DNA of 64,000 bases, from the NCBI RefSeq assembly GCF_034932065.1, contig NZ_JAYGHP010000006.1:174686-238685 (forward strand), written 5' to 3'. The translations under genes and the position numbers were made by a program. Position 1 is the first letter of the stretch; each line of letters starts with the position of its first letter. This DNA is from Crocosphaera sp. UHCC 0190 (GTDB lineage: Bacteria; Cyanobacteriota; Cyanobacteriia; Cyanobacteriales; Microcystaceae). Below, piece after piece: positions 1-64,000 of the stretch. The notes beneath the pieces are model-generated. The model was not told where the DNA came from, did no database searches, and was given only the letters and a program-made list of their open reading frames with translations.

Positions 1-2
1 TT

Positions 3-76
3 AATTATCAATAGCCTTGAGAATGGTAGGGGTCAACATCAGTTGGCCTTTATTTTTTTGTTTTTAATTGATAATT
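3..76. repeat. 10-bp inverted repeat upstream of folP
   Basis: The arms AATTATCAAT (3-12) and ATTGATAATT (67-76) are exact reverse complements around a loop of about 54 nt. The rest of the first 81 bases is AT rich and shows no convincing coding sequence. The right arm ends six bases before the folP start, so it covers the likely ribosome entry region. It could be a decayed mobile-element end or a chance AT-rich palindrome. Only the inverted repeat itself is seen. Confidence 0.3.
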
Positions 77-81
77 GAAAA

Positions 82-921
82 ATGCACAATTTAATGATTC
101 GTGGTCATTGTTTTGAGTGGGGAAAACGCACTTATTTAATGGGAATTTTAAATGTTACCCCTGATAGTTTTAGTGATGGGGGTGAATTTAATAGCCTAGA
201 AACCGCTTTAAATCAAGCTGAAACGATGATTAATGTAGGGGTAGATATTATTGATATTGGGGGACAATCTACCCGGCCTGGTGCAGAAGAAATTTCCTTG
301 GAAGAAGAGTTAAATCGGGTAATTCCTGTTATTAAAGTTTTGCGTAAAACCCGTTTGATTCCTATTTCTATTGATACCACAAGAGCAGCAGTTGCAAAGG
401 CTGCAGTTGAAGCAGGAGCGGATATTGTTAATGATATTTCTGGGGGAACTTTCGATAATAAAATGTTTTCTACTGTAGCAAGTTTAGATGTTCCTTTAAT
501 TTTAATGCACATTCGGGGAACTCCTAAAACAATGCAAAATAATACTAATTATCAGGACTTGCTTGCTGAGATTTATCAATGGTTACAAACTCAACTAGAG
601 AAAGCCATAAAAATTGGAATAGATCAACGTAAATTAATTATTGATCCTGGTATTGGTTTTGCTAAAAACCACCAACAAAATATCGAATTATTACGGCATT
701 TATCTGAATTTAAAGAGTTACAATGCCCGGTTTTAGTTGGGGTTTCTCGTAAGAGTTTTCTTGGACACATTCTACAACAAAATGACCCTAAAAAACGAGT
801 CTGGGGAACAGCGGCCGCTTGTTGTGCTGCGATCGCGGGACAAGCTGACATCCTACGGGTTCATGATGTCAAAGAAATCAGGGATTTGATCCAGGTAGCG
901 GATGCAATTTGGCGCAGTTGA
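82..921 (+). CDS. folP: dihydropteroate synthase
   Basis: Condenses 6-hydroxymethyl-7,8-dihydropterin diphosphate with p-aminobenzoate to give dihydropteroate, a cytoplasmic step of folate synthesis and the sulfonamide target. The 279-aa TIM-barrel protein has the family signatures in order: GILNVTPDSFSDGG (21-34), DIGGQSTRPG (58-67), NDISGG (117-122), LIIDPGIGFAK (185-195), the SRK loop (222-224) and RVHD (259-262). Length is normal. ATG at 82 is used; an internal ATG at 94 would remove four residues and is an alternative. No Shine-Dalgarno is clear. The gene stands alone here, with 235 bp of AT-rich spacer before speA. Confidence 0.97.
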   Translation: MHNLMIRGHCFEWGKRTYLMGILNVTPDSFSDGGEFNSLETALNQAETMINVGVDIIDIGGQSTRPGAEEISLEEELNRVIPVIKVLRKTRLIPISIDTTRAAVAKAAVEAGADIVNDISGGTFDNKMFSTVASLDVPLILMHIRGTPKTMQNNTNYQDLLAEIYQWLQTQLEKAIKIGIDQRKLIIDPGIGFAKNHQQNIELLRHLSEFKELQCPVLVGVSRKSFLGHILQQNDPKKRVWGTAAACCAAIAGQADILRVHDVKEIRDLIQVADAIWRS

Positions 922-1156
922 GTATTTATAGCATGAAAAGCTTAATTATGCTATATTTTTCTGTTTTTTTAGAATTTCTATTGATTGAGTGTATAGAAAA
1001 AAACAACTTTTTTTAAATTCAGGGAAAATATAAATAAATTGCTATGTTTTGGGTTTTTTGTTTCCCTTTAGCCATTATAGTTTAAAAGGTGCTGAGTGAC
1101 CCCCACCTACTTTAAATTCTATTCAAAAGATTAAACCGTCAAACAGGAGTAATTTA

Positions 1157-3202
1157 ATGGAAAAAATCAAGATAGAAAAAGCGACGACAAAACCAACAGA
1201 ATCTTTAAAAAAGCTAGATATTTTTAAGGCTTGGACAATAGAAGATAGTGAGAATTTATATCGAATTAATGAGTGGGGAAATCCCTATTTTTCGATTAAT
1301 GCTGCGGGTCATATTATGGTTTCTCCTCAAGGCGAACGCGGCAGTGCTTTAGATTTATATCATCTCATTGAAGGGTTACGTCAACGCAATATTGGTTTAC
1401 CTTTATTGATTCGTTTTTCTGATATTCTAGCAGATCGTCTCGAACGATTACAAGCCTGTTTTAATCGCTCAATTGCTCGTTACAATTATGCCAATGTTTA
1501 TCGGGGTGTTTATCCAATTAAATGTAATCAGCATCGCCATATTATTGAAGCTATTGTTAACTCTGGGAAGCCCTATAAATTAGGCTTAGAAGCAGGTTCT
1601 AAACCAGAATTGATGATTGCTTTGGCCACATTAGATCCCCAAGAAAATACACAAAATGATCCCGCTTTATTGATTTGTAATGGATATAAAGATCGAGAAT
1701 ATTTAGAAACGGCTTTATTAGGGAAGCGTTTGGGCCATTATCCTATTATTGTCATTGAACAGTTAAAAGAACTGTATTTAACCCTAAAAATTAGTCGTAA
1801 TTTAAACATTAAACCCATTTTAGGGGTTCGGGTTAAATTGTGTACAAAAGGATCGGGACGTTGGGGAAATTCAACAGGCGATCGCGCTAAATTTGGCTTA
1901 ACTATTCCTGAAATTTTAACAGTTATTAAGCATTTACAAGCTCTAGAAATGTTGGACTGTTTACAGTTGTTACATTTTCATATTGGTTCTCAAATTGCTT
2001 CCATTGGTGTGATTAAAAATGCCATGCGTGAAGCCTCACAAATCTATGTACAATTAGCCCAAGCTGGCGCGAATATGAAATATTTAGATGTGGGGGGTGG
2101 CTTAGCCGTTGATTATGATGGTTCTAAAACGAATTTTTATGCGTCTAAGAACTACAATATGCAAAATTATGCTAATGATATTGTTGCTGCCATACAAGAA
2201 GCTTGTGATGGGGCAAATATTGCCGTTCCTACCTTAATTACTGAAAGTGGACGGGCTATGGCAGCACATCATTCTATCCTAGTTTTTGATGTGTTAAGTA
2301 CCCATGATGTCTCTACCACCCCACCTCCTGCAATGGAAGAGAAAGAAAACTTAATTATTCGTAATCTTTGGGAAACTTATGAATCCATTAGCCTCAAAAA
2401 TTACCAAGAAACTTATCATGATGCTTTACAATTTAAAGAGGAAGCCATTAGTCTATTTAACTTTGGCTATTTAACCTTACAAGAAAGGGCGAGGGCTGAA
2501 CAATTATATTGGGCTTGTTGTGGCAAAATAATGAGTCTTATTTGTCATCAAGATTATGTTCCCGATGATCTTGAAGATTTAGAAAAAATATTGGCATCGA
2601 TTTATTATGTAAATCTCTCTGTTTTTCAATCAGCACCGGATTCTTGGGCCATTGATCAACTCTTTCCTATTATGCCAATTCATCGCTTAGAAGAAGAACC
2701 TAAACAACGAGGAATTTTAGCTGATTTAACTTGTGATAGTGATGGTAAAATTGACCAGTTTATTGATCGAGAGGATGTTAAATCCGTTTTGGAATTGCAT
2801 TCATTAAACATCAAAGAAATTCCTGAATTGCAACCCCAAGCTCCTGAACTATCAAGCTGTTTAAGTATTGCAGAACCCTATTATTTGGGTATGTTCTTAA
2901 TTGGAGCTTATCAAGAAATAATGGGTAACTTCCACAATCTTTTTGGGGATATTAATGTAGTTCATATTAGCATGAATCCCAAAGGTTATCAAATTGAACA
3001 TATTGTTAAAGGAGATACAATCAAGCAGGTTTTAGGTTATGTTCAATATGATGGAGATGATTTATTAGAAGCCATCCGCAGACAAACAGAACAAGGGTTA
3101 CAAGACAACAAAATCACCTTAGAAGAATCGCAACAGCTATTAAAAGATTATGAGGATAGTTTGACTCATTACACTTATTTAGTGGCAGATGAAATCTTTT
3201 AG
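1157..3202 (+). CDS. speA: biosynthetic arginine decarboxylase
   Basis: PLP-dependent decarboxylation of arginine to agmatine, the first step of polyamine synthesis. The 681-aa protein matches the SpeA-type fold III family. YPIKCNQ (119-125) carries the PLP lysine K122, HFHIGSQ and the GGGLAVDYDGS glycine loop lie in the TIM barrel, and a long C-terminal beta/helical part follows. Length is usual for bacterial SpeA. An AGGAG at 1145-1149 sits seven bases before the ATG, which supports this start. The gene is monocistronic by context and is followed by a palindromic repeat. Cyanobacteria often carry two SpeA paralogues, so a second copy may exist elsewhere. Confidence 0.96.
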   Translation: MEKIKIEKATTKPTESLKKLDIFKAWTIEDSENLYRINEWGNPYFSINAAGHIMVSPQGERGSALDLYHLIEGLRQRNIGLPLLIRFSDILADRLERLQACFNRSIARYNYANVYRGVYPIKCNQHRHIIEAIVNSGKPYKLGLEAGSKPELMIALATLDPQENTQNDPALLICNGYKDREYLETALLGKRLGHYPIIVIEQLKELYLTLKISRNLNIKPILGVRVKLCTKGSGRWGNSTGDRAKFGLTIPEILTVIKHLQALEMLDCLQLLHFHIGSQIASIGVIKNAMREASQIYVQLAQAGANMKYLDVGGGLAVDYDGSKTNFYASKNYNMQNYANDIVAAIQEACDGANIAVPTLITESGRAMAAHHSILVFDVLSTHDVSTTPPPAMEEKENLIIRNLWETYESISLKNYQETYHDALQFKEEAISLFNFGYLTLQERARAEQLYWACCGKIMSLICHQDYVPDDLEDLEKILASIYYVNLSVFQSAPDSWAIDQLFPIMPIHRLEEEPKQRGILADLTCDSDGKIDQFIDREDVKSVLELHSLNIKEIPELQPQAPELSSCLSIAEPYYLGMFLIGAYQEIMGNFHNLFGDINVVHISMNPKGYQIEHIVKGDTIKQVLGYVQYDGDDLLEAIRRQTEQGLQDNKITLEESQQLLKDYEDSLTHYTYLVADEIF

Positions 3203-3213
3203 TTAGGTTACGG

Positions 3214-3245
3214 ATGTAGGGGCGATTCATGAATTGCCTCTACAT
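3214..3245. repeat. GTAGGGGC-type palindromic repeat
   Basis: A 32-bp near-palindrome begins ATGTAGGGGCGATTCATGA and closes with GCCTCTACAT, with two mismatches between arms. It lies between the convergent speA and yebC genes, so it may also help end transcription. A relative is at 5580-5607, and the GTAGGGG/CCCCTAC ends recur at 27654 and around 63.0-64.0 kb. Confidence 0.6.
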
Positions 3246-3272
3246 AATTTTTGTTCAGGGCTATTTCATTCT

Positions 3273-4031
3273 TTAGACTAATATTAATTCTTCTGCTATC
3301 TCAAAATTTGCTGTCACATTCTGCACATCATCTAAAGATTCTAAAGCATCCATTAACCGGAGTAAAAATTTTGCTTGATCTGGATCATTTATTTCTATAT
3401 TATTATTAGGAATCCATCGTAATTCTGCTTCTGTTACGTTAAAATTCTTGTCTTTTAAACTCTGGGTTAATATATCTAAATTTGATACAGACGTAAACAC
3501 TTCTGCTCCTATCTCTTCCTCATCTGCAAATAATTCATAACTGTCTGCTTCCCCTTCCAGGGAAGCTTCTAATAGGGACTCTTCATTAATTTTGCCTTCT
3601 AATCTTACCACCCCTTTTTGGTCAAACATCCAACTCACACAACCCGTTTCTCCTAAATTTCCCCCATTTTTATTAAAGGCTGAACGTAAGTCTGCAGCAG
3701 TGCGATTTCTATTGTCAGTAAAGGCTTCTATCAGAATAGCAACTCCCCCTGAGCCATAGCCTTCATAGCGGATTTCTTCATAGATAGTATCATCATTTTC
3801 ATAGGTTCCTGCCCCTTTAGCAATCGCCCGTTCAATATTATCATTGGGAATACCAGCAGCTTTGGCTTTTTCTATGGCAGTGCGTAGTTGAAAGTTGCCT
3901 GTGGGGTCAGGAATTCCATGTCTGGCGGCAACAATAATGCCACGGGATAATTGAGCGAAAGTTTTGCCTTTTTTCGCGTCTACTCTTTCTTTTTGGCGTT
4001 TAATATTAGCCCACTTACTATGTCCTGCCAT
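3273..4031 (-). CDS. yebC: YebC/PmpR family regulatory protein (TACO1-like)
   Basis: A 252-aa member of the YebC/TACO1 family. It starts with the signature [14 protein letters not shown] (1-14) and keeps the family blocks [15 protein letters not shown] and [15 protein letters not shown] in the middle. Family members act as DNA-binding transcriptional regulators (PmpR) or as factors relieving ribosome stalling on proline runs. Which role applies here cannot be told. Length is normal (about 250 aa). It is convergent with speA, and the helicase gene upstream on the same strand ends 43 bp away, so the two may be cotranscribed. Confidence 0.95.
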
Positions 4032-4074
4032 TGCGATTATTCTAACGGGTTGACTTAATCATATTTTACTATAT

Positions 4075-5544
4075 TTAGAGTTGATATTGCTCTTGAATCA
4101 CCATTAACTTTTGGCTGGCTTCTGCGGAATTTTGGGCTGTTTTAGCAAATTCCATAAACCGTTTTAATTCTTTTCGTAATAGGTTTCGCTCTACTTCCCA
4201 GGTTTGACGATCTAAATTGGGTGGCATAACTATCATATCATAAATAATGGCTTGTTTTTTATTAGGATGGGGTCGTAAAACTCGGCCTCTTCGCTGTATA
4301 AATTGGTGGGGGTTTCCCGTACTAGCTAAAATCACGGCTTGTTGGATTTCTGGAATGTCTACCCCTTCATCTAAACAACGAATTGCTACTAACCCTTGTA
4401 AGTCTCCTCTCTCAAATTGTTGGCGAATTTTTTCCCGTTCTTCTAATGGTGTTTCTGCGGTATAAGTATTGACACGATAGCCTAATTCTACACCTAAAAT
4501 TCGGGTAACGGCTTCAATTTGTCTTTGATAATTAAGGGTTCCATTGTCTAAATAACCATCCCCACAATAAAAAAGTGTATGTTTGGTTTCTCTGCGAGTT
4601 TGCATCAAGTCTCGTAGGGCGGTTAATTTATTTTCTGCTGTCCCAATTAACCGCGATCGCTGCATTAAAAGTGCAGTTAAATTTTCATTGTTTCTCATAC
4701 TATCATTTTTTCCTAATGCCCAACCAATTCTTTGGGTCAATTTCGCATAGGTAAAGGCTTCTGATTCTGTTAATTCTACAAAGATGGGATAATATAAATA
4801 AGAGACTAGGGCTTTCTTTTTAATGGCATCTGACAGAGTAAATTCCGGTTTAATAACGTCTCCAAAGTAATTTAATAAAGCATCGGTTCCTTCTTCATCA
4901 AAGTATCTTTCTGGAGTAGCAGATAAAGCTAATCTTAAGCCAATATTTCGAGGTAAACTTATTTCAAAACGAGGGGAACCTAAATGATGAGCTTCATCAC
5001 CAACAATTAAGGTTTTATCGGGAAAAAATTTTACTTGAGATTGAAAACCTTGATTAATCAAAGTAGAATTAGTGGTTATAATTGTTAAAAATAATTTATT
5101 TTGAGTTTGAATATTATATAATTCTACTGACAGTTTACTTTGCCAATTATGAACATTTTCAAAGGCTAAAATTGGCTTAAGATTGAATTTCTGACATTCC
5201 CTTTCCCACTGAATGACTAAATGACGATAGGGACAAACCACTAATAAAACTTGTAGTCCAATTTTTTCATATAATTCGGTGGTAATGGCTAAAGCAGTAA
5301 TAGTTTTACCACTTCCTGTTGCCATTTTTAGCGTTCCCCTTCCCTTATTTTTAAACCAATTAATGACGGCTTCTTTTTGATAGTCTCTTAATTGCATTGA
5401 TGCTGGAATTTTAGGAATTCCACTAGGAGAAACTTGATAAAAACTGCTTTTCTCCGCAACTCGATAATGACGCGATCGCTTTTCATATTCTTTAACTAAT
5501 TTATCCCAATCAATCGTTAAATTTATTAGGTTATATTCGTCCAT
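4075..5544 (-). CDS. SF2 DEAD/DEAH-box helicase (ResIII type)
   Basis: A 489-aa superfamily 2 helicase of the type III restriction/XPB-like group. It has an RDYQKEAV block (53-60) like that of Rad25/XPB, Walker A MATGSGKT (74-81), Walker B DEAH (183-186), motif III SAT (208-210) and motif VI FIQRRGRVLRPH near residue 412. It probably translocates on or unwinds DNA using ATP. No nuclease domain is fused and no methylase, nuclease or other defence gene is adjacent, so a restriction role is not supported by context. It sits upstream of yebC on the same strand. A DNA repair or housekeeping role is equally possible. Confidence 0.85.
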   Translation of the reverse strand: MDEYNLINLTIDWDKLVKEYEKRSRHYRVAEKSSFYQVSPSGIPKIPASMQLRDYQKEAVINWFKNKGRGTLKMATGSGKTITALAITTELYEKIGLQVLLVVCPYRHLVIQWERECQKFNLKPILAFENVHNWQSKLSVELYNIQTQNKLFLTIITTNSTLINQGFQSQVKFFPDKTLIVGDEAHHLGSPRFEISLPRNIGLRLALSATPERYFDEEGTDALLNYFGDVIKPEFTLSDAIKKKALVSYLYYPIFVELTESEAFTYAKLTQRIGWALGKNDSMRNNENLTALLMQRSRLIGTAENKLTALRDLMQTRRETKHTLFYCGDGYLDNGTLNYQRQIEAVTRILGVELGYRVNTYTAETPLEEREKIRQQFERGDLQGLVAIRCLDEGVDIPEIQQAVILASTGNPHQFIQRRGRVLRPHPNKKQAIIYDMIVMPPNLDRQTWEVERNLLRKELKRFMEFAKTAQNSAEASQKLMVIQEQYQL

Positions 5545-5579
5545 ATTATAGGTATTATTATAATTAAATTTTGACTAAT

Positions 5580-5607
5580 GTAGAGGCCATTCATGAATTG
5601 CCTCTAC
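5580..5607. repeat. GTAGAGGC-type palindromic repeat
   Basis: A 28-bp near-palindrome runs from GTAGAGGCCATTCATGAAT to GCCTCTAC, with two mismatches between arms. It is closely related to the repeat at 3214-3245, sharing the CATTCATGAATTGCCTCTAC half. It lies in the upstream region of the helicase gene. Confidence 0.6.
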
Positions 5608-5615
5608 CCCTTAAT

Positions 5616-5660
5616 GTAACACAGACTTCCAGTCTGTCACAAGCGTCTTAATTGTGTTAC
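5616..5660. repeat. 45-bp compound palindrome, copy 1
   Basis: A 45-bp element with outer arms GTAACACA and TGTGTTAC encloses a hairpin ACAGACTTCCAGTCTGT and a second, imperfect one. The same-length copy at 59797-59841 keeps the outer arms while the inner stems change in a paired way. It lies downstream of the membrane protein gene, just after the GTAGAGGC repeat. Confidence 0.6.
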
Positions 5661-5680
5661 AAAAACATCTCTACAACTGA

Positions 5681-6028
5681 TTAATTTACCCCTCCCACAA
5701 CCCTCATTAATAAACCATTGACAATACTCAGAAAAACTGAGCCAAACATAGCACTCCAAAAACCATAGCGTAAGCGAAAACCTTGCACTAAAGCAGCAGC
5801 TAAACCAAAGACAATGGCATTAATAACAAATAAAAATAACCCTAATGTTATAATGGTTAAGGGAATGGTTAAAAACACTAAAACTGGTTTAACTAAAGCG
5901 TTTAAAATTCCAAAAACAATCGCTGCAACTAATGCTTTCCAAAAATCATCCACTTCAACGCCAATGGGTAATTGAGCAATAATTAATAAACTGATAGCAG
6001 TGACGAGCCAAGCAATTAATAAATCCAT
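5681..6028 (-). CDS. phage holin superfamily IV / YvlD-like membrane protein
   Basis: A 115-aa hydrophobic protein with about four transmembrane segments, matching the pattern of the small PF04020 family (phage holin 4 superfamily, YvlD-like): IVFGILNALVKPVLVFLTIPLTI followed by FLFVINAIVFGLAAALV, with positions about 37-60 and 65-82. Despite the family name it is a chromosomal membrane protein of unknown function, not a lysis gene. A GAGGAG seven bases before the ATG supports the start. proA lies 34 bp upstream on the same strand, so cotranscription is likely. Confidence 0.85.
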   Translation of the reverse strand: MDLLIAWLVTAISLLIIAQLPIGVEVDDFWKALVAAIVFGILNALVKPVLVFLTIPLTIITLGLFLFVINAIVFGLAAALVQGFRLRYGFWSAMFGSVFLSIVNGLLMRVVGGVN

Positions 6029-6062
6029 GATACTATCTCCTCAAACAGAAGTTTAACCCTTA

Positions 6063-7373
6063 TTATAATGGTAAATCTTTATGAGTAAAGGATTTGGCAT
6101 TTTCACCGGAATAAGTGGCTGCAATGTGACCATTTCCTGTTATTTTATACTTATAAGTCACCAACCCTTCTAATCCGACAGGGCCTCTTGGGGGCATTTT
6201 TTGGGTACTAATTCCTACCTCGGCCCCAAACCCATAACGAAACCCATCAGCAAAACGGGTTGAACAGTTATGATAGACTCCCGCAGCATCAATTTGGTTC
6301 ATGAATATTTGAGCATTATTACTATCTTCAGTCACAATAGCATCGGTATGTTTTGAACCATAAATATTGATGTGATTAATAGCTTTTTCTAAGGAGTCTA
6401 CTATCTTAATTGATAAGATTAAATCACTATACTCTGTTTTCCAGTCTTCTTCCGTTGCGGGTGTAATATTAAGATATTTTAGAGTGAGTTGATCTCCTCT
6501 TAATTCGACTTGGTGGGTTGCCAAAGCTTTGGCTATTTGTGGTAAAAATTCTGGGGCAATATCTTGATGCACTAATAGGGTTTCTATAGCATTACAAGCA
6601 GCAGGATATTGAGTTTTAGAATCAACTGTGATAGAAATTGCCTTTTCTAATTCGGCTTTTTTATCGATATATAAGTGACAAATTCCATCCGCATGACCTA
6701 ACACGGGAATATTAGTATTTTCTTGAATAAATTCAACAAATTCATTTGATCCTCTGGGGATAATTAGATCTACATAATCATCTAATTTTAAAAGGCTATG
6801 AATTTCTTCACGGGTGGTTAATAATTGTACTGCATCAGGATTAATTTTAGTATTACTTAAAGCTTCTCGAATCACCTTAACTAAAGTTTGACAAGAATTA
6901 ATTGCCTCTTTACCGCCTTTTAATATGACCCCGTTCCCCGATTTTATCGCTAAACTGGTAATCTGAATTAAAGCTTCGGGACGGGCTTCAAAAATAATTC
7001 CTAAGACTCCTAAAGGGCAGCTTATCCGTTTTAAAATCAAACCCTCATCTAATTCTCTGTGCAGGGAAATACTACCCAGAGGATCAGTTAATTTGATAAC
7101 ATCTCTAACCCCTTTTATCGTGGCGTTTAGTTTAGTTTTACCGAGTTTTAAACGGTTATACAAAGGTTTAGGAATCCCGGCGGTTTCTGCGGCTTGACAG
7201 TCAGTTTCATTGGCTTGAATAATTTCCTGATAATTGCTTTCTAAAGCTTGGGCGATCGCTTCTATGGCTTGGTTGCGATCGCTTGTTGAAAGTAGGCCCA
7301 ATTGACGGGCAGCTTCACGGGTTTTTTGAGCAATTTCTGTTAAAGATAATGATTGAGAAGGAGTGACTACCAT
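6063..7373 (-). CDS. proA: gamma-glutamyl phosphate reductase (glutamate-5-semialdehyde dehydrogenase)
   Basis: NADPH-dependent reduction of L-glutamyl-5-phosphate to glutamate-5-semialdehyde in proline synthesis. The 436-aa protein has the aldehyde-dehydrogenase fold: [11 protein letters not shown] (129-139), LKGGKEA (151-157) in the nucleotide-binding region, and the catalytic cysteine C260 in [13 protein letters not shown]. Length is typical. It stands apart from any proB in this window, and the YvlD-like gene follows closely. The 218-bp divergent spacer to the fusion gene at 7598 probably holds both promoters. Confidence 0.97.
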
Positions 7374-7597
7374 CGGTCATTAAGATAGTTATTTTTGTGA
7401 TTTATTAATTGTAACAAGTGACGTTAATTATTGATTTATTTTGCAGACATTCTTAACAAGTAAGATAATTATCATGATTGAATTAGCGATTGGGGAAAAA
7501 TGTGACAATAAAGGCTATGATAGTCACTAAAGAATCTTGATGACTTGATCTTTAGTTCTCAACAATAGAATTAAAGCAAATTCAAAAAATATTGGCG

Positions 7598-10120
7598 ATG
7601 GCTGCTTCCGATTTGATTACCTGGCTAAAAGAACGCACCACCCTGGCTTTATTGAGTACAGAGGTGCTAGAGGCGATCGCGCTTCAGATGAAATTAATTA
7701 CCATTGAAGCTTCACAAACCCTAGCGGTAGAAGGAACTTCCCCCGAAGGACTATATATTCTCAAATCTGGACGGATTCAAAGTTACGGCAAAGTCAGACC
7801 AGAGGTTGGCTTACTCCCAGGGAAAGTGATTAACTTGAGAGCCTTAATTTTAGAGCAATCCGCATCAGAAACCCTCAAAACACTGACTGAGTGCGAATTA
7901 TGGTGGATTGCCACCCCCGATTTTAAATCATTGCTGGAGCAATATCCAGACATCACTCAAGCTTTCTCCCAACAATTGGCGAAAGAGGTAGAACAATTGT
8001 CTGCTGCCTTGAGTTTTGAACAGGAACGACAGACCATTTTACGTCCCTATTTAGTCCCCAAAGTGAAGCGGGGGGTGATTGGCAAAAGTCGCTATGCTGT
8101 TAAATTGCGCTCCCAGATTCAATGTATGGCAGATAATCGCCAACCTGTGTTGATTTTTGGCGAAGCGGGCTTACAAAAAGACAATCTGGCGGCCTTAATC
8201 CATTTTAGTTCCCCTTTCCGTCGAGAGCCAATTATCCAAGTCAATTGTTCCCAATTGCAAGGGCGTGGTGCCGAGCTATTCGGACGAACAGGAGGAAAAT
8301 TAAGCTTGCTCGAAGCATTAGGGGAAGGAACGATTATTTTAACCAATCTTCAAGAACTGACACCAGAATTATTAAAATCCATTGCCGAATTACTCTCCAC
8401 GGGAACCTATCAACCTGTCAGCCGCCAAGGAGAGGCTCAAGGGACTCGCAAAACGAGTCAGGCGCGAATCATCATCATTTCTGAGAAAAAGCTCCCCAGC
8501 ATTGATGGACTGGTGAAAAATATTATTAAAGTTCCCCCCCTGCGAGTCCGCAAAACCGACATCGAGGACTCAGTTAATTACTACATTAGTTTAATTTGTC
8601 GGGGGAGGGGCATTGCCAAAGTAAGTCTGAGTGATGAAGCATTACGGAGGCTGCAAGCTTATGATTTTCCCAATAACTTAAGAGAACTCGAAAATCTCAT
8701 TCAACGGGCGATTGTACAGTTACAAGGGTATCCAGAGATTACCGAAGAAATTATCTGGCCATCCCAAAGCAAAAAACAGCAATTTCGCTTCAATCTTCTC
8801 AATGCCTATCCTAGTTTGCGTCACTTTTTGCGGAGTGAATGGTATCCTGAACGCCTAAATTATGGTTTTACCCTGACTGTCTTTGCTGCGGTCAATATTA
8901 TCCTCTTTGTCGGGCCGCAAACGCGAGAGCAAAACTTTGCTTTAAATCTTTTTTGGGCCTGGTGGTGGCCCCTGGTATTAATTGGATTTCCCTTTGTGGG
9001 ACGGCTTTGGTGTGCTGTTTGTCCCTTTATGATTTATGGAGAAGTTACTCAAAAAATCTCCCTTTGGTTATTTCCGCGACAACTCCAAAAATGGCCCCGT
9101 CAAGCGGCTGAAAAATCCGGTGGTTGGTTTTTATGGGGTTTATTTACCTTAATTCTCTTGTGGGAAGAACTCTGGGATTTAAAAAATACCGCCTATCTTT
9201 CTTCTTGTTTGTTGCTTTTGATTACCGCAGGAGCGATGATTTGTTCAACTATTTTTGAACGCCGCTTTTGGTGTCGTTATTTATGCCCGATTGGTGGCAT
9301 GAATGGACTGTTTGCCAAACTGTCAATGACAGAATTACGAGCGCAACAGGGAACTTGTTCTGCCGAGTGTAGCACCTATCAATGTTATAAAGGCGGCCCG
9401 CAAAAAGGAGAAGGCTTAGAAACGGAGGGTTGCCCCTTATATTCCCATCCGGCCCAACTTGTAGAAAATCGAGATTGTGTGTTATGTATGACCTGTTTAA
9501 AAGCCTGTCCTCATCGTTCTGTGGAGTTGAATTTACGCCCTCCTGGAATTGAATTATGGACAACCCATGTTCCTCGAACTCATGAAGTTGCTTTGCTGTT
9601 TCTTTTATTAGATGCTATTTTTTTACATCGTTTACCCCAGGTGCAAGCTCAATTGGGAATTTCTGGGGATTTAAATCGATTTGGGATACATTTGGCCATG
9701 GCGGTTCTGGCCTTGAGTCTGCCTGTCCTATTCCCTGTAATAATCCATCAAATGATGAGAGTTTTCGTGAAGTTTCAATCAAACCTCAAAATTCGCTCTT
9801 TTAAGGAATTAGCCTATGGCTATTTGCCCTTAGTCTTAGCGGGAAATTTGGCTTATTATTTACAAATGGGACTAGGGGAAGCGGGCAGAATTTTACCCTT
9901 AACCTTAGCTAACTTTGGGTTTTCAGGAGAAGGGTTGCCTATTTTTGTTGCCCATCCTGCGGTAATTGCTTTCTTACAATCCACCCTTTTAATTTTTGGT
10001 GTGCTTTTGTCGATTGTTTTGACGCAAAAAATCGCTAAACTGCCTTTTCGATACTTACTTTTTCAACATTTATGTACGGCAATTTTTGCATTTTGTTTAG
10101 GGAAAATCATTCTTACTTAA
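7598..10120 (+). CDS. cNMP-binding / degenerate sigma-54-type AAA+ / membrane polyferredoxin fusion
   Basis: About 840 aa in three modules. Numbering is from the TTG at 7592, which is an alternative start two codons upstream. (1) A CRP-like cyclic-nucleotide-binding domain, about 20-140. (2) An NtrC-type AAA+ domain, about 160-390, recognisable by LFG, LRVRKTDIED and NNLRELENLIQRA. Its Walker A is GEAGLQKD (190-197) instead of GESGTGKE, its Walker B is ILTNL instead of FLDEI, and the GAFTGA loop is missing. (3) From about 400, several membrane segments with NapH/NosR-like iron-sulfur motifs: WCAVCP (473-478), CRYLCP (561-566) and the ferredoxin motif CVLCMTCLKACP (629-640), plus extra cysteines at 589, 593, 598 and 614. 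Cyanobacteria lack sigma-54, so a transcription-activating ATPase role is unlikely. A redox sensor or membrane electron-transfer protein is inferred. Confidence 0.85.
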   Translation: MAASDLITWLKERTTLALLSTEVLEAIALQMKLITIEASQTLAVEGTSPEGLYILKSGRIQSYGKVRPEVGLLPGKVINLRALILEQSASETLKTLTECELWWIATPDFKSLLEQYPDITQAFSQQLAKEVEQLSAALSFEQERQTILRPYLVPKVKRGVIGKSRYAVKLRSQIQCMADNRQPVLIFGEAGLQKDNLAALIHFSSPFRREPIIQVNCSQLQGRGAELFGRTGGKLSLLEALGEGTIILTNLQELTPELLKSIAELLSTGTYQPVSRQGEAQGTRKTSQARIIIISEKKLPSIDGLVKNIIKVPPLRVRKTDIEDSVNYYISLICRGRGIAKVSLSDEALRRLQAYDFPNNLRELENLIQRAIVQLQGYPEITEEIIWPSQSKKQQFRFNLLNAYPSLRHFLRSEWYPERLNYGFTLTVFAAVNIILFVGPQTREQNFALNLFWAWWWPLVLIGFPFVGRLWCAVCPFMIYGEVTQKISLWLFPRQLQKWPRQAAEKSGGWFLWGLFTLILLWEELWDLKNTAYLSSCLLLLITAGAMICSTIFERRFWCRYLCPIGGMNGLFAKLSMTELRAQQGTCSAECSTYQCYKGGPQKGEGLETEGCPLYSHPAQLVENRDCVLCMTCLKACPHRSVELNLRPPGIELWTTHVPRTHEVALLFLLLDAIFLHRLPQVQAQLGISGDLNRFGIHLAMAVLALSLPVLFPVIIHQMMRVFVKFQSNLKIRSFKELAYGYLPLVLAGNLAYYLQMGLGEAGRILPLTLANFGFSGEGLPIFVAHPAVIAFLQSTLLIFGVLLSIVLTQKIAKLPFRYLLFQHLCTAIFAFCLGKIILT

Positions 10121-10279
10121 CAAAAATTTCTGGTTCTGGAGTTAAGGAAAAATAAATCATTTTTGACTCTCAAGTTAATCGCTCTAATAACGTTTAATAT
10201 GGTTTAAGGGAGCTTAGCCCTGGTAGCGATGTTCTCCCTTATAATACCAGGGTGCAAAAATTTACCCTCAAGGACAATT

Positions 10280-11164
10280 ATGGAAATTGCAGCAACTACT
10301 ATTGATAAAGTTTTGACCGATTTAGCCGCACAACCTAATCCTCGTTGGACAAATTTAGATCTCGACAAACAAAGAAAACAGATTCAAGCTGAATTAAACT
10401 CTTGTGGCCCCAAAGATGGCATGATGCGAGTCATGACAAGAATGCCCTTTCAGGAAGCACCAGATTTAGGAAACATTGATTGGGAATCAGAATTAGCAAC
10501 TTTTCAACCCATTGAATATCCTCAATATTACTGTCAGCCTTTTCATAGTGTTTTAGGAGGATGGTTGTCAGAAATTGCCGCAGTTGGTAATCGAGTTGCA
10601 ATGGAAGCGGTTTTAGAAAATGCCCATCCACAAAAATCATTGGGAGTAAGAGAAGAAATCGCCCAATTATTTCCTGAAAATGCTCGCCATATTTTAGACT
10701 TGGGAGCAGGAGTTTCAGATGATGGAGCAGCTATTGCTCGTCGTCTTCCGAATGCTACGGTAACGGCTTGGGAGGTTTCTCCTTTCATGATTATTGTCGG
10801 CCGCCTTCAACAAAAGGATATTCCCAATCTACATTGGAAACATGGTTTAGTAGAAAAAACTGACTTGCCAGATAATTCAGTTGATGGGATCAATATGACT
10901 TATCTTCTCCATGAATGTCCTGATGAAATTAAGCAATTAATCCTAGCGGAATGCTGGCGCATTCTCTCTCCAGGTGGTTTGCTTGTCGTCACAGATTCAC
11001 TCCCTGGCGACTTGTATTCATACAGAGGCTTTTTTGAACCCTATAAAGAGCAATGGCTCAAAATTGACCCAGATAAATTACTTCAAGAAACAGGCTTCAT
11101 CAATATTAAAGCTTATCAGTTTGCCTATTCTACTTGGACTCGTGTTGGGAGTAAACCTATCTAA
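10280..11164 (+). CDS. class I SAM-dependent methyltransferase
   Basis: A 294-aa protein with a Rossmann methyltransferase core in its second half. Motif I is ILDLGAGVSDDGAAIARRLP, an acidic WEVSPFMI block follows, and GINMTYLLHECPDE plus LSPGGLLVVTDSLP match the type 11 family. The first ~110 residues are a poorly characterised extension. The start is set at the ATG at 10280 because AAGGA precedes it by five to six bases; an upstream in-frame start at 10229 would add 17 residues without a ribosome site. The substrate is unknown. It is convergent with the DUF3352 gene across a stem-loop. Confidence 0.85.
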   Translation: MEIAATTIDKVLTDLAAQPNPRWTNLDLDKQRKQIQAELNSCGPKDGMMRVMTRMPFQEAPDLGNIDWESELATFQPIEYPQYYCQPFHSVLGGWLSEIAAVGNRVAMEAVLENAHPQKSLGVREEIAQLFPENARHILDLGAGVSDDGAAIARRLPNATVTAWEVSPFMIIVGRLQQKDIPNLHWKHGLVEKTDLPDNSVDGINMTYLLHECPDEIKQLILAECWRILSPGGLLVVTDSLPGDLYSYRGFFEPYKEQWLKIDPDKLLQETGFINIKAYQFAYSTWTRVGSKPI

Positions 11165-11179
11165 AAACGAACAAAACTT

Positions 11180-11254
11180 GTAGGCCGATGCACTGCCTAA
11201 GATAGCTTCTAGATAAGAGTTTTAGTCTTTTGGTTGGCAGTGCCTCGCTCTACG
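11180..11254. terminator. stem-loop between convergent genes
   Basis: GCACTGCC (11190-11197) and GGCAGTGC (11236-11243) are exact reverse complements, framed by GTAG at the left end and CTAC at the right. It lies between the 3' ends of the methyltransferase and DUF3352 genes, so it can form a hairpin in either transcript. No strong T-run follows. The GTAG/CTAC frame also resembles the dispersed repeats of this window. Confidence 0.45.
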
Positions 11255-11286
11255 TTTATTTATGTCCGACTACTTATTATCTGTCA

Positions 11287-12999
11287 TTAAACCCCAACAT
11301 TAAAGAAAATAGTTGCACGACGAATTCCTTGTTCGCTGCCTTCACTACTTAAGGTAAAAGATCGGAGATTTTTTAATAAAGGTTTAACCCCAAATTCTAC
11401 AACTCGCGCAATGGGTAACTTCTTCGTTAAAATTGGCTCACTTTCCTGCCAATTTACATAGAAATAACCGTCATTTTCTGGGGATAATCCTGCAATAATG
11501 TTCTGAAATTCTTCCGTATTAACTAACTTTAGAGAATCAGAAGAAATTGCCTGAGACATGGCTTCTACTGAGGTAGAAAAGATGACATAATCATCAATTT
11601 CTCCATAAACACCGCTAACTTGTGCTTCCAAACGGGCTAAACTATTTTTATCAGTTTTAACTGCCGTTCTTAGCTTTGTCCAAACCGTAACTGTCTGCCC
11701 TGACAAAGATAAATTACCCGCACTATAACCCTTACTTTCTGCCAATTCATCAAATTGTTTTAACACCTCATTGATATCGACATCAGGAACTTTTTGAGCC
11801 ACAAAAATCCAATCCGGTTCACCCCCATCATGATCAGGCACTAAGCCTAAACTAAATTCCCCTTGCACCCAAGGAAACACATCTTTAGTTAAATTCAATC
11901 CTAAAGGTTCTTGGAGATAGCTTATTGAACGATTTAAGACCTGTTGTAAGGGACTATCAATATCTAATCCTGTTTCAATTTGCTGCCATAATTGATTTAA
12001 GTCTGTTCCCGTTGCTGTTAATAAAGTCGTAGCTGGAAGATAAGCTAATGCTCCCACTGGGGCCGATAAAGCAGGGAGACGATCCCTTTCTCCTGAGACT
12101 CCAATTAAGGCAGTTTGGGCCACTAACCCCTCAGATTTGATGGAAAAGGCAATAGTTAGGGTTTGAGTGATTTCTGGTAATTCAGGAATAGGTAAATTAG
12201 CTAACCAAGCAGAAAGGGCCGGAAAGTTAGTATATACCAACCCAATTTTGGGATCAGTAATTGTCTTTAAAGCATCTTGATAACCCGTTGCATTTTTTAA
12301 GTTTAAATCAGGAACCTGAACATTATTAATCGCTTGCCTTAGGACAGCAGGATCATTAGCAAAAAGTACCATATTTCCTACCACAGAACTCGCAGATAAG
12401 GGCGTATTTTGGGTCAGGTTAGGGTTACGTTGGTTGATTAAATTAACCCCTTTATAGGATTCAAAAATCAAGTCAGATGTTCCCGCGATCGCTTCCTTAG
12501 AATAGGCGGTTTGCAGGAATTCTTTAGCTAATTGTTGATCTTTAGTAGAAACTGCTAATAAATATCCTGGTTTAACTCCATTATCAGGATCATGATCGAA
12601 GTCCAAAGAAGTCACCGCGAGGGTAATTTCTTCCCCTAACCAGGGTTGAATTTGAGTTTGATAATCTAATCCTGTTTTTGCTAAGAGCGTTTTTTCTAGG
12701 GTTAATAATTCTTGATGCGATCGCCGTCGATTTTGAGGAGAAGCGATCAATCGAGCGAGAGAATCTAAGCGATCAGGATTCACTAACAAAGATACCATGA
12801 CAGGGGCTTGTTTCGGCACAAAAATGGCTGCCGTGGGTTCTTTTGTAACCCCTCCCTGTAACAAGTTTAGGGGACTTTCCCTCAAGATCCAAGAGAGACT
12901 CCCACCCGCAAGGGAGAGAAGCAGAATAACGCTAAGGGTGAGGGTGATGAAAAAAGGACGAAACTTCACTGTTACCTGTAGGGAATGACTAACTACCAT
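11287..12999 (-). CDS. DUF3352 domain-containing protein
   Basis: A 570-aa protein with one N-terminal membrane segment (about 17-38, FITLTLSVILLLSLAGGSL), so it is either anchored with a large extracytoplasmic domain or exported. The rest matches the cyanobacterial DUF3352 pattern, with blocks such as PKQAPVMVSLLVNPDRLDSL (about 62-81), LGEEITLAVTSLDFD and GEFSLGLVPD. The family's function is unknown. A divergent rhodanese gene starts 111 bp upstream. No operon partner is visible. Confidence 0.8.
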   Translation of the reverse strand: MVVSHSLQVTVKFRPFFITLTLSVILLLSLAGGSLSWILRESPLNLLQGGVTKEPTAAIFVPKQAPVMVSLLVNPDRLDSLARLIASPQNRRRSHQELLTLEKTLLAKTGLDYQTQIQPWLGEEITLAVTSLDFDHDPDNGVKPGYLLAVSTKDQQLAKEFLQTAYSKEAIAGTSDLIFESYKGVNLINQRNPNLTQNTPLSASSVVGNMVLFANDPAVLRQAINNVQVPDLNLKNATGYQDALKTITDPKIGLVYTNFPALSAWLANLPIPELPEITQTLTIAFSIKSEGLVAQTALIGVSGERDRLPALSAPVGALAYLPATTLLTATGTDLNQLWQQIETGLDIDSPLQQVLNRSISYLQEPLGLNLTKDVFPWVQGEFSLGLVPDHDGGEPDWIFVAQKVPDVDINEVLKQFDELAESKGYSAGNLSLSGQTVTVWTKLRTAVKTDKNSLARLEAQVSGVYGEIDDYVIFSTSVEAMSQAISSDSLKLVNTEEFQNIIAGLSPENDGYFYVNWQESEPILTKKLPIARVVEFGVKPLLKNLRSFTLSSEGSEQGIRRATIFFNVGV

Positions 13000-13110
13000 T
13001 ATTCATTGTGACATTCTGTGTCCGAAACCGAGAGAAGATTCTGGAAAAGATTTAAACTTAATAATCTGTTAAGGTATATTCTAATAATTCATTTTCCTGG
13101 TTGTAAAATT

Positions 13111-13461
13111 ATGTATCAAGATCAATCCCTTCCAGTTATTACTGTTGAAGAACTCTCTACCCGTTTAGCTAATGACGGGACTGGGTTACAATTAATAGAT
13201 GTGCGAGAACCCGAAGAAGTTGCAATCGCCTATATCGAAGGTTTTGAGGTACTTCCTCTTAGTCAATTTGCTCAATGGTCAGAAGAAATTGACAGCCGTT
13301 TTGATCCCAATAAAGAGACCTTTGTGATCTGTCATCATGGAATGCGATCTGCTCAAATGTGTCTTTGGTTACTCAACAATGGCTTTAGTAATGTTAAAAA
13401 TATAAGAGGAGGCATTGCGGCTTATTCTTTGCGAGTTGATAGCAGTATTCCTCAATATTAA
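13111..13461 (+). CDS. rhodanese-like sulfurtransferase
   Basis: A 116-aa single-domain rhodanese. LIDVREPEEVAIAYIEG is the CH2A region and ICHHGMRSAQM contains the active-site loop CHHGMRS with the persulfide-forming cysteine, as in GlpE/PspE. Such proteins carry sulfane sulfur to thiophilic acceptors; the acceptor here is unknown. I chose the ATG at 13111. The reading frame stays open back to a GTG at 13018, but the 31 extra residues do not resemble the family. It is divergent from the DUF3352 gene. Confidence 0.9.
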   Translation: MYQDQSLPVITVEELSTRLANDGTGLQLIDVREPEEVAIAYIEGFEVLPLSQFAQWSEEIDSRFDPNKETFVICHHGMRSAQMCLWLLNNGFSNVKNIRGGIAAYSLRVDSSIPQY

Positions 13462-13592
13462 TCCCTGAGCATTGATTCGGATGCTGGAAATCTTTTGAAA
13501 GGCTTCTCCTGCTTGGTTAATTGGAGTTATACTAGCAGAAAAATTTTAATTAACCCAGACATTTTTTGAATAATTTACCCCTTAATCTGAGC

Positions 13593-14666
13593 ATGATGGT
13601 TCCAACTTCTTTAAATAAACGTTATCAAAACATTTTACGGGCAACGGTTAAACATTATATTGTCACCGCGGAACCTGTAGGATCAAAAACCCTCCTTGAA
13701 GAATACAATTTTAGTGTTAGTTCGGCGACAATTCGTAATACATTAGGACAACTCGAAAAAGCAGGATTTTTGTATCAACCTTATACCTCTGCGGGACGTA
13801 TTCCCTCAGATTGTGGTTATCGAATTTATGTTGATAATTTAATGACCCTAGATGAAAAAATTGGGCAAAAAATTGAACGACAACTAAGTCAAAAATTGAA
13901 GTGGGAAACCTATAATTTTGAAACAGCTTTACAAAGAGCAACCCAAATCTTGGCAAATTTAAGCGGTTATATTGCTTTAATTACCTTACCCCAAACTTCT
14001 CCTCATCAATTACGTCATCTTCAGTTAATCCAAGCATCAGAAAAACAAGTAATGTTAATTGTGGTGACGGATAGTTATCAAACTCAATCAATTTTAATTG
14101 ATCTTCCTACGGCTTTTGTCAAAGACAATGATGATTGGTTAGCGGAGGAACTACAAATTCTTTCTAACTTTCTAAATCATCAATTAAAAGGTAAGTCTCT
14201 ATTAGAATTCACTCATTTAGATTGGCAAAAAATAGATCAAGAATTTCTAGAATATACCGACTTTCTGAAAACCCTATTAAAACAGTTACAAAAATATTTG
14301 AAATCTTCAATGTCTACCCCGATTATGATTCATGGGGTGTCAGAAGTTTTGCGACAACCCGAATTTTCTCAATTGCAACAAGTACAGATGTTAATTCATC
14401 TCTTAGAAGAAGAGAAAGATCAACTCTTACCCTTAATTTTTGATGTCCCCGAAACTGATATTTTAAATAAACGAGTTAGTGTTAGAATCGGAGCAGAAAA
14501 TCCTTTAGAATCAATGCGTCCTTGTACCTTGATTTCTGCTAACTATTGTCAAGGAGATACCCCTGTTGGTAGTGTAGGGATTATTGGTCCCACTAGAATG
14601 TTATATGAGCATACTATCCCTTTGGTAGAATCAACTGCTGATTATTTATCAGAAGCATTAAGCTAA
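13593..14666 (+). CDS. hrcA: heat-inducible transcription repressor HrcA
   Basis: Repressor of groE/dnaK-type heat-shock genes through CIRCE operators. Seen are the N-terminal winged-helix start LNKRYQNILRATVKHYI, TAEPVGSKTLLE, SVSSATIRNTLGQLEKAGFL, and the C-terminal block VGSVGIIGPTRMLYEHTIPL. About 357 aa, normal for the family. The start is set at 13593 (MMVPTS); the frame is open from a TTG at 13566. No grpE, dnaK or dnaJ neighbours and no CIRCE palindrome is seen in the upstream 130 bases, so its targets lie elsewhere. Confidence 0.95.
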   Translation: MMVPTSLNKRYQNILRATVKHYIVTAEPVGSKTLLEEYNFSVSSATIRNTLGQLEKAGFLYQPYTSAGRIPSDCGYRIYVDNLMTLDEKIGQKIERQLSQKLKWETYNFETALQRATQILANLSGYIALITLPQTSPHQLRHLQLIQASEKQVMLIVVTDSYQTQSILIDLPTAFVKDNDDWLAEELQILSNFLNHQLKGKSLLEFTHLDWQKIDQEFLEYTDFLKTLLKQLQKYLKSSMSTPIMIHGVSEVLRQPEFSQLQQVQMLIHLLEEEKDQLLPLIFDVPETDILNKRVSVRIGAENPLESMRPCTLISANYCQGDTPVGSVGIIGPTRMLYEHTIPLVESTADYLSEALS

Positions 14667-14704
14667 GGACTTAATGATGAATAAATTCTCAAATTTCTTA
14701 ACTC

Positions 14705-14998
14705 TTATAACCAAGTTGAAACTGACCGTAAAGAGGGAGGAATTGGGGTGTCTTGATCAAATTCTAACATAACTTCTGAATCTCCTAAATATCCCGATTG
14801 AGCAAAAGATAAAAGCATCCGACATAGGGCTATCCAAACCCCTTGGTCGAATTCCCAATCACATCCTTTTCTTGCATAACAACTAATAGATTTTAACGCC
14901 CAAAAATAACTATTTCTGACCATAGAACCCCCCTTTTTATAAGGAGGTAAATCTTCTTGATGAATAAATAAGATATCATCTTTTAAATAAACTCTCAT
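14705..14998 (-). CDS. hypothetical protein (97 aa)
   Basis: A 97-aa protein without a recognised domain. It begins MRVYLKDDILFIHQEDLPPY and has mixed composition with four cysteines and several tryptophans but no membrane segment. It is convergent with hrcA, 38 bp away, and downstream of the secreted-protein cluster on the same strand. The composition looks protein-like, but function cannot be assigned and a spurious frame is not excluded. Confidence 0.5.
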   Translation of the reverse strand: MRVYLKDDILFIHQEDLPPYKKGGSMVRNSYFWALKSISCYARKGCDWEFDQGVWIALCRMLLSFAQSGYLGDSEVMLEFDQDTPIPPSLRSVSTWL

Positions 14999-15020
14999 GA
15001 CTTAAAATAATTAAATATTA

Positions 15021-15046
15021 TAGAGACGCTGTCTACAACGTCTCTA
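15021..15046. repeat. TAGAGACG palindrome
   Basis: The arms TAGAGACG (15021-15028) and CGTCTCTA (15039-15046) are exact reverse complements with a 10-nt loop. It follows the stop of the last small secreted protein gene by about 30 bases on the minus strand. It may serve as a transcript end, although no T-run is obvious. Confidence 0.45.
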
Positions 15047-15076
15047 CATAATAATCTATTTAAACCAGATTGTATA

Positions 15077-15367
15077 TTAACGATGATTTTTCCGAGGATG
15101 TTCTCTATCCTCAGAATGTTGATGAGATGAAGATCGAATATCCCGTTTATGGTTTTTATCTTGACTACTATTACGACGAATAGAACCCATCCCAGGATGA
15201 GTAATAATTGTCTGGTTAATTGTTTGGTAGACTTGGTTATTTTCTCCACTTACTGTTGCCTCTAAATTACCAGTTTGACTGGTAGTATTTTGAGCAAAAA
15301 TAGGCATATTAGTCAAGCCAAAATAAGTAAGAATTACTAAGCAAAACGGACTAATCTTGTTAACCAT
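15077..15367 (-). CDS. small secreted protein, Asn/Gln- and His-rich
   Basis: A 96-aa protein with an N-terminal signal peptide (about 1-25, hydrophobic ISPFCLVILTYFGL, cleavage likely after FAQ). The mature part first has a Gln/Asn stretch GENNQVYQTINQTI that resembles curlin-type repeats, then a strongly charged His/Arg/Lys tail. The ATG at 15367 lies four bases after the stop of the upstream gene, and GGAG sits inside that gene's end, so the two are coupled. Function is unknown; a role in an extracellular fibre or matrix is inference. Confidence 0.6.
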   Translation of the reverse strand: MVNKISPFCLVILTYFGLTNMPIFAQNTTSQTGNLEATVSGENNQVYQTINQTIITHPGMGSIRRNSSQDKNHKRDIRSSSHQHSEDREHPRKNHR

Positions 15368-15371
15368 AAGT

Positions 15372-15800
15372 TTATCTAACTCCAATTCTGATTTGTTGAT
15401 TCAGGAAACCATTACCACTGGTTTGTTGACTCACCTGCGTATTATTGCCATTCAATTCAATCATCACTGAAGCATCAGCAGGAGAGTAGTTTCCAGTGAT
15501 AACAATTTCTTGTTCACCTCGACGTAAATAATTAGACAAATTCACTTGACTTCCTTGACCACTTAACCCTTGAATTACTTGTCCATTGAGTTTAATTTGT
15601 CCTTGAAGATTAGCCTCATTTGACGTGCGAATTGTTAGCCAAAGAGGTTGACTTAACTCATTAGCATTGATCTCAATTGAAGTTGATTGAATTGAGCTTT
15701 GAGCCTGAGCAGTAATCTCAATTTTTTGCTGTACACCTGACATTATTATTAATAAAAATACAGTTGAAAAAACAGCTAGAGCAAAGGTTTTAAACCGCAT
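15372..15800 (-). CDS. small secreted beta-rich protein
   Basis: A 142-aa protein with a signal peptide (about 1-34, FALAVFSTVFLLIIMSGV). The mature domain alternates hydrophobic and polar residues (LWLTIRTSNEANLQGQIKLN, LRRGEQEIVITGNYSPADAS), suggesting a small beta sandwich, and ends in an Asn/Gln stretch NGNNTQVSQQTSGNGFLNQQ. The second of two adjacent ATGs is used because GAGGT lies six bases before it. It is the middle gene of a three-gene run of secreted proteins. I do not recognise a named family. Confidence 0.65.
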   Translation of the reverse strand: MRFKTFALAVFSTVFLLIIMSGVQQKIEITAQAQSSIQSTSIEINANELSQPLWLTIRTSNEANLQGQIKLNGQVIQGLSGQGSQVNLSNYLRRGEQEIVITGNYSPADASVMIELNGNNTQVSQQTSGNGFLNQQIRIGVR

Positions 15801-15823
15801 CATCTTACCTCACATTCAAACAA

Positions 15824-16201
15824 CTATTTATAGGGAAAACGATCTACAGGATTATCAACATCTACCTGAACATTGGAGCGAATTTGTACCGTTGAACTAT
15901 TAACGGCTGTCGGGTTTACTCGACTTCCTTTTTGAACATGATGAACACTACGGTTTTGCTCAACAGTACCAGGGCCAATATGTCCTTGAACCCCTGTCGT
16001 AATGCTAGAATTTCCCCGACATCCTGGCTCACTTTCCATGGTAATATCATTAGTCCGTTGCGTCGGTTTTTTTGATCCACTGATGTTATATTGTATCGAA
16101 ACATCACCTTGAACACATTGGGCCTTTGCTGACTCTATTAACCAAGATTCAAAGACGAGAAAATATAATAGTAAATTCCCAAAAAATACCATTAACTTCA
16201 T
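15824..16201 (-). CDS. small secreted protein
   Basis: A 125-aa protein with a signal peptide (MKLMVFFGNLLLYFLVFESW, cleavage likely after AKA or AKAQ). The mature part is polar, rich in Ser/Asn/Gln/Val (SSTVQIRSNVQVDVDNP), with two cysteines, one at the mature N-terminus. GAGGAG eight bases before the ATG at 16201 decides this start; an upstream in-frame ATG at 16243 would bury the signal peptide. It is the first gene of the run continuing through 15077. Confidence 0.65.
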   Translation of the reverse strand: MKLMVFFGNLLLYFLVFESWLIESAKAQCVQGDVSIQYNISGSKKPTQRTNDITMESEPGCRGNSSITTGVQGHIGPGTVEQNRSVHHVQKGSRVNPTAVNSSTVQIRSNVQVDVDNPVDRFPYK

Positions 16202-16322
16202 TGTGAACACTCCTCTAAAAACAGTGAAAATATGAATTCTCAAATACTGAGTAAATTAAGCATTTGATTCATCCAGTGGAGGCTTTCCAGTGCATTGTTT
16301 GCCCTCCTGATAAACAATAAAA

Positions 16323-16351
16323 CACAGGAAATTAATCAATTATTTCCTGTG
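16323..16351 (-). terminator. perfect 10-bp hairpin downstream of the curlin-like gene
   Basis: CACAGGAAAT (16323-16332) and ATTTCCTGTG (16342-16351) are exact reverse complements with a 9-nt loop. Read on the minus strand, the hairpin is followed by a T-rich stretch (TTTTATTGTTT). It lies between the 16485-16793 gene and the next operon, so it may terminate or attenuate transcription there. Confidence 0.5.
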
Positions 16352-16382
16352 CTATACTGGGAAAAGGTAAAAAAAGCAGAAA

Positions 16383-16443
16383 GGGACAGGTGAAAATTAG
16401 GGTGGTGGAAGTCGTCAAACTCACCATTGGCCCTGTCCTTTTT
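16383..16443 (+). terminator. long stem-loop followed by T-run
   Basis: GGACAGG near 16384 pairs with CCTGTCC near 16432, with smaller GTGA/TCAC complementarity inside, and a run of Ts follows directly on the plus strand. No plus-strand gene precedes it closely, so it could end an unannotated small RNA or act as a 3' structure antisense to the minus-strand transcript. Confidence 0.35.
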
Positions 16444-16484
16444 TAGTTCAGCACAGCGATAGAGAATAAAGAATCTATTGACCC

Positions 16485-16793
16485 TTATTTTTTGTAGTTG
16501 CTTCTGATTTCGTTCCGTTGAATTGTGGTTTGTCGAAAACGGCTATTACGTCCACTTTGAATAGCATCTTGAACCGTTGTTTGAACAGAGCCATAATTAT
16601 CATCTACATCGGAGGGTTTTTTGTGATAAGTTCCTCGATGAATTTGGGTACTTTGTTGTATCCCTTGATGTCCTTCGCCGTCTTGAATAATGTAGTTTCC
16701 TGAGTCTTGGATAATTGCTTGATCAGCCATCGCAGGAACAGTTAAAACGCCAAGAGTAGTTAAGCTTAATAAGCAAATAACAACATTTTTCAT
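16485..16793 (-). CDS. small secreted protein with curlin-like Gln/Asn repeats
   Basis: A 102-aa protein with a clear signal peptide (MKNVVICLLSLTTLGVLTVPAMA, cleavage after AMA). The mature region has spaced Q and N residues, AIIQDSGNYIIQDGEG and VQTTVQDAIQSGRNSRFRQT, similar to the QxGxxNxxxxQ spacing of curlin (CsgA) repeats. The ATG at 16793 is chosen over the longer frame because it begins a standard signal peptide. A functional amyloid or matrix protein is inferred, not shown; repeats are few. The separate hairpin downstream suggests it is transcribed apart from the next three genes. Confidence 0.65.
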   Translation of the reverse strand: MKNVVICLLSLTTLGVLTVPAMADQAIIQDSGNYIIQDGEGHQGIQQSTQIHRGTYHKKPSDVDDNYGSVQTTVQDAIQSGRNSRFRQTTIQRNEIRSNYKK

Positions 16794-16814
16794 GATTATT
16801 TTATCACTCCACAC

Positions 16815-17268
16815 TAGGTTTTTTGGTTTTTCATTTTGCCCACTTTTGGGCTGTCTGCTATCAATTTACTGAATTGTTTTAGTGATGTCAGTCCCAAAGA
16901 AAAGGGAATGATTCAAGCAATTCCAGGAATTTATGGAGAAAATTAAACTTAATAAGTAGAAATAAGTGTCAAAACATAGAAAAAAGTAGAAAATTTATCA
17001 TCAAATTAAATCCCGAAAAATAAGACAATTAATGGATAAATTAAAACCCTTAAAAAGTTGTTTAAACTAACAGGTTGACAAATTTGCATTTTTTTGGTAC
17101 TCTGTAATTTAGGATGGGCCAGGTGTGTGTGTTAAAACGCAGGTTCACCGGTGGCAGTGATCGCCATAAAATTCAACCCTGATCTTCAGGAATCTAAAAA
17201 GTTAAGATAAATGAACAGAATTCCCCAGTAAATCCGTCTCTATGGGACTATAGGCTACGGACTGATCA
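16815..17268. other. 454-bp divergent intergenic region with ppx leader
   Basis: No gene is seen here. The left half is AT rich and lies upstream of the minus-strand secreted-protein gene. The right half carries a promoter-like sequence (17075-17103) and a GC-richer leader of about 160 bases before the phosphatase gene. The leader has a small stem, TCCGT (17233-17237) with ACGGA (17257-17261) and inner CTAT/ATAG, just upstream of the start codon. I could not match it to a known riboswitch or small RNA. Confidence 0.5.
17075..17103 (+). promoter_or_regulatory. candidate sigma-70-type promoter for ppx
   Basis: TTGACA at 17075-17080 matches the -35 consensus exactly, and TACTCT at 17098-17103 is a partial -10 at a spacing of 17. 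Transcription would begin near 17110, giving a leader of about 160 nt. The -10 is weak, so this is a candidate only. Confidence 0.35.
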
Positions 17269-17271
17269 GTG

Positions 17272-18912
17272 ATGGTGGAGTTACTTGACCCAATGCAAAC
17301 CAGCGAGGTTAAACGAGAAAGCGCGGTTTCCCCTAATACCTGCACCTTAGCGGCCATTGATATTGGTACGAACTCAATTCACATGGTCATCGTGGAAATT
17401 GACAAAACCCTGCCCGCTTTTACCATTGTGTCACGGGAAAAGGATACAGTGAGGCTAGGGGAACGGGACATCAAAACCGGAAATTTGACCGAAGAAGCAA
17501 TAGAACGGGCGATCGCCTCTCTAAAACGCTGTAAAGACCTAGCTACCAGCCTCAATGTTGATCATATCATTGCCGCCGCCACCAGTGCCACCAGAGAAGC
17601 CCCCAATGGGTTAGACTTTATCTGGAAAGTTCAGGCAGAAGTTGGTATTATCGTTAACTTAATTTCAGGATATGAAGAGGCCCGTCGCATCTATTTAGGG
17701 GTCTTATCAGGAATGGATTTTAACGAACAACCCCACGTTATTATTGATATTGGGGGCGGTTCCACAGAAATTATCTTAGCAGACTCCCACGAACCCCGTT
17801 GTTTAAGTAGTACCAAAGTCGGTGCAGTTCGTTTAACCGCAGAATTTGTGACAACTGACCCCATTAATGAGGCAGAATTTCTTAATTTACAGGCCTATGT
17901 ACGGGGAATGTTAGAACGTCCCATTGATGAGTTACGCAGCAAACTAAATGACAATGAAATACCCAAATTAGTCGGTACGTCAGGCACCATTGAAACTTTA
18001 GTAACAATTCATGCGGCCCAAACCTTAAATGAGATTCCTAGTCCCTTACAAGGGTATTATATCAGTCATCAAGACCTCAAAGATTTGGTGAAAAAATTTG
18101 CTTCTTTGTCTTATGAAGAACGGATCAATATTCCAGGAATGTCTGAAAAACGGGCCGAAATTATTTTAGCTGGTGCAGTCATTCTTTTAGAAGCAATGAC
18201 AATGTTAGAATTAGAAAAGATTACAATTTGTGAAAGGGCCTTGCGAGAGGGAATGATAGTTGATTGGATGTTAACCCATGGGTTAATTGAAAATCGCCTG
18301 AGTTTTCAAGCAGAAGTTCGTCAACGCAATGTTTATAAAATTGCTCGTAAATATCAAGTTGATCTTCCTCATGGGGAACGGGTGGCTGATTTTGCTATTA
18401 GTTTATTTGATCAATTATTTGGCATATTTCATAATTGGGGAAAAATTGAACGGGAATTATTATGGTCAGCAGCAATCTTGCATAATTGCGGTATTTATAT
18501 TAGTCATTCATCTCATCATAAACATTCCTATTATTTAATTCGCAATGCAGAATTATTAGGGTTTACGGAAGTAGAAATCGAAACCATAGCTAATATTGCT
18601 CGTTATCATCGTAAAAGTTCCCCTAAGAAAAAACATGAAGACTATAGTAAATTACCGGATAATTATCGTAAACAAGTTAAACAACTCAGTGCCATTTTAC
18701 GGTTAGCAGTAGCTTTAGATCGGCGACAAATTGGAGCAATTCAAAGTATTGATTGTAAATACGATCCAGAATATAAAAAGCTACATTTACATTTAATTCC
18801 TGCCTATCCTAATGATGATTGTGCCTTAGAATTATGGAATTTAAGTTATAAAAAAGTTGTCTTTGAAGAACTTTTTGGGGTTAAGATGGTAGCAACTTTA
18901 GAATCAAGATAA
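17272..18912 (+). CDS. ppx: Ppx/GppA family phosphatase (exopolyphosphatase)
   Basis: Hydrolyses terminal phosphates of polyphosphate and/or pppGpp. The 546-aa protein has an actin-like ATPase fold with LAAIDIGTNSIHMVIVEID near residues 27-45 and VIIDIGGGSTEIILADS near 158-174, then an HD-like C-terminal domain (AAILHNCGIYISHSSHHKHS, ARYHRKSSPKKKHEDY). Length fits the long bacterial Ppx form. ATG at 17272 is preferred; a GTG just before it at 17269 would add one residue. The gene is monocistronic and convergent with nadC, 9 bp apart. Confidence 0.92.
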   Translation: MVELLDPMQTSEVKRESAVSPNTCTLAAIDIGTNSIHMVIVEIDKTLPAFTIVSREKDTVRLGERDIKTGNLTEEAIERAIASLKRCKDLATSLNVDHIIAAATSATREAPNGLDFIWKVQAEVGIIVNLISGYEEARRIYLGVLSGMDFNEQPHVIIDIGGGSTEIILADSHEPRCLSSTKVGAVRLTAEFVTTDPINEAEFLNLQAYVRGMLERPIDELRSKLNDNEIPKLVGTSGTIETLVTIHAAQTLNEIPSPLQGYYISHQDLKDLVKKFASLSYEERINIPGMSEKRAEIILAGAVILLEAMTMLELEKITICERALREGMIVDWMLTHGLIENRLSFQAEVRQRNVYKIARKYQVDLPHGERVADFAISLFDQLFGIFHNWGKIERELLWSAAILHNCGIYISHSSHHKHSYYLIRNAELLGFTEVEIETIANIARYHRKSSPKKKHEDYSKLPDNYRKQVKQLSAILRLAVALDRRQIGAIQSIDCKYDPEYKKLHLHLIPAYPNDDCALELWNLSYKKVVFEELFGVKMVATLESR

Positions 18913-18921
18913 ATTCTATAA

Positions 18922-19788
18922 TTAATGAATTCTCATACTTAAATCTAACCAAGGTGATCGCGTAATGGTTGCACTACTGGAAATATAATCAACCCCTGTT
19001 TCTGCTACTTCTCTGATGGTTTCTAAGGTAATATTCCCTGATGCTTCAATTTTGACCCATTCATTATCATTTCTAATTATCGAAACAGCTTGTTTCATTA
19101 AATCGACTTTCATGTTATCTAACATGATAATATCTGCCCCATATTTTAGAGCTTCTGCTACTTCTTGAAGATTACTGGTTTCCACTTCAATAGTTAAGGG
19201 GTAAGGAATCGTTTTACGAACCCGTTTAATGGCCTCTTGAATACTGCCCGCCGCTTTGATATGATTATCTTTAATCATGGCCCCATCATCTAACCCCATG
19301 CGATGATTAATCGCACCCCCGACCGAAGTTGCATATTTTTCTAGTATCCTTAAACCTGGGGTGGTTTTACGGGTATCCACTAACTGGGTGGGTAAATCGG
19401 CAATCGTATTCACATATTGCCGCGTCATAGTTGCAATACCACTCAGTCGCATTCCTAAATTTAAGGCGACTCTCTCCCCAGTCAATAAGGCATCTAATGG
19501 CCCCTCAATCTTAGCAATAACCTGGCCAGCTTGGACAGTTTCCCCTTCTTTTACCACAGGGGTAAAAGTAACACCAGGATTTAATAATTGAAATACCCTA
19601 GCAGCGACAGGTAAACCGGCGATCGCCCCCGATGCTTTAGCGATCCATTCTCCCGATCCCAAATCTGACAGCAATAATCCGTCAGTAGTGCGATCGCCGC
19701 GACCAATATCTTCTTGTAACCAACTAACAAGTAAGGGGTCTAAAATAATAGCAGCAGGTAAAATCATTCTTTTATTTTCGATGATCAC
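18922..19788 (-). CDS. nadC: nicotinate-nucleotide pyrophosphorylase (carboxylating)
   Basis: Quinolinate phosphoribosyltransferase: makes nicotinate mononucleotide from quinolinate and PRPP in de novo NAD synthesis. The 288-aa protein shows EDIGRGDRTTDGLL, GERVALNLGMRLSGIAT, DTRKTTPGLRILEKYA, GGAINHRMGLDDGAMIKDNH and ADIIMLDNM, all conserved substrate-binding blocks. Length is normal. An alternative start at MILPAA would remove seven residues. It stands alone on its strand. Confidence 0.96.
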   Translation of the reverse strand: MIIENKRMILPAAIILDPLLVSWLQEDIGRGDRTTDGLLLSDLGSGEWIAKASGAIAGLPVAARVFQLLNPGVTFTPVVKEGETVQAGQVIAKIEGPLDALLTGERVALNLGMRLSGIATMTRQYVNTIADLPTQLVDTRKTTPGLRILEKYATSVGGAINHRMGLDDGAMIKDNHIKAAGSIQEAIKRVRKTIPYPLTIEVETSNLQEVAEALKYGADIIMLDNMKVDLMKQAVSIIRNDNEWVKIEASGNITLETIREVAETGVDYISSSATITRSPWLDLSMRIH

Positions 19789-20013
19789 AGCCCTTTTCTG
19801 TCTGGTTGCTCAGTAATTTTTTAATCATTGTGATAAAACTATACATAATGAGAGAGACTCAATACCTGATAATGCTCACCATGAATCATAACGAATAGCT
19901 AAAGTAATTGTCTAGTCTTGATCAGTGCCATTAAGTAAAGATTACAATTTCATCAATTAACTTCAATTTAATTTACAAATCAGCCCTAATACTCCCAAGC
20001 AAAGATAAAGTTT

Positions 20014-20211
20014 TTATTGTGACCAAAACCCCATAACGATTGGTTCTATGGCTCTCCATCCGTAAATTTGAGCTAAACTTGTTAGTAGACGATAGCTTGC
20101 CCTTGGCTTTTTTTCTGACTCATTCTCACCTGAAATCCTTTGACAATAAGCTTTAGAGAAATTGCTCCTGACAAAAAGTACAGAAATATCAGTCTTGGTA
20201 TTATTCATAAA
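20014..20211 (-). CDS. possible small hypothetical protein
   Basis: A 65-residue frame beginning MNNTKTDISVLFVRSNFSKA and rich in basic residues. The frame is open farther upstream to 20286, but the longer start is less convincing. No domain, ribosome site or operon partner is visible. It may be a relic or a chance frame in the nadC-cnfR gap. Confidence 0.25.
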   Translation of the reverse strand, partial: FMNNTKTDISVLFVRSNFSKAYCQRISGENESEKKPRASYRLLTSLAQIYGWRAIEPIVMGFWSQ

Positions 20212-20340
20212 ACTCATTAATGATTGCGAAATTAGGATAATTATTCTAGAGAAATAAGGAAGCATCCCCAAAAAGTATAAAGACACAGGTCTAGTAAAAT
20301 GTTCATTATAAACAGATTATAAACACAAGAATTAAATACT

Positions 20341-20466
20341 ATGAAGGCTGTGAGAAGTGTTGACGACCTAAAAAAATGTAATGTTTAGTTAGTGACTTGT
20401 GAATCAGAAGTTTCTCTATCTAATAAACTGACTAATTTAAGTCAGAATCAAATCCCTGTTGTGTGA
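20341..20466 (+). pseudogene. broken short frame upstream of cnfR
   Basis: From the ATG at 20341 the frame reads MKAVRSVDDLKKCNV, then a TAG, then continues without another stop for 25 codons (LVTCESEVSLSNKLTNLSQN...) to TGA at 20464. The uneven but protein-like composition across the stop suggests either a decayed small gene or a 15-codon leader peptide before cnfR. No family is recognised, so this is weak. Confidence 0.2.
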
Positions 20467-20597
20467 GTGATAAGTCAATGAATTCTGATGATCAAGATCC
20501 TCTCATCATGGTATGTTCGCAAGGTTAATATTTAAGCAAGCGAATTAATAGCATGGTAGTTTCTTGATTGATTTGTCGCCCTCCTCCATAAAGTGCC

Positions 20598-22196
20598 ATG
20601 TCCTATACAATTTCTGATAGTTGTTCCGTCTGTGAAAGCTGTCAAATCGACTGTCCGACTAATGCCATTAAGACAGATAATGGTGAATATTGGATCGATC
20701 AAACACTCTGTAATAATTGCGAAGGTTATTATGCAGAACCCCAGTGTGTTATTCAATGTCCCATTAGCAGTCCTAGTCCAACACAAGCGAAAAAAGGACG
20801 ATATAAAACTGTAGCCAGAGTCTCTACATCTCCCGAACTATTTATTAATGGAAAAAGTACCCCATTTGCCTCATCAATGGTGATCTGGGAAGGCTGTAGT
20901 GTTTTAACCCGTGCTACTGCTTTGCCTTGGGAAAAAGACAGCCAGGGATACCTATATTATGAGCGATCTGTCAAACAAGGGAGAGGTAAAATTGTCTTTC
21001 GCTTAAATGATACTTTAGATTTTTCATGCCAAACAATTGAATATTTATCCGACCCATCTAAACTAGAATTAATTGATATTAGAGCCGCTTGTTTGCATCT
21101 TTTATTTGCCGCTTATGCTACCACATTAGAGAAACCTTGGGAAGAAGAATTTATCATTAGCGATCAACAAATCGAGGGATATTTAGGCTTAGATAAACGT
21201 AAAGATTTAAGTAAAGCCAGCAAACTGACCCTAATTAAGACTTTAGTGCAACAACCCTGTCAATTACTAGCTGCGATAGACTGGCCACAGCAAGGAAAAG
21301 TTAAAGGATTTACTGTTCCTGAAAGTCCCCTTTGGCACTTATTAGACATTAAACATCATTTTCAAACCGATGATTCCGGTTGCCAACATCTGACAGGTTT
21401 AACCTTTACCTTAAAAGCCGGAATTTGGGCCCAATACTTCTTAAATAAACAAGCTTACAGTCAACGCATTGCCTTCTATCAATATGGTTCCTTACCCCAC
21501 TTTGTCTTAAATACCGTCATGAGTATTTGGCAACAACATCAAGGGGCTGTAAGGATCATGTTGTGGTTGCTCTTCAAAAGTAAAATGGGCAGAAAACAAT
21601 GTATTACCGTTCCCACCCTCATGCGAGTTGCCTACGGGCAAGAGAAGATGGCCCAAGCAGACATTCAACGAGAGCAACGTAAACGGCTATTACGCGCCTT
21701 TGAAAGTGATTTAGAAGTATTAAATCATTATGGGATCAAAGCCGTTTTTGACCCCGTTTCTTATCCATCAACCATTCAACCCCTCTGGGTAAAATTAGCC
21801 GAACTTCCTGATGATGCCGAGGAAGCCCTGGAATTTTGGATTAATGATGGCTCTCAAGAACATCGCTTAACGGATGCAGGGCCGAGGGGTAAATGGAATT
21901 GGTTAATGAAAGCCAGAATTTTAAACTTTGAACTCCCTGCGGAATGGGAAGAACAACTGGCAAAATTTGAGCAGAAAAAACAACGCAAAAGTAATCGCAA
22001 AACTCGTGTTAAAAAATCACCCGAATTATCCGCCGAGGAAATTCTCGCCGCGAGACAAAGCAAAGGGTTAAGTCAAAGAGCTTTAGCGGAAAAAATAGGT
22101 AAAAGCCAAAGTTGGATTCGAGACTTAGAGAATGGAAGATTTTCCGCTAAACCAGAAGATCGAGCCATTTTACAAAATGTCTTAGAACTCTCTTAA
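20598..22196 (+). CDS. cnfR: CnfR/PatB, ferredoxin-HTH activator of nitrogen fixation genes
   Basis: A 532-aa regulator with an N-terminal bacterial-type ferredoxin and a C-terminal XRE-type helix-turn-helix. Cysteines C9-C12-C15-C19 (CSVCESCQIDCP) and C38-C41-C50-C54 (CNNCEGYYAEPQCVIQCP) fit two 4Fe-4S clusters. The HTH is LSQRALAEKIGKSQSWIRDL near 491-510. This architecture and length match PatB of Anabaena and CnfR of Leptolyngbya, the activator of nif genes under low oxygen, with the clusters as the presumed oxygen sensor. No nif gene is in this window, so it acts in trans. Its stop codon overlaps that of the convergent kinase gene. Confidence 0.92.
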   Translation: MSYTISDSCSVCESCQIDCPTNAIKTDNGEYWIDQTLCNNCEGYYAEPQCVIQCPISSPSPTQAKKGRYKTVARVSTSPELFINGKSTPFASSMVIWEGCSVLTRATALPWEKDSQGYLYYERSVKQGRGKIVFRLNDTLDFSCQTIEYLSDPSKLELIDIRAACLHLLFAAYATTLEKPWEEEFIISDQQIEGYLGLDKRKDLSKASKLTLIKTLVQQPCQLLAAIDWPQQGKVKGFTVPESPLWHLLDIKHHFQTDDSGCQHLTGLTFTLKAGIWAQYFLNKQAYSQRIAFYQYGSLPHFVLNTVMSIWQQHQGAVRIMLWLLFKSKMGRKQCITVPTLMRVAYGQEKMAQADIQREQRKRLLRAFESDLEVLNHYGIKAVFDPVSYPSTIQPLWVKLAELPDDAEEALEFWINDGSQEHRLTDAGPRGKWNWLMKARILNFELPAEWEEQLAKFEQKKQRKSNRKTRVKKSPELSAEEILAARQSKGLSQRALAEKIGKSQSWIRDLENGRFSAKPEDRAILQNVLELS

Positions 22197-23449
22197 CTCA
22201 ACAATTTTTGTTGAAACCCTTGAGCTTTTTGGGGATCAGGTATTTTTTGCGCCAAGGCCTTAACAAATTCATCCGCAGAAGCATTGGGATTTTTTTTCCA
22301 AGTTTTTTGACAAATAATCGAAGCCATTGGCCCAATTAATTCGGCTAATTCTGCTTGACAACGCGCCACAAAACTCGGAGCAAGGACATCTTGAGTAGCC
22401 GCAAAGGAGGGAGATTGCGGTTTCGGGGGTAGGGGTAAGGGAGGAACCGTTGGGGGGGCCGTACGAGTGGGAATTTCTCCCTCGTTAATCACATCCTGAG
22501 AGGGAAAATTATTGAGAAAACTATCAGATCCGTAGAGATGATGATAAATTTGTTCTAACTGGCTGAGAATAATTCCGGCTGATTGAGGCCGCTCATTGGG
22601 TAAGCGGGCCATGATGTGATCCAATAAATCCGCAAATTCAGGAGCTAAATCGGGAACTGCCCCACGCCAGTTTAATTGATCCACATGAGCATCATAAAAA
22701 TCGCTGGGATGTTTCCCCGCAAGCAGATAAACCATGGTACGTCCGAGGGCAAAAAAATCCGATTGAGGAACGGCTTGACCATTCAGTTGTTCCAGGGGGC
22801 TATATCCCGCCGAAAACAGCCCTGTCACCTGACCACTAGATTGTTTAGATAAATAGGTTGCCGTGACTTCTCTGGCCGTCCCAAAATCAATCAAGACTAA
22901 TTGTCCGGTAGAACGGAGCATGACATTGGAAGGTTTAATATCTCGGTGGAAAAAATTATGACGATGAATCTCCTGTAAAATCCGTAACAGTTGCATCAGC
23001 CATTGAATCGCCACTTTTTGGGAGATACATTTTCCCCGTTGCATAATGTATTGATTGAGATTCAGTCCTTCAATTTTCTCCATCACCAAACAGTAGAGAG
23101 GGGTGCTACTATTTTTGAGATAAAACAGAAAATGAGCATCCGGCTCTACTTTCGGAATTCCTGGATGATTGAAACGACTTAAAAATTGGGCCTCTCGCTC
23201 AAATAGTTCTACATACTTGGGGTGATTATGAATGAGAACTTTTAAGACTTTAACAGCCTGATGGCCTTCACCAAAATGAGTGGGATCACTGTCTTGGACT
23301 TCATAAGTTTTCCCAAATCCCCCGCCCCCTAATTCTTTTAATACACGATAGCGTCCCTCAAGCAGTAACTCCGAGCCACAGCTTTGACAAAAGAGGGATG
23401 TGTCCTGATTCTCAGGATTAGAACAGTGAGGGTTAATGCAGAGGCTCAT
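22193..23449 (-). CDS. serine/threonine protein kinase with N-terminal zinc ribbon
   Basis: A 418-aa Hanks-type kinase. The N-terminus has a Cys4 ribbon (CINPHCSNPE...FCQSCG), typical of cyanobacterial kinases, then a glycine loop LGGGGFGKTYEV, the VAIK-type lysine in AVKVLK, HRDIKPSNVML as catalytic loop and DFGTAR. After the kinase domain there is a Pro-rich linker (TAPPTVPPLPLPPKP) and a short C-terminal helical domain. The start is taken at MSLCINPHC (23449); a longer frame to 23542 would overlap the upstream gene. Substrate is unknown. The convergent cnfR stop shares bases with this stop (TTAA at 22193-22196). Confidence 0.9.
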   Translation of the reverse strand: MSLCINPHCSNPENQDTSLFCQSCGSELLLEGRYRVLKELGGGGFGKTYEVQDSDPTHFGEGHQAVKVLKVLIHNHPKYVELFEREAQFLSRFNHPGIPKVEPDAHFLFYLKNSSTPLYCLVMEKIEGLNLNQYIMQRGKCISQKVAIQWLMQLLRILQEIHRHNFFHRDIKPSNVMLRSTGQLVLIDFGTAREVTATYLSKQSSGQVTGLFSAGYSPLEQLNGQAVPQSDFFALGRTMVYLLAGKHPSDFYDAHVDQLNWRGAVPDLAPEFADLLDHIMARLPNERPQSAGIILSQLEQIYHHLYGSDSFLNNFPSQDVINEGEIPTRTAPPTVPPLPLPPKPQSPSFAATQDVLAPSFVARCQAELAELIGPMASIICQKTWKKNPNASADEFVKALAQKIPDPQKAQGFQQKLLS

Positions 23450-23514
23450 CTGGAGTTGCCATGGGTTAACCTTATTTTTAGTGTAAACCGCCAAATCAGT
23501 TATACACTGAATTT

Positions 23515-23931
23515 TTAAGATTTCACCACGAAAACAGAACAAGTTGCCTCAGCTACCACTTGGTCGCTCACTGATCTTTCAATTACCCGTGTGACTCCTT
23601 GGAGGCCACGAGTCCCGATTACAATCAGATCCGCGTTATAAATATTGGCCAGTCGGATAATTTCTTCTGCTGGATCACCATTGACAATTTCCATTTGACT
23701 GCCTGATACTTGACCTTGATAGGCTTGAAGTTGTTGTTCTACCTGTTGGTATCTCAAGGACTGCAATTGATGGGGCTGTTCAGGATGACTCTCCACCTCA
23801 TTATCAGATGAGGGCAAAACATGGGCAAGGATTATTTTGCTGTGGGATGGGATGTAGAGCGCATCCAAGGCCTGGATGACCGGCTCTGATGTGGTCGAGC
23901 AGTCCAGGGCCACTAAAATTGTTTTAACCAC
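23515..23931 (-). CDS. universal stress protein, UspA family
   Basis: A 138-aa single-domain Usp. It starts KTILVALDCSTTSE and ends with the ATP-binding type motif GTRGLQGVTRVIERSVSDQV followed by CSVFVVKS, fitting the G-2x-G-9x-G(S/T) signature. It probably binds ATP; its role is not known. It lies 65 bp upstream of the kinase gene on the same strand and 53 bp downstream of the TPR gene, so the three may form one transcript. Confidence 0.92.
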   Translation of the reverse strand: MVKTILVALDCSTTSEPVIQALDALYIPSHSKIILAHVLPSSDNEVESHPEQPHQLQSLRYQQVEQQLQAYQGQVSGSQMEIVNGDPAEEIIRLANIYNADLIVIGTRGLQGVTRVIERSVSDQVVAEATCSVFVVKS

Positions 23932-23984
23932 TACAATCTGCTACACAAAATGAATACAATACAATATACTATCAGGAAATTGCT

Positions 23985-24758
23985 CTAAGATTTTAGGGGT
24001 TGTAGGACTTTTTCTAACCATTTTTCGACTTTTTGATAATAGCGATCGCTTTTGGGTAAGTGGGACAAGGCGCGGTAATAATCAGCGATCGCACAATTCC
24101 AGTCTCCTCTAACATAATAAGTATAGCCTCGCTCGGCATAAATTCGCCCTTGATATTGCTCCCCCATAATTAAGGCAATTTCTAAGGTTTCAATGGCTAA
24201 TTCATATTCATTGAGTTCCCTTAAGGTAATGCCTTGGTTAATCCAAACTCTTTGATTATAAGGGTTGATATCTAAAGCAGCTTCATAATCGTTGATCGCC
24301 TTGATCAGATTACCTTGAATTGCATAACAGTTAGCACGATTATTATAGGCTCGATCTAAACGAGGATTGAGGGCGATCGCTTCATTAAAATCGGCCATGG
24401 CCGCCCCATACTGACCCATTTTGAGGAACATTAACCCGCGATTATTATAATCAATCGCACTGTCTGGCTGACGGTTAATTAGTTGGTTGAGTAAACTAAT
24501 GGCCCCTTGATAATCTTTTTGATGGGCTTTTTCTTTAATTTTGATTCTTAATTGTAAACTAGAAAGGGAAGCAGTGGAACTTTCACACATTAACCTCATA
24601 GCAGACCAGTCCTTCTGCTGTAACGAGGTGGCAGGGTTGCGGGATCTTTTTGACTGGAAATACTCAAGGGCATTTTGGTTCATGACAGCCTTTCTCACTT
24701 TCTTAAAATTACTGTACTCAATAGTTTGATTGTTAATGGTGCAAAATGTGTCACTCAC
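23985..24758 (-). CDS. tetratricopeptide repeat protein
   Basis: A 257-aa protein with about four to five TPR units from about residue 75 to 235: DYQGAISLLNQLINRQPDSA, AIDYNNRGLMFLKMGQYGAA, RAYNNRANCYAIQGNLIKAI, RVWINQGITLRELNEYELAI and RIYAERGYTYYVRGDWNCAI. A protein-protein interaction scaffold is likely. No signal peptide. An internal ATG at 24683 would begin at MNQNALEYF and is an equally plausible start. The first gene of the possible TPR-Usp-kinase run. Confidence 0.85.
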   Translation of the reverse strand: MSDTFCTINNQTIEYSNFKKVRKAVMNQNALEYFQSKRSRNPATSLQQKDWSAMRLMCESSTASLSSLQLRIKIKEKAHQKDYQGAISLLNQLINRQPDSAIDYNNRGLMFLKMGQYGAAMADFNEAIALNPRLDRAYNNRANCYAIQGNLIKAINDYEAALDINPYNQRVWINQGITLRELNEYELAIETLEIALIMGEQYQGRIYAERGYTYYVRGDWNCAIADYYRALSHLPKSDRYYQKVEKWLEKVLQPLKS

Positions 24759-25008
24759 TTAACTGTCTTGAAAATTTTTTTTGATAATTAGTGTTCTGAA
24801 TGGGACTACAGATGGGTCTTTGGCCATTCCGTAAAATCTTCCTTAAATTTTCCTTAAATTTCTGCATCATTATTCTTATCATAGATAAATATCAATTGTT
24901 AATTATTATCTTGTGTTAGTTCATTCATGGATATGGGGTTACAGATCACTGATAAGATCGGGTTAAACCCTTCAAATCATGATGAATTCAGAGAGTTGAC
25001 CTCAGCTT

Positions 25009-25473
25009 ATGTCTACTGTTAGTTTACTGCCTAATGCCCCCGATGTTTCTGCTGATGATTATTGTGTCTTTGGGTTAGCCACCTGCTTTTTGAAAGATGA
25101 GGGAGAGTTTCATCAAGTGCGGGTCATTGAACCCATTCCTTCTGCCGCTTTAGAAGCCATTTTCAAAGGAATTACCACGTCCTATGAATTAGCTTGTGCT
25201 AAATCTCTTGGGGAAGTTTTAGGTCATGAAAGTTTGATAAAACCTGCTGAATTTCCTGAAGATGCCCAGTTTTGTGATAACTTTACTGAGCGAACTATTG
25301 CTGCTGTGAGAACTTATCAAAATCGTCTCGAAGCAAAGTCTCTAATTCCACTGGGAACTGTCAAGAATGACTTTAATTTTTCCTTGGAGAAAAAGCGGGT
25401 ACTTAATGCGGTTAATGTTGTTAAGACAGAAGATAATGTTAAACAGCATTCCCACACCCATCAGGTTCTTTAA
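25009..25473 (+). CDS. conserved hypothetical protein (154 aa)
   Basis: A 154-aa soluble protein without a named domain that I recognise. It begins MSTVSLLPNAPDVSADDYCV, has a central part FHQVRVIEPIPSAALEAIFK and ends in a His-rich tail (KQHSHTHQVL). It is preceded by 250 bp of AT-rich spacer and followed by a perfect hairpin. Composition and length suggest a real gene; no function is proposed. Confidence 0.75.
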   Translation: MSTVSLLPNAPDVSADDYCVFGLATCFLKDEGEFHQVRVIEPIPSAALEAIFKGITTSYELACAKSLGEVLGHESLIKPAEFPEDAQFCDNFTERTIAAVRTYQNRLEAKSLIPLGTVKNDFNFSLEKKRVLNAVNVVKTEDNVKQHSHTHQVL

Positions 25474-25494
25474 TCTGTTAATGAATCATAATGA

Positions 25495-25513
25495 GGGCGC
25501 AAGGCTTGCGCCC
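25495..25513 (+). terminator. GGGCGCAAG palindrome after the 154-aa gene
   Basis: GGGCGCAAG (25495-25503) and CTTGCGCCC (25505-25513) are exact reverse complements with a one-base centre, 22 bp after the stop of the hypothetical gene. It may act as a terminator, but has no T-run and looks like the REP-type GGGCGCAAGC/GCGCCCC sequence found again near 63.0 kb. Confidence 0.5.
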
Positions 25514-25667
25514 CTAAAAACCAGACAAATTTTGTAACAATTAAGACAAATTCCCCCTGATTGACCTAAAGGCAGAAGAAAATATCATAAGTTGCCCATA
25601 ATCTATCACCATCACCCATTTCCTTGCTAACCTATAAAGATACCCAAGGAGTCGAACGGAATCATTA

Positions 25668-27602
25668 ATGCAAACCCAAGATAAAATTACTCAAGGACAA
25701 AACCTTAAGCCTTCCACCCTCACCGATAGCATTACCGCGAGTCAAAACTATTTACTTTCTCTACAATATCCTGATGGTTACTGGTGGGCAGAATTAGAGT
25801 CTAACATAACTCTCACGGCTGAAACCGTCCTCGTGCATAAAATTTGGGGAACAGACAAAACTCGTCCCCTGCATAAAGTTGAAGCTTATTTACGTCGTCA
25901 ACAGAGGGAACATGGGGGCTGGGAACTCTTCTATGGGGACGGAGGGGAAATTAGTACCTCCGTCGAAGCTTACATGGCTTTGCGTTTATTGGGAGTCCCT
26001 CAAGATGATCCTGCCTTAATTCGTGCTAAAGAGTTTATTATTAGTAAGGGTGGTATTAGTAAAACCCGCATTTTTACTAAGTTTCATTTAGCTTTAATTG
26101 GTTGTTATGATTGGCAGGGAATTCCGTCTATTCCTTCTTGGATTATGCTATTTCCTGATAGCTTCCCCTTCACTATCTATGAAATGGCAAGTTGGGCGCG
26201 AGAAAGTACAGTTCCCCTGATTATTGTCTTTAATGATAAACCTGTTTTTTCAGTTGATCCTATCTTTAATCTCAATGAATTATACGCTGAAGGCATCGAA
26301 AATGTAACCTATAGTTTACCCCGTAATGATAATTGGGGTGACATCTTTCTATTATTTGATAAAGTGTTTAAATTTGCAGAAAATGTGGATTTAGTTCCTT
26401 TCCGCAAAAAGAGTTTAAAAGCGGCTGAACGCTGGATCTTAAATCATCAACAAGAAAGCGGTGATTGGGGTGGAATTATGCCCCCAATGTTGAACTCTTT
26501 AATTGCTTTTCGTGTCTTAAACTATGATGTAGCTGATCCTTCAGTTCAACGAGGATTTGAAGCAATTGACCGCTTTTCTATAGAAGAAGAAGAAACCTAT
26601 CGTTTACAAGCTTGTGTCTCTCCGGTATGGGATACGGCTTGGGCAATACGGGCTTTGACGGAATCAGGTCTACCCAAAGATAATTTTTCCTTAGTTAAAG
26701 CCGGAAACTGGTTATTAGATAAACAATGTCTAGACTATGGAGATTGGGCGATTAAAAATAAGTTAGGAAAACCTGGAGGTTGGGCCTTTGAATTTGTTAA
26801 CCGTTTCTATCCCGATATTGATGATTCAGGGGTAGTGGTTATGGCCCTTAATGGGATAGAATTACCCGATGAAGCCCGCAAAAAAGCCGCCATTGATCGC
26901 TGTCTGCAATGGATAGAAACTATGCAATGTAAACCTGGGGGTTGGGCCGCTTTTGATGTAGATAATGATCAAAATTGGTTAAATGAAGTCCCTTATGGGG
27001 ATTTAAAGGCTATGATTGATCCTAACACGGCTGATGTTACTGCTAGAGTAATCGAAATGGTGGGATCTTGTGGTTTAAAAATGACGAGCGATCGCGTTAC
27101 AAAAGCCCTTAATTATTTATACCAAGAACAGGAAGAAGATGGTAGTTGGTTCGGTAGATGGGGGGTTAATTATCTTTATGGCACCAGTGGGGTATTATCA
27201 GCTTTAGCGGTGATGGAAGTGGATAACCATCGTTCCCAACTAGAAAAAGGGGTGAATTGGTTAATTAGCTGTCAAAATAAAGATGGTGGTTGGGGCGAAA
27301 CCTGTTGGAGTTATAATGATTCTAGCCTCAAAGGTAAAGGGGTCAGTACCGCTTCTCAGACAGCTTGGGCCATTATTGGGTTATTAGATGCGGGAGAAGG
27401 GTTAGGAACCTTTGCTACGGATGTTATTCAACGAGGAATTGACTATTTATTAACAACGCAAACATCCGAGGGAACTTGGGAAGAAGCGGAGTTTACAGGA
27501 ACAGGGTTTCCTTGTCATTTCTATATCCGTTATCATTTATATCGTCATTATTTTCCCTTAATTGCCCTAAGTCGCTATCAAAAATTAAGCGATCGCTGGT
27601 AA
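25668..27602 (+). CDS. shc: squalene-hopene cyclase
   Basis: Cyclises squalene to hopene/hopanol, the scaffold of hopanoid membrane lipids; a monotopic membrane enzyme. The 644-aa protein carries the protonating DxDD motif as D383-I-D-D386 in YPDIDDSGVV, and several QW repeats (QQESGDWGG, QEEDGSWFGRWG, QNKDGGWGETCW). Length is normal (about 630-650). No hpn genes are adjacent in the window. The C-terminus ends near an HIP1-like GCGATCGC. Confidence 0.96.
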   Translation: MQTQDKITQGQNLKPSTLTDSITASQNYLLSLQYPDGYWWAELESNITLTAETVLVHKIWGTDKTRPLHKVEAYLRRQQREHGGWELFYGDGGEISTSVEAYMALRLLGVPQDDPALIRAKEFIISKGGISKTRIFTKFHLALIGCYDWQGIPSIPSWIMLFPDSFPFTIYEMASWARESTVPLIIVFNDKPVFSVDPIFNLNELYAEGIENVTYSLPRNDNWGDIFLLFDKVFKFAENVDLVPFRKKSLKAAERWILNHQQESGDWGGIMPPMLNSLIAFRVLNYDVADPSVQRGFEAIDRFSIEEEETYRLQACVSPVWDTAWAIRALTESGLPKDNFSLVKAGNWLLDKQCLDYGDWAIKNKLGKPGGWAFEFVNRFYPDIDDSGVVVMALNGIELPDEARKKAAIDRCLQWIETMQCKPGGWAAFDVDNDQNWLNEVPYGDLKAMIDPNTADVTARVIEMVGSCGLKMTSDRVTKALNYLYQEQEEDGSWFGRWGVNYLYGTSGVLSALAVMEVDNHRSQLEKGVNWLISCQNKDGGWGETCWSYNDSSLKGKGVSTASQTAWAIIGLLDAGEGLGTFATDVIQRGIDYLLTTQTSEGTWEEAEFTGTGFPCHFYIRYHLYRHYFPLIALSRYQKLSDRW

Positions 27603-27653
27603 GGTTTTTGAAGATGACAATGGGTTAAATTCCGTAGAAAACCAACCAATTAA

Positions 27654-27681
27654 GTAGGGGTCAACGGCCGTTGCCCCCTAC
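27654..27681. repeat. GTAGGGGT palindromic repeat
   Basis: A 28-bp palindrome, GTAGGGGTCAACGG (27654-27667) against CCGTTGCCCCCTAC (27668-27681), with one mismatch. It follows the shc stop by about 50 bp and shares the GTAGGGG/CCCCTAC ends with the repeat family at 3214 and around the RAYT gene. Confidence 0.55.
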
Positions 27682-27787
27682 ACAATTATGGATAATATTT
27701 GACAAATTATTTAACAATTAAGGCTAATAAAAATGAGGTATACTTTAGAAGTAGAGAGAATGATGATGTTAAATTCAGTAACGATTT

Positions 27788-29467
27788 ATGACGGTAAACC
27801 CTTTTGATTTTAGCCATTATTATACTTATCAAGAACTCTTAGATTATTTGCATCAGATGGCTGATGCTTATCCCCAATTGATGCAACTGAAAATTATTGG
27901 CAAAAGTTACGCTGAAAGAGATATTCCTATTGCTATTCTTACTAACCAAAATACCGGAAATTATCTAGAAAAACCTGGCTATTGGATCGACGCGAATACC
28001 CATGCAGGTGAAGTCACAGGATCGGCAGTTGCTTGTTATATTCTCTATCATTTATTAACTCAGTATCAAACGGAAAAAATTGCCACTCGTCTTCTCGATA
28101 ATTACACTATTTATATATTACCACGAATTGCCATTGATGGGGCGGAAAAATATTTAACAACACCCTATCGTTTGCGTTCGAGTATTCGCCCTTATCCCTA
28201 TCCTGATGAACAAGATGGACTCCATCAAGAAGATGTTAATGGGGATGGATTAATCTTACAAATGCGAATCAAAGATGACTGTGGGGCGTGGAAAATTTCT
28301 GACCAAGAACCCCGCTTAATGGTAAAGCGAGAACCACAAGAATTTGAGGGTACTTATTACAATATTTTACCTGAAGGTTTGATCCTTAATTATGATGGTT
28401 ATGAGGTGAAATTAGCACCTACCTTGGAAGGGATGGATTTTAACCGCAATTATCCCTATCTTTGGTCACCAGAAGGGGAACAAAGAGGGGCCGGAGATTT
28501 CCCCTTTTCTGAACCAGAAACCCGCGCAGAAGCAGAGTTTTGGCAGCAGAATCGTAACATTAATGGCTTTATTAGTTATCATACTTATTCTGCGGTAATA
28601 TTACGGCCTTATAGTACCCATGCGGATGAACATTTTCCCGTTGCTGACTTAGAGATTTATAAACTTTTAGGGGAGAAAGGAAAGGCAATAACTGGATATG
28701 AATGTGTCTCTGTTTATCATGATTTTCGTTACCATCCTAAAGATGTTACCTATGGGGTGATGGATGATTATGCTTATGATCATTTTGGTTGGTTTGGGTT
28801 TACCATTGAGTTGTGGGATGCTCCGAGAGAAGCAGGAGTTAAAAAAGAAAATTATACTGATTGGTCGGGTAAACATCCGATTGAAGATGACTTAAAATTG
28901 TTTAAATGGAATGATGAACAATTAGAAGTAAAAGGGTTTATTGATTGGCAATCTTTTAATCATCCCCAGTTAGGAGACGTGGAAATTGGGGGATGGAATT
29001 TTAAGGAAATGTGGCAAAATGCCCCGATTCAATATTTACCAGAAATCTGTGAAAAGCAGTGTCAATTTTCTTTAATGAATGCCTTACTTTCCCCCTTATT
29101 AGCTATTTCTAAGACTAAAATAAATCATCAAGGGGCGGATATTTATCATCTGGTGGTTGAATTAGAAAACCAGGGATTTTTTCCCACTTATACCAGTAAA
29201 AAAGCCTTAGAACGTAAAGCGGTTCGTCCCATAGAAGTAATCTTATCCTTACCGGAAGATGTGAGGTTAATTAGTGGACAATTAGAACAAGAAATTAAGC
29301 ATTTAGAAGGTCGTTCTAATAAAGCTTATAATACCTTTGCTAAAGGGACTGATTATCGTCGTCATTTAGAATGGGTAATTCAAGGGCCTGTGAATAGTAT
29401 AATTGAGGTTAAAGCTTGTTCAGAACGGGCAGGAACAGTTAAATGTTCTTTAAAATTAATCTCTTAA
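27788..29467 (+). CDS. M14 family zinc carboxypeptidase
   Basis: A 559-aa metallocarboxypeptidase. Zinc ligands are H72 and E75 in NTHAGEVTGS and H265 in SYHTYSA, and the general base is E341 in GFTIELWDAP, matching the M14 catalytic arrangement. Without a signal peptide it should be cytoplasmic, unlike digestive homologues. A C-terminal part of about 170 residues (from about 390) is extra to the catalytic domain and beta-rich. Substrate is unknown; peptide or cell-wall-derived peptide trimming are options. The Uma2 gene follows at 36 bp. Confidence 0.88.
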   Translation: MTVNPFDFSHYYTYQELLDYLHQMADAYPQLMQLKIIGKSYAERDIPIAILTNQNTGNYLEKPGYWIDANTHAGEVTGSAVACYILYHLLTQYQTEKIATRLLDNYTIYILPRIAIDGAEKYLTTPYRLRSSIRPYPYPDEQDGLHQEDVNGDGLILQMRIKDDCGAWKISDQEPRLMVKREPQEFEGTYYNILPEGLILNYDGYEVKLAPTLEGMDFNRNYPYLWSPEGEQRGAGDFPFSEPETRAEAEFWQQNRNINGFISYHTYSAVILRPYSTHADEHFPVADLEIYKLLGEKGKAITGYECVSVYHDFRYHPKDVTYGVMDDYAYDHFGWFGFTIELWDAPREAGVKKENYTDWSGKHPIEDDLKLFKWNDEQLEVKGFIDWQSFNHPQLGDVEIGGWNFKEMWQNAPIQYLPEICEKQCQFSLMNALLSPLLAISKTKINHQGADIYHLVVELENQGFFPTYTSKKALERKAVRPIEVILSLPEDVRLISGQLEQEIKHLEGRSNKAYNTFAKGTDYRRHLEWVIQGPVNSIIEVKACSERAGTVKCSLKLIS

Positions 29468-29502
29468 AGTGACTTTTAAAGCATAAGAGGAGAATCGTAA
29501 AA

Positions 29503-30069
29503 ATGGTTAAATTAGCAACTAAACTATATTCATTTGAAGAATATCTAACCTATGATGATGGAACAGATAACAAGTATGAATTAGTCAATGGAGAGTTAAA
29601 AGTTATGCCGACTGCTAGTGGTTTTCATGCTTTAATTTTGCATTTTATCTTTAAGATGTTAGAGCAAGAAATTGAGCGAATTAAACAGCAATGGAAAGTG
29701 ATGCCTGGTATAGTAGGGGTAAGAACAGCGAAGACTAAATCAAGGATTCCTGATTTAGTCATTTTATCGGAAAGTCAATGTCAAGAAATTCGGGAAATGA
29801 CGACTGCTGTATTAGAATCTCCGCCGCTTCTAGCAGTAGAAATTGTTAGTCCTGGGAATGCTGATGATGACTACCGTTATAAGCGTTCTGAATATGCCGT
29901 TAGAGAAATTCCTGAATATTGGATTATTGATCCAGATGCTAAAAAGGTGTCTATTTTATTGTTAGTTTCTGGGTTTTATGAAGCTACTGAATTCACAGAA
30001 GAACAGGAAATTAAGTCTGAGCTTTTTCCAGATTTAAAGTTAAGTATTAAACAAATTTTTGAAGTATAA
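29503..30069 (+). CDS. Uma2 family (DUF820) nuclease-like protein
   Basis: A 188-aa protein of the Uma2/DUF820 family, a PD-(D/E)XK nuclease-fold group greatly expanded in cyanobacteria. Seen are YELVNGELKVMPTAS, IPDLVILSE and AVEIVSPGNADDDYRYKRSEYA with the acidic E-x-x-S-P and K residues, then EYWIIDPDAKKV. Function of the family is unknown; a nuclease role is inferred from fold. It lies 35 bp after the carboxypeptidase gene and before a strong bidirectional terminator. Confidence 0.9.
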   Translation: MVKLATKLYSFEEYLTYDDGTDNKYELVNGELKVMPTASGFHALILHFIFKMLEQEIERIKQQWKVMPGIVGVRTAKTKSRIPDLVILSESQCQEIREMTTAVLESPPLLAVEIVSPGNADDDYRYKRSEYAVREIPEYWIIDPDAKKVSILLLVSGFYEATEFTEEQEIKSELFPDLKLSIKQIFEV

Positions 30070-30125
30070 TTTTAATATTCTTAATATTACAGAGACAGAC
30101 TAAAGTCTGATCCTAAATACACAAA

Positions 30126-30174
30126 GCCTCCCTGCGGAGGCTAAATAAAAAACCCGCGTAGGCGGGTTTTGTTT
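30126..30174. terminator. bidirectional intrinsic terminator
   Basis: Two hairpins lie between convergent genes. GCCTCC/GGAGGC occupies 30126-30141. AACCCGC (30151-30157) pairs with GCGGGTT (30162-30168) with GTAG in the loop, flanked by an A-run on the left and TTTTGTTT on the right. The A/T runs let it work on both strands. A perfect 18-bp palindrome TAAACCCTTAAGGGTTTA follows at 30182-30199. Confidence 0.85.
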
Positions 30175-30215
30175 GTCTAGCTAAACCCTTAAGGGTTTAA
30201 CTTCAAAAAATCTCT

Positions 30216-31424
30216 CTAAATCTCTTCAGGATCAACAGGGAAATAAAACTCAATTTTTTGATCTATTAAATGTTGATTATTGGCTAAGATTTCTTTTTTA
30301 AAGTTCCAAGCTAATACATAATAGATGTCAGGCAATTCTATTAATTCTTTTTCGATCACAATAGGAATGTGCATTCCAGGGGAATAAAGTCCCCGTCTTA
30401 GTTCATTTTTCTCGACTAAACAATCAAGATATTGTGTCCCTACCCCAAAATAATTTAACATGGTATTCCCCTTAACGGGTGCGCCAAATCCCCAGATAAT
30501 TTTCCCTTCTTGTTTAGCCTGATCTAAGTAGGCCAAATTATCAATCTTCATCTGTTCAATGCGTTTAGCAAAGTCTAAATAAGTCGATAATTCGTTACTC
30601 TTTTCATCCACTTCTGCCTGACGCATTTTTTGCAAGCGATCGCTTGGTTCTTTTTGATATTTATGAGTAACAAAACCAATAATTGAACCACCATGAATGG
30701 GAGATAAATAAGCATCAAACATGGATAAACCATGACGATTAAGTAACACTTCAATGGTGTTTAAGTTATAATATAATAAGTGTTCATGATAAATTTGATC
30801 AAAAGCTAAATTATCAACAATTCGCTTCATATAAAGAAATTGTACGACAAAAACTCCATCATTTTCTAAAGCTTCCCGAATGCCTTCGGTGACAGAATGT
30901 AATTCTTCTAAATGGAAAAATACCCCGGCTGCATTAATGGCATGAAACTTACGCTCAAGCTGTTTTACTACGTCTAAATTAAAGAAATCATTAACTGTCG
31001 GAACCCCTGCATCAGTGGCAATTTTTGCCGTTGTTTTTGAAGATTCTACCCCTAAAACATCATAGCCTAATGCTTGAAAATGTTTCAGTTGTGTCCCATC
31101 ATTTGAACCAATATCTAAAACCGATTTATTTGGAGTATCTTTAAAGAAGCGATCATCGACTTCCTGGGCAACATTTTTAAAGTGTTCACTCAGGGATTTT
31201 GTCACACCAGATAGATAGGTATGATCCCCAAACATGATTTCTTTTTTAACAGTATAATCTAACTGCACTGTCCCACAATTATGACAGTAGAGAACCCGCA
31301 AGGGATAAAAAGGTTCTTTTCCTAATTCTTCGGGTTTTAGGAAATGATTACACCAGGGTTGATGTCCTAAATCAATGGCTAATTCTAAATTAGTGGAATC
31401 ACAGACACGACAATTCATAGACAT
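30216..31424 (-). CDS. sugar C-methyltransferase-type SAM methyltransferase
   Basis: A 402-aa protein in three parts. The N-terminal zinc-binding domain is CRVCDSTNLE...YCHNCGTVQL, the central SAM fold has VLDIGSNDGTQLKHFQALGY, and the C-terminal domain has WGFGAPVKGNTMLNYFG, the combination of NDP-hexose C-methyltransferases (TylCIII-like). It probably adds a branch methyl to a nucleotide sugar or related compound. It is first on this strand in the glycan island, downstream of the other methyltransferase by 67 bp, so cotranscription with it is likely. Confidence 0.88.
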   Translation of the reverse strand: MSMNCRVCDSTNLELAIDLGHQPWCNHFLKPEELGKEPFYPLRVLYCHNCGTVQLDYTVKKEIMFGDHTYLSGVTKSLSEHFKNVAQEVDDRFFKDTPNKSVLDIGSNDGTQLKHFQALGYDVLGVESSKTTAKIATDAGVPTVNDFFNLDVVKQLERKFHAINAAGVFFHLEELHSVTEGIREALENDGVFVVQFLYMKRIVDNLAFDQIYHEHLLYYNLNTIEVLLNRHGLSMFDAYLSPIHGGSIIGFVTHKYQKEPSDRLQKMRQAEVDEKSNELSTYLDFAKRIEQMKIDNLAYLDQAKQEGKIIWGFGAPVKGNTMLNYFGVGTQYLDCLVEKNELRRGLYSPGMHIPIVIEKELIELPDIYYVLAWNFKKEILANNQHLIDQKIEFYFPVDPEEI

Positions 31425-31491
31425 TCAAAAATTCTAATTATGTTAACATTGGAAGCAGATCAATTATAACCTTTGTTAAGAACATTAATTT

Positions 31492-32598
31492 TTAAGATTC
31501 TGCTTCTTTAAAGTCTTGATGAGTAAACCAAAATAAACCACCATTAAGCCAAACACTGTTATCTTCTTGCCAGTCTTCTAAAATAGCAGAAAATGCTGAT
31601 TCTAATTCAGGTTTAAAAGACATATACATGGCTGGCATTAATACTTTAATACGATGGGCTGCTGCTAGGAGATAAACGCCTAACATATATTGTTCATTCC
31701 AGTACCAATTTTTAAAACTATCAGGATAATCATAGGGAAGTACAATATCATGAATTCCGATAATTACCCCTGGTTTTAGTATCGGTAAAACATCCATCAT
31801 AAATACTGTTACATCAGAATTCATAAAGGATCGATGACTACCATCTAGAAAGACAATATCTCCTGCTTCTAACTGAGAAAAAATACTCAAATCACAAGTT
31901 TCTAAGCCAGCACGAATCACCCGATCGCATACTGCGTCAACTTCAGCGCGAGGCTCAGGATCAATGGATATAATTGATGTTGCTAAATTGTGATCTTTAA
32001 TTGCTCTTGCTGTAAATAAGGTACTGGCACCAGAGCCTATTTCTAAGTATATTTTGGGCTTTTTATCAGCAACAAAGTAATAAATTAAGGCAGCATCAAA
32101 GGCATTCAGTGGCGTTTTTAACCAACCAGGTTCCCCCGGATTTTCGTGATCAAAATTGGTGTTAATTTTATCAAAAAATGGTTTGAAAGAGGCTAATTTT
32201 TGGAGGTTTTCACAATGTTCATCAAAATTTTTCTGGCAAAGTTCACTTAATCCTGGATGAATAGGTTTTGTATAGCCCCACCGAGGCTGATAATCTCTGG
32301 AAGGAGGGTATTCTAGGGCAATATAATGTTTGCCTGTGTAAGCATTGAGTTGAGGGATTAATTTTTCAGGAGAAGAGAGAACATTAACAGATTTTTCAAT
32401 ATCAATGATAGATTGTCTGTTCTGTTCAACGTAGTCTTGTAATTGTTGTATTGAAAATTTTAATTGACTATTAGACTGCTGAACACTACCAATTAAATCA
32501 TTGGTATCAACTAGAGATTGATTAATCATATTTTCAATTTCTAGTAAGCCTAAGCTTCGTCTTCTTAAATTTTTTAACCAATCTTTGAATTTGTTCAT
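31492..32598 (-). CDS. SAM methyltransferase-like protein with N-terminal coiled coil
   Basis: A 368-aa protein. The first ~75 residues are helical and Gln-rich (SNSQLKFSIQQLQDYVEQNR), probably a coiled coil. A class I methyltransferase-like Rossmann core follows: IYLEIGSGASTLFTARAI, IISIDPEPRAEVDAVCDR, GDIVFLDGSHRSFMNSDV and GIHDIVLPYDYPD. Substrate is unknown, and the sequence fits the Methyltransf_24-like group found with polysaccharide genes. It lies between the GT2 and C-methyltransferase genes on the same strand. Confidence 0.75.
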   Translation of the reverse strand: MNKFKDWLKNLRRRSLGLLEIENMINQSLVDTNDLIGSVQQSNSQLKFSIQQLQDYVEQNRQSIIDIEKSVNVLSSPEKLIPQLNAYTGKHYIALEYPPSRDYQPRWGYTKPIHPGLSELCQKNFDEHCENLQKLASFKPFFDKINTNFDHENPGEPGWLKTPLNAFDAALIYYFVADKKPKIYLEIGSGASTLFTARAIKDHNLATSIISIDPEPRAEVDAVCDRVIRAGLETCDLSIFSQLEAGDIVFLDGSHRSFMNSDVTVFMMDVLPILKPGVIIGIHDIVLPYDYPDSFKNWYWNEQYMLGVYLLAAAHRIKVLMPAMYMSFKPELESAFSAILEDWQEDNSVWLNGGLFWFTHQDFKEAES

Positions 32599-32644
32599 AG
32601 CCTCACCAATAAAAAATAACTACTTTTGGGAAGATAAGGGAGTA

Positions 32645-33649
32645 TCACCTAAACTTTTCTGAAGAATTTTCTCCGATAGTAATAGTTTGTTTCGGCCGAT
32701 TTGGCCGCCGATTATAATACTCTTCTCCAAACCCTAATTTTTCCCGGACTAAATATAGGGGACGACGTTTATCTTCCCGATAAATACGACCAATATATTC
32801 ACCAATTACCCCTAAAAAGACTAATTGAATTCCACCGATAAACAGAATAGCAATGAAAGATAAAGTCCATCCAGGAACCCAACTTAAAGTAAATAATCGT
32901 ACAAATAAGGCATAAATAATGCCAATGATAGAGAGTGCAAAAGCCAACAAACCAGCCCAAATTGCCAGTCTTAAAGGAACTAAAGAAAAGGATAAAATAC
33001 CGTCAAAGGCAAAGCGAATCATTTTGAACAGTGGATATTTGCTAACACCCGCTAAACGGCGACTCCGTTGATAGGGAACAGCAATTTGACTAAAGCCTAC
33101 CCAGCTTACCATTCCCCTCAAAAAGCGATCGCGTTCTGGCATAATTTTTAAGGCTTCAACAACGCGCCGATCCATTAAGCGAAAATCCCCTGTATCTAAG
33201 GGAATTGGCACATCAGAGAGACAATTCATGAGACGATAAAAAAGTTTCGCACTCCAAAGCTTAAAAGGGGTTTCTCCTTGTCTATCGATACGAACCCCAT
33301 AGGCCACATCATAGCCTTGATACCATTGATTGAGCATTTCTTCAATGACTTCTGGGGGGTCTTGTAAATCCGCATCAATTAACACCACTGCCTCCCCACA
33401 GACATGATCGAGTCCTGCGGTAACTGCCATCTGATGACCAAAGTTTCGGGATAAGAGAACTGCTTTAACTCGTTGATCGTTGTGTTGTAATTGCTTTAGC
33501 AGTTCAGCCGTTTTATCCTGACTACCATCATCAATATAAATTAATTCAAATTGAGGAGTTAACTGTTCTAAAACAGCCACAAGACGGCGATGAGTTTCAT
33601 TAATGACTTCTTCTTCGTTGTAGCAGGGGATGACAATTGAAATAAACAC
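32645..33649 (-). CDS. GT2 glycosyltransferase, polyprenyl-phosphate type (GtrB/DPM1-like)
   Basis: A 334-aa GT2 enzyme that should transfer a sugar from a nucleotide donor to polyprenyl phosphate. The N-terminus FISIVIPCYNEEEVINETHR, the DDGSQDKT and LIDADLQDPPEVIEEM (DxD) motifs, and two C-terminal transmembrane segments (about 230-255 and 270-295) match GtrB/ArnC/DPM1. The reaction product would be the donor for the GT-C enzymes nearby. It lies between an FkbM gene and a methyltransferase gene on the same strand. Confidence 0.9.
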   Translation of the reverse strand: MFISIVIPCYNEEEVINETHRRLVAVLEQLTPQFELIYIDDGSQDKTAELLKQLQHNDQRVKAVLLSRNFGHQMAVTAGLDHVCGEAVVLIDADLQDPPEVIEEMLNQWYQGYDVAYGVRIDRQGETPFKLWSAKLFYRLMNCLSDVPIPLDTGDFRLMDRRVVEALKIMPERDRFLRGMVSWVGFSQIAVPYQRSRRLAGVSKYPLFKMIRFAFDGILSFSLVPLRLAIWAGLLAFALSIIGIIYALFVRLFTLSWVPGWTLSFIAILFIGGIQLVFLGVIGEYIGRIYREDKRRPLYLVREKLGFGEEYYNRRPNRPKQTITIGENSSEKFR

Positions 33650-33712
33650 AAGGTTATTTCCTCAATTAACGGCTGAAAGATTGATAAGGTATTGCCCTAA
33701 AATATAACACTC

Positions 33713-34582
33713 TTAACTGTTCTTAGGTGTACAGAGTAAGGTATGTTCGATCATCTCCATTTGATAGCCTAAAGATTTTAAGAAAGGTTTTACTTCTAAT
33801 AAGGCGGATTTACCTGTTTTAACATCAGCATGAATATCAATACAAAGATAGGGCGTATACTTTTCTAAGGTAGATTTTGCACCATATAGGGCATATAATT
33901 CAAATCCTTCAATATCAATTTTAATCGCTTTCGGCTGTAAGTTATTAGCTTCTACATAATCATCAATAGTGGTCACAGGAACTAAATAACTGATATGCTG
34001 ACGACTAAGATTTACATCCGGTGCATTTAGGGTTGAAAAATCTGAGGCCCAAGAGATATCTTGATCCGATGTATATTCAATAAATTCCGCTTCTCCAGGG
34101 CGATCGCTAATAGCAGCTTGCACAACTTTAATGTTTTCAATGTTGTTTAATACTAACATTTCTTGTAGTAATTTTTGGGTTTTTTTCGCGGGTTCAAAGG
34201 CATAGATTCGCCCTTTTCTCCCCACTGCTTTAGCTAAAGGTAAGGTGATAACGCCATAGGCCGCCCCAATATCTAAAACCACATCCCCATAGTCAATTTT
34301 TGAACATAACCAATTAACACAATGAGTCTCAATTAAGAAATGGAATTTTTCTTCTTTTCCCAAGACAAGACAATGTTGATACATTTTCAGGGGTTCAATT
34401 GGGGCTAAAATATCGACTTCGTTAAGACGACATTTAATCCATCCACCTGAATAAATTTGGTTGAGAAATTGTTGGGTTAAATCTCGTTTTTGGGCGTGTA
34501 AAACCCGATCAATGTCAGTTAATACGTCAATAATACCAATTACTCCTCGCAGTTTCGTAATGAGATAATCCTTAATGTCCAT
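33713..34582 (-). CDS. FkbM family methyltransferase
   Basis: About 289 aa. It has the SAM-binding DVVLDIGAAYGVITLPLAKAV and, near the C-terminus, the FkbM signature AIKIDIEGFELYALYGAKST followed by YTPYLCIDIHADV. FkbM enzymes O-methylate sugars or other acceptors. I prefer the ATG at 34582 (MDIKDYL); the frame is open to 34618. It is divergent from the GT-C genes and upstream of the GT2 gene. Confidence 0.88.
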   Translation of the reverse strand: MDIKDYLITKLRGVIGIIDVLTDIDRVLHAQKRDLTQQFLNQIYSGGWIKCRLNEVDILAPIEPLKMYQHCLVLGKEEKFHFLIETHCVNWLCSKIDYGDVVLDIGAAYGVITLPLAKAVGRKGRIYAFEPAKKTQKLLQEMLVLNNIENIKVVQAAISDRPGEAEFIEYTSDQDISWASDFSTLNAPDVNLSRQHISYLVPVTTIDDYVEANNLQPKAIKIDIEGFELYALYGAKSTLEKYTPYLCIDIHADVKTGKSALLEVKPFLKSLGYQMEMIEHTLLCTPKNS

Positions 34583-34767
34583 ACTTAGCAAAATTTTCCA
34601 TAAATGGCCTACCAACACTCATTTGAAGTTATATAGACTCCTGAGTGCCGTCATAAAGTTCCTGACAGACAGATGTGAAATTAATGTGCTATCATACCCC
34701 AGGTTTGTTAAAATGTCTATCCTTTAAGTATTTTTCTGTTTTTTAATTCTCTCTACTTAAAAAATTG

Positions 34768-36576
34768 ATGACCTGGCCAACTCTAAAATTCAGCAAAATT
34801 TCTAGCTTATATTTTTATCTATTACTAATCATAATATATTTTTTATTGGGGATATATTTAATCACGCAAACCTCAATTACTTCTGATGAATCTGCTTATA
34901 TTGGGGCAGCTTATTCTTATACTCAAGGAATTGGACTTAATCAAGAGCATCCTCTATTTATTAAGTTGGTAAATTCTGCAATTATTAATCTATTTTTTAG
35001 TGATTATACAATAACAATTCCTCCCATTAATATCGTGCCTGGAGAAGAGAATAGTGAGGCACGTCTTGCGGCTTTTAATGTGGGCTATCAATTTTTAATG
35101 ATGCGGCCAGAAAATTTTGATAAAATTCTTTTTTCTCTACGAATTTGTTACTTGTTATTTAATAGTTTATTTTTGATATTTTTATATATTTATACATTTC
35201 TTTTAAAAACAATAGATGCTAAAGTATCTTTTTCTTTGGGGATTTTATTTGTTTTCTCTCCTAGCTTTTATGGTCATAACTTTCTGATTGCTTTTGATGT
35301 TTTAGTGAGTGTTTATTCTTTACTGACAATTATCTCGTTGATGGGAATTATTAAAACTTTATTTTCGCCTCAACCCAAACATTTGTTAAATCAATTTATT
35401 TTATTTACTTTTATTTGTTTTGTTGCAATTAATGCTAAATTTAGCAATTTAATTTTAGTCCCTATTATTGTAATAAGTATTTTAACCTTATCCTTATATT
35501 TAATTAAAATTGGTAAGAGAATATTAGGAATTAAAGTTATTATTCTATCATGCTTAAGTGGGTTGGCTCAACTGTTTTCAATCATTTTAATGTATGCTTT
35601 GTCATTTAGAAATCTTCCAAATCAATCAATTCTTGAGAACTTTAACCGCTATAGCCAAGGAATAAAGATGAATTTAAGCACTGCGGGAGGAGTTCGTGAG
35701 CCTTTTTGGAACGGTCAATTTGTCTCGATTACTTCTCTTGAATATTTAGGTAAAATATTTTGGTTTAAAGAAAATCCAGGATTATTTATATTAGGAAGTT
35801 TCTTAATTATTCTTGGTTTGTACAAAATCATAACTGAACGACAGCAATTAATCAATTTTTTTAGAAACTGGAAACAACCACAAAACCTAGGCAAATTAGG
35901 AATAATTATCTTAGGCATCTCTTATCCTCTATGCTACTTTATTTTAACCCATAAAAGTCGCTTTATTATCGGTTATCGTTATTTTTATCCTTTAATTATT
36001 TTTCTGTATTTCGGAATTTCTCTATTAACAACACTCATGAAACAAAAATGGCAACAATATGTAATCATTAGTAGTCTTAGTTTATATATTTGTTTAGGAT
36101 GGCTTGGGGTTTCACAATCTCTTAGTTATGTTAATCCTTTATGGACGCAAGAAAAGTGGCAACTGACGGATGATTCAACCATTAATTGGGGACAAGAAAC
36201 CCAACATGGGGTACAATATCTCCTAACTCATCGTCTTCTACCGGAAAAGAACACTGATGTTATTACCCATCAAACCTTTGGTGTTAATATCAATTTTATC
36301 CAATATTTAGACCTTCTTGGACGACAACAAAATTATCCTCTTGATATTCAATCCTATTATGCTCATCCTCCTTTTAATGCAACTAAATCAGACATTAATC
36401 AACTATCCGAAAAATATCTACTAATTGATAGTTCAGTTAAACAACAAATTGTTGCTAATGCTCAAAAAAATCCGATTGCTGCGAAAAATTTAGAATTTAT
36501 CCAAACCCATCAACCTCTTTACTCTCATAACGATATTATCTTCATTTATCAACTCAAATTTAACACAACGCCTTAA
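34768..36576 (+). CDS. GT-C-type membrane glycosyltransferase (PMT/ArnT-like)
   Basis: A 602-aa polytopic protein, about 11-12 membrane segments. Right after the first segment comes the acidic loop SITSDESAYIGAAYSYTQG and EHPLFIKL, the usual place of the catalytic Asp in GT-C enzymes that use polyprenyl-phosphate sugars. A C-terminal soluble part follows. The acceptor and sugar are unknown. Its stop codon overlaps the next start by one base (TAATG at 36574-36578), so translation is coupled. A TTG at 34765 is an alternative start. Confidence 0.78.
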   Translation: MTWPTLKFSKISSLYFYLLLIIIYFLLGIYLITQTSITSDESAYIGAAYSYTQGIGLNQEHPLFIKLVNSAIINLFFSDYTITIPPINIVPGEENSEARLAAFNVGYQFLMMRPENFDKILFSLRICYLLFNSLFLIFLYIYTFLLKTIDAKVSFSLGILFVFSPSFYGHNFLIAFDVLVSVYSLLTIISLMGIIKTLFSPQPKHLLNQFILFTFICFVAINAKFSNLILVPIIVISILTLSLYLIKIGKRILGIKVIILSCLSGLAQLFSIILMYALSFRNLPNQSILENFNRYSQGIKMNLSTAGGVREPFWNGQFVSITSLEYLGKIFWFKENPGLFILGSFLIILGLYKIITERQQLINFFRNWKQPQNLGKLGIIILGISYPLCYFILTHKSRFIIGYRYFYPLIIFLYFGISLLTTLMKQKWQQYVIISSLSLYICLGWLGVSQSLSYVNPLWTQEKWQLTDDSTINWGQETQHGVQYLLTHRLLPEKNTDVITHQTFGVNINFIQYLDLLGRQQNYPLDIQSYYAHPPFNATKSDINQLSEKYLLIDSSVKQQIVANAQKNPIAAKNLEFIQTHQPLYSHNDIIFIYQLKFNTTP

Positions 36577-38762
36577 TGAAGTCCTTTAAATTTAAAGTCT
36601 GGAAATCCTTTAATTTCTGGTTACTCAACGAGAGTCATCACTTATTAGTTATCTTACTGTATGGAATTATTGCCTTTAGCTTAATGGCCCCAATGGCCTC
36701 AAATTCCGTGATTTTTTCCACTGGAGAAACAGTCCCCCATTTAGCTTATATTATTCAAGGACGGATGGCCTTAGAAGAAGGACAATTTCCGTTACGGGTT
36801 GCTCCCTATGAAAACAACGGTTGGCGTTATGGGAGTTTTCAATTTTATAGCCAAATTCCCTATACTTTAGGTGGCCTAATCTACAAATTTCTGACCCCTT
36901 ATAACCCTTACATAGCACTAAAAATGATGCTTTGGGGTTCATTAGTCATCGGGGGATTTTTCATCTATCGTCTGAGTTTGTGGCTCACCCGTAGTCAACC
37001 TGGAGCCATTTTAGCCGGACTTTCTTATTTATCGGCCCCTTATTTTCTTAATACAATTCATGCTCGCGGTGCTTTTCCAGAAGCCATTGCTCAAGGTATT
37101 TTACCCATTGTTTTATATTACGTTATCAAAACCTATAGTAACCCGAAACCCCAATATATTTTACTGAGTAGCATTGCTTGGTTTGCCTTAGCAACAACTC
37201 ACATTATTACCTTTATTTATGGTTCCCTATTTTTAGGAATTTTAGGGCTATTAATCATTGTAAAAACACCAAAAACCCGTGCTTTAATCAATCCATTAAT
37301 TCGAGTCACAGTGGGCTATATTTTGGGGTGGTTACTAGGTTTTTATTATCTCATGCCCGTAGTTCTAGAATCCCAATATGTGAGTATGCGGTTTTATGTT
37401 GATCAAGTGAGTCCCTATATGACCAACTGGATGACTCCCTTGGCTAACTTACTCTCTCCTACGGCACTTTCCCCCTCACCCAGAGACGAAGGCATTACCT
37501 ACGGCTTAACTCCTGCGGTGGGTTGGATTTTTCTCGTTGCTTGGGGAGTTGTTGTTTATGATTACTATTCAGCCAAACCCTTGCCCCCTCGTTTGAATCC
37601 GACTAGCTCTTATCTATTTGGCCTTATTTGGATTTTTCCCCTTGTACTCTTCATTACTTGGAGTCCCATCGATTTTTGGGCATTTTTACCGAAATCCTTG
37701 TGGGTGACACAATTTACCTTCCGATTTCTGACTCATATTATGTGGTGTGGGGCCTTATTAACGGGTTATGCGATCGCCTTACTCTTTCCCCGAAGGTTCT
37801 CTAGTCGTCATTTGTTAATCGGAATTTTCCTGATAGTTATGGTTAGTCGCCCTTGGCTGCCAATTCCGAGGGGAACCATTACCGTAGATCAAGTGGTTGA
37901 AAATCCCCAATTTAGTAAATCAGGAGCCATTGATTATCTGAATCGCAGTGTTATTAAAACCTTATATGGCAAGGCTCAACTACCCTTGTTGAGTAATACC
38001 TGGATTCCCAGTTATAACAGTTGGGAGTCTTTTGATCGGAAGTTTTTGCCCGTAATTGGAGAAAATGAACCAAATTGGCGAATTTTACCCCTGTGGCAAG
38101 AGACAGATAAACCTGTTTTGGTGATAGAAGGTAAGGTGACTCCAGAAACGGTGTCCGATGCCACCACCTTATCCGTTGTCGTCTTACAGAGATATTCCGA
38201 CGAAAACAAACAAATTTTAGGAGAAATTCCCCTTAATCAACCCAGGTTAAATTGGCGTGTCCCCTTTGATCTTACTAAGTTGAATCAGTTAGATCTAGCT
38301 CCCAAAGAGTTTCGTCTACAATTCGTGGTTAAGGGCAATATTGATAATAACCAACGTCCTCAGATTGAAGTAGATAACCTGTTTTTTGAGGGAATATCCC
38401 CCGAAAACACCGTAATTCCCCTTGAGACAACCAAAGATAAATGTACTCAACAAGGAATTAAAACTTTGTGTGAGGTATCTGTCGGAGAAAAGGCTCAAGT
38501 CGTTCAACTTCCTGTACTTTACTATTCTAGAATGCAACAAATCAAAATCAATGGTCAATTAGTCGAGTATTTTCCTGTCAATTATTATGACTATAATTTA
38601 GTGGGTGTTAGACTGAAACCCGGTAACTATCAAATTCAAGCTATATTTACAGGATTAGTTTGGGCAAACTGGATTAGTTTTTTCGCTTGGCTAAGTGTCA
38701 TTATTATGGGCATGAAACTTTTTTGGGGAGGCAAGAAGCAGGAGGCAGACGTTAAAGTTTAG
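36576..38762 (+). CDS. polytopic membrane protein, 6-pyruvoyl-tetrahydropterin-synthase-related / YfhO-like domain, paralogue A
   Basis: A 728-aa integral membrane protein with an N-terminal membrane domain of about 11 segments, an acidic first loop (STGETVPHLAYIIQGRMALEEG) and a C-terminal periplasmic beta-rich region (about 460-690) ending in a last membrane segment. It resembles PF10131-type proteins, probably GT-C-like. It is a tandem paralogue of the next gene: both contain QGRMALEEGQFPLRVAP, NIHARGAFxEAIAQGIL and TFRFLTHxMW. Function is not known; glycosyl transfer is inferred from fold and context. Confidence 0.75.
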   Translation: MKSFKFKVWKSFNFWLLNESHHLLVILLYGIIAFSLMAPMASNSVIFSTGETVPHLAYIIQGRMALEEGQFPLRVAPYENNGWRYGSFQFYSQIPYTLGGLIYKFLTPYNPYIALKMMLWGSLVIGGFFIYRLSLWLTRSQPGAILAGLSYLSAPYFLNTIHARGAFPEAIAQGILPIVLYYVIKTYSNPKPQYILLSSIAWFALATTHIITFIYGSLFLGILGLLIIVKTPKTRALINPLIRVTVGYILGWLLGFYYLMPVVLESQYVSMRFYVDQVSPYMTNWMTPLANLLSPTALSPSPRDEGITYGLTPAVGWIFLVAWGVVVYDYYSAKPLPPRLNPTSSYLFGLIWIFPLVLFITWSPIDFWAFLPKSLWVTQFTFRFLTHIMWCGALLTGYAIALLFPRRFSSRHLLIGIFLIVMVSRPWLPIPRGTITVDQVVENPQFSKSGAIDYLNRSVIKTLYGKAQLPLLSNTWIPSYNSWESFDRKFLPVIGENEPNWRILPLWQETDKPVLVIEGKVTPETVSDATTLSVVVLQRYSDENKQILGEIPLNQPRLNWRVPFDLTKLNQLDLAPKEFRLQFVVKGNIDNNQRPQIEVDNLFFEGISPENTVIPLETTKDKCTQQGIKTLCEVSVGEKAQVVQLPVLYYSRMQQIKINGQLVEYFPVNYYDYNLVGVRLKPGNYQIQAIFTGLVWANWISFFAWLSVIIMGMKLFWGGKKQEADVKV

Positions 38763-38825
38763 ATTGTTCTACTGATTTAAAAACCATTCTGAGACAAGAA
38801 TTTCAGCTTTAAGGATCATCATTCA

Positions 38826-40946
38826 ATGAAATTAACCAAAAACTTGCAACCCATTTCTCATTTTTTTGAATCCCATAAAAACAATTTATCAATTTTAGTT
38901 CTTTATGGCGTAATTGCTATTAGCTTAATGGCCCCAATGGCTTCCTCTCAAGTCATTGCCCCTTATCCTGATACTCCTTCTCATGTTGGTTATATTGTCC
39001 AAGGACGTATGGCTTTAGAAGAAGGTCAATTTCCCCTACGGGTTGCCCCAGTTGAAGATAATGGATGGCGTTATCCTGGCTTTCAATTTTATAGTCAATT
39101 CCCCTATTTTTTTGGGGCATTAATTTATAAATTTCTCTTGCCTTATAATCCTTATGATGCCTATAAGTTAGTAGTTTGGACAGCTTTATTAGTAGGTGCA
39201 TTTTATATTTATCGCTTGAGCTTAAAACTAACTGAATCCCAAATCCCCGCAATTTTAGCAGGTATTTCTTATATGTCTGCTCCTTATTTTCTCAATAATA
39301 TTCATGCCCGTGGAGCTTTTACAGAAGCCATTGCTCAAGGGATTTTACCCATTGCTCTTTACTATGTTATTCAATGCTACAACACAGGTAAAAAACGAGA
39401 CATTATCCTTAGTGGCTTAAGTTGGTTTTTATTAGCGATAACCCATATTATTACCTTTGTTTACGGAACTCTTTTTATTGGGCTTTTAGGCTTAATTGTC
39501 ATCTTACAAACTCGAACCACTGATTTTAAATTATCTCGACTCATTCCCGTCGGTAAAGCTTATGGTTTAGCTTGGTTGTTAGCCATTTATTTCCTGGCCC
39601 CAGTCGTCTTAGTTTCTCGTAATCTTTCAATCAACAAACAAATCAAAGCGATTAACCCATTTGACACCAGATGGTACACTCCCCTAAGTAATCTTCTTTC
39701 CCCAACTTCTTTACCTCCTGCTCCTACAGAAACAGGTTTAGCTCCTACCTATGGCTTACATCCAGCGATTGGTTGGGTTTTTCTAGCCGCTTGGGGTGTG
39801 GCTATTTATTATTATTATTTCTCTCGTTCTATTCCGGCCAAACTAGAACCAACGCGCCCCTATTTAATCGGATTACTTTGGGTATTTATCGTCGCTTTAT
39901 TTGTCACTTGGAGTCCGATTAATTTTTGGATAATCTTGCCCCGTCAATTTTGGGTTGCTCAATTTACATTTCGGTTTTTAACCCATGTAATGTGGGCTGG
40001 TGCTTTATTAACTGCCTATGCAAGTATCCTGATTTTTCGCCGACGTTTTGATCGTCGTCACCTCATTCTTGGCATTCTAATTATTGTTTTAGCGAGTCGT
40101 CCCTGGTTGCCAATTCCTCGGAGTACAGCAACGGTTGAAGACTTATTAAAAGAACCATTATTTCGCTATTCTGGTGCTTTAGATTATCTTTATCGTACCC
40201 CAGTTAAAAAGTTATATGGCAAGACAGATTTATTATTATCTCATCCTGACTGGATTCCTGGGTATAGTACCTGGGATACATTTGTTAATCATCCCTTAAT
40301 TTTAGAAGCAGAATTATATTATCCGGTATGGCAGAAAAATGAAAAACCAGTGCTACATCTTCAAGGAGAAATACCGTTAGACAATATTGCGGATAAAGCA
40401 TCTTTAGAAGTTCAAGTTAATGGTCAAAGAGTTGATATCATTGATCTTGTTGATCGTCAATTAGATTGGCAAGTTCCTTTTGATAAAGTTGCGGTTAATG
40501 ATGAGAATTTTGGTCTAAAATTTCTAGTTAATGGTGCAACTAAAGATGGTCAATTTTTCAGAATTCGGGTTAACAAACTCTGGTTAGAAGGATTATCCCC
40601 TGAACATACCACAATTCCCGTCAGTGAAACCCAAGAAAAATGCTCACAACAAGGAGTTAAAACGGTTTGTGAGATAACAGTTAAGCAAGATGCTCAAATC
40701 GTTCAATTGCCTGTTTTATACTATAAAGGAATGCAAAAAATTTGGGTAGATGGGCAAAGAGTAGACTATTTTCCTGTGTATTACCGAGATTATAATTTAG
40801 TGGGGTTAGATCTCAAACCAGGAACCTATAAAATTGAAGTAACCTTTCATGGTTTAGCTTGGGCAAATTGGATTAGTGGGTTAGCTTGGTTAGGATTAAT
40901 TGGTGTAATTTTTAGCCCAATTATTCAACGAAAATTAAATAAATAG
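38826..40946 (+). CDS. polytopic membrane protein, PTPS-related / YfhO-like domain, paralogue B
   Basis: A 706-aa protein with the same layout as the preceding one: N-terminal multi-pass domain, large soluble C-terminal part, single C-terminal membrane helix (WISGLAWLGLIGVIF). Shared blocks include AISLMAPMAS, QGRMALEEGQFPLRVAP, NIHARGAFTEAIAQGIL and IVQLPVLYYxxMQxIxxxGQ near the end. Differences are spread over the whole length, so this is a divergent duplicate rather than a recent copy. Function as for paralogue A. It lies 63 bp downstream of A and faces two minus-strand GT-C genes. Confidence 0.75.
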   Translation: MKLTKNLQPISHFFESHKNNLSILVLYGVIAISLMAPMASSQVIAPYPDTPSHVGYIVQGRMALEEGQFPLRVAPVEDNGWRYPGFQFYSQFPYFFGALIYKFLLPYNPYDAYKLVVWTALLVGAFYIYRLSLKLTESQIPAILAGISYMSAPYFLNNIHARGAFTEAIAQGILPIALYYVIQCYNTGKKRDIILSGLSWFLLAITHIITFVYGTLFIGLLGLIVILQTRTTDFKLSRLIPVGKAYGLAWLLAIYFLAPVVLVSRNLSINKQIKAINPFDTRWYTPLSNLLSPTSLPPAPTETGLAPTYGLHPAIGWVFLAAWGVAIYYYYFSRSIPAKLEPTRPYLIGLLWVFIVALFVTWSPINFWIILPRQFWVAQFTFRFLTHVMWAGALLTAYASILIFRRRFDRRHLILGILIIVLASRPWLPIPRSTATVEDLLKEPLFRYSGALDYLYRTPVKKLYGKTDLLLSHPDWIPGYSTWDTFVNHPLILEAELYYPVWQKNEKPVLHLQGEIPLDNIADKASLEVQVNGQRVDIIDLVDRQLDWQVPFDKVAVNDENFGLKFLVNGATKDGQFFRIRVNKLWLEGLSPEHTTIPVSETQEKCSQQGVKTVCEITVKQDAQIVQLPVLYYKGMQKIWVDGQRVDYFPVYYRDYNLVGLDLKPGTYKIEVTFHGLAWANWISGLAWLGLIGVIFSPIIQRKLNK

Positions 40947-40953
40947 TTAAGTA

Positions 40954-40973
40954 AGGTGAGCAATGCTCACCCT
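40954..40973. terminator. hairpin between convergent GT-C pairs
   Basis: GGTGAGCA (40955-40962) and TGCTCACC (40964-40971) are exact reverse complements with a one-base centre. It occupies most of the 25-bp gap between the plus-strand gene ending at 40946 and the minus-strand gene ending at 40972, so it can end transcripts from both sides. Confidence 0.55.
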
Positions 40974-42510
40974 AGGATTTAATCTTAACTACTTGATAAA
41001 TTTCTTCCCCATTAATATCCTTAAAATGCTCAAGGGGTTGCGGTTTATATCCTTTACCGATTATGGTTTCTAATTGCTGGGTTGTAGTAATATAAAGACA
41101 CTGTGAATTGAAGGAACTAATTTCATTCAAATTTTCCACTTTCCACCGTCCCATATCTAATCGATCAACTGCTATATCAACCCCTAACTTTTGATAGTAA
41201 TTAGGGTCTAATTTTCCATAAAAAGGAACAAAAATATAGATATGTTCTCCATACACATTGGTATCAATTACAATACAATCAGATGAGGTTTTATCCCCAT
41301 AAGTGATCACTGATCCCATGGTTGGCAACCAAGCATGAGTCAACCAGCGAGGATAGTCAATAAAATAGCGATCGCTATAAAGTACCAAAGAAATTGAAAT
41401 AATTAATAACACAATAAAATTGACAATAAATCTTGGATAAAATTTAATTAAATCAACTATTTTAGTGATGCCATAACCTGAAATAATAGCCAATAAAGGT
41501 GCGCCAATAATTGCTCTGAGAGAATGAATTTCTGAGGTTAAAGCAGCAGGTAATGGATATAATATTAACCAAATCAAAAAAATAATATTTTCTTTTCGCT
41601 TTTCTTTAATCAGATAAAATAGTCCCAAAGGAATTGTAATCATCTCAAAGTAGTAAAGTTCCCCTCTATGTTGAGGTAAATGACGAGGATTAAGATCGCC
41701 TTTAAAAAATAAAAATTCAGGACTAAAATGAGAAAAATAAACTTTAATTATTGTTAACCAATTACTTGATAAAATAACATCATTGGCTCTGGTCATTCCT
41801 TGAGGAGAGATATAGAAAATAAGTTGAGGAATAAAGAATAGTAAAAATAAAATACTTGCTAACAATGTATAAAATTTATGTTGCCAGAGAAATTGATAAA
41901 AAATGAAAATTAATCCTATTAAAAAAAGAGGTACGAATACCCTAGCAGACTGATAAGTAAAAATACTAATAGAAAATAATAAACCCGATAGGGGTAAATA
42001 TTTAGGCTGTTTTAAACTCTTGAAAAAGAAAAGTAAACTTAAACAAAACAAACAAGGAAATAAGATAGCTCTAAAAGCAATACGGCTAAATTGAATATGC
42101 CAAGGATAAATCGCTAATAATAAAGCAGAAGATAGAGCAACACGCCGATTAAAAACCTCTTTAACTAGATAATATATAATCAAAACTGTTAGGGTTCCAA
42201 TCATCGCTGAAGTCATTCTAGCGGCAAACTCATTTAACCCCAAAATTTTAATAAAAGGAACCATTAAGTATATATATAAACCTTCTCGATAATCATTAGC
42301 TGATTTAAACACTAAGGGTAAAAAATGACCATATTGATCTTTACCTGTACGGAGAATCGAATAAGCATCATAAGCATTAGATGCTTCATCAGGAAAAAAA
42401 CCATTCGGAATTTTATCTAAAAAAACTATCCGTATAAAAGCAGCAATTATTGTAATAATACTAAGCTTTAAAACTTGCATATTTTGGCATTTATTTTTGA
42501 TAAGTTTCAC
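40972..42510 (-). CDS. GT39-family (ArnT/PMT-like) membrane glycosyltransferase, paralogue 1
   Basis: A 512-aa multi-pass enzyme of the dolichyl/polyprenyl-phosphate mannosyltransferase type. The first periplasmic loop has the signature FFPDEASNAYDAYSILRTGKDQYG with the catalytic-type DE, followed by SANDYREGLYIYLMVPFIKI and AIYPWHIQFSRIAFRAI. A C-terminal soluble part of ~120 residues carries VDRLDMGRWKVENL. It transfers sugar from a lipid carrier to an unknown acceptor. It is 24 bp downstream of its paralogue on the same strand. Confidence 0.85.
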   Translation of the reverse strand: MKLIKNKCQNMQVLKLSIITIIAAFIRIVFLDKIPNGFFPDEASNAYDAYSILRTGKDQYGHFLPLVFKSANDYREGLYIYLMVPFIKILGLNEFAARMTSAMIGTLTVLIIYYLVKEVFNRRVALSSALLLAIYPWHIQFSRIAFRAILFPCLFCLSLLFFFKSLKQPKYLPLSGLLFSISIFTYQSARVFVPLFLIGLIFIFYQFLWQHKFYTLLASILFLLFFIPQLIFYISPQGMTRANDVILSSNWLTIIKVYFSHFSPEFLFFKGDLNPRHLPQHRGELYYFEMITIPLGLFYLIKEKRKENIIFLIWLILYPLPAALTSEIHSLRAIIGAPLLAIISGYGITKIVDLIKFYPRFIVNFIVLLIISISLVLYSDRYFIDYPRWLTHAWLPTMGSVITYGDKTSSDCIVIDTNVYGEHIYIFVPFYGKLDPNYYQKLGVDIAVDRLDMGRWKVENLNEISSFNSQCLYITTTQQLETIIGKGYKPQPLEHFKDINGEEIYQVVKIKS

Positions 42511-42534
42511 CCCAAAGTAAAATTAAATTTAATT

Positions 42535-44103
42535 CTAGCTTTGTTTTTTAAGTTCAACTAATCTATATTGTTGGACACCACTGATATCTCTAGTTGAATA
42601 AATTAACTTTTCTTGGTATTTTTTAGATAAAACTTCACCATCTTTTCCCTTGATGATGTTATTATTTTCAGGATTGGGGCCATTATAAAGAAGATAAAGA
42701 CAGTTAGTATTTAGTTCATCAATTTTCTTTTCTAAATTTTCGACCTTCCATCTTCCCATATCTAATTTATTTTCAACAACATCAATACCAAGCTTTTGAT
42801 AGTCTGCTGGAGGCATTTTAGTAAAAAACGGAATCATGATGTAAGCATATTCACCATAGGCATTACTGCTATAAACAATACAATCATAAGAGGTTTTATC
42901 TGCATAAGTGATGGTTTCTTCTAAAGTCGATAACCAAACATCAGAATGCCACCGAGGATATTCAACAAAATATCGCTGAGCATAAATTGCTAAATTGGCA
43001 AAGATAACTGAGATCATAAGAAAAGTGAAAACCATTTTGATTTTACCTTTGCAGAAGTCAATTAATTGAATCGTTCCATAACCTGATAAAATAGCAAATA
43101 ACGGGGTTGCTGCTAAAGTTCTGACGGCACTATAAGGAGAAATAAAAGCAGCAGGAATAGGATATAAAAACAGCCATAAAAATAATATCCACTTGCTAGA
43201 ATTTTTATCCCTAATTAGTTGCATAATTCCAATAATTAATAAAGGAATTTGAAAAGAATATAGTTCTCCAGTCCTATCAATGGTGTGACGAGGAATAGGA
43301 TCGCCTTTAAAAAATAGGAAATCAGGACTAAAATAGGATAAATAATCACTAATGATTTTATTGATATCTGTTTGAATCCCGACAGCATCTGCTCTGGCCA
43401 TGCCTTCAGGAGAGAGTTGATAAATGAGTTGAGGGATAAAAATAGCCAGAAATGCCAAAAATCCTAGGACAGTATAGTTTTTATTTTTCCAAAGATGTTC
43501 CCAATAAATAACCCCTAATCCTAGCATGAACAAAGGAATAAAGACCCTAGCTGAATTATAAGTATAGATACTAATTCCAAGCATTAAACTAGATAAAATT
43601 AGCCATTTAGGTTGTTTAAAACTTTTAACAAAAAATAGTAAGCTCAAAGAAAATAAACAAGGCAGTAAAATCGCCCTAAAGGTGGTGCGACTAAAATGAA
43701 TATGCCAGGGTAATATTGCTAAAAATAAGGCAGATAATAAACCAATTCTTTGATTAAAAATCTCTTTGCCAAGATGATAAACGATAAAAACCGTTAGAGT
43801 TCCAAGGATAGCAGAAGTGATTCTCGCTCCAAAAGGATTTAGTCCAAAAACTTTAATGAAGGGAACCATAAGGTACATATATAACCCTTCACGGTAATCA
43901 TTCGCTGATTTGAAATACCAAGGCAAAAATTCCCCATATTGATCCCGTAAGGTATGAAGAATAGAATAGGCATCATAAGCATTTGACGCTTCATCTGTAA
44001 AAAAACCATTAGGAATTGTTCCTAAAAACATTACCCTTAGCAACAAGGCAAGGATTAAGATAATAGGAAGATAGGGAATGTTAATATTTTTAAACTTCAG
44101 CAT
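42535..44103 (-). CDS. GT39-family (ArnT/PMT-like) membrane glycosyltransferase, paralogue 2
   Basis: A 522-aa enzyme, closely related to the next gene downstream: FFTDEASNAYDAYSILHTLRDQYG, SANDYREGLYMYLMVPFIKV and LDMGRWKVENL are shared almost intact. The DE pair in the first loop fits a GT-C catalytic site. The pair is clearly a tandem duplication. Small differences in the loop (LPWY against LPLV) may affect acceptor choice, but that is a guess. Confidence 0.85.
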   Translation of the reverse strand: MLKFKNINIPYLPIILILALLLRVMFLGTIPNGFFTDEASNAYDAYSILHTLRDQYGEFLPWYFKSANDYREGLYMYLMVPFIKVFGLNPFGARITSAILGTLTVFIVYHLGKEIFNQRIGLLSALFLAILPWHIHFSRTTFRAILLPCLFSLSLLFFVKSFKQPKWLILSSLMLGISIYTYNSARVFIPLFMLGLGVIYWEHLWKNKNYTVLGFLAFLAIFIPQLIYQLSPEGMARADAVGIQTDINKIISDYLSYFSPDFLFFKGDPIPRHTIDRTGELYSFQIPLLIIGIMQLIRDKNSSKWILFLWLFLYPIPAAFISPYSAVRTLAATPLFAILSGYGTIQLIDFCKGKIKMVFTFLMISVIFANLAIYAQRYFVEYPRWHSDVWLSTLEETITYADKTSYDCIVYSSNAYGEYAYIMIPFFTKMPPADYQKLGIDVVENKLDMGRWKVENLEKKIDELNTNCLYLLYNGPNPENNNIIKGKDGEVLSKKYQEKLIYSTRDISGVQQYRLVELKKQS

Positions 44104-44140
44104 TAGTTAAAGTTGCCTTGTAATAATTGATAAAAATAAA

Positions 44141-45949
44141 CTATTGTAAGATTTTTCTCCCCTGACATTTATCTTCAATATATTCTGGACTCATCTCAAA
44201 TTCTGACTGAAGTGAATATTGACGGGGGGGATGAAAATATGAACTATAAAAAAAGCTATGGGGAGCCTTACCAACTAAACAGATTTTATCGCCATCTTTG
44301 ATCTTGTTGAAAGTCTCTTCTTGAACATTAACCTCCATGTACTTAGATAGAGACTCATAAGCAGGATAGGTAAAGAAACCATTAGTTTTGTGGACGAAAA
44401 TTAGGATAAATGATGTTGCCACTAAGGCGAAATTTCTCGGATTAATAAATTTTTGAGAATATTGTTCAACCAGACGACATAGTAGATAACAATTTAAGGC
44501 AACAAAAACCATCATCCAGTACATATAATATCTTAGTTCATAGGCTTGAGGTAATAAAGGAGTCAGTCCAGTCATAAGAACCATAATGATAATGGCAGTT
44601 TTTGATTCCTTATTACTATGTTTCCAGCACAAATATATAAATAAAATCAAATTAAAGATAACATATCCCCCAAAATATCCCCCTAAACCAAACTTTTCTT
44701 CATCCCAAGAAATAAAGTCCATTGCTAATGTCCAAGGCCAAGGTCTTCGCTTATCAAAGACATCAATTTCTAGAATAGATCGTCCCCAACGTAAATGAGG
44801 GGGCAGTTTTCTAATATTTTCGTGCATGAAGTCAGGGGGGGCTTCATTATGGTTAAGAACAACTCCTGCAATTGTCACCTTAACGGGATAAAAAGGATTA
44901 GCATAAAGCACTGTATTCTTGATGGGAGTAATAAAAATAACAACACTTGCTAATAAACAAAGGAACAAGGTTCTTGAGGCACGAATTAATTTATTTTTAT
45001 AATTACCCTTGAGTTGCCAATATTTACTAACAATTTTCGGTAAAAGCAATAAAAGGGCTATAAAAACAACAGGAATTAACTGAAATTTAGTATTAGCTGC
45101 TGCCCCTGCTGATAGAAAAATTAGTAGAAAAGTTTTATTGTTAAATTCAAGTTTATTGATATATAAAAGATAGGTAGTTAAAATAAGAATAGAAACACCA
45201 ACATTGCCAGGTAAATCAATATAACTTCTAGCAGCGTGCATCTGAACCATTGGCACTGCTAAAAGAGTAAGAGAAGCAAGATAAAAAGGTATTTTGAGAT
45301 AAAAACGCAAATAAGCAATAAATATTAACAAGCTAGAATAAGCCAGTAGGTTCGTGGCTTCTGGTCTTTTAAACATAACCCAGAATAAACCTTGTAACCA
45401 ATTAGCTAACAGAGGAAATCCCAGAAAACGATGTTCTATATTATATTCAAAAGTATACTGTTCTGGGGTAATAATTCCCCAAAGTCTCGCAGCAAAGGGA
45501 AGATGATACATATAAGCATCTCCTCCGTAATTACCATCAAAAAAGCTAATTAAGAAAATTGAAAAAAGAATTGATATGGAAAAGAATGTCAAGATTGTTT
45601 TGACATTCATAAACTTGAGGACAGCCACCAGCATTTTCTCTAGTTTACTCAATTCTCTCGATTCTGAATCAATGGTTCGTAACCAATTAAAACTGATTAG
45701 AAAAATACCCGTCACACCGAAAACAAGTCTGACACTTCTTAATAATGAAGCATCAGCATAACCGATATAACCAATGATTCCTAATGCTAAAGTCAAGGCA
45801 ATTAAACTTGTTCCCAAAACAAAAAATTGATTACCTTTTAACCGATAAAGACTAGGAATACTTTTAAAGGAAGGATAGCCTATGTAGGTCAAAAAGGCAA
45901 AGCCTAATAATACTATCCCTAGTATCAAACTAATTAATGGAATTAACAT
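44141..45949 (-). CDS. polytopic membrane protein, GT-C-like
   Basis: A 602-aa protein with about 13 membrane segments. The region after about residue 135, DGNYGGDAYMYHLPFAARLWGI and EHRFLGFPLLANWLQGLFW, looks like the first loop of GT-C enzymes, but the usual DE is GGDA, so the assignment is weaker than for its neighbours. An N-terminal four-segment extension (1-130) is unusual. It lies 33 bp downstream of the FkbM gene and 37 bp upstream of GT39 paralogue 2, in one minus-strand run. Confidence 0.65.
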   Translation of the reverse strand: MLIPLISLILGIVLLGFAFLTYIGYPSFKSIPSLYRLKGNQFFVLGTSLIALTLALGIIGYIGYADASLLRSVRLVFGVTGIFLISFNWLRTIDSESRELSKLEKMLVAVLKFMNVKTILTFFSISILFSIFLISFFDGNYGGDAYMYHLPFAARLWGIITPEQYTFEYNIEHRFLGFPLLANWLQGLFWVMFKRPEATNLLAYSSLLIFIAYLRFYLKIPFYLASLTLLAVPMVQMHAARSYIDLPGNVGVSILILTTYLLYINKLEFNNKTFLLIFLSAGAAANTKFQLIPVVFIALLLLLPKIVSKYWQLKGNYKNKLIRASRTLFLCLLASVVIFITPIKNTVLYANPFYPVKVTIAGVVLNHNEAPPDFMHENIRKLPPHLRWGRSILEIDVFDKRRPWPWTLAMDFISWDEEKFGLGGYFGGYVIFNLILFIYLCWKHSNKESKTAIIIMVLMTGLTPLLPQAYELRYYMYWMMVFVALNCYLLCRLVEQYSQKFINPRNFALVATSFILIFVHKTNGFFTYPAYESLSKYMEVNVQEETFNKIKDGDKICLVGKAPHSFFYSSYFHPPRQYSLQSEFEMSPEYIEDKCQGRKILQ

Positions 45950-45982
45950 GATTTTAATCGCTAATCTCCCTGAGTCAGTAAG

Positions 45983-47146
45983 TTAGATATAAAGATTCGT
46001 GGGCAAATCTTGAAAATCAGAAATTTGAGTAATTTTTGCCCCCTGAACCGATAAGGTTTCATCACGAGTTCCATGAAGAAAATCAAAATATAAATCAACC
46101 TTTGAGGTTTCAGAAAGATGAATAACCCAGTCACGATAACTAGAGGCTAACAAGTTGCTATAGGCATGATAACGGAAGATCGGTTTATTGCCCACCTTAA
46201 CACCACAAGTTAGGTCGTTATCTGTTCCTTGAGCCGTAAAAGCAACATCAATTAAATATCTTCCCCTATCAAGAATTAAAGGGGTTCTTAACCCAATTGA
46301 GCCATCAGGTTTAGACTGAAAATCAGCAGCCTCTAAAGTGGCAAAATCTTTGAAAGTAAAAGGAGGATTATAAGCTACTTCAGACAAGCGATCTTGGTGA
46401 ATATAGAGATTATTGCGAATGCCTACTCCTGGGGGATAATCCTGGGGACTTTCAACTACTTGATAAGTGTTTAAATCTATGGCAATATAACCTTCTGCTC
46501 TTAAAAAATCGAGGCAATTCGTATCATCAGGCTGAGTTTCTAAAATTAAATGAGGTTTGGCTGATTTAATCGTATTGGCCATTCCTTTGATGGCATCAAA
46601 TTCCGCCCCTTCAATATCCATTTTTGCCAGATTAGGCACTAAACCTGTATGTTTAACAAAATCATCTAAACAGATGGTTGAAACCTCATAAGCTGCCGTT
46701 TCATTAGGTTGATTATTGTAGATACTGTCATTAAGATGACTACCTAAATAAATAGGCACTTTGGCATAGGATTTATAATAAACAGCAGCATGAAATAATT
46801 GCACATTACTGCAACCACTTAACACTAAATTTCGCTGGCATTTATCCACAATTCGAGGGCTTGCTTCAAAGGAACAAACCACCCCTTTTGGCCCTACCAT
46901 ACGAGACATAATAGTAGTTAATCCGCCAAAATTGGCCCCAACATCAAAGACAACATCTCCAGGGCGACAAAGATCCCGTAATGCTAATTGAACAGGGGGT
47001 TCCCAGAAGTTTTCTTGATACCAAGGAGCGATACCATAAAGTCGAACATCTTCTAGTTTGCGATCAACTTCTAAAAGTTGATCAATTTCAGGAGCTAAGG
47101 CTCTAGCCAAACGAATTTTGAGCCAATTTTTCAAGTTATTAATCAT
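45983..47146 (-). CDS. FkbM family methyltransferase with C-terminal extension
   Basis: A 387-aa protein. Motif I is DVVFDVGANFGGLTTIMSRMV, and the FkbM block is PNLAKMDIEGAEFDAIKGMA plus KPHLILETQPDD. After about residue 250 there is an extra ~130-residue beta-rich domain (LILDRGRYLIDVAFTAQGTD, KVDLYFDFLHGT), perhaps carbohydrate binding. Its start overlaps the stop of the upstream giant glycosyltransferase by 8 bp, indicating translational coupling. Confidence 0.85.
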   Translation of the reverse strand: MINNLKNWLKIRLARALAPEIDQLLEVDRKLEDVRLYGIAPWYQENFWEPPVQLALRDLCRPGDVVFDVGANFGGLTTIMSRMVGPKGVVCSFEASPRIVDKCQRNLVLSGCSNVQLFHAAVYYKSYAKVPIYLGSHLNDSIYNNQPNETAAYEVSTICLDDFVKHTGLVPNLAKMDIEGAEFDAIKGMANTIKSAKPHLILETQPDDTNCLDFLRAEGYIAIDLNTYQVVESPQDYPPGVGIRNNLYIHQDRLSEVAYNPPFTFKDFATLEAADFQSKPDGSIGLRTPLILDRGRYLIDVAFTAQGTDNDLTCGVKVGNKPIFRYHAYSNLLASSYRDWVIHLSETSKVDLYFDFLHGTRDETLSVQGAKITQISDFQDLPTNLYI

Positions 47147-50100
47147 TAGCTTTTTCTACCTCAGTTAACCAAAGAAATGCGTGTTGTTCATGACGGTTAT
47201 CGTTAAAAATACGATAATTAGGAGCGAGTTCAGGACTCATCTCAGGACTCATCTTAGGATTCCAATAAGCCTGATGTTCTTGTTGAATTTGATTGGCAAT
47301 TTTCCGAGTTTGTACAACCTGGCTTAAGGGAGAAAAGCGCGACAATTTCGGAATCCAATCTAGGGATCGATAGGCTTTCAATAAAGTCTCGATGCCTTTA
47401 AAATATTGCAAGGCTTTTGATTCAGGATGCACCTCTTTTAAATGTAAACTTAAGTTGTAAGCATACTCTAAATCCGTACTGGTGTGAGTGCAATAAGACT
47501 TACGATAACCTAAAGTTGAGTAAATTAATTTTTCAAGATCTTCGACATTTCTATTAGCAAAAGCATAACGAACTCCTGCTAAGGTTCGATGTAAATACCA
47601 AGCCCGCATATCTTCCATTTCTGCGGCGGGACTTTGGGTGGTTCTTTCATCAGGATAGTTCCAAAATACCCCTAAAGTTTGGTCAACAACTTTACTTTTA
47701 ATGAAGGGTAACATCCGACTCTTAAATTCTGTATCCCCTGCTCCTCGGAAACTGCCATCATAGTAACCGAAACGATCATGAATGGAGCGACGATATAAGG
47801 CTCCTACCCAAGATAAATAACAAGTTTCTAAGTATACTAAATCCTGATGATAATTACTACGATTGTACGGCATAACATCATTAACCCAACTGCCGTTTTT
47901 ATCAACACTGGTGACTAAACTATGACCAATTACCCAATCAAGTTCAGGATCTTTATCTAATTCAGCCGCCAGTATTTCTAAACAACCAGGTAAAATGGTT
48001 TCATCTACTCCTAAAAAGGATAAAAAACTTCCTCTTGATAGGTCAATTCCTCGGTTCCAAGCTGTCTGAATGGTTTCTCTTTGTTTAGATCTTGCGTAAA
48101 CAATGGGCAGATTTAATTCAGAAGCTAATTGTTGAAAAACTTGGTATTCATCCCCTGGAGAACCACTATCCATTAAGATAATTTCTGCGTCTCCCCGTTG
48201 CATTAGGGTTTGATGTTGTAGGGTTCTCAAAAATAAGGGAAGTTTATCAGCCGCGTTATATAAAGAGACAATTACACTAACGCGATAGGCAGATTGATCG
48301 CGGCGATCATCAATGAATTCATAGTCCCGTTGTGGGTTTAATAAATTATCCGAGACACTCTGTTTAATTAATTCATAACACCGCGTTTCTCGTTCGGCAG
48401 GTTTACCATACATAGCCTCAATAACTTGAGCTTCACGACGAAAACCTTGATTATTTAAAGCCCGCATTACATAGGAAAGATCCCCAAATAAATCTTTATC
48501 TAAGAGGCGTATTCCTCTGAGTTTATAGGTAGCTGAAACCAGTTCATTACCCCGTATCTCTTCAATTCTAGCAATTTCTCGCCATAAACGAACCCGATCT
48601 ATGCGGTAGCCATTACCTAAGCGATCCTGTAAACTTTGATTTTCTCCCCCAAAGGCTGAGCCTAATTTCCAGCATTCTTTGACTTTATTGCCTAGGTCTT
48701 TTTGGGTTAATTCTGACGCATTAAAAGTGAATTTATAGCGTTTAACTAATTTGGGAGCTTTTAAAGTTTGAGCATTGCGAGGTTCTTCTAAAGGCTTTCT
48801 TAGTTGCTCCTTTGTTTCTCCAATGGTGGCTTTAATTTGTTTATAAAGAGGTTTAATCTGGGACTTGATTTGGGATTTAATCCCTTTAATTGCAGGTAAT
48901 TTTGAGAGACTAAATCCGACTTGTCCCGCTTCCCAATAATTAATCAATTGAGCATACCATTGACCTAATTCTTCATTAATTTCTGTATCAGACATTAATG
49001 GCTGATTGTAAATTTCCTCTAAAAAGAGATCAGATGTTTCTAAATTAGAAGAAAGGAGTGTATCGACTAAATGTTCCCTATATTCTTGATAATTATCGAG
49101 AATTTTTTGAATCTTAGGTAAAGAAGTATAGATATCATTGATGTCAATTTTTACAAAAGGAACATCAGGGAAACTTTCCTCTAAAAAGCGACAAACCCCT
49201 GCACCATTGCCAATGGCCGTCGGACAACCTGAAAATAGAGATTCTAAGGCAACTAAATTTAACGTATCGTATCGTGAAGGCAGAAAAGTAATAGATTTAC
49301 TAGCAAATAATTCTACTAATTCTGAGGGAGTCATGGGGGGAAGCATCTTCAGATCTTTCTGTCGATGATTAATCATCTCCGCTAAATACTTTTGAGATGA
49401 TTTAGTATTATTGTAATTGTAACTATGGGGGCCAATAATACGCGCTTGACTATAGCTTTTTCTAGGAATCCACCATGCCATATCAATGAAAATATCAGGG
49501 CCTTTTCTCTTTTCTGTCCTTCCGATAAAATTGAGACTGGGAGCAACTTCTGAGGGTAAACCTCTGGTGGGTTTTGGTAGATCAATAAAGTGAAGGGGAT
49601 TATAATAATGGGAATCAAAATCAGAATATTCTCGCCATTCATCTAAATAGCTTTTACTAATTCCATAACGGAGATCTACCGCCTTATATTGCATTTTTTC
49701 TTGTAGATCTAGAGGAATATTAGCCAACCCAAAATCAAACCAATCTAGACGGAGAGTTTGAGAGATTTTTCCGTGCATTGACAAAGCAATGCGATTAAAG
49801 GTAATACCATAATGTTTAAGGGCAGGCCGTAAAAATATGCCCCATTGTTCATAGTCAGGGACATCAATGACATCAAACTGTTGATTGGCAGCAGAAGCGG
49901 CGATATTGCTGGCCATAACAAAGGCCCGTTCTACCCATTTTGGCGGTGTCACCTCGAAGAAATTTTTAAAATCAGTTAAGAGAAACTGTTCTTGATAAGA
50001 AAGGGCGTGAGCATTACTAGGCCGAGAGGTATTTCGTGGTTCTTTTTCAGCAATATAATAAAAGTCTATTTGGGGATTTTTTTTGATAATACTGCGATAA

Positions 50101-50159
50101 AAGGTTTGACCACCGCCAACCTTACTAAATAAATCGAAATCAGCAATAAGGACTTTCAT
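47139..50159 (-). CDS. bifunctional glycosyltransferase, GT4 + GT2
   Basis: A 1006-aa fusion. Residues 1-390 are a GT4-type GT-B fold (VGGGQTFYRSI near 14-24, LNFIGRTEKRKGPDIFIDMA, LPSRYDTLNLVALESLFSGCP). A helical linker of about 230 residues with a KLGSAFGGENQSLQDRL stretch follows. A GT2 domain begins near 624 (RVSVIVSLYNAADKLPLFLR, ILMDSGSPGDE, LSFLGVDETILPG). Two sugar linkages could be made by one polypeptide. Cytoplasmic, acting on nucleotide sugars. It overlaps the FkbM gene downstream by 8 bp. Confidence 0.85.
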   Translation of the reverse strand: MKVLIADFDLFSKVGGGQTFYRSIIKKNPQIDFYYIAEKEPRNTSRPSNAHALSYQEQFLLTDFKNFFEVTPPKWVERAFVMASNIAASAANQQFDVIDVPDYEQWGIFLRPALKHYGITFNRIALSMHGKISQTLRLDWFDFGLANIPLDLQEKMQYKAVDLRYGISKSYLDEWREYSDFDSHYYNPLHFIDLPKPTRGLPSEVAPSLNFIGRTEKRKGPDIFIDMAWWIPRKSYSQARIIGPHSYNYNNTKSSQKYLAEMINHRQKDLKMLPPMTPSELVELFASKSITFLPSRYDTLNLVALESLFSGCPTAIGNGAGVCRFLEESFPDVPFVKIDINDIYTSLPKIQKILDNYQEYREHLVDTLLSSNLETSDLFLEEIYNQPLMSDTEINEELGQWYAQLINYWEAGQVGFSLSKLPAIKGIKSQIKSQIKPLYKQIKATIGETKEQLRKPLEEPRNAQTLKAPKLVKRYKFTFNASELTQKDLGNKVKECWKLGSAFGGENQSLQDRLGNGYRIDRVRLWREIARIEEIRGNELVSATYKLRGIRLLDKDLFGDLSYVMRALNNQGFRREAQVIEAMYGKPAERETRCYELIKQSVSDNLLNPQRDYEFIDDRRDQSAYRVSVIVSLYNAADKLPLFLRTLQHQTLMQRGDAEIILMDSGSPGDEYQVFQQLASELNLPIVYARSKQRETIQTAWNRGIDLSRGSFLSFLGVDETILPGCLEILAAELDKDPELDWVIGHSLVTSVDKNGSWVNDVMPYNRSNYHQDLVYLETCYLSWVGALYRRSIHDRFGYYDGSFRGAGDTEFKSRMLPFIKSKVVDQTLGVFWNYPDERTTQSPAAEMEDMRAWYLHRTLAGVRYAFANRNVEDLEKLIYSTLGYRKSYCTHTSTDLEYAYNLSLHLKEVHPESKALQYFKGIETLLKAYRSLDWIPKLSRFSPLSQVVQTRKIANQIQQEHQAYWNPKMSPEMSPELAPNYRIFNDNRHEQHAFLWLTEVEKAND

Positions 50160-50432
50160 AAGATATTAACTAATCACCTTGTTATATTGGGGCCTTGGTT
50201 CCCACGCTTAATCAATTTTCTTATCTAAAACTAGGGGTGGCATTCGTAAAATCTTATGCACAATAGTACATTAAGTCAACTCATGAATGGTCAGTAATTT
50301 TAATAGTTTACCTCATTATAGTTTACAATAACTAATCATGTTTTTTGCGACCCAACTTAGAAAAGAAGGCTATCATGACAGACTGATGCTGCTTTTGACG
50401 GTTTAATTTGCAGATAAGTTCCCTAACTCACC

Positions 50433-53400
50433 CTATTTTGCTCCTTCAATCAGATCTTTATATTTACGGTATAAGTTACGATAATCATAGTTTTGGCTAA
50501 ATTGTTGGGCATTTTCTCCAATATTTACCCGTTGTTCAGGATTATTCAAAAGTTGAGCAATGAGAGAAGGATATTCTTCTAAGCGATCGCAAATAATTCC
50601 TTCTTTTCCAGACATCACAGGATAACCCCGAAAGGCAACAGTTGTTCCGAGAATGACTTTTTCATAGGCCATTGCTTCGACGGTTTTTAAGGATGTTCCT
50701 GTGCCTGAAAGAAGAGGCAAAACAATTAAGTCCGCTTGTTTATATAATATTGAGAGCAGGGAATTTTCTACTTTTCCTAGGGAAATAAAATTATCTTTTT
50801 CTTCGGGTTCCCAACAACTACCTACAATGACAAACTGACAAGCAAGTTCGGCATAACTTTGAGAAAAATCTTCAGCCATTTTGCGAATAATTTTGACTGC
50901 TTCTATATTAGGTTGATGCTGACTTCCCACAAATAAACAAAAGGGTTGATTGAGTTGTTTAAAAGGGCTTTCTGATAACAATATATCGGTAGATTGATAA
51001 TCAGAATCTTGCTCTAAATCAACTGGGTTAGGAATAACAGTCGCCGCTAATTCATACTTTTGTAAAAAAGCCTGATCATTGGCAGAAACACAAATCACAT
51101 GATCTCCTTGTTTTAGGGACTTAATTTCTTCTGTTAGGGCAATTTTTCCCATTAACGTAGAAGGATCAAGTTGTTGTGCTAAAATATCATGGGCTGTGAT
51201 GATTAACTGAGTATCACATTGATGACAAATATCTGCCACTGTTAACGCCCAAAAAGGATATTCTAAAACGATAGTATCTGCCCATCCTGCTAAGGTTTTC
51301 ACCCAGTTAATAAACCCTGAATCAAAGCGATATTGATAATATATCCAAGGCAACCAATGATTAAATTCTTGTGAAGTTTCTGGGGATTTATTCTGTTCAT
51401 CTAAGTCAAAATTTAGGGCATCAAACCAAGATTGATAGGCATCAGCATAAATATCTTTTACTAAACAATAATCTTGATAGGACTGTTGATAATAGGTATA
51501 ATGTACCTCACCCTGTCGAAAATCTTTTGCTTCTCCTGTGGTGAATACCCAAACTTGATAGGATTGTGATTTTAAATAATCAATTAGTAGTCCCACCCGT
51601 TTACTTGCTCCACTTTTTCGCTCTAAAATATCTCCCCAAGGGTATAAAATGGCTACCTTTTTACCTGTTTCTTTTAAGGATAAAGCCCGTTCATTAAGGG
51701 TTGAGGTAAAGACAGAATCCATTATCTTAAAATACTCAGTTTTCGATGAATCTTGACCAAAAGAAATAACATATTTATCAGGATTTTTTACTGTTTCTTC
51801 TAGTTTTTCAAGTTCATTATCATAATGAGTTATTAACACATTACATTGATTCAATAACTGGCATTCTAATTGATACTCACTCAAGTCAATTTCTCGATGA
51901 TTATTGAGAGCATATTGATAGGATTTAATGGTAGAAACTTCACAAATAATTGAAGACTGAGTTACATTAAATTTATCAATAAGACTGTAACTAACAATTG
52001 AATTCAATATAATAATATCAAATTGATTTGTTTGTAATAATTGAGTTAGATCTGAGGGTATAATTAAGTTATATGTATCAACTAAATCTCTTTTAAAGCT
52101 CGTTTCTTGATTCAAGAACTCTTGAATATAGTCTTTAGGATTAATGTTATACGGTATTAGATCAGGCGATCCATAATTAACAATCCATCTTTGTTTTAAG
52201 GGGAATTCCTGAAAAATATCATCAATTACTGGATATAATTGATGATAAAAAGGCTCATAATTATCACCTTTCCATTGCTCATTGTTGGCAAAAAATAGTC
52301 CATAAACATCATAACCACAAAGTCCTAAATATTCAATCTGATTAATAAAAGATGGTAAAATCAGATTTTTATCTAAGAAAAAATCACTTTCTAAAATCAA
52401 AAGAACCTTCGGAACTAATAAAGGAACAGGTTGAGATGCTGTCTCATTATTGACTTCAAATATTACTTGTTCTTCTACAGTATCAATATTAGTTAAATGA
52501 TTAGTGTTAGAAAGTAAAACATTGACCAAACTATCTGGTGAATTTTTTTCACCCCAACCCTTAGAGAATGCTTTTGCTGCTTCCGAAAATTGGGGTAAAT
52601 TTTTAATAATTCTAATTACCCCTTCAGCAATTTTATCAGGTTTTTCATAAATACTTGCTCTTGACAAATCGACTTGCTTTGCCAACCAACTATTACTAGG
52701 AACAACAACAGGTTTTCCTGCTGCTAATGCTTCTGTTAATACCCCTGAAGTTCGGACATTATAACTATTAGGATCATAAGGTAAAATCAAAAGATCAGCT
52801 TCCCCTAAAAGTTGATAATAATCATCAGCAGACATTGCTTGTTTAATTAGGGTTACTTTCTGCTGTGGATATCTTTCTAATTCTAGACGTGCTTGAGGTA
52901 TTAAACCCTCCCCTCCTTCAATACTAAAATTCGATTGAATCGTCAATTTTATTTGGCCAGGTTGAATATAATCTTTCCATAAAGATTGAACAACATCAGG
53001 TAAATAATGATAACCTTTTTCGGGCCTTGCATCTCCTAAATAAACAACATTTATAGGTCTATTTAGATTTGATTTTTCGGTTAATTCCTTTAACTTCTCC
53101 TGTCGAAATGGAATAGGAATTTGACTAAAAATAACTTTACTTAGGGTATTATGTCGTTGAACTAGATCAATAGTATCTGTATAAAACTGTATAATATTTG
53201 GCCATAATTGAGACTCATAGCATTGATCGAGAATTGTTTTTAACCCCATTCCTTTTGCATAAATAACCAAAGGATCTTCAATATCTCGACGCAAAAGAAT
53301 ATGAAAGCGAGGCAGTTGAGAGCGATCACTTGATGCTAAAAAATGATAAACTTCTTCAACTTGTTCAATGCCAATAGTATGAATAAAAACTTCATCTTCT

Positions 53401-54008
53401 GTGGTAAGTTTAATCTCTTTTAAAACCTGAGACAAGCTATCTTGAAAACTTCTAACTTTTTGGGTTAATAATTTAAGTAATGCTTGATTTATCTTTCTAA
53501 AAATAACAATAATCAGATATCTTAATACCCCCCAAATAATCTTAAAAACTCCCCATAAAGTATTAGACAATGGAATAGAACGAAGCAACTCAATATCTTG
53601 TTTAATCCAGTGACCTAATCTTGAGGTACTTCCTTGAACTTTTTCTAAAAAAAGCTTAAGTTTAGGTTGAGTTAATTCCCAATACATGAAATAAAATGTT
53701 AGTTTAGCACTAATTTTAACTGATAATTTTCCTAAAGGATTATCATTTAAAACCTCAAGTATTTTTTTGAATTTATCATTCCAGTTGCCCAAACTTTTAG
53801 AAGAAATAGGGTTATTAAACCAATCGACTTCAAAAGCTGAAATGATCTGAATATTATCAGGATATAATGATTTTGGAAAGGTATGATTAGCAACGATTAT
53901 AGGGTGATAACCTTGCCTAGCAGCAGCTTCAGCGACAGATATACTACACTCATAATGATGTCCTTGAAGATTACAGAGTGAGTGATCGATAATAATAAAT
54001 TTTTTCAT
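50433..54008 (-). CDS. tandem GT4 glycosyltransferase (1191 aa)
   Basis: Two GT-B modules in one chain. The first, about 1-490, ends with GEADLLILPYDPNSYNVRTS and GVLTEALAAGKPVVVPSNSW. The second, about 780-1190, has KKVAILYPWGDILERKSGAS, FVGSQHQPNIEAVKIIRKMA, LIVLPLLSGTGTSLKTVEAM and ends KYKDLIEGAK. A middle part (about 540-770) looks like another degenerate GT-B N-terminal half. Substrates unknown; probably cytoplasmic. The E in the EALAAGKP/EAMAYEKV motifs is kept in both, so both modules may be active. It lies 32 bp downstream of the sulfotransferase gene. Confidence 0.82.
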   Translation of the reverse strand: MKKFIIIDHSLCNLQGHHYECSISVAEAAARQGYHPIIVANHTFPKSLYPDNIQIISAFEVDWFNNPISSKSLGNWNDKFKKILEVLNDNPLGKLSVKISAKLTFYFMYWELTQPKLKLFLEKVQGSTSRLGHWIKQDIELLRSIPLSNTLWGVFKIIWGVLRYLIIVIFRKINQALLKLLTQKVRSFQDSLSQVLKEIKLTTEDEVFIHTIGIEQVEEVYHFLASSDRSQLPRFHILLRRDIEDPLVIYAKGMGLKTILDQCYESQLWPNIIQFYTDTIDLVQRHNTLSKVIFSQIPIPFRQEKLKELTEKSNLNRPINVVYLGDARPEKGYHYLPDVVQSLWKDYIQPGQIKLTIQSNFSIEGGEGLIPQARLELERYPQQKVTLIKQAMSADDYYQLLGEADLLILPYDPNSYNVRTSGVLTEALAAGKPVVVPSNSWLAKQVDLSRASIYEKPDKIAEGVIRIIKNLPQFSEAAKAFSKGWGEKNSPDSLVNVLLSNTNHLTNIDTVEEQVIFEVNNETASQPVPLLVPKVLLILESDFFLDKNLILPSFINQIEYLGLCGYDVYGLFFANNEQWKGDNYEPFYHQLYPVIDDIFQEFPLKQRWIVNYGSPDLIPYNINPKDYIQEFLNQETSFKRDLVDTYNLIIPSDLTQLLQTNQFDIIILNSIVSYSLIDKFNVTQSSIICEVSTIKSYQYALNNHREIDLSEYQLECQLLNQCNVLITHYDNELEKLEETVKNPDKYVISFGQDSSKTEYFKIMDSVFTSTLNERALSLKETGKKVAILYPWGDILERKSGASKRVGLLIDYLKSQSYQVWVFTTGEAKDFRQGEVHYTYYQQSYQDYCLVKDIYADAYQSWFDALNFDLDEQNKSPETSQEFNHWLPWIYYQYRFDSGFINWVKTLAGWADTIVLEYPFWALTVADICHQCDTQLIITAHDILAQQLDPSTLMGKIALTEEIKSLKQGDHVICVSANDQAFLQKYELAATVIPNPVDLEQDSDYQSTDILLSESPFKQLNQPFCLFVGSQHQPNIEAVKIIRKMAEDFSQSYAELACQFVIVGSCWEPEEKDNFISLGKVENSLLSILYKQADLIVLPLLSGTGTSLKTVEAMAYEKVILGTTVAFRGYPVMSGKEGIICDRLEEYPSLIAQLLNNPEQRVNIGENAQQFSQNYDYRNLYRKYKDLIEGAK

Positions 54009-54040
54009 AAGTGATGAGTAAATTGAGATTTTTATAATTA

Positions 54041-54850
54041 TTAATCAGTGTATTGGTATCGTTTAAGAATATCCCCAAACAAATTATTTAAAGTCTCAAT
54101 TGTTGAGCTTTTTAGCTTTTCCTTGTGATCTCCAGGGATCACTTTTCTGATATGGTTATCTGGGTTTTCTTCCGTTGGGCGGATATCATATTTACTCGCT
54201 ATTTGTTTAATAGTTTCTTGAGGAATGTTGAAGTTAAGGAAATCAAGCATATCAATAATCCATTTTTCCTTATTAAAGATCACATCTTCATAACGAAAAG
54301 TTTTCAAATCTTGATTAAAATCTAAGTAATTATGATAATCATTCCAATTTTTTAGAAAGAATGATGCTTCCCTAACAACATATTCATCAATCGTCATTTC
54401 TAAAGCTTGTTGACGAGCAGATAACATCATACTTTTCTTTAATCCTTTTTCGGGAATAGCATGACTATAGGCGATGGAAAAAAAGCGACTCACCACAAGA
54501 TCTCTGGGATCTCTAACCAATAGAATCTTCTTACTACGTTTTAAAACTAAATTATCTCTCATAAAAGGAGGAATGACTCGGAAACCTAGATAACAATAAC
54601 CATCTTGAATAATCTTAGATAATTCATTTTCATTAACCCACTGATCCAAAGTAATTCCTTCTGAAAAAGCACTGCTAGGTATATCAACCCGTGGAATATC
54701 CAGATAATTAGTGATATCAATCATAATTTGATTCAATAATACACTTCCCGCTTTATGTAAAGAAAAAACAAAAAATGCAGGATAAGAGCTAGGAGATGCT
54801 AAATCTAAGGTTAGAATTTGTTTAGATGCTAAAGAAATTTCTACTTTCAT
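54041..54850 (-). CDS. sulfotransferase domain protein
   Basis: A 269-aa protein with the PAPS-binding signatures of sulfotransferases: the 5' phosphosulfate loop FVFSLHKAGSVLLNQIMIDI near 27-46 and the 3' phosphate region KKILLVRDPRDLVVSRFFSI near 107-126, followed by a RYEDVI block. It would transfer sulfate from PAPS to a glycan or small acceptor. It is first in a minus-strand run with the 1191-aa glycosyltransferase, which suggests a carbohydrate acceptor. Confidence 0.85.
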   Translation of the reverse strand: MKVEISLASKQILTLDLASPSSYPAFFVFSLHKAGSVLLNQIMIDITNYLDIPRVDIPSSAFSEGITLDQWVNENELSKIIQDGYCYLGFRVIPPFMRDNLVLKRSKKILLVRDPRDLVVSRFFSIAYSHAIPEKGLKKSMMLSARQQALEMTIDEYVVREASFFLKNWNDYHNYLDFNQDLKTFRYEDVIFNKEKWIIDMLDFLNFNIPQETIKQIASKYDIRPTEENPDNHIRKVIPGDHKEKLKSSTIETLNNLFGDILKRYQYTD

Positions 54851-55203
54851 CAGTTAAGTATTTTCAATTTGACTAATAAGAATTAAAGTATCCGACAACT
54901 AATTCGCTTCAATTGGTAAACCTAAAGCTTTTTTTACTTTAAACCAAAGTGAGCGCAATTTCCCAAATTTGCTGATTTTCATCCCTTCAATTTCTGAGGT
55001 TAGGGAAAGAGACGATAAAAAATACTGTTACTGATGAAACATTTATTCAAGATTGTCAGTCCTCACCCTAGGTCAACTCAGTGAATCTGGGACTGCAGAT
55101 GGGCATCTGGCAGCATTTCTAGATAAAGTTTTTCAGCCAGACTTGACAAATGCTCAATTATTTGGGCATCATACTTATCAAACTCAAGTTTACCATTCAA
55201 TCA
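54851..55203. other. gene-free stretch with two decayed remnants
   Basis: Holds a minus-strand remnant of a coiled-coil/SKFW tail (54899-55031) and a plus-strand open frame from 55053 that overlaps the GT2 gene start. No intact gene or clear terminator is visible. It looks like a recombination scar between the minus-strand and plus-strand halves of the glycan island. Confidence 0.45.
54899..55031 (-). pseudogene. remnant of SKFW-tailed protein
   Basis: On the minus strand the frame ending at 54899 reads, from a stop near 55032, QYFLSSLSLTSEIEGMKISK, FGKLRSLWFKVKKALGLPIE, AN. The last part lines up with the C-terminus of the 980-aa glycosyltransferase (TSKFWKLRTKWFRVKQTLGL). Only about 43 codons remain and no start or upstream domain is present, so this is the truncated 3' end of a lost gene. 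Confidence 0.6.
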
Positions 55204-55250
55204 ATGCTAAAGCAAGAAGATGTAAAGTTCTCGGTGATAACGGTTTGTAA
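55053..55250 (+). pseudogene. short orphan frame overlapping GT2 start
   Basis: A 65-codon frame from a TTG at 55053 reads LGQLSESGTADGHLAAFLDK and FGHHTYQTQVYHSINAKARR. The composition is protein-like, but it runs out of frame into the GT2 gene and lacks a start signal. I recognise no family. Probably a fragment left by rearrangement, or a chance frame. Confidence 0.25.
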
Positions 55251-56091
55251 GAATGCCGAGAAATTCATAGACAAGGCAATACAGAGTGTTGTTAATCAAA
55301 CTTACTCTAATATAGAATACATTATTATTGATGGTAGTTCTCAAGATAGCACAATAGAAATTATTGAAAAATATCTAGGGAAAGTTAGTAAATTTATTAG
55401 TGAACCTGATCAGGGTATTTATTCAGCAATGAATAAGGCTATCAGGTATTCAACCGGTGATTTTCTCTGTTTTTTAAATGCTGATGATTATTTTGTTGAT
55501 AATAATGTTATTACTGATGTTGCCAACTATGTCAGTGAAAATACCTCTTGTGATTTCATTTATGGAGATTTAGAAGTTCGTTATCCTTCAGGGCGTTTAA
55601 TTTGTGTCAATCCTCCCTCTCCCGAAAATGTTCTTGATGAATTAGTGTGTGGTTGTCTTCCTCATCAAGCGAGTTTTTCCAAAGCCGATCTTTTTTTCTC
55701 AACCATAGGATTTTTTAATGAAAACTACAAAATATCATCAGACTATGAATGGTTTCTGAGACTTACACAAGATGAAACAGTTAAATTAAGTTATTATCCT
55801 AGGTTAATCAGTTCTTATTATTTCGGGGGAGTATCCAGTCAAATTAAAATTTCTGTTCCTGAATCTTATCGCATCCAAAATCAACATCCACTTTATCAAA
55901 CCCCCTATTGGATGAAAAGAAGGATTTTGAAGTATCAAGAGTTTGTGATTAACTTAAGACAATGGTTAACTGCTACTGAAGAAAGTCGAGATTATGTTCA
56001 ACAGCAATATGCTGCGTTAGAACAAAAATATCAAAACCTAGAACAACAGCATCAACAACTTCGAGAACAGTTAAAAAACCTGAAAAGTTGA
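55204..56091 (+). CDS. GT2 glycosyltransferase with C-terminal coiled coil
   Basis: A 295-aa GT-A enzyme. KFSVITVCKNAEKFIDKAIQ begins the fold, IDGSSQDSTIEIIEKYLG is the nucleotide-binding part, DQGIYSAMNKAI and FLNADDYF hold the DxD-type acidic motif, and SDYEWFLRLTQDE follows, as in WcaA/colanic-type GT2 enzymes. The last ~40 residues (QQQYAALEQKYQNLEQQHQQ) are a coiled coil. The ATG at 55204 is chosen; a start at 55150 would add 18 residues that do not belong to the fold. It starts a plus-strand run with the 980-aa enzyme. Confidence 0.85.
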   Translation: MLKQEDVKFSVITVCKNAEKFIDKAIQSVVNQTYSNIEYIIIDGSSQDSTIEIIEKYLGKVSKFISEPDQGIYSAMNKAIRYSTGDFLCFLNADDYFVDNNVITDVANYVSENTSCDFIYGDLEVRYPSGRLICVNPPSPENVLDELVCGCLPHQASFSKADLFFSTIGFFNENYKISSDYEWFLRLTQDETVKLSYYPRLISSYYFGGVSSQIKISVPESYRIQNQHPLYQTPYWMKRRILKYQEFVINLRQWLTATEESRDYVQQQYAALEQKYQNLEQQHQQLREQLKNLKS

Positions 56092-56132
56092 TGGCTGCTT
56101 ATCTAATCATTACTTCCTTATGAAATAGTCTC

Positions 56133-59075
56133 ATGAAAACTAATTTAAAAGAATCAGAAATGAATCCTATCATAGCAGATGAAATCAACAATGATGAATT
56201 TTATCAAGCCCTTCAAGAAATCGCTCGTTTCAGCAACATCAAAACTGTTTTAGAAATTGGCTCCTCTGTCGAAAAATACAGTACAAAAGCATTAATGAAA
56301 GGGTTAAGAGAAAATTCTAACGAGCCAATTCTATTTTGTCAGGAAGTATCTGAAACCAGTGTTAATGGAATTCAATTAATTAAACAAGAGAACTCAATTC
56401 AGCAATTTGATCTTGTATTAATTAATGGTTCTGAGTTTACTGGAACGGTTGAATTAGATCAGGTGTATGGGGCAAAAATCATTCTTTTGGATGACATTTG
56501 CACTTACAAAAATTGGGAAAGTCATCATCGCTTATTATCCGATCCTAACTATAAACTAATTAAACAAAGTTCAACCCTACGTAATGGCTATTCTATTTTT
56601 ATCAGAGTTGATTCTTTATCAACCTTTCAACCCCCTATCAAAACTGTAGAAGAACAACCCATTCACTTTTTTACCATTGTCTTGAATGGGGAACCTTTTA
56701 TTGAATATCATATTAATATTTTCAAACAGCTTCCTTTTCCATGGCACTGGCATATTGTTGAAGGAGTGGCCGAACTAAGACATGATACAGCCTGGAGTTT
56801 AGCCACAGGAGGAGAAATTCTTAATAACATTCATCATCAAGGGCGCAGTCTTGACGGAACTACTCAATATTTAGATGAATTGCAACAGCAATATCCCGAA
56901 AATATTACTATTTATCGTCAAGCAGAAGGGGCCTTTTGGGACGGGAAAAAAGCCATGGTCAATGCGCCTATAAAGAACATTCAAGAAGACTGTCTATTAT
57001 GGCAAATCGATGTAGATGAATTGTGGACAGTGGAGCAAATTATTCAAGCCAGAAAATTATTTAATGAGTATCCTGACAAAACAGCAGCTTATTTTTGGTG
57101 CTGGTATTTTGTGGGAGAAAAACTCGTCATTAGTAGTCGTCATTGTTATACCCAAAACCCTAACCAAGAATGGTTAAGAATTTGGCGTTTTCAACCAGGA
57201 GACATTTGGGAAGCTCATGAACCCCCAAGGTTAGTCCGTCCTCAACCCGATGGCAAAACCAAAGATATTGCTAAAATAAATCCTTTTTTACATGATGAAA
57301 CTGAAAAAGAAGGACTACTTTTCCAACACTTTGCTTATGTTACGCCCGATCAACTTCAATTTAAAGAAAGTTATTATGGTTATCAAAATGCCCTTCAGGA
57401 TTGGAAAAATTTACAGGAACAAACTGAGTTTCCTCTTTTATTAAAAGATTACTTATCATGGGTTACAGATGAAACCGTTGTTGAACCTGCCAATATTTGT
57501 GGTGTTGTTCCCCTGATGGAAAAAGATATTACCTGCCAATCTTGGCGTTTTTTAAACTCGCAAGAAATTAATGAAAAAACTATGGATGTGAAAAAACCTT
57601 TTCCTCAAATTGTCATCGATGGAGTCTTTTTTCAGTTTGCTAATTCAGGCATTGCCCAAGTTTGGAAAAACTTATTAGAGTGTTGGTCAGAGAACGGATT
57701 TTATCAACATATAATTGTTTTAGATCGGGCGGGAACTGCCCCCAGAATTCCTAATATTCGCTATCGTCCCGTTCCGGCTTATGACTACAATCAAACGGAT
57801 GTCGATGCTCAAATGCTTCAGGAAATTTGTGATGAGAAAGGGGCTGATTTATTTATTTCCACCTACTATACCACTCCCCTATCTACCCCTTCAGTTTTTA
57901 TGGCCTATGATATGATTCCCGAAGTAATTGGAGCCAATTTAGAAGATGTTGGCTGGCGAGAGAAGCACTATGGCATTATGCACGCCTCTAGCTATATTAC
58001 GATTTCTGAAAATACGGCTCATGATCTAGTGCAGTTTTTTCCCCATATTTCACCTGAGGAGATAACCGTTGCTCATTGTGGACTCAAACCCGTTTTTTCT
58101 CCAGCTAACGCCGAAGAAATTGCCCAATTTAAAGAAAAATATGCCATCGATAAGCCTTATTTTCTCTTAGTCGGCGAAAGAATGGGAGTAAATAGTTATA
58201 AAAATGCGATTTACTTATTCAGAACTTTCTCAAAACTGGTTGATAAACAACAATTTGCTATTGTTTGTGTGGGAGGAAAACCAGAATTAGAGCCGGAATT
58301 AGCAGCACTTTCCCAAGATATAACAACTTTTGTCTTATCCCTAGATGATGAAGCCTTAAAAGCCGCTTATTCGGGATCTGTTGCCTATGTTTGTCCCTCC
58401 AAGTATGAGGGGTTTGGCCTGCCAATTTTAGAAGCGATGGCCTGTGGTTGTCCCGTGATTACCAGTCGTAATTCTTCTATTACTGAAGTGGCAGGAAACG
58501 CCGCTTTATATGTTGATCAATTAAATGAATATGATTTAATTGATGCTCTCTATAAAGTTCAAAACCCTGAAATTCGGCAAAATTTAATTAAGGCTGGATT
58601 TGCCCAAATTAAGCAATTTTCCTGGTCAAATATGGCTGATATTATGGTTGATGTTTTCCACAAAACAGCAGACAAACTTCAAACGGGAAAGCTTACACCT
58701 GTACCCCCTATTTGGGAGGGGTTAAGAAAACAACAATCTTTAGTTAAACAAGCTAATAATCTTTTAGCACAGACCCAACAGGAATTAGATCAGACTCGTA
58801 GTCTTGCCGAGCAATATAAATGGGAATTAGAACAATGTCGTCAACAGTCTCAAGCTGCTCCTGTTGCCCCTGTTATTCCTCTTCTTAATCATGAAGAAAT
58901 CCCTGCTTTAAAACAACAATTAGAAATGTCTTACACTGAATTAGCCAGAGTTCGCACTGAATTAGAAACGGCTAAAACTGAAGTAGAAGCCATGAAAACT
59001 AGCAAATTTTGGAAATTACGAACAAAATGGTTCCGCGTTAAACAAACCCTAGGTTTACCAATTGATGAAGCCTAG
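56133..59075 (+). CDS. multidomain glycosyltransferase with Rossmann N-terminus, GT4 and SKFW tail
   Basis: A 980-aa protein. Residues 1-170 look like a methyltransferase-type Rossmann domain (KTVLEIGSSVEKYSTKALMK). From about 178 to 480 there is a glycosyltransferase-like region (HFFTIVLNGEPFIEYHINIF, WQIDVDELW with a DxD, WRIWRF-like block). From about 495 to 850 a GT4 domain follows (FFQFANSGIAQVWKNLLECW, FLLVGERMGVNSYKNAIYLF, PSKYEGFGLPILEAMACGCP). A coiled coil (about 870-960) and the tail TSKFWKLRTKWFRVKQTLGL end the chain. The sulfotransferase gene starts 24 bp downstream. Confidence 0.82.
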   Translation: MKTNLKESEMNPIIADEINNDEFYQALQEIARFSNIKTVLEIGSSVEKYSTKALMKGLRENSNEPILFCQEVSETSVNGIQLIKQENSIQQFDLVLINGSEFTGTVELDQVYGAKIILLDDICTYKNWESHHRLLSDPNYKLIKQSSTLRNGYSIFIRVDSLSTFQPPIKTVEEQPIHFFTIVLNGEPFIEYHINIFKQLPFPWHWHIVEGVAELRHDTAWSLATGGEILNNIHHQGRSLDGTTQYLDELQQQYPENITIYRQAEGAFWDGKKAMVNAPIKNIQEDCLLWQIDVDELWTVEQIIQARKLFNEYPDKTAAYFWCWYFVGEKLVISSRHCYTQNPNQEWLRIWRFQPGDIWEAHEPPRLVRPQPDGKTKDIAKINPFLHDETEKEGLLFQHFAYVTPDQLQFKESYYGYQNALQDWKNLQEQTEFPLLLKDYLSWVTDETVVEPANICGVVPLMEKDITCQSWRFLNSQEINEKTMDVKKPFPQIVIDGVFFQFANSGIAQVWKNLLECWSENGFYQHIIVLDRAGTAPRIPNIRYRPVPAYDYNQTDVDAQMLQEICDEKGADLFISTYYTTPLSTPSVFMAYDMIPEVIGANLEDVGWREKHYGIMHASSYITISENTAHDLVQFFPHISPEEITVAHCGLKPVFSPANAEEIAQFKEKYAIDKPYFLLVGERMGVNSYKNAIYLFRTFSKLVDKQQFAIVCVGGKPELEPELAALSQDITTFVLSLDDEALKAAYSGSVAYVCPSKYEGFGLPILEAMACGCPVITSRNSSITEVAGNAALYVDQLNEYDLIDALYKVQNPEIRQNLIKAGFAQIKQFSWSNMADIMVDVFHKTADKLQTGKLTPVPPIWEGLRKQQSLVKQANNLLAQTQQELDQTRSLAEQYKWELEQCRQQSQAAPVAPVIPLLNHEEIPALKQQLEMSYTELARVRTELETAKTEVEAMKTSKFWKLRTKWFRVKQTLGLPIDEA

Positions 59076-59099
59076 TCATTTAATAGGGATTGATAACTT

Positions 59100-59768
59100 A
59101 TGCTTTCTATGCAGAAACAATTTTTGTTTATTCATGTTCCCAAAACAGGTGGGAATAGTCTTCAGAATATTTTGAGTCACTATTCTGAAGATAAGATTGT
59201 AATTCATGGAAAACATCAAGATGGAATTGAACGTTTTGAAGTGAGAAATGATAACTATGAAGTAACAAAACACTCAACTTTAAAACATTACCAGGAAATC
59301 TTAGAAGCTGATATCTATCAAAAACTTTTTAAGTTTGCTACGATTAGAAATCCCTACGATCAGATGATTTCTTGGTATTTTTCTCCCCATCGAGGAGTTA
59401 ACGAATGGGTTAGACAAGATTTCATTTATTTAATCGAAGAAGTGCCAACCTTGAGGGAATATATTGGCCTTCCTACAACTTCTTTTTTAAAGAAAATGAC
59501 GACAAAATTTGGATTATCCCTTAAGTTAAAACCGCCTAAACTGGATCGAAATATCGATTTTTTAATAAGATTTGAACATCTCAATGAAGATTTCAAGAAA
59601 GTTTGTGGGATGATTGACATCCCTTATGAACCCTTACCCATTCGCAATAAATCTCAAAGAAAACACTATTCCGCTTATTTTGATGAGGAAATCAAAGAAA
59701 GGGTTTATCTTAAATTTCGAGAAGAAATAAAATTTGGGGGTTATGAATTTGATGAGGGAAAATCTTGA
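59100..59768 (+). CDS. sulfotransferase family 2 protein
   Basis: A 222-aa protein of the carbohydrate sulfotransferase type. FLFIHVPKTGGNSLQNILSH near residues 8-27 is the 5' PAPS loop and FATIRNPYDQMISWYFSPHR near 80 is the 3' phosphate region. It probably adds sulfate to a sugar. It is short for the family but has both PAPS sites. It lies 24 bp after the 980-aa glycosyltransferase, so the pair is likely one operon. Confidence 0.85.
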   Translation: MLSMQKQFLFIHVPKTGGNSLQNILSHYSEDKIVIHGKHQDGIERFEVRNDNYEVTKHSTLKHYQEILEADIYQKLFKFATIRNPYDQMISWYFSPHRGVNEWVRQDFIYLIEEVPTLREYIGLPTTSFLKKMTTKFGLSLKLKPPKLDRNIDFLIRFEHLNEDFKKVCGMIDIPYEPLPIRNKSQRKHYSAYFDEEIKERVYLKFREEIKFGGYEFDEGKS

Positions 59769-59796
59769 TATAGCATTTCCAAATTAGATATAAATA

Positions 59797-59841
59797 GTAA
59801 CACAGCCTTCTAGGCTGTTACAAGCAAGATGCTTGTGTTAC
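59797..59841. repeat. 45-bp compound palindrome, copy 2
   Basis: The outer arms GTAACACA and TGTGTTAC are identical to the copy at 5616-5660. The inner hairpins are ACAGCCTTCTAGGCTGT (59800-59816) and ACAAGCAAGATGCTTGT (59820-59836), the latter better paired than in copy 1. It lies between the convergent sulfotransferase and coiled-coil genes. Confidence 0.65.
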
Positions 59842-59878
59842 AGTGTTCACAATTCATTGGTAAACACTATATAACCTT

Positions 59879-60460
59879 TTATTCTTCTGCTTTCATACCA
59901 AGGGATTTTTTCAGCCGCAAGAAACGCTCCCTTAATTGCCAAAATTTACTACTTTCCATCCCGACAATAATTGCTTCACTTTCATTGATTTTTTCTTGTA
60001 ATTGATCAATTTTTTCTAATAAGGAGATTCGATTTTCTTCGCTGTGATGTAATTGCTCTTTAATGTCTTCTATGGTTATGTCCCGTTGTTCAATCACCTG
60101 TTTGAGTGATTCTTGTTTTGCTTGACTCAGTTGCAGTTGTTGGGTTAGATCTCTAACTTCTGCTCGCAATTCTCCAATCAGCTTGATATGATGCTCTTGT
60201 TCTTCCCTAAGTTGCTTAACGTCCCCTTCTAGAAAACAAATTTTTCTGTTTACTTCAACTAATTCCTGTATTGTATCGGCTAACTGCAATTGTGTATCAT
60301 ATAACTTATTATGAGCCTCTGCTGATGTCTGTGCTAGATCATCATACTCTTGTTGCGCTTTCAAAATTATGCGATCGCGTTCTTGCCGAGCTTGGAAAAC
60401 GGCGCGATCGCGGGATTCTAGGACTTGCCAAACTGTTTTTAACTGTTCTGTGTTATTCAT
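59879..60460 (-). CDS. coiled-coil protein with SKFW tail
   Basis: A 193-aa protein, almost wholly a coiled coil (about 20-165; heptads such as LQLADTIQELVEVNRKICFL, IKEQLHHSEENRISLLEKID), ending in MESSKFWQLRERFLRLKKSL. No enzyme domain is present. The tail matches those of the 980-aa glycosyltransferase and the remnant at 54.9 kb, so it may act as a scaffold for the same machinery. The ATG at 60460 overlaps the stop of the upstream sulfotransferase-like gene by 8 bp, giving coupled translation. Confidence 0.75.
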   Translation of the reverse strand: MNNTEQLKTVWQVLESRDRAVFQARQERDRIILKAQQEYDDLAQTSAEAHNKLYDTQLQLADTIQELVEVNRKICFLEGDVKQLREEQEHHIKLIGELRAEVRDLTQQLQLSQAKQESLKQVIEQRDITIEDIKEQLHHSEENRISLLEKIDQLQEKINESEAIIVGMESSKFWQLRERFLRLKKSLGMKAEE

Positions 60461-61226
60461 AACCCAATAACTGATCTGCCCTCCGACAGTTTTCATCATT
60501 ACTCGCTATAATATATGACTCAGACTCTGTATTACTGGGAAGTAACTTAATCTCCCTCAGTTGTCCCCCCCTCGATGATTGCTTCAGAATATTATCCCCT
60601 GTACAGTTTTCAAACTGGTGGAATTTATTGATAAAAGCGGGATCATAATTGATTTCAAGGGTTTCACAAATTAAACGAATTTGAGTAGTGGGATCTTGAC
60701 ATATTTCTTCATACTTGAAAACGGGATAATCACAAACCGCTTGAGCATAGGTTAAATAGTTTTCTCCAAAAGCTTCAATGGAAAGATTTAAGTGTTTAAA
60801 GGTGCGAGTAATCGAGTCATAAACATCCGCCGCACCACGGGCGATCGCTATTGGTAAACAAGTAAATCCATAATGGGATAAATATAAATTTTGTTCTAAC
60901 AATAAACTCGGTGTTAGTATGTTATCGTTAGTTGGATTATCAATAAAGTTGGCCGCTGTCCAGTCACGAATAATCAAATGATGATGGGATTCTTTGGCTT
61001 GAGTTGCCAAAAAGATTATTTGTTTACCATAAGATTGAGCCGTAAACCCCTCTAGCTGATCCTCTTTGAGCAAATTAAGCCATTGCTGTGCTTGCTCCGT
61101 AATCGGATGGACTGACCCCAAGGGATTAACCTCCGATAAAATAAGATTGCCAGTAATGCTCCCTAAACATCGATTAACTAACGTCCCCCCAGAACGAGGA
61201 TAACCATAGATAATAGGAATTTTCAT
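60453..61226 (-). CDS. sulfotransferase-like P-loop protein
   Basis: A 257-aa protein. IIYGYPRSGGTLVNRCLGSI near residues 4-23 is a PAPS-loop-like motif (PRSGGT), and PIAIARGAADVYDSITRTFK near 128-147 occupies the place of the 3' phosphate-binding region, although the usual RDP is RGA. VFKYEEICQDP follows. The sulfotransferase assignment is good at the N-terminus but weaker in the second site. It is coupled to the downstream coiled-coil protein, and no other gene precedes it on this strand. Confidence 0.75.
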   Translation of the reverse strand: MKIPIIYGYPRSGGTLVNRCLGSITGNLILSEVNPLGSVHPITEQAQQWLNLLKEDQLEGFTAQSYGKQIIFLATQAKESHHHLIIRDWTAANFIDNPTNDNILTPSLLLEQNLYLSHYGFTCLPIAIARGAADVYDSITRTFKHLNLSIEAFGENYLTYAQAVCDYPVFKYEEICQDPTTQIRLICETLEINYDPAFINKFHQFENCTGDNILKQSSRGGQLREIKLLPSNTESESYIIASNDENCRRADQLLGYE

Positions 61227-61585
61227 TAATAACTACAACTCAACAGCATTCAGTGATGATCATACATTATAAGTTCTTTGAATAACCATTAGACTATAAC
61301 CTGAGTCATCGGTCAACAAATAACCTTCAATTCCTAAATAACAAATTCCAGAAATATTAGAGACGCAAGGGAACTTTGTCCCTTGGTTTATGTCTCTCTC
61401 AATGGGGACGAGTTCTCACTTGTAATGTTTCATGTATTATCTAGCAAAAATTTTTGTGAAAAAACCTAGAATTATGGGGATTTTTTTTGTAAGCTAGAGG
61501 CATCAGGAAAAAACATCCTGAATTAACCATAAACTAATACCTCAATTGTGGTTGAGGAGTGAATTCAAAGGAGTGCAAAGTAACT
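61227..61585. other. 359-bp leader region of the RTX gene
   Basis: No gene is seen. It contains the inverted repeat CAAGGGA/TCCCTTG (61366-61372 and 61379-61385) inside an AGAGACG frame like that at 15021, and a perfect hairpin TCAGGA/TCCTGA (61503-61508 and 61516-61521) in what should be the RTX 5' untranslated region. A run of eight Ts at about 61482 precedes it. The promoter could not be placed. Confidence 0.5.
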
Positions 61586-62896
61586 ATGGCTGATTTTATT
61601 GGAACTAATGAGGCTGATACTATAGTAGGAAGTGTTGCAAACGACTTAATCGACGGATTAGGCGGTGATGACTTACTCAATGGTATTAGTGGCAATGACA
61701 CCGTTAAAGGTGGTCAAGGTAATGACACAGCAGACGGTGGCGACGGCGATGATACCGTTCGAGGTGGTGCGGGAGATGATTCCCTACAAGGGAATGTTGG
61801 AGATGATAGTGTCATAGGCGGCGACGGTAATGACACCATCTTTGGTTTTACTGGAAATGACGTCCTCAAAGGTGGAACTGGTCAAGACTCCATCGACGGT
61901 GGTGACGGCGATGATTCCATCAATGGGGGAAATGCCATGGATACCCTCCTTGGTGGTGCCGGAAATGACACTATCCAAGGTGGGAACGGTGCCGACAGTG
62001 TTGATGGTGGAGACGGCGATGATTCTCTCCAGGGTGGAACGGGTCAAGACACGATTACTGGTGGTGCTGGATTAGATACCATCCGAGGTGGTAATGGTGC
62101 TGACTCCTTAGATGGTGGAGCCGACAACGACTCCCTTGTTGGTGGTAACGGTAATGATACCCTATTGGGTGATGCCGGCGATGATGTATTGCAAGGTGGT
62201 GCCGGCCAAGATAGTCTAGTCGGTGGTGATGGTAACGACACCATACAAGGTGGTAATGCCATAGACACTCTAATGGGAGAAGCTGGTGACGACTCCCTCA
62301 TCGGTGGCAATGGTTTTGACAGCCTGGATGGTGGTGCCGATAACGATACCCTTGACGGTGGTGCTGGTCAGGATACCCTATTGGGTGATGCCGGAATGGA
62401 CAGCCTATCTGGTGGTGATGGTGCTGACTCACTGGACGGAGGAGCCGACAATGACACCCTCGACGGTGGCAACGGCAATGATAATCTAAATGGTGGAGCC
62501 GACCAAGACTCCCTTGTCGGTGGTGCCGGTAATGACTACCTCCTCGGTGGAACTGAAGATGATACCCTTGAGGGTGGTAACGACAATGACACCCTTATTG
62601 GTGGTGAAGCAGCAGCAGCAGGCGATGGTATAACTGACATCCTTACTGGTGGCGGTGGTTTGGATATCTTTATGCTTCAAACTACCGCTAACGATGCTTG
62701 GGCCGATACCATTACCGATTTCACCGTAGGAACAGACCAATTTGGGTTAAATGGGTTGCTGTTTACTGATTTAACGTTTGCTCAGGCTGGTATGAATACC
62801 ACGATCACGACCGGTGGTTTTATCATTGCCACTGTCGAAAATGCAACGGTAGATCAAATCGACTTTATCGGCAACTTTACTGAGATAACTGTCTAG
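61586..62896 (+). CDS. RTX-type calcium-binding nonapeptide repeat protein
   Basis: A 436-aa protein made almost entirely of hemolysin-type repeats GGxGxDxLx from about residue 20 to 350 (for example GGAGQDSLVGGDGNDTIQGG), which bind Ca2+ and fold as a parallel beta roll. A non-repeat C-terminal part of about 90 residues (DIFMLQTTANDAWADTITDF, VGTDQFGLNGLLFTDL) resembles the C-terminal secretion region of type I secreted proteins. There is no N-terminal signal peptide, so export by a TolC-type system is expected. The ATG at 61586 follows AAAGGAG at 61567-61573. No enzymatic domain is present, so it may be a surface or matrix protein. Confidence 0.88.
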   Translation: MADFIGTNEADTIVGSVANDLIDGLGGDDLLNGISGNDTVKGGQGNDTADGGDGDDTVRGGAGDDSLQGNVGDDSVIGGDGNDTIFGFTGNDVLKGGTGQDSIDGGDGDDSINGGNAMDTLLGGAGNDTIQGGNGADSVDGGDGDDSLQGGTGQDTITGGAGLDTIRGGNGADSLDGGADNDSLVGGNGNDTLLGDAGDDVLQGGAGQDSLVGGDGNDTIQGGNAIDTLMGEAGDDSLIGGNGFDSLDGGADNDTLDGGAGQDTLLGDAGMDSLSGGDGADSLDGGADNDTLDGGNGNDNLNGGADQDSLVGGAGNDYLLGGTEDDTLEGGNDNDTLIGGEAAAAGDGITDILTGGGGLDIFMLQTTANDAWADTITDFTVGTDQFGLNGLLFTDLTFAQAGMNTTITTGGFIIATVENATVDQIDFIGNFTEITV

Positions 62897-62935
62897 ACTA
62901 GCTGCCCATAATAACTAATTTTTGAATTAGTATTT

Positions 62936-62973
62936 AATCCCCCTGTTACTCTCTAGTATTGGGGGATTTTTTT
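62936..62973 (+). terminator. intrinsic terminator of the RTX gene
   Basis: AATCCCCC (62936-62943) and GGGGGATT (62961-62968) are exact reverse complements, followed at once by a run of Ts. It lies 40 bp after the RTX stop codon and is the clearest one-way terminator in the window. Confidence 0.85.
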
Positions 62974-63002
62974 ATATCTTATTGTTGGCTTTTGATAATA
63001 AG

Positions 63003-63085
63003 CGCAAGCCAGAGGGCGCAAGCATTGCGCCCCTACCGGCGGACAAATGGGACGCGGGGGCCATTTGTCCGCCCAAATCCCTCTT
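63003..63085. repeat. REP-like palindromes downstream of RAYT
   Basis: The stretch holds GGGCGCAAGCATTGCGCCCC (63014-63033), followed by CTAC and a second palindrome GGCGGACAAATGG...CCATTTGTCCGCC, then CCAAATCCCTCTTA. The same GCGCCC-CAAATCCCTCTTA string occurs inside the transposase gene near 63370, linking this copy to it. Confidence 0.6.
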
Positions 63086-63096
63086 ATCATTGACGA

Positions 63097-63735
63097 TTAA
63101 AAAAACAAATCTAAATATAATTGTTGTGATTGTTGCTCAATTTGTAGATAATCTGGGTCATTTTGCCAAAAGCTAGGATTATTAATAATATATTTTCTAA
63201 TCACTGCCAAAGACGTTTCATCTCGAACAATAGATTCATAAAAATTTCGTTGCCAGATCGGAATATTTGTGTTTAGCCGAAGCAAATTAATTCGTTTAGT
63301 AACAGCCGATTTAAACCCCGCAACAAATGACGACAAAGAATTTGGTTTTTGCCGTAGGGGCGCATTGCGTGCGCCCAAATCCCTCTTATTGTCCTGATTT
63401 GCGCCCACAATACCCCTATTTTGATAATCTGCGCCTAAATCCCCCTTATTTTCATTGCCAGAACAATCATTAATTATAACAATTCCATGTAAATGATTTG
63501 GCATAATAACCCATTCATCTAATTGAAAATTGGGTCTAATTATTGCGGTTTTTAGCCATTCATCAGCGACAATTTTACCGAGTTGATTGAGACACATTTG
63601 ACCATTTTTTATTTCCCCACACCAACATTGTTTTTGGTAGGTACAGATGGTCACAAAATACGCCCCTGGTTGGGAATAATCATAATTTCTGATACGAATA
63701 GAACGACGATGATGTTTTTCAGGATCAAAGGTCAT
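63097..63735 (-). CDS. REP-associated tyrosine transposase (RAYT, IS200-like)
   Basis: A 212-aa HUH single-strand transposase of the Y1/TnpA-REP type. YDYSQPGAYFVTICTYQKQC starts the fold, MPNHLHGIVII has the HUH histidines, and WQRNFYESIVRDE contains the catalytic tyrosine. ATG at 63735 begins MTFDPEKHHRRS, typical of the family. A 30-residue insertion near 95-130 is three decapeptide-like units (NKGDLGADYQ, NRGIVGANQD, NKRDLGARNA) encoded by REP-like DNA. The frame stays open upstream through the 96-bp repeats, which probably do not belong to the enzyme. Confidence 0.88.
   Translation of the reverse strand: MTFDPEKHHRRSIRIRNYDYSQPGAYFVTICTYQKQCWCGEIKNGQMCLNQLGKIVADEWLKTAIIRPNFQLDEWVIMPNHLHGIVIINDCSGNENKGDLGADYQNRGIVGANQDNKRDLGARNAPLRQKPNSLSSFVAGFKSAVTKRINLLRLNTNIPIWQRNFYESIVRDETSLAVIRKYIINNPSFWQNDPDYLQIEQQSQQLYLDLFF
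63353..63455. repeat. REP-derived insertion inside RAYT gene
   Basis: TAGGGGCGCATTGCGTGCGC begins near 63355, followed by units ending in CAAATCCCTCTTA, CACAATACCCCTATT and TAAATCCCCCTTATT spaced about 30 bp. They share the GTAGGGGCGCA-GTGCGCCC core with the repeats on both sides of the gene and stay in frame with the transposase. Confidence 0.6.
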
Positions 63736-63760
63736 AGATATTCCTACACATACCGAGGAT

Positions 63761-64000
63761 ATTTTAACCCGAAACCGTAGGGGCGCATCGCGTGCGTCCA
63801 AATTGCGCTGATTCCCCATGATGTTGGTAAGGGCGATCGCGGTTGAGCCGACAGGTATTTTAACCCGAAACCGTAGGGGCGCATCGCGTGGGCCCAAATT
63901 GCGCTGATTCCCCATGATGTTGGTAAGGGCGATCGCGGTTGAGCCGACAGATATTTTAACCCGAAACCTAGGGGCGCATCGCGTGGGCCCAAATTGCGCT
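63761..64000. repeat. 96-bp tandem repeat, about 2.5 copies, running off the window
   Basis: ATTTTAACCCGAAACC recurs at 63761, 63857 and 63953, an exact period of 96. Each unit contains TAGGGGCGCATCGCGTG (REP-like core), AAATTGCGCTGATTCCCCAT and an HIP1 site in AAGGGCGATCGCGGTTGAGC. Copies differ at only a few positions, so the array is recent. The unit is a multiple of three, which keeps a minus-strand frame open (NQRNLGPRDAPLRFRVKI and so on). Confidence 0.85.

Follow-up and report, generated by a model that had tools for sequence, protein, structure and literature searches.

A cyanobacterial gene named as a sigma-54 regulator encodes an AAA+ domain stripped of its catalytic motifs and fused to a conserved, predicted membrane Fe–S module

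The window analyzed here is a 64,000-nucleotide stretch of the Crocosphaera sp. UHCC 0190 genome, and the gene of interest occupies positions 7598-10120 on its forward (+) strand. It encodes a protein of 840 aa. The ATG at 7598 is the likelier start, with a TTG at 7592 as the alternative, and the database entry of the protein (P0001, 840 aa) begins at 7598. Pfam identifies four domains, each scoring above its cut-off: cNMP_binding (3.8e-10), Sigma54_activat (1.6e-11), AAA_lid_14 (1.2e-11), and Fer4_5 (2.1e-9). Neither an HTH family nor an FMN-binding domain appears among the Pfam matches up to E 1. Many NtrC-type regulator models of NCBIfam also match, as does napH_, and all those shown fall far under their cut-offs. 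The encoded chain opens with a CNB-fold domain (PF00027; residues 20-140, 7655-8017, +), followed by a sigma-54-type AAA+ core (residues 155-310, 8060-8527, +) and its lid (PF25601; residues 316-389, 8543-8764, +). It continues into a first membrane part (residues 415-575, 8840-9322, +), a predicted two-cluster Fe–S part (residues 587-638, 9356-9511, +), and predicted C-terminal membrane helices (residues 661-839, 9578-10114, +). The motifs quoted in a preliminary description of this DNA are all in place, with GEAGLQKD at 8159-8182, ILTNL inside GTIILTNL at 8327-8350, and CVLCMTCLKACP present; GAFTGA is absent, as that description had said.

Its own genome has a single copy of the gene and, beyond it, just one match, which covers the CNB part at 25% identity. 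On the same strand, a gene for a SAM-dependent methyltransferase (window 10229-11164, +) begins 108 bases further downstream, and no conserved neighbor gene was found for the main copy. A database search with 7996 scored candidates returned 2465 proteins at E ≤ 0.001, indicating that the architecture is not a product of chance. The Fer4_5, Sigma54_activat, and cNMP_binding domains are precomputed in 119 of the 120 matches listed, the exception being P0115, which has no Fer4_5. Across the family, database names read "sigma 54-interacting transcriptional regulator" or "nitrogen assimilation regulatory protein". A survey of the phylum yielded matches at E ≤ 0.001 in 180 of 386 genomes; 103 of the 386 have matches below 1e-100 among the matches listed, and all of these belong to the window's own class. 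Its distribution is patchy, with the gene present in 6 of 17 listed genomes of the window's own family. The best 80 of 379 loci apparently all carry cyanobacterial names. One close match, P0189, is named as a dinoflagellate protein (Prorocentrum cordatum) and possibly reflects cyanobacterial contamination of that assembly.

We compared 258 distinct proteins: 229 in a main clade, 19 in a second clade (family f25), and 10 in a paralogue clade. The main clade comprises 120 database proteins and 109 from loci; this sample consists of best hits and is weighted to close relatives. In a tree of the membrane domain (64 rows), the second and paralogue clades each form a single group (100/100), with the root unsure. 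Three copies (L134, L137, and L147) are split over two frames or truncated and are probably broken genes or assembly errors.

The membrane and Fe–S module is the most conserved region of the protein. The fraction of positions at 98% identity is 0.53 in the first membrane part and 0.69 in the Fe–S part, compared with 0.19 in the AAA+ core and 0.01 in the CNB domain. Twelve cysteines are kept in 229/229 main-clade proteins, 10/10 paralogues, and 18 or 19 of the 19 second-clade proteins, in line with the strict cysteine conservation that, according to the preliminary description, would support a redox-sensing family. They run as CX2CP and CX3CP pairs (9011-9025 and 9272-9289, both +), whose cysteines are found in 258/258 proteins, and then as CX3CX4C...CP (C587, C591, C596, C612) and CX2CX2CX3CP (C627, C630, C633, C637). 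Both cluster motifs are conserved; the second is ordinary, and the first, with its CX3CX4C spacing, is not. From these motifs we infer that the cysteines carry two [4Fe-4S] clusters beside the CX2CP/CX3CP pair, and the predicted helices would place the head and the clusters together on the cytosolic side. Support for the module consists of Fer4_5, a weak napH_ match (TIGR02163; 49.1 bits against a curated cut-off of 213.05), predicted helices, and the twelve cysteines. The Fe–S part is poorly modeled (pLDDT <50 at residues 189-236 of the module model), and no solved structure clearly matches the module.

Membrane helices, two Cys-Pro motifs, and Fe–S cysteines predicted to be cytosolic are shared with NapH, NosR, and RdhC (Fer4_5, PF12801), families described in PMC5928378. 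Where the NapH/NosR type has CX3CP twice according to that account (PMC5928378), the first motif of the window family is CX2CP. The window protein further differs in its CX3CX4C first cluster motif, its additional C-terminal helices, the AAA+ and CNB domains in front, its lack of an FMN domain, and its napH_ score under the cut-off. The membrane part of NapH has been proposed to be a quinol-oxidizing domain (PMC5928378). Proteins with PF12801 are described as a widespread NapH-like group of mostly unknown reactions, found in flavinylation gene clusters whose components are underrepresented in Cyanobacteria (PMC8238504). A standalone 4Fe-4S membrane protein encoded on a plasmid of Deinococcus ficus (WP_027463891.1) can be aligned with the paralogue along the entire module (25.8% identity), and by eye all twelve cysteines fall in place; it has neither AAA+ nor CNB domain, and its neighbors are different. 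A haloarchaeal standalone relative (Natrinema) lacks several of the twelve.

The AAA+ head has an intact core and lid fold and shares this fold with the sigma-54 activators NtrC1, FleQ, NtrX, and PspF. The motifs that sigma-54 transcription regulators need, Walker B and GAFTGA among them, are a different matter. Pattern searches found a Walker-B DE box, a GAFTGA-like loop, and an Arg-finger motif each in 0/258 relatives, and the GAFTGA-loop and Arg-finger segments are shortened. In the altered Walker A of the window protein (GEAGLQKDN, 8159-8185, +), GEAGLQKD does not satisfy GxxxxGK; the Lys is kept, and the Gly before it occurs in 17/229 main-clade rows. Lys194 and Asp195 are each found in 229/229 main-clade proteins. 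In the altered Walker B (GTIILTNL, 8327-8350, +), the DE positions are replaced by a family consensus NN, in 226 and 227 of 229 main-clade rows, respectively. An invariant Walker-A Lys together with a near-fixed NN in place of DE indicates that the head is retained in a specific altered form. The preliminary description had proposed a catalytically stripped sigma-54-type domain and named conserved loss of Walker B and GAFTGA across homologues as something that would support a new family; loss of the Walker-B DE pair and GAFTGA is common to 258/258 relatives, and because it is fixed across the family the observation is stronger than first stated. Three of the 120 listed database proteins (P0012, P0014, and P0015; 1115-1121 aa) are longer and carry two tandem copies of the altered AAA+ domain, a dead domain that was duplicated and kept.

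The same description had held that cyanobacteria lack sigma-54. A search with the PF04552 profile gives no match in this organism's own genome, while 4 of 14 control genomes do match. In the phylum as a whole, the profile picks up 11 of 386 genomes at E ≤ 0.001, two of these over the cut-off, and one of the two looks real: a match to the sigma-54 DNA-binding domain (2.3e-16) in a 207-aa frame at G123:C1:411956-412339, in a genome of the window's own order and unusual for the group. One family outside the window's class encodes proteins of 653-766 aa (L148, L149, and L150) with tandem AAA+ activator domains that keep their DE boxes and GAFTGA-like loops; its genomes are not among the listed PF04552 hits.

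The paralogue clade (L138-L147, and plasmids of Aulosira laxa and Pseudanabaena galeata) is 38-40% identical to the window protein and shares its domains, its membrane cysteines (10/10), and its lack of a Walker-B Glu. It differs in keeping most of the P-loop, with the GxGKT core in 9/10 and the first Gly in 2/10. On both plasmids the paralogue lies directly before a cysteine synthase gene, near psbA, a petC-type gene, and thiol or sulfur-transfer genes; the P. galeata plasmid also encodes an SQR-like flavoprotein (98 bits, under the model cut-off). A cysK gene lies within 6 kb at 7/12 paralogue loci (10 genomes and the two plasmids) versus 3/107 others (p 1.5e-6), and psbA at 2/10 versus 0/107 (p 0.0066), although both p-values are optimistic because flank lengths differ among loci and near-copies were counted. 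An SQR-like gene is present in 5/10 paralogue genomes versus 2/20 controls (p 0.026), the controls being hand-picked from the top of the phylum-survey matches, and HdrA in 4/10 versus 2/20, which is not significant (p 0.14).

In one genus (L144 and L145) the paralogue follows an HdrC-B-A-C-B-like cluster whose members score under NCBI cut-offs, and in four other genomes such a cluster stands without the paralogue in the fetched stretch. The cluster lies at L144:2269-6838 and occurs also at L145, L164, L165, L166, and L167; the fetched stretches of L144, L164, L165, and L166 contain an SQR-like gene as well. Its gene order resembles that of sulfur-oxidizing sHdr clusters, and it is possibly a cyanobacterial sulfur-oxidation route. 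Low-oxygen forms of psbA lie close to sqr in several cyanobacteria, according to PMC5061849. The cysteine synthase, extra psbA, and SQR-like genes beside the paralogue suggest a role for the family in balancing electrons when sulfide is present or oxygen is low; for the main-clade copy in the window, such a role would be an extrapolation.

Because the regulator part has lost the motifs that regulator function needs, the protein likely carries or senses electrons rather than activating transcription. The explanation that we favor, and that we judge to have an even chance of being correct, is a quinone-linked membrane polyferredoxin with a nonhydrolyzing AAA+ docking and control head. The NapH/NosR-like module would link the quinone pool to a cytosolic partner by passing electrons between them, with the exchange between module and quinone assumed by analogy to the proposal for NapH in PMC5928378. 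The head, having lost its catalytic and sigma-54-contacting motifs, may answer a bound partner or ligand by altering access to the clusters. Several observations weigh against this explanation. The napH_ score is far under its cut-off, the Fe–S part is poorly modeled, and its first cluster motif is unusual; the main copy has no conserved neighbor, it is the paralogue that is found in a sulfide setting, and the Hdr-like linkage is confined to one genus, with a nonsignificant HdrA comparison.

The module could instead belong to a membrane redox sensor, in which the Fe–S part reads how reduced quinone or ferredoxin is and the head holds or frees a soluble regulator, without any net transfer of electrons. 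In its favor, the N-terminal half consists of regulator-type domains, and a single chain conserves both the head and the Fe–S part; yet conservation is strongest in the electron-carrier part, and we regard this reading as possible but rather unlikely. Activation or assembly roles are reported for NosR and NapH beside electron transfer (PMC5928378) and would fit a role in maturation or assembly, with electrons or reducing equivalents supplied for the building of a metalloenzyme; a candidate client enzyme is, however, absent beside the main copy, which makes this reading improbable. The database names and the AAA+ fold would suit a transcription regulator tethered to the membrane and acting with sigma-70 in the manner of VpsR, the second-best PDB match to the family profile, but with no HTH, with the Arg finger and Walker B gone, and with a chain that runs on into a membrane module, we consider it very unlikely.

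The remaining alternative concerns the CNB domain, whose fold is backed by Pfam and by comparison with solved CNB chains. Of the "CRP-like cNMP-binding" domain in the preliminary description, the fold stands and the ligand residues do not. In an alignment to a PKA-type chain, the cassette FGEL...PRAA corresponds to INLR...SASE in the window protein (residues 75-95, 7820-7882, +). The cassette Glu position is Leu in 217/229 main-clade rows, and T, A, or V mostly takes the place of the Arg; some rows have an Arg displaced by one or two columns, which may mark a shifted ligand contact. A phosphate-binding cassette pattern that matches three control chains was found in 0/239 main and paralogue rows, 233 of which have the domain. 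The CNB domain is also the least conserved part of the protein (1/140 positions at ≥98% identity in the main clade) and is absent from 25/258 relatives (4/229 main clade, 19/19 second clade, and 2/10 paralogue), some of these rows being broken copies. A cAMP/cGMP-gated electron carrier, as first put forward for this gene, thus has the fold in its favor and is barely credible, since a CNB domain without the ligand-holding Glu and Arg, and missing from those relatives altogether, leaves cyclic-nucleotide coupling unsupported.

Synechocystis slr1529/ntrX shares the name "nitrogen assimilation regulatory protein" with family members and, judged by this name, is probably an orthologue. In one genus of the window's own family, the gene is present in 5/5 genomes and is the best PF00158 match in each. 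Deletion of slr1529 was among the six of 32 mutants with the largest 72 h metabolite change by PCA and, as a point against the favored reading, does not figure in the second ranking, by Euclidean distance (PMC5318462). The gene is entered in a table of copper-repressed genes with a ratio of 0.29 (PMC4182526) and is lower in an iron-deprivation table of PMC3516471 (values of -0.74, -1.17, -0.07, -0.35, and -0.67). Lower expression in these two tables would suit an Fe–S protein, although it is not specific to one.

Extending the quinone-linked polyferredoxin reading, we tentatively suggest, as a proposal more likely wrong than right, that in cyanobacteria an ancestral sigma-54 activator became a membrane redox gate, in which a dead AAA+ head with Lys-Asp and Asn-Asn fixed in its nucleotide pocket controls when electrons move from the quinone pool of photosynthesis to metabolism in the cytosol or back, and that a specialized sister form serves sulfide and low oxygen. 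A widespread cyanobacterial gene is named as a transcription regulator, the label under which a screen also deleted its probable orthologue in Synechocystis, while its sequence points to a membrane Fe–S redox protein. If the favored reading is true, cyanobacteria own an uncharacterized carrier of electrons, probably quinone-linked and topped by a regulatory head, and this family would be a clear case of an AAA+ remodeler kept without its ATPase chemistry. The paralogue clade offers a lead, open to testing, into photosynthesis under sulfide and low oxygen.
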